In this document: positions 1 to 20,058 of the stretch, in pieces
How the letters are laid out: every line of letters starts with the position of its first letter
Position numbering within the stretch: the first letter of the stretch is position 1
IMG/VR virus record: IMGVR_UViG_3300047276_000332
Location: 1 to 20,058 of that record
Direction: 5' to 3' (one strand)
Length of the DNA stretch: 20,058 bases
From: a virus
Made by a program: the position numbers and the translations under genes
Notes under the pieces: model-generated
Told to the model about the DNA's origin: nothing
Databases searched by the model: none
The model's input: the letters and a program-made list of their open reading frames with translations, nothing else

Positions 1-148
1 CTTCTTTAGAGCCCTTAAAACCCATCTCCTTGAGGATGGAATAGGCACTGCGCCCCCTCTTATGCATCCCATAAATTTCCAGCTTCAAGGCTTGTCTAAG
101 GGCAAGCAAACGAAAGTTTTCCACTGCTCCACCTACTAGCATAGTCAT
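1..148 (-). CDS. Conserved phage protein of unknown function, partial (runs off left edge)
   Basis: This is the N-terminal 49 residues of a minus-strand gene whose end lies outside the window. It starts at an ATG that overlaps the stop of the upstream 82-residue gene as ATGA, and a GGGAGG ribosome site lies four bases upstream. The visible protein has a hydrophobic start (MTMLVGGAVENF) followed by a basic helical stretch with LRQALKLEIYGMHKRGRSAY and then a glycine/lysine turn. The basic ILKEMGFKGSKE end resembles short helix-turn nucleic-acid-binding segments, but I cannot name a family. It is the last visible gene of a coupled minus-strand operon. A second in-frame ATG two codons later could also serve as start. 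The gene call is fairly secure; the function is unknown. Confidence 0.7.
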   Translation of the reverse strand, partial: MTMLVGGAVENFRLLALRQALKLEIYGMHKRGRSAYSILKEMGFKGSKE

Positions 149-393
149 GCTGCCTCCCTCATTAAGAGCTCCAGAAAATTCTCTCCAATGTATGGAAGCT
201 TCACCCAAAACTCTCCCTCTTTATACCCTGCAATGTCATGGGCATATATGCTCCCCATCTCTGTATATGTACCAAACACTGTTGCCATACGAATTGCACC
301 ACGCTTATTGTCTTCAATGATGGCTTCCCACCCATTGCGAAGAACCACTCTAGTGCCCTTCTTTAGTTTGTTTGTCTCTGCATATTTGCTCAT
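145..393 (-). CDS. Conserved hypothetical phage protein, 82 aa
   Basis: The gene starts at an ATG overlapping the stop of the Gp88-like gene as ATGA. An AAGGAG ribosome site lies six bases upstream. The product is a compact 82-residue soluble protein with a basic N-terminal third (LKKGTRVVLRNGWEAIIEDN) and a probable beta-rich core (GAIRMATVFGTYTEMGSIYAHDI). The KKGTRVVLRNGW start looks like a small SH3-like or KOW-like barrel, which is an impression from hydrophobic spacing and not a family match. No catalytic motif, membrane segment or cysteine is visible. It belongs to the left-arm minus-strand operon and is coupled to genes on both sides, so it is probably expressed with the Gp88-like protein. 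Function is unknown. Confidence 0.8.
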   Translation of the reverse strand: MSKYAETNKLKKGTRVVLRNGWEAIIEDNKRGAIRMATVFGTYTEMGSIYAHDIAGYKEGEFWVKLPYIGENFLELLMREAA

Positions 394-1028
394 GTCTGCT
401 CCTTGTGGTTGATAGTTACAATTTTAATCATCTTCCTTCCATGTGCTGGATAGGCAATGCTCCTAGCTTGCTTGCTCCAACACTCCCTACACCCATTGCA
501 TTTGCCTTCCTGCTGGTAGGCGGGACAAACATATGCCATGTCGGGCTTTGTGTGTGGCTTGATGACAAGAGACACCCACTTTCCCTTTGGTGCTTCATCA
601 ATGTTGTCTCCACTATACCGGACAACAACATTGTCAAGGGCGTTCAACCTCTCTAACACCTCTTGAAACTTGACAAACTTATGCATCCTTGTAGGAATCC
701 AATGCTTGCACCACGGGGTTGCTTTGCAAACATCATACACCTTCTCTGCAAGCTCTAGGGAATAAAGGTCTCCGCTGTCAAACCATCGGAAATGGCTCTC
801 GTGCTTGAGCAAATCAATCATTGTGTGTGTCCAGCTCGTGAGCTTCCATTCCTCTTTGTTAACAGAACGAACACGCTTGACATTGGAAAACCTATAGTTG
901 CCTGTCGTGGCATAACAGCCTTGACAAACCTCAACAAGCTGCCCATTAGCTCCAACAGAACCAGGGCAGGTTTCTATGGCTTGCAAGCTCCAGCTTTTAC
1001 AGCCAAGCTTGGATGTGTTAGACAACAT
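390..1028 (-). CDS. Gp88-family cysteine-rich phage protein
   Basis: A 212-residue protein that I place by motif memory in the Gp88 (gene product 88) family, seen in phages but of unsettled function. The N-terminal half has the typical cysteine cluster: C21 followed by PGS, then C35-x2-C38 followed by YA. A central FRWFDSGDLYS segment (about 80-90) matches the RWxxSGD element of that family. The C-terminal end has a second cluster, C168, C177, C180 and C183 (KCNGCRECW), which looks like a metal or iron-sulfur site. The start is supported by a GGAGG ribosome site five bases upstream of the ATG. The gene overlaps the upstream 26-residue reading frame by 11 bases and the downstream gene as ATGA. 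A metal-binding, nucleic-acid-related or radical-type role is possible, but this is inference. Confidence 0.8.
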   Translation of the reverse strand: MLSNTSKLGCKSWSLQAIETCPGSVGANGQLVEVCQGCYATTGNYRFSNVKRVRSVNKEEWKLTSWTHTMIDLLKHESHFRWFDSGDLYSLELAEKVYDVCKATPWCKHWIPTRMHKFVKFQEVLERLNALDNVVVRYSGDNIDEAPKGKWVSLVIKPHTKPDMAYVCPAYQQEGKCNGCRECWSKQARSIAYPAHGRKMIKIVTINHKEQT

Positions 1029-1098
1029 TTAAAGCCTCCATTAAGAGCCATGCTCCAAGGATTAACAGACAACATGTTACAAAAGCTTTGTCACTCAT
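1018..1098 (-). CDS. Putative small membrane peptide, 26 aa
   Basis: A very short reading frame with a good GGAG ribosome site five bases before its ATG. The product is MSDKAFVTCCLLILGAWLLM followed by EALNVV: a charged N-terminus, one strongly hydrophobic segment (residues 6-20) with a Cys-Cys pair, and a short tail. Its stop codon lies inside the start of the Gp88-like gene (11-base overlap), so it could be a real membrane peptide or a leader that couples translation into that gene. Its length is at the limit of what can be called from sequence. The combined ribosome site, coupling and coherent transmembrane pattern are why I keep it. Function is unknown. Confidence 0.5.
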   Translation of the reverse strand: MSDKAFVTCCLLILGAWLLMEALNVV

Positions 1099-1116
1099 AA
1101 AAGCTCCATTGTGCTA

Positions 1117-1155
1117 GGCAAAATTGCCACGCAAGGGCACTATGACAATGCCCTT
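1117..1155 (-). other. Two adjacent hairpins in the gap after the 85-aa gene
   Basis: Between the stop of the 85-residue gene and the 26-residue frame lie two inverted repeats. One has arms AAGGGCA (1133-1139) and TGCCCTT (1149-1155) around a nine-base loop. The second is GGCAAAATTGCC (1117-1128). Neither is followed by a T-run on either strand, so they look more like RNA processing or weak attenuation elements than classical terminators. Confidence 0.45.
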
Positions 1156-1169
1156 ACATAGAAGTCTGC

Positions 1170-1427
1170 TTAAATTGCAATTGCTTGCTTCTCTTGTTTA
1201 ACACGCAAACGCATGTGGTCTCGGTGTACCTTTACAACTTTGCTATGTCCCACTGTTACATAGCGGTCTGCACTAGGGCGAGCTTTGCGAATGGTAACAG
1301 ACAAAAGCCCAATTCGAGCCACCTGTCCATTGTAATGCTTTCCCTCATGGTAAACGGTCAAAAACCTATTGCCATGCTGAGAAACAAAACGACGAGCGGC
1401 AAAAAACTCTTTCAAAAGATTAAACAT
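1170..1427 (-). CDS. Hypothetical basic protein, 85 aa
   Basis: An in-frame ATG exists 24 bases further upstream (1451). I choose the ATG at 1427 because a GGAG ribosome site lies six bases before it. The protein begins MFNLLKEFFAARRF, an amphipathic basic helix, followed by a beta-rich middle (RFLTVYHEGKHYNGQVARIG, LLSVTIRK) and a basic C-terminal part with several His, Lys and Arg residues. High basic content suggests nucleic-acid contact, but no named domain is recognised. It lies 83 bases downstream of the 187-residue gene, separated by a strongly structured spacer, and 71 bases upstream of the 26-residue frame. It is probably an early or middle gene of the left-arm operon; that is inferred from position only. 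Confidence 0.7.
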   Translation of the reverse strand: MFNLLKEFFAARRFVSQHGNRFLTVYHEGKHYNGQVARIGLLSVTIRKARPSADRYVTVGHSKVVKVHRDHMRLRVKQEKQAIAI

Positions 1428-1444
1428 ATTATCTCCAGGTTTTA

Positions 1445-1502
1445 GATGCAAAAGCGCATCCGATAAGAGCCCACGAGCTTTGCTTGTGAGCCCCTATCGG
1501 GG
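1445..1502 (-). promoter_or_regulatory. Nested hairpin cluster in 5' leader of the 85-aa gene
   Basis: The spacer between two minus-strand genes can form several stems: GATGC/GCATC (1445-1449 with 1456-1460), CACGAGC/GCTTGTG with a TTT loop (1472-1478 with 1482-1488, one G-T wobble), an outer CCGATA/TATCGG pair (1460-1465 with 1495-1500) enclosing it, and the competing CCCC-TATC-GGGG hairpin (1491-1502). A GAGCCC direct repeat flanks the central stem. Outer pair and competing hairpin are mutually exclusive, as in attenuators. No T-run follows. It ends 18 bases before the next start codon. Confidence 0.45.
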
Positions 1503-1510
1503 CGTTCTTG

Positions 1511-2074
1511 TCATTCTTTCTCGCCTCGCCCGATGCTTGCCATTGCTTGCTGGATGAGGTCTGCCGCTTTGAGGTATCCGGCGTCGTACACTGCCTGCAT
1601 CACCTTCTCAAGGGTATCAATCATTGCTGGCTGGCTGTCCACCTTCACCACCACCTCTTCCCCTTCCGTCTCCCCTTCACCTTCTGCCTTCTCTGCCTTG
1701 ATGGGCTTCACCTTCCCTTCCTCGTCAATCTCTGCTGTGCCCTTCTCAAGCTTCCGCAGGTCTGCCGCGAGCTTCTGAACTGAACTATACGAGGGCATGA
1801 TTGTTAGCAGGGTTTGGCGTGTTTCGCTTTTTGCTGCTGCGTCTGCTACTCGCTTGAATTCGCTTTTGCGGGTTTTTGCTGTTCCCTTCTCGTATAGGGA
1901 AAGTGCCTGCTCTCCATACCCCTCAATCATCGCTTTGTATTCTGCTTCCTGCCCTGCTGCATATTCGCACACTGCCTGTCTCAGGGTTTCCATGAGCTTG
2001 CCGCCCATGTCTTTCTGCACTTGTGCGAAGTGTGCCCCTATTGCTTGGGGGCTATGTTTCTCTCTCTTACCCAT
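1511..2074 (-). CDS. Hypothetical protein, 187 aa, first gene of the left-arm operon
   Basis: Starts at an ATG preceded by an AAGGAGAG ribosome site. This is the gene nearest the divergent regulatory region on the minus strand, so it is probably the first to be transcribed leftward. The product is soluble and mostly helical: a basic N-terminus (MGKREKHSPQAIGAHF), a helical region with a conserved-looking Glu/Tyr stretch, a basic segment (TAKTRKSEFKRVADAAAKSE), then a strongly charged low-complexity linker near residues 116-143 rich in Glu, Gly and Lys, and a C-terminal helical segment ending GRGEKE. I recognise no family. The arrangement of helical core, charged linker and short C-terminal helix is compatible with a DNA-binding or DNA-mimic early protein, but nothing in the sequence proves this. 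Confidence 0.75.
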   Translation of the reverse strand: MGKREKHSPQAIGAHFAQVQKDMGGKLMETLRQAVCEYAAGQEAEYKAMIEGYGEQALSLYEKGTAKTRKSEFKRVADAAAKSETRQTLLTIMPSYSSVQKLAADLRKLEKGTAEIDEEGKVKPIKAEKAEGEGETEGEEVVVKVDSQPAMIDTLEKVMQAVYDAGYLKAADLIQQAMASIGRGEKE

Positions 2075-2088
2075 TTGATTCTCTCCTT

Positions 2089-2106
2089 GGTTACTAGCTA
2101 GTTACC
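2089..2106. promoter_or_regulatory. 18-bp dyad, possible operator
   Basis: GGTTACTAGCTAGTTACC is a near-perfect palindrome: the central ten bases are perfectly symmetric and the outer GGT/ACC arms match, with only the T-T pair between them mismatched. It lies directly upstream of the AAGGAG ribosome site of the 187-residue gene and between it and the leftward promoter, a good place for an operator or an RNA-level control element. A further ACTAG occurs at 2107-2112. No binding protein can be assigned. Confidence 0.4.
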
Positions 2107-2146
2107 TACTAGCCGGATGCCATGCTCTTTTGCTTGGCATGGGGGT

Positions 2147-2172
2147 ATTGTATCACAGAACTAGTTTGTCAA
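2147..2172 (-). promoter_or_regulatory. Probable leftward promoter with extended -10
   Basis: On the minus strand a TACAAT box (2152-2147) is immediately preceded by TGA, giving the extended -10 form TGnTACAAT. A perfect TTGACA lies upstream (2172-2167), but the spacing is 14 bases, shorter than the usual 16-18, so the extended -10 probably carries recognition. It would start transcription of the 187-residue gene with a leader of about 60 bases that contains a hairpin and the dyad. Confidence 0.45.
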
Positions 2173-2350
2173 GTGTATACCTGAGTGCATTGTAAGGTCT
2201 TTCCCTGGTGGCTCTAGGGCTCCCTCTATTGTACTCACACCTAGCACACGAGCTCTCAAAAGTCAAGCCCAGGGGCATTTTTGTTGCACAAAAGCAACAC
2301 CCGGGGGGAGGGACAAACGAGCCAACACAGTAGCGGTAGCCCCCTAAGTA

Positions 2351-2393
2351 CAAAAAAGAGCAAAAATGGACAAAAATGCACCAAAAAAGAGCA
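2351..2393. repeat. Phased A-tracts (probable curved DNA)
   Basis: Four A-runs begin at 2352 (six A), 2362 (five A), 2372 (five A) and 2383 (six A), that is at ten to eleven base spacing, one per helical turn. They are carried by two CAAAAATG-type ten-base repeats flanked by two copies of CAAAAAAGAGCA (2351-2362 and 2382-2393). A-tracts in phase with the helix are known to bend DNA. They sit nine bases before the first DnaA-box-like site. Confidence 0.65.
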
Positions 2394-2401
2394 TTATTTT
2401 A

Positions 2402-2462
2402 TGTGTATAAGCTGTGGATAACTTATTGATTTGTCTAGCATTTGTGGATAAGTTGTGTATAT
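2402..2462 (-). promoter_or_regulatory. Cluster of DnaA-box-like 9-mers in two phased pairs
   Basis: Three exact matches to the bacterial DnaA box (TTATNCACA, read on the minus strand) occur at 2402-2410, 2413-2421 and 2443-2451, and a fourth with one mismatch at 2454-2462. All share one orientation. They form two pairs; within each pair the sites start 11 bases apart with a two-base gap, and the pairs are separated by 21 bases. The central two are the strong TTATCCACA form. This is a candidate host DnaA-binding array for phage replication or for control of the flanking promoters. Confidence 0.6.
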
Positions 2463-2474
2463 CTTTTAAAGGAG

Positions 2475-2524
2475 ACACAGAAGCTGTCCTGAATGGCATA
2501 AAAGCTACACAAAAGCTGCCCTGA
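2475..2524 (+). repeat. 18-bp imperfect direct repeat
   Basis: ACACAGAAGCTGTCCTGA (2475-2492) and ACACAAAAGCTGCCCTGA (2507-2524) agree at 16 of 18 positions and start 32 bases apart, about three helical turns. They lie between the DnaA-box-like cluster and the rightward promoter. They could be iteron-like or operator half-sites for a phage protein; no function is shown. Confidence 0.5.
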
Positions 2525-2562
2525 TGTACATAGAAGAAGGGAAGGCATTACTAGTTTCAGCA

Positions 2563-2693
2563 AATAAAGCTTGACAAATATGTTTTTATATGTTATAATA
2601 GTACACATAAGTACACTAAGGATGTTCTTATAAACATAAAAGAATAAAGCTTTACTTATATTGTTTTGTTATAAACATATAAGACACTAAGGA
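2563..2693 (+). repeat. Tandem duplicated promoter/leader unit
   Basis: Two units both begin with AATAAAGCTT (2563-2572 and 2643-2652) and both end with ACACTAAGGA (2613-2622 and 2684-2693), with similar TATAA-containing sequence in between. The first keeps a perfect promoter; the second has lost the -35 box and is about nine bases shorter, but supplies the TAAGGA ribosome site of the small terminase gene. It looks like an old tandem duplication in which the copies have specialised. Confidence 0.5.
2571..2599 (+). promoter_or_regulatory. Consensus sigma70 promoter for the rightward head genes
   Basis: A perfect TTGACA (2571-2576) and a perfect TATAAT (2594-2599) are separated by exactly 17 bases. 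It faces the small terminase gene about 100 bases downstream, and no terminator lies between. The initial transcribed region (ATAGTACACATAAGT) resembles that of the second promoter at 6872, suggesting a shared leader. Use of host RNA polymerase is inferred from the consensus. Confidence 0.85.
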
Positions 2694-2699
2694 CTTGTA

Positions 2700-3119
2700 A
2701 TGGACATTAAAGAAGCTCTAGAGAACCAGCCAGCCCCTGTTAAACGAGGAAGGGGACGTCCCAAGAAGGGAGAAATTGTAGCAAAGATGCCCAAGAAGAG
2801 GGGGCTTGTAGGCCGTCCTAAGGGCGAACAGAGCATCATCAACGAATATAGGGCTAGAATGTTAGCCTCTCCTAAAAGCTCTAAGGTGTTAGAGAAAATT
2901 TATGAGGCTGCCCTGAATGATGAACATAAAAACCAGAGTGCTGCGTGGAAACTCATTATGGACAGAATGTTGCCCCTTAGCTATTTCGAGAAAAGCAACA
3001 ATGTTGCTGGTAGGGCTAGTGTTAACATCACTATCACTGGTGTTAATGGAGACACCACCATCATTGGAAACGAAGAAGCAGATGATGTCCAATATGTGGA
3101 GAAGAGCAATGAATTTTGA
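2700..3119 (+). CDS. Putative terminase small subunit with AT-hooks
   Basis: A 139-residue basic protein preceded by a TAAGGA ribosome site. Residues 16-24 (RGRGRPKKG) form a canonical AT-hook and residues 35-42 (GLVGRPKG) a second, weaker one, so the N-terminal third is expected to grip the minor groove of AT-rich DNA. Residues 46-97 are helical and carry a conserved-looking KVLEKIYEAALNDEHKNQSA and LIMDRMLPLSYFEK pattern that I associate with small terminase subunits of this phage type. The acidic C-terminal tail follows a short beta-rich part. Position as first gene before TerL supports recognition of the packaging site. The alternative is a general AT-hook DNA-binding protein. It overlaps the next gene by 11 bases. 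Confidence 0.65.
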   Translation: MDIKEALENQPAPVKRGRGRPKKGEIVAKMPKKRGLVGRPKGEQSIINEYRARMLASPKSSKVLEKIYEAALNDEHKNQSAAWKLIMDRMLPLSYFEKSNNVAGRASVNITITGVNGDTTIIGNEEADDVQYVEKSNEF

Positions 3120-3657
3120 TTTGTATAAAGACGCTCTAGGACAACACGAAAGTACAGACAACTACAGCAAGGTGAATAAATATAACTACCTTGGGCGTTA
3201 TCAATTTGGTGCTAGAGATTTGCAAGCTCTTGGAATGGTGAAGAAGGGAACAACACAAGCAGGGCTTAACAAAGATAGTAATTGGCTTGTTGGAAATAAG
3301 AAAGAATTTCTGTCTTCTCCTGAAATGCAGGACGAAGCTCTAAGAAAAGCAACAGAAAGAAACTATTCCTATTTAACAAAGAAGGGCATCATCAATGATG
3401 ACACTTCTCCTGATGAACAAGTGAAGCTTTTGACAGGAGCCCACCTTGTTGGAGGGTGGGGGCTTATTAAGAGCCTAAGGGGAGAAGATGTTAGAGATGC
3501 TAACAGGATGTCTCCTGATGTTTGGGGAGAGAAGGTGAGACAAAGCTATTTGGAAATGCTTCCTAAACAAGCTTCTCCTATGCCAATGCCAGAAGAACCT
3601 TCCTTTGAAAACTTCCAGAATATGTTGTTAGGCAATCCATTGGGCACGGCTCCGTGA
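3109..3657 (+). CDS. Lysozyme-like (transglycosylase-like) protein between the terminase genes
   Basis: The frame is open further upstream inside the small terminase gene, but the ATG at 3109 has a GGAG ribosome site seven bases before it, giving 182 residues. The start DLYKDALGQHESTDNYSKVN, followed by YNYLGRYQFGARDLQALG, matches the ESxxxY...GxYQF pattern of lysozyme-like transglycosylase domains. Glu14 is the likely catalytic acid. AHLVGGWG (111-118) is a second typical element. The last 30 residues (PMPMPEEP...) form a proline-rich tail. No signal peptide or membrane segment is seen. It may be a virion-associated wall hydrolase used at DNA entry. Its place between the two terminase genes is unusual. 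The C-terminal stop overlaps the GTG start of TerL. Confidence 0.65.
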   Translation: MNFDLYKDALGQHESTDNYSKVNKYNYLGRYQFGARDLQALGMVKKGTTQAGLNKDSNWLVGNKKEFLSSPEMQDEALRKATERNYSYLTKKGIINDDTSPDEQVKLLTGAHLVGGWGLIKSLRGEDVRDANRMSPDVWGEKVRQSYLEMLPKQASPMPMPEEPSFENFQNMLLGNPLGTAP

Positions 3658-4904
3658 GTGAGTTTAACATTAAGCTGCTTCCCTGGCAGCAAGAGGTGTG
3701 GGGAGACAAGACAAGGTTTAAGGTGGTGGCTGCTGGGCGTAGAACAGGCAAGAGCAGGCTTGCGGCCTATTTGCTTCTCTTCAATGCCTTACAAGCAGAG
3801 AAAGGCCATGTGTTCTATGTTGCCCCCACACAAGGGCAGGCAAGGGACATTATGTGGCAGACATTGTTGGAGACAGGCCATTCTGTTATAACAGGAAGCC
3901 ATGTTAACAACTTACAGATAAAGCTGGTTAATGGAGCAACCATTTCCCTAAAGGGAGCTGATAGGCCAGAGACAATGCGTGGTGTGTCTCTAAAGTATTT
4001 GGTGATGGATGAATATGCAGACATGAAGCCAGAGGTGTGGGAACAAATCTTACGTCCTGCTCTGGCTGACCAGAAGGGAAGTGCTTTGTTCATTGGAACA
4101 CCAATGGGTCGTAATCACTTCTATGACTTGTTTATGCACGGGAAGGAAGAGGAAGACCCCACCTTCAAGAGTTGGTTGTTCACCAGCTATGACAACCCCC
4201 TGATAGACCCTAATGAAATTGAGGCTGCTAAGAAGAACATGAGCAGCTTTGCTTTTAGGCAGGAGTTTATGGCTTCTTTCGAGGCACAGGGAGGGGAGTT
4301 GTTTAAAGAAGAATGGGTGAAGGTGGACGAAGAAGAGCCTGCTCAGGGAGACTATTACATTGCCATAGACCTTGCTGGCTTTACAGATGAGAGCAAGGCA
4401 AGCAAGAGCAAGAAGCTAGACAATAGTGCAATTTCTGTTGTTAAATGCAATGAAGAGGGATGGTATGTTAAGGACATCATCTATGGCAGATGGAGTGTAG
4501 AAGAGACAGCACAGAAGATATTTAATGCTGTTAAGAAATATGAGCCCCTTGCTGTAGGGATAGAAAAGGGAATTGCCAAGCAAGCTGTTATGCCCTATTT
4601 GTCAGACTTGATGAGAAGAAGGCAGACATTCTTTAGAGTGGAGGAGCTTTCACATGGAAACAAAAAGAAGACAGACCGCATTGTTTGGGCCTTACAAGGG
4701 CGTTTTGAGCATGGACAGGTTGTGCTTAATAAGGGGACATGGAACATGGAGTTTTTGGATGAACTCTTCCAGTTTCCAAACAAGCTTGTGCATGATGACC
4801 TCATTGATTCGTTAAGCTACATTGAACAACTTAACAAGCAAAGCTATGCCCAACACTTTGAAGAAGACGAATATGAACCAATGGACGCTGTTAGCGGCTA
4901 CTAA
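3654..4904 (+). CDS. terL: Terminase large subunit (packaging ATPase and nuclease)
   Basis: TerL drives DNA into the prohead and cuts the concatemer. The 416-residue protein has a Walker A at 26-34 (AAGRRTGKS), a Walker B at 116-120 (LVMDE) and a coupling motif at about 147-150 (IGTP) in the ATPase half. The RNase H-like nuclease half shows three acidic sites: D239 in YIAIDLAG, E304 in VGIEKG and D381/D382 with D385 in HDDLIDS. This order is that of Terminase_6-type large subunits. Translation starts at GTG, overlapping the previous stop as GTGA, with no strong ribosome site, so it is probably coupled. The length is on the short side for large terminases but both domains look complete. Confidence 0.95.
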   Translation: MSEFNIKLLPWQQEVWGDKTRFKVVAAGRRTGKSRLAAYLLLFNALQAEKGHVFYVAPTQGQARDIMWQTLLETGHSVITGSHVNNLQIKLVNGATISLKGADRPETMRGVSLKYLVMDEYADMKPEVWEQILRPALADQKGSALFIGTPMGRNHFYDLFMHGKEEEDPTFKSWLFTSYDNPLIDPNEIEAAKKNMSSFAFRQEFMASFEAQGGELFKEEWVKVDEEEPAQGDYYIAIDLAGFTDESKASKSKKLDNSAISVVKCNEEGWYVKDIIYGRWSVEETAQKIFNAVKKYEPLAVGIEKGIAKQAVMPYLSDLMRRRQTFFRVEELSHGNKKKTDRIVWALQGRFEHGQVVLNKGTWNMEFLDELFQFPNKLVHDDLIDSLSYIEQLNKQSYAQHFEEDEYEPMDAVSGY

Positions 4905-4913
4905 GGAGAAGCA

Positions 4914-6875
4914 ATGAGCTTTGAAGAAGAAACTTTTAAAGAAGACAAACTTGCCTCTTGGGTGATGGAGAGAGTGGAGAAATGGCGTAACCATTATGAC
5001 GGCAATTACAAGGAACGCTTTGAGGAATACTATCGCTTGTGGAGAGGACAATGGCAAGCTTCTGACAAGGTGAGAGAAAGCGAAAGAAGCAAGCTCATTA
5101 GCCCTGCCTTGCAGCAAGCTGTAGAGAGTGCTGTTGCTGAGGTGGAAGAAGCCACCTTTGGTAGAGGCAAATGGTTTGACATTAAAGACGATGCTCGTGA
5201 TGCTCAGAACATAGACATTGAACTTACACGCAAGCTTCTTGAAGAAGAGTTTTCTTTCACCAAGACACGCAAAGCTGTCTCTGAAATTCTCATCAATGCT
5301 GCCGTGTATGGCACAGGATGTGGAGAGCTTGTTCTAGAAGAAGTGGAAGATGTTAAGCCAGCTTCTCAGCCCATCCTAGACGGGGCTGCTATGGCTGTTG
5401 GTGTTATGGTGGCTCCTCGCACTGTTGTTAAACTACGTCCTGTGTTGCCACAAAACTTCTTGCTAGACCCCAATGCTTCTTCCATTGAGGAGGCTTTAGG
5501 TGTTGCCATTGATGAGTTTGTTCCTAAGCATCAAGTGGAAATTTTGCAAGAGCAAGGCGTGTACAAAGATGTAGACATTGATAGTGCAGCCCCTGACCAA
5601 GAACTAGAGCCCGATCAAGACCTTGTCATTTATCAAGATGACAAAGTGAGACTCACCAAATATTATGGCTTGGTTCCTACAGACCTCTATAAAGCCTACC
5701 TTGGGGAATATGAAGACAAGCCTGAAGGCAGCGAGGCTGACGAGAAAGAAGACAAGGAAGAAAAAGAATATACAGAAGCCATTGTCATCATTGGCAACGG
5801 GGGTGTGTGCTTGAAGGTGGAAGAAAACCCCTACATGATGCAAGACCGTCCTGTTGTGGCTTTCTCGTGGGATGTTGTCCCTGGACGCTTCTGGGGCAGA
5901 GGCATTTGTGAGAAGGGCTATAACAGCCAGAAAGCTTTGGATGCTGAGCTAAGAGCTCGTATTGACGGCTTGGCTCTCACTGTCCACCCCATGATGGCTA
6001 TTGATGGAACACGGATGCCTAGAGGGGCTAAGTTTGAAATCAGACCGGGGAAAACCATCATCACCAATGGCAACCCGCAAGAGATTTTGCAGCCGTTTAA
6101 GTTTGGCTCCATTGACCAGATAACATTTGCTCAGGCTGGTGAGCTTCAGAAGATGGTGCAGATGGCTACAGGAGCCATTGATGCTGCTGGCATTCCCGGC
6201 TCTATCAACGGAGAGGCTGCTGCTGGTGCTGTTTCGATGTCTCTAGGGGCCATCATCAAGCGACACAAGCGCACCCTCATCAACTTCCAAGAAAGCTTCT
6301 TGATGCCTCTGGTGAGCAAGACAGCTTGGAGGTATATGCAATATGATCCAGATAGATTTCCTGCACAAGACTTCAAGTTTGTAGCTTCTAGCTCATTGGG
6401 CGTAATTGCTCGTGAGTATGAGGTGACACAGCTTGTGCAGCTTTTACAAACCCTTAGCGATCAGAGCCCCATCTATCCGCTGCTGGTGCAAGCAGTTGTG
6501 GACAACATGGGCATTGCTAACAGAGAAACTTTTGTTGAGGCTTTGAGGCAGGCACAGCAGCCCAACCCACAAGCACAGGCTTTGCAAGAGGCAGACCTGC
6601 AAGTGAAGCTTGCTACAGCCAAGGCTCAAATTGCCTTGCTTGAGGCACAAGCAGCAGAGAGCCAAGCAAGGGCAGCTAAATATACCACAGAGGCACAGGC
6701 AGTGCCAATTCGTCTGGAGAATGACCGCATTAGGGCCATCTCTGCTAACATTCAGCCTGGAGATCAGGACGATAAGGAATTTGAAAAGAGAGCTAGAGTG
6801 GCTGAGCTTGTCCTTAAAGAAAGGGAAATTGCAAGCAAAGAAGCCATTGTTACACAACAGATGAAACAAGCTTGA
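4914..6875 (+). CDS. Portal protein (head-tail connector)
   Basis: A 653-residue protein directly after TerL with an AAGGAG ribosome site, in the normal portal position. The N-terminus is helical and charged, followed by a conserved-looking region (AVYGTGCGELVLEE near 130) and a central segment with FSWDVVPGRFWGRGICEKGY (about 320-340), which is typical of podovirus-type portals. Then come ARIDGLALTVHPMMAIDGTR, the IPGSINGEAAAGAVSMSLGA stretch and the helical stem region. The last 110 residues are Gln/Ala-rich coiled coil (LQVKLATAKAQIALLEAQAA), expected to form the inner barrel. A Glu/Asp/Lys-rich linker sits near 265-285. It forms the dodecameric ring through which DNA enters and leaves the head. 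Its TGA stop lies inside the -35 box of the next promoter. Confidence 0.9.
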   Translation: MSFEEETFKEDKLASWVMERVEKWRNHYDGNYKERFEEYYRLWRGQWQASDKVRESERSKLISPALQQAVESAVAEVEEATFGRGKWFDIKDDARDAQNIDIELTRKLLEEEFSFTKTRKAVSEILINAAVYGTGCGELVLEEVEDVKPASQPILDGAAMAVGVMVAPRTVVKLRPVLPQNFLLDPNASSIEEALGVAIDEFVPKHQVEILQEQGVYKDVDIDSAAPDQELEPDQDLVIYQDDKVRLTKYYGLVPTDLYKAYLGEYEDKPEGSEADEKEDKEEKEYTEAIVIIGNGGVCLKVEENPYMMQDRPVVAFSWDVVPGRFWGRGICEKGYNSQKALDAELRARIDGLALTVHPMMAIDGTRMPRGAKFEIRPGKTIITNGNPQEILQPFKFGSIDQITFAQAGELQKMVQMATGAIDAAGIPGSINGEAAAGAVSMSLGAIIKRHKRTLINFQESFLMPLVSKTAWRYMQYDPDRFPAQDFKFVASSSLGVIAREYEVTQLVQLLQTLSDQSPIYPLLVQAVVDNMGIANRETFVEALRQAQQPNPQAQALQEADLQVKLATAKAQIALLEAQAAESQARAAKYTTEAQAVPIRLENDRIRAISANIQPGDQDDKEFEKRARVAELVLKEREIASKEAIVTQQMKQA

Positions 6876-6900
6876 CAAAAGTTCTTTTTTGTGGTAAAAT
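6872..6900 (+). promoter_or_regulatory. Sigma70-type promoter for the scaffold/capsid genes
   Basis: TTGACA (6872-6877) and TAAAAT (6895-6900) are 17 bases apart. The portal stop codon TGA is part of the -35 box. The region after the -10 (ATAGATACACATATAAGTT) closely follows that of the 2571 promoter and ends in a TAAGGA ribosome site for the 75-residue gene. It probably boosts scaffold and capsid expression above the level of packaging genes. Confidence 0.8.
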
Positions 6901-6940
6901 AGATACACATATAAGTTCATCCTAGTATAAGGACAAATGA

Positions 6941-7168
6941 ATGAATGAGACAGAATATTATGAATCTTTGCTAGAACTGTTCGCCAAACCAGGGTGGAAA
7001 GCTTTTGAGGAAGACCTTCAAAAGAACTTGGAAAGTTTAAACACTCTCCATAACATCTCTGACAGCGATGTGTTCTGGCACAGAAAGGGCGAAGTGTATG
7101 TTCTTCAGACGCTTCTCGGATATAGGGATGCTATAACAGCAGCCTATGAGGAGATGCAGAATGATTAG
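6941..7168 (+). CDS. Conserved small protein downstream of portal, 75 aa
   Basis: Starts at the ATG at 6941, seven bases after an AAGGA site; other ATGs at 6937 and 6945 are in other frames. The product is acidic and helical, with FAKPGWKAFEEDLQKNLESLNT followed by a linker (ISDSDVFWHRKGEV) and a second helix (YVLQTLLGYRDAITAAYEEM). Small proteins with this PGWKxFxEDL element recur next to portal genes in environmental podoviruses, as far as I remember; their role is not established. It is the first gene after the second promoter and overlaps the zinc-ribbon gene by eight bases. Confidence 0.75.
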   Translation: MNETEYYESLLELFAKPGWKAFEEDLQKNLESLNTLHNISDSDVFWHRKGEVYVLQTLLGYRDAITAAYEEMQND

Positions 7169-7394
7169 AGCATACGATTTTATTTGCCCCAATGAGCACA
7201 TAACAGAGAAGTTTGTGTCTACTAACATAGACGAAACAACTTGTTCTGTATGTGGCTCGAAAGCTCAGAGGGCTGTTAGTGCTCCTAATGTTAAGCTAGA
7301 AGGATGGTCAGGCTCTTTTCCTGGGGCAGCAATGAAATGGGAAAAGAAACATAAGGAGAAAATGGCTCAAGAGCGCAAGCAGAACAGCAACTAA
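7161..7394 (+). CDS. FmdB-like zinc-ribbon protein
   Basis: An upstream in-frame ATG exists at 7146, but the ATG at 7161 has GAGGAG seven bases before it and gives the expected N-terminus MIRAYDFICPNEH. The 77-residue protein has C9 and H13 in the first knuckle and C28-x2-C31 (CSVCG) in the second, followed by QRAVSAPNVKLEGWSG, which is the arrangement of FmdB-type small zinc ribbons (one of the four usual cysteines replaced by His). The C-terminal part is lysine-rich and probably disordered. Such proteins are frequent in phage structural operons. A role in assembly or transcription is possible, not shown. Confidence 0.75.
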   Translation: MIRAYDFICPNEHITEKFVSTNIDETTCSVCGSKAQRAVSAPNVKLEGWSGSFPGAAMKWEKKHKEKMAQERKQNSN

Positions 7395-7446
7395 GGTTGC
7401 CAATGTTCTTTTCTTTCCATAATGCTATCTAAGCACGGAGACTATA

Positions 7447-8223
7447 ATGGCACAATTTATTGACGCGAGTGAAGAAATCAAGGAACCAATTGCTTCTTTG
7501 GAAGAGCAAGAGCAGGAGCCACAACAAGAGGCCACCCCTGTAGCAGAAGAAGAGCAAGACATTCCAGAACGATATAAAGGCAAGACCCCTAAAGACCTTA
7601 TTAGGATGCACCAAGAAGCTGAGAAGCTGATGGGCAGACACAGCAAGGAAGTGGGAGAACTCAGGCGTGTCGTTGATGATTTTATTAAAACTCAAACCGT
7701 TACAAAACAAGCCCCAACGGAAGAAGAAGTAGATTTTTTTAGTGACCCCCATAAAGCAGTGGAGGTTGCTGTTTCTAAGCACCCTAAGATAAAGGAAGCC
7801 GAGCGTATGGCAGCAGAGCTTGCAAAGCAAACAGCTTTGCAGCAGCTTAATACGGCTCACCCAGACTATCAAGACATTCTTGAAGACTCCGGTTTTAAAG
7901 AGTGGGTTGAGAAGAGCAAAGTGAGAATGGAACTTTTATCAAGGGCTGATCAGCGTTTTGACTTTGATGCTGCTGACGATCTTTTCACATCATGGAAAGA
8001 ACGCCAAGCTCTGGTAAAGAGCACAGTGGAAACTCAGAAAGCTGATAGGAAACAGCAAGTGAAGCAAGCTTCTACAGGAAACATTAAAGGGTCTGCTGAA
8101 AGTGTAAGTCGAAAGATTTATAGGCGTTCCGACATCATAGACCTCATGCGTAAAGACCCTCAGCGTTATCAAGATTTGCAGCCTGAAATTATGGCAGCTT
8201 ATGCTGAGGGAAGAGTTAGATAA
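7447..8223 (+). CDS. Capsid scaffold protein
   Basis: Located immediately before the capsid gene, the 258-residue protein has the hallmarks of a scaffold: an acidic Glu/Gln-rich disordered N-terminus (EEQEQEPQQEATPVAEEEQD), a helical, coiled-coil-prone centre (LIRMHQEAEKLMGRHSKEVG and EAERMAAELAKQ), and a basic C-terminal end (SRKIYRRSDIIDLMRKDPQR) able to contact the inner face of capsid subunits. No enzymatic motif or membrane segment is present. It would direct assembly of the prohead and leave or be lost before DNA fills it. The start has a GGAG site six bases upstream. I see no protease gene nearby that would degrade it. Confidence 0.85.
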   Translation: MAQFIDASEEIKEPIASLEEQEQEPQQEATPVAEEEQDIPERYKGKTPKDLIRMHQEAEKLMGRHSKEVGELRRVVDDFIKTQTVTKQAPTEEEVDFFSDPHKAVEVAVSKHPKIKEAERMAAELAKQTALQQLNTAHPDYQDILEDSGFKEWVEKSKVRMELLSRADQRFDFDAADDLFTSWKERQALVKSTVETQKADRKQQVKQASTGNIKGSAESVSRKIYRRSDIIDLMRKDPQRYQDLQPEIMAAYAEGRVR

Positions 8224-8245
8224 CATTTTGTAAAGGAAAATTAAC

Positions 8246-9193
8246 ATGGCAACTTCTACGTTTCCCACCATGACAGGTGCTGTTGGCCTCACCGAAGCCA
8301 GCAACTTCCTGCCCGAACTGTGGAGTGATGAAATCATCGCTGCATATAAAAAGAACCTCGTGTTGGCTCAGTTTGTTCGCAAGATGAGCTTTAAAGGCAA
8401 GAAGGGTGATGCTCTGCATATCCCCAATCCTTCTCGTGGTTTGGCTGCTCAGACTAAGAGTGAGAATGCTGCTGTCACTATGCAGAACCTCTCTCAGTCT
8501 GAAATTGTTGTAAACTTGGACAAGCACAAAGAAGTGTCCTACCTCATTGAGGACATTGTTGAAGTGCAAAGCTTGCCCTCGTTGCGTAAGCATTACACTG
8601 ACGATGCTGGCTACGCTATGGCTAAGCAGGTGGATGATGACCTGTGGGCCTTGGTGAAGAGCTTGGGCGATGGTGATGGCTCTGACTACACTCATAGCCG
8701 TTCCTTCCAGTTCAACACCTCCACTGGTGCTCTGGAAGCTTATGACGCTGACGGCACTGCTGACATTGGTGCTTTTGCTGACGCTGGCTTTCGCCGTGCC
8801 ATTCAGTATCTTGACGATGCTGACCAGCCGATGGACGGTCGTGTGTTTATTATTCCTCCTTCTTTGCGTAATGCATTGATGGGCAACGCTCGTTACACCG
8901 AGCAAGCCTTTGTGGGAGAAACTGGCTCCTCTAACACCATTCGCAATGGTGAGGTGGGCAATCTGTATGGCATCCCTGTCATTGTGTCTAGCAACTGCCC
9001 CACCCTCGAAAGCGGTGTGAAGGGTGCGTTGTTGGCTCATAAAGACTGGGCTGTTCATGTTGAGCAGATGTCTGTGCGTTCACAGCAGCAATACAAGCAG
9101 GAGTTCTTGGCAACCCTGTTTACCAGCGATATGCTGTATGGCACGAAAGTGCTCCGCAGCGATGCTGGCGTGTTGATGGCTGTCGCAGCCTGA
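8246..9193 (+). CDS. Major capsid protein
   Basis: The 315-residue protein follows the scaffold and is read from an AAAGGA site. Its composition and pattern fit a HK97-fold coat protein: N-terminal TEASNFLPELWSDEIIAAYKKN, then a long stretch with VRKMSFKGKKGDALHIPNPS and LDKHKEVSYLIEDIVEVQ, and a C-terminal HKDWAVHVEQMSVRSQQQYK segment that is common in capsid proteins of podo-like phages. Arginine is written with CGN codons at nearly every position, unlike the AGA/AGG-rich TerL, which suits high expression. No long N-terminal delta domain is visible, so a separate scaffold is needed. A strong terminator follows within six bases of the stop. Confidence 0.9.
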   Translation: MATSTFPTMTGAVGLTEASNFLPELWSDEIIAAYKKNLVLAQFVRKMSFKGKKGDALHIPNPSRGLAAQTKSENAAVTMQNLSQSEIVVNLDKHKEVSYLIEDIVEVQSLPSLRKHYTDDAGYAMAKQVDDDLWALVKSLGDGDGSDYTHSRSFQFNTSTGALEAYDADGTADIGAFADAGFRRAIQYLDDADQPMDGRVFIIPPSLRNALMGNARYTEQAFVGETGSSNTIRNGEVGNLYGIPVIVSSNCPTLESGVKGALLAHKDWAVHVEQMSVRSQQQYKQEFLATLFTSDMLYGTKVLRSDAGVLMAVAA

Positions 9194-9198
9194 GTCTG

Positions 9199-9228
9199 GG
9201 GAGCCCTCACAAGGGGCTCCCTTGTTTT
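9199..9228 (+). terminator. Rho-independent terminator after the capsid gene
   Basis: GGGAGCCC (9199-9206) and GGGCTCCC (9214-9221) form a perfect eight-base stem with a seven-base loop, followed by TTGTTTT. It begins five bases after the capsid stop. No consensus promoter is visible between it and the next gene, so it probably acts as a partial terminator that lowers fibre gene expression below capsid level. Confidence 0.85.
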
Positions 9229-9256
9229 GAATGGGTATTTATTCAAATGCCTATTC
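9229..9256 (+). other. Second hairpin upstream of the first fibre gene
   Basis: Bases 9229-9240 pair with 9245-9256 (12 pairs, two of them G-T wobbles) around an ATTC loop. It abuts the terminator tail and ends eleven bases before the AAGGAG-type site of the fibre gene. It could protect the 5' end of a processed fibre transcript or mark a processing site. Confidence 0.5.
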
Positions 9257-9272
9257 ATAACAAGGAGACAAC

Positions 9273-10682
9273 ATGGGTATCTTCCGTGGAATAGGTGGTA
9301 CTGGTGATGCCACAAATGATTCTACTATTTCAGCAGTAACACAACAAGCTGTTAATGCTGCTAATAGTGCTTCTGCTGCTGCGTCTAGTGCCACTAGTGC
9401 AGCTTCTAGTGCGTCTGCTGCTTCCACCAGTGCCACCAATGCTGCTTCTAGTGCTTCCACAGCTTCTACACAAGCAAGCAACGCTGCCTCTTCTGCAACA
9501 AGCGCAGCCTCTAGTGCAACTTCTGCAACAACACAAGCCACTAATGCAGCTTCATCTGCTTCAGCAGCCAGCACCAGCGCCTCTAATGCAGCCTCTAGTG
9601 CCTCAGCAGCCAGTACCAGTGAAACCAATGCAGCCTCTAGTGCTGCTAATGCTGCCACTAGTGAAACTAATGCAGCCTCTAGTGCTGCTGATGCAACAGC
9701 TTCTGCTGAACTTGCTCAAGATTGGGCAACTAAAACATCTGGGCCTGTAGCTGGTGGAGAATATTCAGCTAAATGGAATGCTCAACAAGCAGCTTCTTCA
9801 GCTTCTAGTGCTTCTACTTCTGCAAGCAATGCCAGCACAAGTGCTACAAATGCAGCTTCTTCAGCCTCTAGTGCTCAAGCAGCTAGTGATGCTGCTCTTT
9901 CTGCTCTGGATAGTTTTGATGATAGATATTTAGGACAGAAAGCTTCAGACCCCACATTAGACAATGATGGGAATGCCCTTGTTACAGGTGCTCTCTATTT
10001 CAATACAACAACCAATTCAATGAAGGTGTATGATGGCAGCTTATGGCTTGCCGCTTATGCTTCATTGTCTGGTGTTTTGCTTGCTGTTAACAACTTAAGC
10101 GACTTAAACAACACAGCTACAGCCCGTACCAACCTTGGGCTGGGTAGTGCTGCTACAACTAGCTCTTCTGCTTATGCAACGGCTGCTCAAGGAACTAAGG
10201 CAGACACAGCTTATGGCTGGGGCAACCATGCCTCTGCTGGCTACCTCACAAGCTTTACAGAGACAGACCCAATATATGTAGCTTCTTCTTGGTATAGCAC
10301 CACTAACAATGCCACCAATTGGAATACAGCATATGGATGGGGAAACCATGCAAGTGCTGGCTATGCTGTCTACCCCTCTCAGACGGGCAACAACGGCAAG
10401 TATCTCACCACTAATGGAACCACCACTTCCTGGGCATCTGTAGATGCTTTGCCTTCTCAGACAGGCAATAGTGGTAAATATCTAACTACTGATGGCAGCA
10501 CTGCATCTTGGGCGGTAATAAGCTCTAATACAACCACACAAGGCTTGTATGAACACGCCAATACAATTTCTTCAAGCTACACAATTGGAACAAATAATAA
10601 CGCAATGAGTGCTGGCCCAATGACAATTGCATCAGGAGGAAGCGTAACAGTTCCTTCTGGAAGCACTTGGGTAATTGTTTAA
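9273..10682 (+). CDS. Ala/Ser-rich tail fibre protein
   Basis: A 469-residue fibre. A short N-terminal head (MGIFRGIGGTGDATND) is followed by a long Ala/Ser/Thr shaft (residues 21-212) built from NAASSA-type repeats, broken once by an AQDWATKTSGPVAGGEYSAK hinge (148-167) that is common in phage fibres. After the shaft come a GALYFNTTTNSMKVYDGSLW domain, a SGVLLAVNNLSDLNNTATAR trimerisation-type motif, two YGWGNHASAGY copies (314-324 and 354-364), two PSQTGN(N/S)GKYLTT copies (368 and 394) and a C-terminal NNNAMSAGPMTIASGGSVTV cap. It is expected to be a homotrimer projecting from the tail. The AAGGAG site gives a clear start. Confidence 0.85.
   Translation: MGIFRGIGGTGDATNDSTISAVTQQAVNAANSASAAASSATSAASSASAASTSATNAASSASTASTQASNAASSATSAASSATSATTQATNAASSASAASTSASNAASSASAASTSETNAASSAANAATSETNAASSAADATASAELAQDWATKTSGPVAGGEYSAKWNAQQAASSASSASTSASNASTSATNAASSASSAQAASDAALSALDSFDDRYLGQKASDPTLDNDGNALVTGALYFNTTTNSMKVYDGSLWLAAYASLSGVLLAVNNLSDLNNTATARTNLGLGSAATTSSSAYATAAQGTKADTAYGWGNHASAGYLTSFTETDPIYVASSWYSTTNNATNWNTAYGWGNHASAGYAVYPSQTGNNGKYLTTNGTTTSWASVDALPSQTGNSGKYLTTDGSTASWAVISSNTTTQGLYEHANTISSSYTIGTNNNAMSAGPMTIASGGSVTVPSGSTWVIV
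9333..9908 (+). repeat. Ala/Ser codon repeat array within the fibre gene
   Basis: Imperfect in-frame DNA repeats such as GCAGCCTCTAGTGC and GCTTCTAGTGCTTC encode the shaft; NAASSA occurs seven times in the protein. The repeat units vary at third positions, so they are old copies rather than a recent expansion. The interruption at residues 148-167 divides a long and a short block. Confidence 0.75.
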
Positions 10683-10691
10683 GGAACAAAC

Positions 10692-11591
10692 ATGGCAATA
10701 ATTTTAGACGGCACAAATGGCATCTCCACACCGGATGTGGAACCAACAGGCTCAACTGTCCCCACCAATGGACTCTATCTCCCTGCTGCGAACTCTGTAG
10801 GAATTGCTACCAATTCAAGTGAGAGGGTTAGGGTTAATAGTTCAGGCAATGTGGGGATTGGTACATCACCAAATAAGCGATTGACTGTTTATTCTGATGA
10901 TGGTTATATCCAAATGCTTAATGCCCAAACTGGTACTGGCAACACAGATGGTTCATTTATTGGAGTTGAAGGTGGGACAACTGCATTACGGATTGTTAAC
11001 CAAGAAAACGATGCAATAAGTTTTCATACGAATGGTTTGGCTAACGAGCGTATGCGTATCGACTCCTCCGGCTACTTGCTTATCAACCAAACATCCAATG
11101 TAACAAGTTCGTATCTCCAGATTAAGGGTGCTCAGCCAGCAATTAGTTGCGAAAGTACATCAACTGGGTCGGTAAGCCAAGTTCTATTCCGCAACCCGAA
11201 CGGACAGGTTGGCAGTATCGGAACAAGCGGGACTTCTACTTCATACAACACATCATCCGATTACCGCCTAAAAGAAAACATTGCACCCATGACAGGTGCG
11301 CTGGCTAAGGTTGCTGCACTCAATCCTGTCACCTACAACTGGAAAGTAGATGGGTCTGCTGGGCAAGGCTTTATTGCCCACGAACTGCAAGCAGTTGTGC
11401 CTGACTGCGTGACCGGTGAAAAAGATGCCGTGGACGCAGAAGGCAACCCACAATACCAAGGCGTAGATACATCATTCTTGGTGGCAACTCTCACGGCGGC
11501 AATCAAGGAGCAGCAAGCCATCATCGAACAGCAATCCCAAGCGATTGCGTCCCTCACCACCCGCATTGAGGCATTGGAGCAACAGCCATGA
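10692..11591 (+). CDS. Tail fibre/spike with C-terminal peptidase S74 chaperone domain
   Basis: The 299-residue protein begins with a GTNGISTPDVEPTG-type attachment module and has beta-structured repeats (SSERVRVNSSGNVGIGT and ANERMRIDSSGYLLINQ), which are typical of triple-stranded beta shafts. The C-terminal third is an intramolecular chaperone of the S74 family: SDYRLKENIAP gives the catalytic Ser189 and Lys194, followed by LAALNPVTYNWK-like and GFIAHELQ (226-233) elements, then a long Gln/Ala coiled coil to the end. Such domains trimerise the fibre and then cut themselves off. The cut is expected just before Ser189. An AAGGA site lies upstream. The stop overlaps the next gene as ATGA. Confidence 0.9.
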   Translation: MAIILDGTNGISTPDVEPTGSTVPTNGLYLPAANSVGIATNSSERVRVNSSGNVGIGTSPNKRLTVYSDDGYIQMLNAQTGTGNTDGSFIGVEGGTTALRIVNQENDAISFHTNGLANERMRIDSSGYLLINQTSNVTSSYLQIKGAQPAISCESTSTGSVSQVLFRNPNGQVGSIGTSGTSTSYNTSSDYRLKENIAPMTGALAKVAALNPVTYNWKVDGSAGQGFIAHELQAVVPDCVTGEKDAVDAEGNPQYQGVDTSFLVATLTAAIKEQQAIIEQQSQAIASLTTRIEALEQQP

Positions 11592-12685
11592 CCATATCAT
11601 TCTCAGGCACTTCGGGGCTAACCTTCCCCGACAACAGCACACAAGCCACAGCAGCAACAGGCTTTGGCTTCAAGAACCGCATCATCAATGGTGCGATGGT
11701 GATTGACCAGCGTAATGCTGGGGCTGCGGTCACTACTGCAAATTCATTTCCAGTAGATAGATTTAAGATTGAGAAAAACTCAGACGACACGTTTTCTGCA
11801 CAACAAGATTCTTCTGCCCCAGTTGGTTTTGTTAACTCAACTAAAATAACAATTACTGCAGCAGACGCTTCTATTGGAAGCACTCAGTATTTTGTAATTG
11901 GCCAGTATATTGAAGGCTACAATGTTGCCGATTTAAACTGGGGTTCAGCAAACGCTAAGACTGTTACTTTGTCTTTTTGGGTTCGTTCAAGTTTAACTGG
12001 CACTTTTGGCGGTTCATTAAGAAATAGTGCTGGAGATAGAAATTATGCTTTTACTTATTCTATTTCTACTGCCGATACTTGGGAACAAAAGTCAGTAATT
12101 ATCGCTGGTGATACATCAGGAACTTGGTTAAAAACCAATGGAACAGGCATTCAACTCTGTTTTAGTTTGGGTGCTGGTTCTAGTCGTGTTGCAACTGCTG
12201 GAAGCTGGGGTTCAGGTGTAATTCTTGGTGCGTCAGGACAAACACAAGTAATTTCTACGCTAAACGCAACCTTCTACATCACAGGCGTACAACTCGAAAA
12301 AGGCAGCACAGCCACCAGCTTCGACTACCGCCCGTATGGTACTGAGTTGGCTTTGTGTCAGAGGTATTATTATCAATTAAAACCCGGTGCAAGTTATCCA
12401 ATTGCTTTGGGATATTGTCGTGCGACTACTCGTATGGACACATATGCTTTCTTTCCAGTAACTATGAGGTCAGCACCAACTGGTTCGGTAGTGAGTGGGA
12501 CAAATTTTTATTATGTGGATTACAGTCAAAGTACAGTAAATATGAATTCTTTTACTATTGACCAAACATATGTTCAAGGTGCAAGACTTATAAACTCTGG
12601 ATTAAGTGGACTTACAGCAGCTTCTGGGGCATCGTTATGGACAAATGATGCCACTGCATCTGTTGGTTTTTCTTCGGAGTTATAA
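11588..12685 (+). CDS. Receptor-binding-type tail protein, 365 aa
   Basis: Starts with TISFSGTSGLTFPDNSTQ, an attachment module similar in rhythm to the preceding fibre. Then FKNRIINGAMVIDQRNAGA and a beta-rich domain resembling a carbohydrate-binding jelly roll follow (about 25-235), ending with the hallmark FYITGVQLEKGSTATSFDYRPYGTELALCQRYY. The last 100 residues (from about 260) form a variable beta-rich C-terminal domain rich in Tyr, Ser and Gly that probably contacts the receptor. No catalytic motif is seen. I regard it as a tail fibre or fibre-tip adhesin. Base composition falls visibly toward AT in the middle of the jelly roll and again in the C-terminal domain, while both motif segments are GC-richer. 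Confidence 0.75.
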   Translation: MTISFSGTSGLTFPDNSTQATAATGFGFKNRIINGAMVIDQRNAGAAVTTANSFPVDRFKIEKNSDDTFSAQQDSSAPVGFVNSTKITITAADASIGSTQYFVIGQYIEGYNVADLNWGSANAKTVTLSFWVRSSLTGTFGGSLRNSAGDRNYAFTYSISTADTWEQKSVIIAGDTSGTWLKTNGTGIQLCFSLGAGSSRVATAGSWGSGVILGASGQTQVISTLNATFYITGVQLEKGSTATSFDYRPYGTELALCQRYYYQLKPGASYPIALGYCRATTRMDTYAFFPVTMRSAPTGSVVSGTNFYYVDYSQSTVNMNSFTIDQTYVQGARLINSGLSGLTAASGASLWTNDATASVGFSSEL

Positions 12686-12687
12686 AA

Positions 12688-12906
12688 ATGTACAAACTAA
12701 TAAAAGACTCAGTTTCTAACAAATTAACAGCAATTCAGCGTCTATCTGACAACGCATTCATCCCTTTTGACCCTGCCAACACGGATGCCAAAGAGTTTGC
12801 TAAGTGGCTTCAAGAGGGAAACTTACCAGAGCCAGCAGAAGAAGGCGGCACAGTAACTCAGGAATGGGTTGCTGAAACAATAGCAAAGCTGTTGCCAAAT
12901 GGTTAA
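12688..12906 (+). CDS. Small fibre-associated protein, 72 aa
   Basis: Begins two bases after the preceding fibre stop. The product (YKLIKDSVSNKLTAIQRLSD, then AFIPFDPANTDAKEFAKWLQ, EGNLPEPAEE) belongs to a type of small protein found beside environmental phage fibre genes, with the xFIPFDPANTD...WLxEGNxPEPA signature. Its role is not known to me; a fibre chaperone or capping protein is a reasonable guess. The C-terminal KWLQEGNLPEPAEE stretch is repeated, with changes, at the end of the HNH gene that follows. The stop overlaps the HNH start by eight bases. No strong ribosome site is seen (only the two-base gap), so it is probably coupled. Confidence 0.75.
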   Translation: MYKLIKDSVSNKLTAIQRLSDNAFIPFDPANTDAKEFAKWLQEGNLPEPAEEGGTVTQEWVAETIAKLLPNG

Positions 12907-13450
12907 AAGTCAACATCATTACAGACGTTATCAGCGATTCATGGATGCCTTAAAAGGTCAATCCGTGAATGGCTATTGTGAGGTGCATCACATCGTGCCA
13001 CGCAGTCTTGGCGGCTCTAATGACAAAGACAACTTAATCAGTTTGACACCACGACAACACTACATTGCACATTGGATGCTTTGGAAGGCTTGTGGTGGTG
13101 TCGCAGGTCGCTCTTTCTTTATGATGAGCAACCTTGGCAAATACGGCAAAGTCAACTCTACAACGTATGCACAGGCAAGAGAAAACTATTCTGAACAAGT
13201 CAAGAAGCAAATGGCTGAACGACCAAACAGACCAGCTTTCACGCCAGAGCATCGTGAAAAACTGAGACAGGCAAAACTTGGAACAAAACTTTCAGCCGAG
13301 ACAAGATGCAAGGTTGGAAATGCACAAAGGGGTAGAAAATTGTCAGACGAAACTAAACGCAGAATTTCTGTAACTAAAAAACAAGCCTATCTGAAATGGC
13401 TGGAAGAAGGCAACACGCCTGAACCTGCTGACGAGGTAAGCAATGGATAA
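12899..13450 (+). CDS. HNH endonuclease with NUMOD3 motifs (probable homing endonuclease)
   Basis: A 183-residue free-standing nuclease. The HNH core is clear: YCEVHHIVPRSLGGSNDKDN (26-45) with H30/H31 and N45, then LTPRQHYIAHWML with H54 and H58. Residues 114-158 carry two NUMOD3-like DNA-binding repeats (FTPEHREKLRQAKLG and LSDETKRRISVTKKQ). The last 20 residues (KQAYLKWLEEGNTPEPADEV, then SNG) are not nuclease-like; they match the tail of the preceding 72-residue protein. This suggests that the endonuclease invaded, or recombined with, a copy of that small gene and kept its 3' end in frame. It is translationally coupled on both sides and probably mobile. Confidence 0.9.
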   Translation: MVKSQHHYRRYQRFMDALKGQSVNGYCEVHHIVPRSLGGSNDKDNLISLTPRQHYIAHWMLWKACGGVAGRSFFMMSNLGKYGKVNSTTYAQARENYSEQVKKQMAERPNRPAFTPEHREKLRQAKLGTKLSAETRCKVGNAQRGRKLSDETKRRISVTKKQAYLKWLEEGNTPEPADEVSNG

Positions 13451-13556
13451 CCAAACCTTCAAAAAAGACATTGCTGAAGGCAAGCCCCTGCAAGACGCAG
13501 ATGGTAACGAGATGACCGCAGCGGCGGCTCAAGAATTTATGAGGAACCTACCATGA
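13443..13556 (+). CDS. Putative small protein, 37 aa, between HNH and fibre gene
   Basis: The ATG lies inside the last codons of the HNH gene (eight-base overlap) and the TGA overlaps the next gene's start as ATGA, so the frame fills the gap exactly. The product (MDNQTFKKDIAEGKPLQDAD, then GNEMTAAAAQEFMRNLP) is soluble and helical. No ribosome site other than coupling is evident. The junction with the HNH stop (AATGGATAA) parallels that between the 72-residue gene and the HNH gene (AATGGTTAA). It may be a small fibre-associated protein; the function is unknown. Confidence 0.55.
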   Translation: MDNQTFKKDIAEGKPLQDADGNEMTAAAAQEFMRNLP

Positions 13557-14113
13557 GCAAAGTATCCATACAGGGTAACGCCAGCGGCACAGGCACATTC
13601 ACCATTGCCGCGCCGAACAGCAACAGCAATCAGACGCTGACGCTGCCTGATCAAACAGGAACCGTAATAACAACGGCAGGTGTACCAAAAGCAGCGTTGC
13701 CTACCGGGAGTGTGTTGCAGGTGGTGAGTGCTACTGATGCAACAGGAAGAAGCACAACATCCACAAGTTTTGTAACAGCATCAAATACCTTATCAGTAAC
13801 AATTACTCCAACATCTACATCAAGCAAAATATTTGTTGTAGCAAATTCAAGTTGTGAACACAATACAACAAATACTTACATGGTGTTTACTATTTTTAGA
13901 GGGGCAACAAATTTAGGTAATGGGCAAGGTGGAAATATTCTTAGAGTTAGTAGCACACAAAATATTTATCCTATGGCGTTATCTTTTTTGGATTCACCAA
14001 ATTCAACATCAGCTTTAACATATCAAGTTTATTTCAAAACAGATGCTGGTCAAGCAACTTTAAATAGTGCAAATTGTTTAGCAACAATCACAGCCTTTGA
14101 GATTGCGGGGTAA
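13553..14113 (+). CDS. Short tail fibre/receptor-binding protein, 186 aa
   Basis: The N-terminal 45 residues (SIQGNASGTGTFTIAAPNSN and QTLTLPDQTGTVITT) are a conserved fibre attachment module. This is followed by LPTGSVLQVVSATD, a frequent fibre linker, and then a beta-sandwich-like C-terminal domain (TFVTAS..., SSKIFVVANSSCEHNTTNTY to ITAFEIAG). The pattern resembles phage tip proteins that bind saccharides. The first 170 bases are GC-rich and the rest is AT-rich with different codons, so the tip domain may have been exchanged. An upstream GAGG site and ATGA overlap support the start. No enzymatic residues are seen. Confidence 0.75.
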   Translation: MSKVSIQGNASGTGTFTIAAPNSNSNQTLTLPDQTGTVITTAGVPKAALPTGSVLQVVSATDATGRSTTSTSFVTASNTLSVTITPTSTSSKIFVVANSSCEHNTTNTYMVFTIFRGATNLGNGQGGNILRVSSTQNIYPMALSFLDSPNSTSALTYQVYFKTDAGQATLNSANCLATITAFEIAG

Positions 14114-14116
14114 AAA

Positions 14117-14374
14117 ATGAATTTACATCAAGCTATTTACAAATTAAATCCCAATGTTGTTAGCATTGGCGGCGATGTTGCCTATGATGCCAACGAGCAA
14201 GTAGTGTCTTACGACAAAGCAGCAGCAGAGGCATTGGTTGCTGCTAACGCATACAAAGAACAACGCGCAATGGCATACCCATCAATTGCTGACCAACTAG
14301 ACCAAATCTACCATGAAGGTATTGATGCTTGGAAGGCAACCATTCAGGCGGTTAAGGATAGGTATCCTAAATGA
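14117..14374 (+). CDS. XkdW-like fibre-associated protein, 85 aa
   Basis: The 85-residue product ends with MAYPSIADQLDQIYHEGIDA and WKATIQAVKDRYPK, the YPSIxDQLDxIYHxGIDxWK motif of XkdW-type small proteins found beside phage fibre genes. The N-terminal half (NLHQAIYKLNPNVVSIGGDV) is beta-rich and the C-terminal half helical. A chaperone role in fibre assembly is often suggested for such neighbours but is not shown by this sequence. It lies three bases after the preceding fibre gene and overlaps the next as ATGA, closing the fibre module. Confidence 0.75.
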   Translation: MNLHQAIYKLNPNVVSIGGDVAYDANEQVVSYDKAAAEALVAANAYKEQRAMAYPSIADQLDQIYHEGIDAWKATIQAVKDRYPK

Positions 14375-14571
14375 GTGATGAATCCCTAGACACCCGCCTG
14401 TCGGTGCATGAAGCAGTTTGTGCCGAGCGCTATCAAGCCATTGAAAAACAGCTTGATGATGGTAGTAAGCGTATGACTAAAATTGAATATCTCATTTACA
14501 TCACTCTTGCAGCTATTTTGCTTGGCCCCGGTGTAGCTGCTGAGTTTGTTAAGAAATTGCTTGGAATATGA
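14371..14571 (+). CDS. Small membrane protein, XhlA/holin-accessory type
   Basis: A 66-residue protein with a charged N-terminal half (SDESLDTRLSVHEAVCAERY, then QAIEKQLDDGSKRMTK, probably a short coiled coil) and one transmembrane segment near 39-60 (IEYLIYITLAAILLGPGVAA), followed by EFVKKLLG. The layout resembles the XhlA-type haemolysin/holin-helper family: soluble helix first, one membrane segment at the end. It stands at the start of the lysis cassette, overlapping genes on both sides as ATGA. It may help the holin further downstream or anchor another protein. The family is assigned from layout only. Confidence 0.6.
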   Translation: MSDESLDTRLSVHEAVCAERYQAIEKQLDDGSKRMTKIEYLIYITLAAILLGPGVAAEFVKKLLGI

Positions 14572-15059
14572 TTGATCCAATTACAGCTTTAGCAGCGGTA
14601 CAAAGTGCTGTTGCTCTCATCAAGAAGGCTTCTAAAACTGTAGATGATGTAGCTTCTTTAGGGCCAATGATTGGTAAATATTTTGAAGCCAAACATACAG
14701 CCACTAAAGCGGTTCACGAAGCAAAGAAAAAGGGTGGTTCTTCAATGGCTAAGGCTATTGAAATTGAACTAGCTTTGAAGTCTCAAAGAGACTTTGAACA
14801 AGAACTTCAGAACTTGTTCTTTAGTACAAACAATATGGACATTTGGCAGAACATAAAAAAAAGAGCATCAGACATGGATGCCGCTAACGCTGAACAAGCT
14901 AGAAAAGACAGCGTTGCAGAAGCAAAGCGTAAACGAAGAGAACAAGAAATTACAGAAATAATAATTGCTGTGGCTGTAGTGATGGTAGTTGTAGCCACCA
15001 TTGTCTGGGCCGCATGGGAGGCTTTTACTTTTTGTTCTAAAGCAGTGTGTGGAATATAA
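14568..15059 (+). CDS. Membrane-anchored helical protein of unknown function, 163 aa
   Basis: The protein starts MIDPITALAAVQSAVALIKKAS, a hydrophobic to amphipathic helix, then continues through a basic helical segment with AKHTATKAVHEAKKKGGSSM and a long charged helix (ARKDSVAEAKRKRREQEITE). One strong transmembrane segment spans about 129-151 (IIIAVAVVMVVVATIVWAAW). Two Cys residues are near the C-terminus. Similar MIDPITA-type proteins are frequent in environmental phages beside lysis genes. An inner-membrane spanin subunit is conceivable, but inner spanins normally carry the membrane segment at the N-terminus with the rest outside, so this is weak. It may equally be a virion or membrane-remodelling protein. 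Confidence 0.65.
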   Translation: MIDPITALAAVQSAVALIKKASKTVDDVASLGPMIGKYFEAKHTATKAVHEAKKKGGSSMAKAIEIELALKSQRDFEQELQNLFFSTNNMDIWQNIKKRASDMDAANAEQARKDSVAEAKRKRREQEITEIIIAVAVVMVVVATIVWAAWEAFTFCSKAVCGI

Positions 15060-15068
15060 AGGACTAAT

Positions 15069-15584
15069 ATGTTAACTCTTCTATCTACAATTGTTTCTTT
15101 TCTAATGGGAGGGTTGCCTAAGCTTCTTGATTTCTTTCAAGATAGGGGAGATAAGAAACATGAATTGGCTTTAGCACAGCTTCAAACTGAAAGAGAACTA
15201 GCCCTTAGAAAGCTAGGCTTTGAAGCACAAGAAAGAGTGGAAGCCATTCATACAGAACAAATAGAAATACAAACCAAGTCTGCGGAGAAAACAGCTATAA
15301 TTTCTGCACAGCAAGCGGAGATTCAGGCTATATATGCACATGATGTTAGCTTGAATGAAGGTACTAGTCAGTGGGTGAAGAACCTCAGAGCAAGTGTACG
15401 TCCTGTTATAACATATGGGTTTTTCTTTTTGTTAGTGGCTATTGATGTTGCTTTAGTGGTGCATGGATTTATGTACGATATTTCTTTTGAGAACATGGCT
15501 GAACATTTGTGGGACAATGAAACACAAGCGTTGTTTGCTTCCATCATAGCTTTCCATTTTGGTGGTAGGGCTTTTGGTAAATGA
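15069..15584 (+). CDS. Putative holin, GTA_holin_3TM-like
   Basis: A 171-residue protein with an N-terminal hydrophobic helix (LLSTIVSFLMGGLPKLLDFF), a long charged helix (HELALAQLQTERELALRKLG to about 90), a RASVRPVITYGFFFLLVAID transmembrane part and a third hydrophobic stretch (QALFASIIAFHFGGRAFGK). This three-segment pattern, with the RPVITY and FxxGRA elements, fits the GTA_holin_3TM family, which releases endolysin by making holes in the inner membrane. It directly precedes the lysozyme gene (ATGA overlap), as expected for a holin/endolysin pair. A GGACTAAT site lies upstream of the ATG. I do not see a signal peptide on the lysozyme, which makes a holin necessary. Confidence 0.75.
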   Translation: MLTLLSTIVSFLMGGLPKLLDFFQDRGDKKHELALAQLQTERELALRKLGFEAQERVEAIHTEQIEIQTKSAEKTAIISAQQAEIQAIYAHDVSLNEGTSQWVKNLRASVRPVITYGFFFLLVAIDVALVVHGFMYDISFENMAEHLWDNETQALFASIIAFHFGGRAFGK

Positions 15585-16057
15585 ATGTAAGCGACAAAGC
15601 AATCAAGATGATTGTACACCATGAGGGGCTACGCTTAAAGCCTTACAGGTGTCCTGCTAAGCTTTGGACAATAGGAGTGGGTCATGTCCTCTATCCAGAA
15701 CAAGGCAAGCTTTCTATAAATGAGAGAGATGGGTTTGCTCTAAAGCAAGAAGACAATAGAACATTTACACAAGAAGAAGTGAGCAACATTCTTAAAGCAG
15801 ACCTTAAGCGTTTTGAACAGGGAGTGGATAGGTTTATAACAACACAGCTTTCTCAGGGAATGTTTGATGCCCTGGTGTCCTTCTCTTTTAATGTAGGCTT
15901 AGGCACTCTTCAGAGGTCTACATTAAGACAAAAGCTCAACCGAGGAGACAAAGAAGGGGCAGCAGAAGAACTCTTAAAATATTGTATGGCTGGTGGGAAA
16001 ATATTAAAGGGCTTACAAAACCGTAGGCTAGACGAGAAAGCTCTCTTTTTATCTTAG
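15581..16057 (+). CDS. Endolysin, GH24 (T4-type) lysozyme
   Basis: The 158-residue enzyme cleaves the glycan backbone of peptidoglycan. The catalytic triad pattern E-8aa-(D/C)-5aa-T is present as E15, C24 and T30 (HHEG ... YRC ... TIGVGH), i.e. the Cys variant of this family. The GH24 features continue with a conserved-looking LVSFSFNVGLGTLQRSTLRQ stretch (95-113), a loop ending in GGKILKGLQNRRLDEKALF (138-156) and a length normal for small lysozymes. No signal peptide or N-terminal membrane anchor is present, so export would depend on the holin immediately upstream. The start is an ATGA overlap with the holin stop. Confidence 0.95.
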   Translation: MNVSDKAIKMIVHHEGLRLKPYRCPAKLWTIGVGHVLYPEQGKLSINERDGFALKQEDNRTFTQEEVSNILKADLKRFEQGVDRFITTQLSQGMFDALVSFSFNVGLGTLQRSTLRQKLNRGDKEGAAEELLKYCMAGGKILKGLQNRRLDEKALFLS

Positions 16058-16066
16058 GAGAAACAC

Positions 16067-16192
16067 ATGAAGAAACCCGGAAAGAAACTTATTAAAGAAC
16101 TTGAAAAGAACTATCCAAAAGGAGTGGTGCTTTCCCCTGCAAAGGCTAAAACACCTAAAGCTCCTGTTAAACCAATGAAGAAAAAACCATGA
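16067..16192 (+). CDS. Lys/Pro-rich small protein, 41 aa
   Basis: A short frame with a TAGGAG site six bases before its ATG and an ATGA overlap with the next gene. The product (MKKPGKKLIKELEKNYPKGV, then SPAKAKTPKAPVKPMKKKP) is highly basic, with a short helix followed by an AK/PK-rich tail that should be disordered. No domain is recognised. The Lys-rich content suggests contact with DNA or membrane lipids. Because it is coupled to a second tiny basic protein and lies between the lysozyme and other small genes, it may be a co-expressed packaging or condensing accessory; this is inference. Confidence 0.65.
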   Translation: MKKPGKKLIKELEKNYPKGVVLSPAKAKTPKAPVKPMKKKP

Positions 16193-16338
16193 AGAAGGAC
16201 AAAGTGGGGAAGGTGATGAAGGAATGGAAAGAGAAAACCCTTCATAGCGGCAAGGGAGGCCCTGTTGTTAAAAGCAAGAAACAGGCCATAGCCATTGCTT
16301 TGTCTGAGGCAGGGATGTCAAAGAAGAAAAAGAAATGA
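16189..16338 (+). CDS. DUF6496-like small basic protein, 49 aa
   Basis: The 49-residue product contains KVGKVMKEWKEKTLHSGKGG and VVKSKKQAIAIALSEAGMSK, which matches the pattern of the small DUF6496-type family (KVMxEFKxGxLxSG...V.s.kQAIAIALSEA), found in bacteria and phages and of unknown function. The C-terminus is a run of five lysines. It overlaps the preceding gene and the next one as ATGA. The family name is from memory and should be treated as such. It is well conserved in form despite its size, so a real gene is likely. Confidence 0.7.
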   Translation: MKKDKVGKVMKEWKEKTLHSGKGGPVVKSKKQAIAIALSEAGMSKKKKK

Positions 16339-16526
16339 TGTTCATGGCACAACTTATGGTGTGCCTTAGTAGCTGCCAGCTCATTGAGGAAAACATTCCT
16401 AAGCTGTTTCATAATGTGGAAGAATGTAAGGCATATGCTAAAGAGCTAGCAGAAGAAGTAGTAAAAGAAATACCAATAGCTAAGATTGGCTATAGATGTG
16501 TACCAACCTCTCAAAACAACGTATAA
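16335..16526 (+). CDS. Small secreted or lipoprotein-like protein, 63 aa
   Basis: The gene starts in the ATGATG overlap with the preceding stop. The N-terminus MMFMAQLMVCLSSCQ is hydrophobic and its LSSC at residues 11-14 matches a lipobox, so Cys14 could be lipidated after removal of a short signal. The signal lacks the usual N-terminal positive charge. The mature part has EECKAYAKELAEEVVKEIPI and a second Cys near the end (GYRCVP), a pattern reminiscent of small phage exported proteins with paired cysteines. Being close to the lysozyme, it is a candidate outer spanin, but no inner spanin partner is certain. Function is open. Confidence 0.55.
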   Translation: MMFMAQLMVCLSSCQLIEENIPKLFHNVEECKAYAKELAEEVVKEIPIAKIGYRCVPTSQNNV

Positions 16527-16571
16527 GCCATTATTTTTGTTTAGGCAGGGGTGGTATAGGGGAGGCTAATA

Positions 16572-16592
16572 AAACGCCTCTAATGGGCGTTT
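16572..16592 (+). other. Hairpin between lysis genes and the 92-aa gene
   Basis: AAACGCC (16572-16578) pairs with GGCGTTT (16586-16592) around a seven-base loop in the 87-base gap. The right arm ends in only three T and is followed by AAAGGG, so it would be a weak terminator at best. The gap otherwise has no recognisable promoter. Confidence 0.5.
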
Positions 16593-16613
16593 AAAGGGCT
16601 TTAAGGGGCATAT

Positions 16614-16892
16614 ATGAAAGATAGCAGACTTGAAAGAGCAGGGGTGGCTGGGTATAACAAACCAAAGCGCACCCCAAGCCATCCAACAAAAAGCCATGTT
16701 GTTGTGGCTAAAGAGGGCAGCAATGTCAAAACCATCCGCTTTGGACAACAAGGGGTGTCAGGCAGTCCAAAGAAGGAAGGAGAAAGCGAAAGCTATAGAA
16801 AGCGTAGAGAAAGCTTTAAGGCTCGCCATGCTAGCAACATAGCCAAGGGCAAGATGAGTGCTGCATATTGGGCTGACAAGGTGAAATGGTGA
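16614..16892 (+). CDS. Conserved basic phage protein, 92 aa
   Basis: The 92-residue product is very basic. It starts with SRLERAGVAGYNKPKRTPSH, followed by SHVVVAKEGSNVKTIRFGQQ and then GVSGSPKKEGESESYRKRRE with SFKARHASNIAKGKMSAAYW at the end. This motif set, notably IRFGQQGVxGSPKKEGES and FKARHxxNIAKGKMSAAYWAxKVKW, recurs in tailed phages as a small conserved protein whose function I do not know (I recall a DUF name but am not sure of it). The content suggests nucleic-acid binding or a structural role. An AAGGGGC site lies a few bases upstream of the ATG. It is the last gene before the third promoter. Confidence 0.8.
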   Translation: MKDSRLERAGVAGYNKPKRTPSHPTKSHVVVAKEGSNVKTIRFGQQGVSGSPKKEGESESYRKRRESFKARHASNIAKGKMSAAYWADKVKW

Positions 16893-16902
16893 CATTAAAG
16901 TA

Positions 16903-16931
16903 TTGACTTATTATGTATTTTATGTTATAAT
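16903..16931 (+). promoter_or_regulatory. Sigma70-type promoter for the tail-joining genes
   Basis: TTGACT (16903-16908) and a perfect TATAAT (16926-16931) are separated by 17 bases. The leader that follows (ACTTATAAAGTTTATAAGGA) ends in the ribosome site of the adaptor gene at 16958. It is the third promoter of the same design in this window. Confidence 0.85.
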
Positions 16932-16957
16932 ACTTATAAAGTTTATAAGGAAATAAG

Positions 16958-17605
16958 ATGACTTATTTAGAAATGGTTAACAAAGTGCTAAGAAGACTTA
17001 GAGAAAGGGAAGTGGGGGCTGTCTCTCAAACGTCCTATAGCAAGCTCATTGGTGACTTTGTTAATGATGCTAAAGCAGAGGTGGAGAATGCTTGGAAATG
17101 GAGTGCTCTAAGAACCACTCTTACGCTCACCACACAAGCTAATGTGTTCAACTATGAGCTAAATAGTAGCCAGAACAACTTCAGCATCATTGATGTCATT
17201 AACGACACCTCCAATAGGTTTATGGAATATAAAACCTCTGTGTGGTTTGATAATCAATTTCTAAATATGTCTCCCGCCACAGGAGCTCCTCAGTTTTATT
17301 CCTTCAATGGGGTGGCTAATGATGGAGATACACAAGTGGACATCTACCCAATTCCTGATGGTGTTTATCAGCTTAGGTTTAATTGTGTCATTCGTCCTGT
17401 TCCTCTTGTGCTAGATGCTGATGTCATTGTCATTCCTCACCAGCCTGTCTTCTTGTTGGCTGTCTCTAAAGCCATTGAGGAACGTGGAGAAGACGGAGGA
17501 ACAACAAGCATCAATGCTTTCCAAGCAAGCAGAAACTCGTTGGCTGATGAAATTGCTTATGATGCTGCTCGTCACCCAGAAGAAACTATTTGGTATACGA
17601 CATGA
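16958..17605 (+). CDS. Head-tail adaptor protein (tail tubular A / gp4-like)
   Basis: A 215-residue protein. The N-terminal LEMVNKVLRRLREREVGAVS and KLIGDFVNDAKAEVENAWKW are the typical start of podovirus adaptor proteins. The remainder is mixed alpha/beta with WSALRTTLTLTTQANVFNYE and QVDIYPIPDGVYQLRFNCVI, similar to the ring protein that extends the portal. Together with the stabilisation-type protein it would join the head to the tail. It has an AAGGA site eight bases upstream and directly follows the third promoter. The stop overlaps the next start as ATGA. The family resemblance is by motif memory, so gp4-like versus T7 tubular A-like is not settled. Confidence 0.8.
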   Translation: MTYLEMVNKVLRRLREREVGAVSQTSYSKLIGDFVNDAKAEVENAWKWSALRTTLTLTTQANVFNYELNSSQNNFSIIDVINDTSNRFMEYKTSVWFDNQFLNMSPATGAPQFYSFNGVANDGDTQVDIYPIPDGVYQLRFNCVIRPVPLVLDADVIVIPHQPVFLLAVSKAIEERGEDGGTTSINAFQASRNSLADEIAYDAARHPEETIWYTT

Positions 17606-19197
17606 AAGAACTTGTTAGCGCAACAGTTGCTGCTCCAGGCTTCTATGGGCTTAACACCCAAGAGAGTGGAGCATTGCTGTCTGACGGGTTTGCCCTTCGT
17701 GCTTCCAATTGTGTCATTGATAAGTATGGACGTTTAGGGGCTCGTAAAGGCTGGCTAATGAGGACAACTTCTGGCAGCAGTGTCCTTTCTGGACAGCCAA
17801 TTAGAAGCATCTTTGAATATTTAAATGCCAATGGAGACATTGACTACATTAGTGCTGGAAATAATAAACTATTTCTTAATGGCATTGGAGGAGCATTAAC
17901 AGACATCACTCCTACTATGACCATTACAGCTAGTAATTGGCAAATGTCTTCTTTGTATGACCATTGTGTAATAGTACAACAAGGACATGAACCTGTAATA
18001 TTTTCTAGACACACTGGTTCTCCTGTTTGCTCCCTCCTAATAAACCATACAGCCCATTCTGGTTCTTTTTCTTCTCCTATATTTGGCACAGGTGTAGATA
18101 ATGGGCCAAATTGTATTCTTGCTGCTTATGGACGTTTATGGACAGCTAGAAGTAATAACAACAAAACCACTATTTGGTGGAGCACAGATATTGCTGATGT
18201 AAACTTCCCCACTTTTAACACAGGAGGAAGCAGCACGGCTGGTAGTATGAATATCAATGCTAAGCTTCCTAACAATGCTGATGAAATTGTAGGACTTGCT
18301 GCACATAATGGGTACATTGTCGTATTCTTAAGACAAAACATTGTCATTCTTAGAGGAGGAGATGACAACTTTAGCAACCCAGCTTCTATGTTTGTTCAGG
18401 ACGTTATTCCCGGTGTAGGCTGTATAGCTAGAGATAGCATTCAGAAAACAGGTAATGACATTTTGTTTCTTTCTGCTTCTGGTGTTAGAAGCCTTGGGCG
18501 TACAGTGCAGGAAAAGAGTATGCCAATGACAGACATCTCTAAGAATGTAAGGGATGACTTGTATGCTTATATGGCTAACACTTCTCCTAATGAAATTAGA
18601 AGTTGTTTCTCTGAAAAGAATGCTTTCTATCTGTTAAGCTTTCCAAGCACCACCACTCCTGTTGTCTTTTGTTTTGACATGAGAGCCCCTTTACAGGATG
18701 CTTCTGCTCGTGTTACAACATGGGATAGCTATCAAGCATATGCTCTATCAGCTAACAGGAATGGCTCTTTGTACATTGGAAAGCCTAATGGCATTGGTGA
18801 ATATTATGGCTATACAGATAATGGGACAGGCTATCCATTCATCTATTATACCACCTATTTTGATTTTGGACAAAGCACAACAAACAAAATTGTAAAGAAG
18901 GTGGGCATTGTTATGATTGGCGGTGGAGGACAAAGCATTGTTCTTAAGCTGGGCTTTGATTATGCAGATGCATATGAAAGCTTTGCCACCACCTTAAGCA
19001 CTAAAACGCCTGCTGAATACAACATAGCTGAATATAACATAGCAGAATATTCTTCTGGTGTTTTTGTTGACACTGTTAACACCCCTCTTGGTGGACAAGG
19101 CAAAGTGGTACAGATGGGCTTTGAGGCTACAGTTAATGGAGCTCCTCTAAGCATTCAAAAGATGGACATATTTACTAAACTAGGACGGAGTTACTAA
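17602..19197 (+). CDS. Tail stabilisation-type protein (P22 gp10 / tail tubular B-like)
   Basis: A start at TTG (17590) is possible in the open frame, but the ATG at 17602 overlaps the previous stop as ATGA and gives the sensible N-terminus MKELVSATVAAPGFYGLNTQ. The 531-residue product has the GFYGLNTQ and GFALRASNCVIDKYGRLGAR elements (about 12-50) that mark phage stabilisation proteins of the P22 gp10 type. The rest is a beta-propeller-like series (WWSTDIADVNFPTF, AAHNGYIVVFLRQNIVILRG, GCIARDSIQKTGNDILFLSA). Near the C-terminus an IAEYN repeat (AEYNIAEYNIAEYSSG) precedes the terminal domain. It would form the nozzle or plug of the tail. No enzymatic motif is seen. Confidence 0.85.
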   Translation: MKELVSATVAAPGFYGLNTQESGALLSDGFALRASNCVIDKYGRLGARKGWLMRTTSGSSVLSGQPIRSIFEYLNANGDIDYISAGNNKLFLNGIGGALTDITPTMTITASNWQMSSLYDHCVIVQQGHEPVIFSRHTGSPVCSLLINHTAHSGSFSSPIFGTGVDNGPNCILAAYGRLWTARSNNNKTTIWWSTDIADVNFPTFNTGGSSTAGSMNINAKLPNNADEIVGLAAHNGYIVVFLRQNIVILRGGDDNFSNPASMFVQDVIPGVGCIARDSIQKTGNDILFLSASGVRSLGRTVQEKSMPMTDISKNVRDDLYAYMANTSPNEIRSCFSEKNAFYLLSFPSTTTPVVFCFDMRAPLQDASARVTTWDSYQAYALSANRNGSLYIGKPNGIGEYYGYTDNGTGYPFIYYTTYFDFGQSTTNKIVKKVGIVMIGGGGQSIVLKLGFDYADAYESFATTLSTKTPAEYNIAEYNIAEYSSGVFVDTVNTPLGGQGKVVQMGFEATVNGAPLSIQKMDIFTKLGRSY

Positions 19198-19784
19198 TGA
19201 GTGACTATACTAAACTAACCAACTTTGCTGTTAAAGATGGCTACACTACAGGCAATCCAGCAAAGGTGATTAAGGGAACAGAGATTGATGACGAGCTCAA
19301 TTCAATTTCTACTGCCATAGCAACCAAGCTAGACAACAGTGATTTAACAAGCATTCTAAATTCTGTCTACCCTGTTGGTTCTATTTACACCAATGCTGGT
19401 GTTGCTACCAATCCGGGAGCATTGCTTGGCTTTGGTACATGGACAGCCTTTGGTGCTGGTAGGGTGTTGATTGGTGATGGAAGTGGCTTTAGTGCTGGAG
19501 CTACAGGCGGCTCTGCTGATGCTGTTGTTGTAAGTCACACCCACACAGCCTCTACAAACACAACTGGAGCACATACACATGATGTTATGTCTTGGGTGGG
19601 CACTAGTGGTTTGGCTAATGGAAATTGGTATAGCGGAGAAATTTCCATCTCTGCTGGCAACAGAACAACAACAACAGCAGGAGACCATAGCCATACAGTG
19701 AGTGTATCAACTACTGGCTCTTCTGGCACTAATGCCAACTTGCAGCCGTACATTGTTGTGTATATGTGGCAGCGTGCAGCATGA
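19197..19784 (+). CDS. His-rich tail collar/fibre protein
   Basis: Begins in a TAATG overlap with the preceding stop. The N-terminal DYTKLTNFAVKDGYTTGNPA, KVIKGTEIDDELNSISTAIA part is the attachment module common to phage fibre proteins. It is followed by YPVGSIYTNAGVATNPGALL and GFGTWTAFGAGRVLIGDG, a tail-collar signature, and then by HxH motifs (SHTHT, AHTHD and DHSHT), which in T4 gp37-type tips bind iron. The end is NLQPYIVVYMWQRAA, again typical of collar proteins. At 195 residues it is a short distal fibre. Metal binding is inferred from the motifs. The stop overlaps the cupin-like gene as ATGA. Confidence 0.8.
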   Translation: MSDYTKLTNFAVKDGYTTGNPAKVIKGTEIDDELNSISTAIATKLDNSDLTSILNSVYPVGSIYTNAGVATNPGALLGFGTWTAFGAGRVLIGDGSGFSAGATGGSADAVVVSHTHTASTNTTGAHTHDVMSWVGTSGLANGNWYSGEISISAGNRTTTTAGDHSHTVSVSTTGSSGTNANLQPYIVVYMWQRAA

Positions 19785-20058
19785 ACATTGAACATCATTT
19801 CTCTAGTGGTGTGTATGCTAAACAGACAATGCTTCCAAAGGGAAGCTTTGCTGTACAACATAAACACAAACATAGCCACCTTTCCATCCTTGCTTCTGGG
19901 CGTGTTCTTGTATGTGTAGATGAGGAAGAAAAAGAATATGTAGCCCCTGCTTGTATAACAATTGAAGCAGGTAAAAATCATGGAGTGGAAGCTCTTGAAG
20001 ATAGTGTTTGGTTTTGTATTCACGCAACTGATGAAACAGATATTAACAAAGTCGATCA
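19781..20058 (+). CDS. Cupin-like protein, partial (runs off right edge)
   Basis: The first 92 residues of a gene that continues past the edge. The core HKHKHSHLSILASGRVLVCV is a His-rich cupin motif 1 (HxHxHxHLS then a Gly turn) and PACITIEAGKNHGVEAL resembles motif 2 with the third metal-binding His. A small beta-barrel metal-binding domain is therefore likely. In phages such cupins stand beside tail fibre genes, possibly as sugar- or metal-binding tail proteins, or as enzymes; which one cannot be said from this part. The start overlaps the previous gene as ATGA and no ribosome site is obvious, so translation is probably coupled. Confidence 0.7.
   Translation, partial: MNIEHHFSSGVYAKQTMLPKGSFAVQHKHKHSHLSILASGRVLVCVDEEEKEYVAPACITIEAGKNHGVEALEDSVWFCIHATDETDINKVD

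Follow-up and report, generated by a model that had tools for sequence, protein, structure and literature searches.

The stretch of viral DNA analysed here (the window, 20,058 nucleotides in all) carries a short phased array of four candidate DnaA boxes, which appears to have been kept by selection in the control and putative genome-end region that lies ahead of the terminase genes in a podovirus-type phage. The reading we favour, to which we give a rough probability of 0.45, is that the array is a platform for host DnaA in the genome-terminus region, where the protein would act at the DNA end or at a concatemer junction. Both the binding of DnaA and its action there are predictions of this reading.

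The four 9-mers of the array are as follows.

2402-2410, minus strand: DnaA box 1, exact match, TTATACACA; the counterpart in the nearest relative, L004, is imperfect
2413-2421, minus strand: DnaA box 2, exact match, TTATCCACA; L004 counterpart identical
2443-2451, minus strand: DnaA box 3, exact match, TTATCCACA; L004 counterpart with one mismatch
2454-2462, minus strand: DnaA box 4, one mismatch, ATATACACA; L004 counterpart is the exact TTATCCACA

These coordinates bear out the preliminary description, made from the bare sequence, of three exact matches and one near match in a single orientation, arranged as two pairs with a start-to-start distance of 11 bases inside each pair and 21 bases between the pairs. 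All four boxes (4/4) read TGTGGATAA along the terminase strand. The whole 20,058-base record contains three exact matches to TTATNCACA, all at 2402-2462, and none to a control pattern read backwards. Three or more exact sites were found in 0/5000 shuffles of the upstream 700 nt under a first-order Markov model (mean 0.05), in agreement with the earlier claim that the cluster is above chance for this region. When one mismatch was allowed over the full window, 28 sites were observed against 22.7 expected. Since this total is ordinary, the signal lies in the cluster and not in the window total, and a general abundance of boxes in the window was rejected as a candidate.

The boxes sit in a 625-base gap between a leftward and a rightward ORF, and the features in and around this gap are given below.

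1511-2074, minus strand: 187-aa ORF bordering the region, without a family
2300-2312: conserved G-rich element CCCGGGGGGAGGG (family form CCGGGGGAGGG), occurring with or without boxes
2349-2367: conserved A-rich element TACAAAAAAGAGCAAAAAT (family form ATACAAAAAAG), to the right of the G-rich element
2571-2599, plus strand: sigma70-type promoter TTGACA-17-TATAAT with an extended -10, pointing to the terminase genes
2700-3119, plus strand: small ORF of 139 aa with two RGRPK/GRPKG motifs, in the position expected for the small terminase subunit; conserved in the family, with no confident family match
3654-4904, plus strand: large terminase subunit (TerL)

Beyond the rightward ORF come an ORF resembling lysozyme, the large terminase gene and those of an SU10-type portal and the major head protein. 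The RGRPK/GRPKG motifs of the small ORF may be read as AT-hook-like. A loose promoter scan returned a single promoter, compared to 1.9 in shuffles, and that one scores 12/12 with the extended -10; in many relatives, too, the homologous ORF is preceded by a similar promoter. The divergent promoters said earlier to flank the boxes were thus half recovered: the rightward one is a perfect sigma70-type promoter, but the scan of the window region yielded none pointing leftward. In relatives such as L052 and L061 a second repeated motif, TACTTAAGTA/CTTAAGTAT, was seen downstream of the sigma70 promoter and ahead of the small ORF, and is presumed to be part of a leader; it reaches at least three copies in 8/102 of the upstream regions described next.

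Relatives were gathered by gene and not by box, using TerL (80 loci), the small ORF (80) and a primase-helicase from a near-complete relative (41). The 202 gene-selected loci, the window included, comprised 157 with the small ORF, of which 21 were dropped because their upstream DNA was too short; the 136 usable regions were dereplicated to 102. Exact boxes were absent from 67 of these regions, occurred once in 3, and occurred twice or more in 32, as against a shuffle mean of 0.27 and a maximum of 3 regions with two or more boxes (200 shuffles). Some relatives have up to 10-11 boxes per region. Altogether the regions hold 120 boxes in 79,463 nt (shuffle mean 6.9, maximum 17), and in the first 54 of them 76 boxes were counted in 36,420 nt, compared to 18 in the 361,356 nt that form the remainder of the same loci. 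In a 9-mer count that assumed no motif, TTATCCACA and the 9-mers shifted from it by one base ranked highest among those with at least three copies in one region. When IMG/VR was scanned for boxes with 11- or 12-base spacing, 43 of the at least 223 loci found were seen to encode relatives of the window family's genes. A chance origin of the boxes was rejected on the shuffle comparisons for the window region and for the 102 regions.

The boxes of the family are orientated 106:14, with 106/120 reading TGTGNATAA on the terminase strand. Spacings between neighbours of the same orientation were 11 (19 times), 22 (11), 33 (5), 12 (5) and 19 (6), among others. Weaker copies follow the same phase: non-exact positions scored at least 6 of 8 in 28/73 cases at -11 and 18/73 at +11 from an exact box, against 0/78, 3/78, 0/72 and 0/73 at -10, +10, -12 and +12, respectively, and 70/4201 over all remaining offsets within 40 bases. 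Nearly half of the one-mismatch sites in box-bearing regions (21/45) differ solely at position 5, which is left open in the DnaA consensus. In-phase weak sites at ±11 are what cooperative loading would need, although they might also be the remains of a decayed tandem duplication.

Clustered TTATNCACA 9-mers, with same-orientation sites about one helical turn apart and weak ones in phase, are among the features by which an oriC-type array is recognised in sequence, and these were found here. The left and right arrays of Escherichia coli oriC are described as having sites 2 bp apart with strong beside weak (PMC6070618), and shifting selected boxes relative to each other by a fraction of a helical turn is stated to be highly detrimental (PMC4285127). 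Phased sites, with weak sites in phase, are common to the window family and to E. coli oriC; the family differs in that its boxes are mostly strong and that close relatives are box-free. The recruitment of host DnaA put forward in the preliminary description is supported at the level of sequence by the conserved 9-mers, the unbiased discovery of TTATCCACA, the single orientation and the 11-bp phasing with its in-phase weak sites.

Comparison of the window with its nearest relative (L004, TerL 89% identical) showed that the array is conserved beyond its surroundings, with 50/61 positions identical in the array, 38/60 in the left flank and 20/60 in the right flank. L004 has a box-like 9-mer at all four positions; exact and imperfect copies are distributed otherwise among them, and there is one extra box. 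The comparison with L414 was less clean (36/61 over the same block, with three boxes of its own close by). L061 and L052 have the same box positions, and are identical at 52/61 positions in the array versus 23/40 to the left of it. The 9-mers, whose conservation in relatives had been proposed as a check and whose absence there would have spoken against them, are therefore conserved, and the four in the window are, to judge from these comparisons, a real and selected array of putative host-DnaA sites.

The array is also subject to turnover. TerL of L061 and L051 is nearly identical, and the right part of their regions agrees almost base for base, while the array part differs. Only damaged box copies remain in the array part of L051, and the difference between the two is, as far as sequence can tell, one of natural loss or exchange. 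When the presence of boxes was placed on the TerL tree, 12 changes were needed, 10 of them forced by well supported branches. Because 67/102 regions are box-free, including those of G006 and G008, which have the same replication genes, the array must be dispensable. It would appear to be useful yet optional, and often gained and lost.

The G-rich and A-rich elements are more constant in their arrangement. In the 43 regions where both were recognised, the distance from one to the other is 44-52 bases, whether boxes are present or not. Boxes lie to the left of this pair in 8 and to the right in 6 of the 14 box-bearing regions with both elements recognised; the pair was not recognised by our search pattern in 18 further box-bearing regions. 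In the window, L004 and L414 the array is to the right, on the terminase side. We regard the G-rich element as a candidate part of the genome-end region (cos or terminal repeat).

We then turned to phages outside the family. Over its full length, TerL of the window family is only about 28% identical to the closest TerL match from a cultured phage. The 10-box array of L314 and the 11-box array of L148 were compared by blastn with 50,697 phage records, and matched 185 and 225 records, respectively. Among the 60 matches listed for L148, 13 lay within 250 nt of a record end, or 10 when three RefSeq duplicates are subtracted. Small microvirus-type records (Microviridae, bajarodmic and others) also matched the L148 array (H93, H99, H111, H119, H122-H124, H139 and H141-H143). 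Eighteen records, hand-picked from both lists and partly for their end location, were examined closely, with T7 and SP6 as comparisons. By coordinates, the array is at the record end in 7/18 (A7, phiEap-1, Kp7, ZK1, BD1, Seahorse and Tiff81). By gene order it is where late and early genes meet in a further 5/18, whose records are apparently rotated (P483, nasanit, VLCpiA2a, PmP19 and BD5, the last placed there on its likeness to BD1); in P483 and nasanit the boxes lie between terL and the early genes. In the remaining 6/18 the arrays or pairs are internal (Starbow, LilMartin, DL64, DC31, 949 and PM135). The internal array of Lactococcus phage 949 (115 kb; L469 4010-4376) stands beside an HNH endonuclease gene. 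No array was found in T7 or SP6, which have one internal box each.

Boxes are found within exact terminal repeats in phiEap-1 (5 in 195 bp), Kp7 (5 in 238 bp) and A7 (4 in 177 bp), and the repeats at both ends together account for 10/12, 10/14 and 8/8 of all boxes in these genomes, respectively. The arrays of phiEap-1 (Eapunavirus), Kp7 (Molineuxvirinae) and A7 (Berlinvirus) resemble that of the window in having 4-5 TTATCCACA boxes in one orientation, with spacings often near multiples of 11 bp. They differ in that these phages are Autographiviridae and their arrays lie inside terminal repeats of 177-238 bp, whereas the terminus of the window is deduced. Moreover, phiEap-1 and Kp7 have annotated RNA polymerase genes, while none was seen among the listed ORFs of G001, a near-complete relative of 39,947 b; a search for phage RNA polymerase (PF00940) gave no match, but its control was likewise silent everywhere. 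The Arthrobacter phages Seahorse and Tiff81 have 3/3 of their boxes in the last 95 bases, in the same orientation. In Seahorse the array is followed near the genome end by the G-rich GGGTGGGGGGAGG, and across the end come terS, at base 64, and terL. Seahorse and Tiff81 are unrelated to the window and have an actinobacterial host; the sequence comparison with them covered the array. In the 12 end-type records, 73/75 array boxes have the sequence TGTGGATAA when read along the strand of the terminase or early genes, as in the window family, although these records represent about five lineages and the polarity counts are therefore not independent. Similar rows of boxes at the ends of several unrelated phages suggest that phages may use host DnaA at their DNA ends. 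We found no description of DnaA boxes in phage terminal repeats, including those of phiEap-1, Kp7 and A7, in the open-access literature; what comes closest is a sentence on the injection stop region of phage T5 (PMC13250531) and an Ori-Finder prediction for a Pseudomonas phage (PMC11512268).

Evidence on the ends of the family itself came from G025, the 36,338-base contig behind L114, whose TerL is 57% identical to that of the window. The same 221 bases are present at both of its ends, and this direct repeat contains all seven boxes of the array together with the G-rich stretch. Among 14 other near-complete records, four have end overlaps (55, 76, 123 and 127 bp) and 10 have none; the overlaps of 55-127 bp are probably k-mer overlaps of the kind that assemblers leave on circles. 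The repeat of G025 could also be an assembly overlap, but a 221-base overlap exactly at the array is not expected of a random cut. Contig ends in general are weakly enriched in the region, with 30/78 left ends at 200-800 nt upstream. We infer that the terminus of the window may lie at the array region as well; the window is a 20-kb fragment with uninformative ends of its own. A cluster of four DnaA boxes was also observed in G025 at 34103-34207 (equivalent to L480 1104-1208), about 2 kb from its terminal array and near a ThyX-like gene.

Action at the DNA end is favoured because arrays of the same make-up and polarity occur in the terminal repeats or last bases of unrelated phages, and in the G025 repeat. 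Against it count the box-free regions, the placing of the array on either side of the G-rich and A-rich elements, the weak enrichment of contig ends, the chance that the repeat of G025 is an assembly overlap, the hand-picking of the phage records, and the internal arrays seen in six of these. We propose that DnaA would load on the exact boxes and then spread to weaker sites in phase with them. Once loaded, it may form a short one-directional filament, as at oriC. The filament would most likely act at the phage DNA end or concatemer junction, and the likeliest step to be served is the opening of DNA or a local start of synthesis there, for example in duplicating the end sequence before packaging.

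The DnaA would be that of the host, and a phage-encoded DnaA-like reader was rejected as a candidate. Domain IV of DnaA (PF08299) was found in 0/9 phage records, some of which are perhaps incomplete, while the control was positive in 10/14 genomes. A host search by genome scan gave 9 loci, five of them at 65% identity or more and in metagenome bins of five unrelated groups. A tRNA-Arg(tct) in L084 (16701-16777) and a tRNA-His(gtg) in L093 (18874-18967) are a possible clue to the host.

An alternative, which we consider unlikely, is a classical replication origin, at which DnaA would open the DNA, the phage replisome would load, and forks would leave both ways from the point of divergence. The array is indeed oriC-like, and where an unwinding element would be looked for it is adjoined by moderately unstable DNA (2383-2443, z 2.25), with a stronger minimum at 2622-2682 (z 3.68). 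The 60-bp flanks of 39 arrays average 0.49 on either side and are not AT-rich. The primase-helicase encoded on the leftward side of G001 is of T7 type (DnaB_C and Toprim domains) and is accompanied there by a polymerase, a 5'-3' exonuclease, ThyX and a ribonucleotide reductase. Most of these replication genes are also present in G006 and G008, which have no array, and the proposal that the boxes serve replication is weakened by such relatives, which share the primase-helicase and polymerase and lack boxes. A further point against an origin is that the position of the array shifts relative to other conserved elements.

All genes diverge from this region, which lies near the minimum of cumulative GC skew in several near-complete relatives. 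Eight records were tested. The minimum is inside the same gap in G006 and G008 and, upstream of the small ORF, in G024. G001 has it some 190 bases to the left of the gap and G014 about 1 kb to the left of the small ORF, whereas in G002, G018 and G020 it coincides with the contig edge. The skew minimum had been suggested as a check on the array, and it did not fall elsewhere, but the check proved uninformative. Since boxes are absent from three of the clear cases (G006, G008 and G024) and every gene is directed outwards from the gap, the minimum is not specific to box-bearing genomes and is no sign of a DnaA-driven origin. Skew was rejected as proof of an origin because relatives that lack boxes show the minimum equally and its effect is wholly inseparable from that of gene direction.

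We hold it improbable that the array controls DNA entry in the manner proposed for the phage T5 injection stop, being the first or last part to enter, with bound DnaA holding or protecting the end. Arrays at the ends of unrelated phages, with a polarity fixed relative to the genome axis, would fit such a role. According to one description (PMC13250531), DnaA boxes occur in that region of T5, which would be a feature in common with the window family. However, the orientation may equally stem from packaging or replication.

Nor do we see much prospect for a regulatory role, in which DnaA would act on transcription from divergent early and late promoters and couple phage expression to the host cell cycle. 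The array does have the leftward gene on one side and the rightward sigma70 promoter on the other, and wherever the G-rich and A-rich elements were tabulated the boxes are upstream of the recognised rightward promoter. The earlier suggestion of promoter control keeps that promoter, but the boxes do not overlap it, and the array occupies two places relative to the conserved elements, so that its distance and side vary. The lack of a recognised leftward promoter also counts against regulation, as does the presence of end arrays in T7-like phages with their own RNA polymerase.

It is very unlikely that the array is a sponge, many multi-box phage copies titrating DnaA and so halting host initiation: the high box number of some relatives and an optional array of flexible position would suit this, but strict phase, single orientation and a genome-end location are all unneeded for it. 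Chance or a by-product of mutation, for instance functionless slippage in units of 11 bp, could account for the weak in-phase copies as decayed duplicates but is hardly tenable in view of the enrichment far over shuffles in 102 regions, the conservation of the array beyond its flanks, the at least 10 gains or losses forced by supported branches, and the same motif in unrelated phages.

To our knowledge, the mechanism by which terminal repeats are duplicated from concatemers, and the host factors that act at incoming phage ends, are not settled. It is possible, though we put this forward as a doubtful generalisation, that unrelated tailed phages have repeatedly placed phased, one-directional DnaA-box arrays in their end repeats and use host DnaA at the DNA end or concatemer junction, perhaps to open the DNA so that the terminal repeat can be duplicated during packaging, the window family being one uncultured branch among them. 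A fixed-polarity initiator array in the terminal repeats of tractable coliphages would make a role of DnaA directly testable, and such a role, if true, would explain why the repeat recurs in unrelated phages.

Follow-up and report, generated by a model that had tools for sequence, protein, structure and literature searches.

The window analysed here is a 20,058-nt stretch of viral DNA (IMG/VR record IMGVR_UViG_3300047276_000332) in which a tail fibre gene is followed by a small gene, an HNH endonuclease gene and a 37-aa open reading frame (ORF). Three small-gene 3' ends, designated C1, C2 and C3, lie in a row in this region. The features are listed below, where L followed by a number denotes another viral locus used for comparison.

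11588-12685, + strand: tail fibre gene of 365 aa that precedes the invaded small gene and matches the phrog_4492 tail fibre family (E=1e-52); its counterpart in L188 lies at 2691-3794
12688-12906, + strand: 72-aa ORF, a hybrid small gene made up of a 5' half and C1
12688-12786, + strand: native 5' half of the small gene (MYKLI...PFDPANTD, 33 codons), 79.8% identical in DNA over 98 nt to the uninterrupted gene of L039
12787-12906, + strand: C1, a foreign replacement 3' end of the small gene (AKEFAKWLQEGNLPEPAEEGGTVTQEWVAETIAKLLPNG, stop), with 88-94% DNA identity only in nuclease-bearing relatives and in the nuclease-free allele L030
12899-13450, + strand: HNH homing endonuclease ORF (183 aa; core 12899-13381, HNH motif at about 12980-13072), assigned by Pfam and phrog_655
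13382-13450, + strand: C2, a displaced small-gene 3' end fused to the nuclease (QAYLKWLEEGNTPEPADEVSNG, stop), assigned by identity to L103 and a profile match (E=1e-8)
13443-13556, + strand: 37-aa ORF, which contains C3 at 13450-13556 ((M)DNQTFKKDIAEGKPLQDADGNEMTAAAAQEFMRNLP, stop), the original small-gene 3' end of this lineage
12787-13449, + strand: whole insert relative to L188 (663 nt), from the colinear comparison with that locus
13449-13454, + strand: C2/C3 junction, with a 5-nt microhomology (ACCAA) common to L103-like and L188-like sequences
13553-14113, + strand: next gene, which overlaps the end of C3 by ATGA as in L188; the 20-nt context ACCTACCATGAGCAAAGTAT is identical in the window and L188

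Two further observations concern the neighbouring genes. The fibre protein encoded at 10692-11591 includes a Peptidase_S74 intramolecular chaperone domain (E=1.5e-14). At 13705-14113, the sequence past 13727 diverges from L188 and resembles L186 and L187 (83-84% DNA identity), which is, judged from these identities, a module switch inside one gene.

The small gene and the nuclease behind it

In its uninterrupted form, the small gene comprises about 50-60 codons and is found directly 3' of a fibre gene in more than 70 nuclease-free viral loci. In these loci its product has the consensus ...IPFDPANTDYQ(A/E)YLKWLxEGNTPxPADE, and the start of the next gene is often overlapped. It is common for a phage to have several small genes, each behind its own fibre gene, and this constant position suggests that the small protein may be a fibre assembly partner. 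The small protein is predicted to form a three-stranded sheet with a single helix (residues 32-42) after it (mean pLDDT 91); a Foldseek search of the PDB returned no match better than E=0.2, and Pfam contains no family for this protein.

The product of the nuclease ORF matches the Pfam HNH family above the curated cut-off (E=1.5e-6) and the homing endonuclease family phrog_655 over residues 4-162 (E=9e-41), and a NUMOD3 match (E=0.018) falls below the curated cut-off. Residues H30, H31, N45 and H54 are invariant in 14 relatives, and identity to T4 MobE is approximately 36%. In the genome collection, only distant HNH relatives were found, with at most 40% identity over a long stretch. The nuclease is under strong purifying selection, with a dN/dS of about 0.02-0.08 between close relatives; the ratio for C1 is about 0.1-0.3, and for C2 synonymous changes are saturated between the sequences compared. 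In the predicted model of the nuclease, one helix (residues 150-169) connects the NUMOD3 region with the tail; confidence is low at the end.

The initial annotation had pointed out that the 72-aa and 183-aa proteins share a C-terminal tail whose DNA differs mostly at third positions, and this similarity is real. The shared stretch reads FAKWLQEGNLPEPAEE in the small protein (encoded at 12796-12843) and YLKWLEEGNTPEPADE in the nuclease (encoded at 13388-13435); the repeats are 62.5% identical in DNA, and 12 of the 18 differences are at third codon positions. When the nuclease is used as a query, the small gene is recovered within the window (E=3.1e-4), and a profile built only from uninterrupted small genes matches the nuclease tail through profile positions 32-53 (E=1e-8). 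Matches to PHROG 20370, a family that was built independently, include the small gene (E=5e-11) as well as nuclease residues 162-178 (E=0.008). By these matches, the resemblance is not due to chance, and the nuclease tail is a homologue of the small gene's 3' half; in many phages this gene lies behind fibre genes. The tail motif occurs in considerably more than 100 small fibre-associated genes, and about 85 more distant HNH relatives are without a convincing tail repeat, L135 being the exception.

The overlapping start codons are also as first described (AATGGTTAA, with the ATG at 12899, and AATGGATAA, with the ATG at 13443). Two Asn-Gly-stop ends had been reported as a shared feature of the two proteins, and both are present, yet they are separate: the upstream one is a feature of C1 in this clade, and the downstream one is native to C2, because nuclease-free L103 ends in PADEVSNG with the same ATG overlap. 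The 37-aa ORF at 13443-13556, which had been included in the annotated span without discussion, is a third copy of the small-gene end.

An empty site and the displaced gene ends

L188 is colinear gene for gene with this part of the window, is nuclease-free and has one intact small gene ending ...PANTDYQTFKKDIAEGKPLQDADGNEMTAEAAQEFMRNLP. Occupied and empty alleles of one site, represented by the window and L188, therefore exist among related phages. C3 is identical to the intact small-gene end of L188 (3898-4004) at 106 of 107 nt; therefore, the single gene of L188 corresponds to the 5' half in the window (12688-12786) plus C3 (13450-13556), with 663 nt between them. A nuclease-free relative with the small gene intact or duplicated at the same place had been named at the outset as something to look for: L188 is the intact form, and no adjacent pair of small genes was found among 145 distinct copies.

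The counterpart of C2 is the gene end of nuclease-free L103, to which it is identical at 61 of 73 nt in an alignment that continues past the stop codon to 13454; C2 and the ATGGATAACCAA that follows it match L103, whose next gene starts MDNQQ. Both C2 (TAC^CAAGCC) and C3 (TAC^CAAACC) start at small-gene codon 34/35 (GACTAC^CAA). The fibre tip and the 5' half differ between L188 and the window, so more than the 663-nt insert has been exchanged or has diverged, and fibre regions are mosaic in this comparison. An assembly artefact was considered and is unlikely, as the same arrangement occurs in many independent contigs.

The arrangement recurs across many phages. In about 20 close relatives sampled for the state of the tail, the displaced end has met different fates:

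Fused to the nuclease: the window, L003, L004, L008, L009, L010, L011, L013, L019, L022, L023
Shortened: L006, L012, L014, L016, L021, L112
A separate mini-ORF starting from the nuclease stop: L028 (MNQEYLKWLEAGNQPEPADEQ), L033 (MNNYAEYLKWLAEGNTPLPSD)
Lost: L017, L018

The displaced ends of L004, L014, L019 and L021 align past the stop codon into the next gene with nuclease-free L063, L041, L043 and L069 (67-80%), and the separate tail of L033 aligns with L056 at 79% over 416 nt. Since these ends align with nuclease-free phages through the stop, and since they are shortened, detached or lost elsewhere, the displaced end is native to the host phage and dispensable to the nuclease. In L028 (4210-4866) and L033 (4201-4860), the nucleases end in a common zinc-finger-like segment (CPHC..VKDHGGAKRWHFDRCKER) that replaces the fused tail, which suggests an exchanged DNA-binding end. 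Behind the window-type nuclease of L112, a fibre-like N-terminus (MSLVLSGNSGSLTVD...) at 704-1282 runs into a domain that looks, by eye, like an HNH/AP2-type domain and is possibly another nuclease insertion.

Segments that travel with the nuclease

Across 19 carriers, protein distances of the nuclease core correlate with those of C1 (r=0.72, p=1e-4) and not with those of the 5' half (r=0.12, p=0.12); for the fused tail (C2), compared in the 13 carriers in which it is usable, r is -0.04 (p=0.57). In the five closest carriers, mean amino acid identity is 58% for the 5' half, 92% for C1 and 96% for the nuclease core. C1 co-travels with the nuclease, the 5' half and C2 do not, and both flanks have recombined. 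The nuclease tail did not originate from the gene in front; it is the 3' end of that gene, C1, that arrived together with the nuclease. Simple linkage over 120 nt could partly account for this tracking, and in the L008 group and the L022/L023 clades the C1 types are closer to native ends and the replaced segment is less sharply defined.

A DNA pattern scan of the viral collection for C1 returned 16 stretches, and the nuclease follows in all of them except two distinct alleles. In one (L282/L287), C1 is joined to a native-end remnant (C1-KLIP-AEGNQPLPADEPTE); in the other (L030/L281), C1 has a different ending. These alleles are best read as cases of nuclease loss, with L282/L287 as a candidate loss scar. 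They could instead be sources of C1, a reading that is weaker for L282 because it also carries the tail remnant.

A homing model, its alternatives and known systems

Taken together, the locus is very probably occupied by a homing endonuclease cassette that gives the invaded gene a 3' end again, in the manner of the "gene hybrids" formed by mobile ORFs (mORFs) in fungal mitochondria. The mobile unit would consist of C1, the replacement small-gene 3' end, together with the HNH nuclease, and its entry point would be between small-gene codons 34 and 35 (GACTAC^CAA). A putative site-specific cut of the native gene at this position could be followed by break repair in which C1 and the nuclease are copied in, and the native 5' half would thereby be joined in frame to C1. 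As this joint is in frame, a whole hybrid small protein should still be made, and it may well function. The joint is predicted to coincide with the start of the single C-terminal helix, and because C1 encodes this helix with different codons, the carrier should no longer present an uncut site and would be immune. The recipient's own 3' end would be left behind the nuclease, usually fused in frame, so that neither the native stop codon nor the start of the next gene that overlaps it is lost.

The history of the window would comprise at least two such steps. The cassette would first have displaced C2 in an L103-like phage; at a later step it would have entered an L188-like phage at the same site, joining at the 5-nt microhomology ACCAA and displacing C3. 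On the alignments to L103 and L188, this is the simplest history. Among 78 native genes, third-position conservation at the native site GACTACCAA is 79-90%, compared with about 38-76% at most other variable third positions; this conservation is modest, and the pattern used for collection fixed the first two bases of each codon. Such constancy fits homing at this site and does not prove it.

According to an alternative put forward in the initial annotation, the small gene was once present as a tandem pair; the nuclease would have invaded one member and remained attached to the 3' end of the second. The chimera itself stands, as the nuclease invaded a small gene, is fused in frame to a small-gene 3' end and has kept the start overlaps. 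The tandem copy does not, and this origin is very unlikely: although three small-gene 3' ends lie in a row and many phages possess more than one small gene, with a separate fibre gene in front of each, there are no pairs within 200 nt among 207 full-length small genes (145 distinct), no remnant of a second 5' half precedes the nuclease, and colinear L188 has a single copy here. Furthermore, the non-native end sits on the front gene and not on the nuclease tail. It is also very unlikely that an ordinary intergenic, free-standing HNH gene was moved by homologous recombination in the flanking fibre and small-gene sequence and gained its tail by chance read-through after stop loss. Free-standing phage endonucleases are often located between genes, with flanks carried by co-conversion (PMC2988022), and the fibre regions are mosaic here. 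However, relative to L188 the insert is inside the gene rather than beside it, C1 is replaced in step with the nuclease, and the displaced 3' half persists in L028 and L033 as an ORF of its own, which makes the 3' half behind the nuclease, rather than stop loss, the feature in common. A third proposal, that the fused tail was selected because it gives the nuclease a new function such as fibre-partner binding or a longer DNA-binding helix, is unlikely. While the tail is in frame in most carriers and the predicted helix (150-169) would continue into it from the NUMOD3 region, with low confidence at the end, about half of the carriers have a truncated or detached tail or none at all, with the nuclease otherwise intact, and the tail sequence varies with the host phage, not with the nuclease.

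The cassette model has its closest parallel in mitochondria, where mobile ORFs form gene hybrids in atp6 of Allomyces macrogynus and in atp6, atp9, cox2 and nad3 of Glomus sp. (PMC3630166). In both settings, a foreign in-frame C-terminus comes from the endonuclease ORF and the native C-terminus is displaced downstream; the displaced native C-terminus resembles uninterrupted relatives more than the foreign one does. In the window, the foreign 3' end follows in frame after PANTD and the native end is displaced, with C3 matching L188 and C2 resembling L103. The fungal mORFs are mitochondrial LAGLIDADG or GIY-YIG elements, whereas the element described here is an HNH protein of tailed phages that is usually fused in frame to the displaced end, and a second displaced end is stacked behind it. 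By analogy, the window element would have the same architecture as mORF hybrids, and likely the same mode, without being a member by descent.

Phage systems offer partial likenesses. T4 MobE and other free-standing HNH endonucleases (phrog_655) belong to the same broad HNH family, and their start codon likewise overlaps the gene in front, but MobE lies between nrdA and nrdB, with no replaced or displaced gene end described (PMC2988022). In Aeromonas phage Aeh1, MobE is an HNH homing endonuclease inside a phage protein gene, nrdA, whose two halves are both required and reassemble (PMC2988022); here, in contrast, the upstream half acquires an entire new end, and the former one remains as a leftover. 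The hybrid small protein covers the full small-protein length, and this, together with the shortening or loss of the displaced end in several carriers, argues against both parts being needed for the host protein. Homing endonuclease genes (HEGs) of ICP1 and other phages at exchange boundaries are similarly near important genes, with mosaic flanks and HEG domain swaps; in the parts of that account considered, they are of the T5orf172 and AP2-HNH families, in islands of more than 10 kb, and restoration of an invaded gene end was not found (PMC10448857). The open-access literature yielded no phage example of a replaced gene end, and in the literature found this architecture is otherwise described only from fungal mitochondria.

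The cassette would provide a phage parallel to mitochondrial gene hybrids, in which a selfish nuclease, needing neither intron nor intein, can reside within a protein-coding sequence of a compact phage by bringing a spare gene end. With this end supplied, the gene would survive and the cut site would be lost. Like fossils, the leftover ends would record past transfers, and their sequences may reveal donors and direction. The target adjoins fibre genes, where exchange alters host range. With the empty-site allele, the homing model can be tested directly.

A survey of 109 distinct HNH sequences revealed end duplication in the close family beside the small gene and in few others; some weak matches (e.g., L134/L238, L258, L281 and L182) appear chance-like or unexplained and are not claimed. 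It is conceivable, though somewhat less than an even prospect, that phages contain a general class of end-restoring homing elements with more than one origin in unrelated structural genes (the small gene and the LamG-like fibre gene of L135), whose stacked ends record the order of hosts and which drive the exchange of receptor-binding modules. In L135 (same contig as L369), a distant HNH gene at 2977-3666 (approximately 35% identity) overlaps the end of a LamG-like fibre gene. Its product ends in NCTKSINAQEYD, repeating the LCTKSLNEQEYD of the fibre gene (CTKSINAQEYD versus CTKSLNEQEYD), and the HNH-free relatives of this fibre gene in L371 and L372 end in LCTSNINAQT. Based on about 11 residues at one locus, this is likely a second, independent gene-end duplication. 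An HNH gene at 1832-2461 of L375 occupies the same place after the same fibre family, with a tail that is not repeated.
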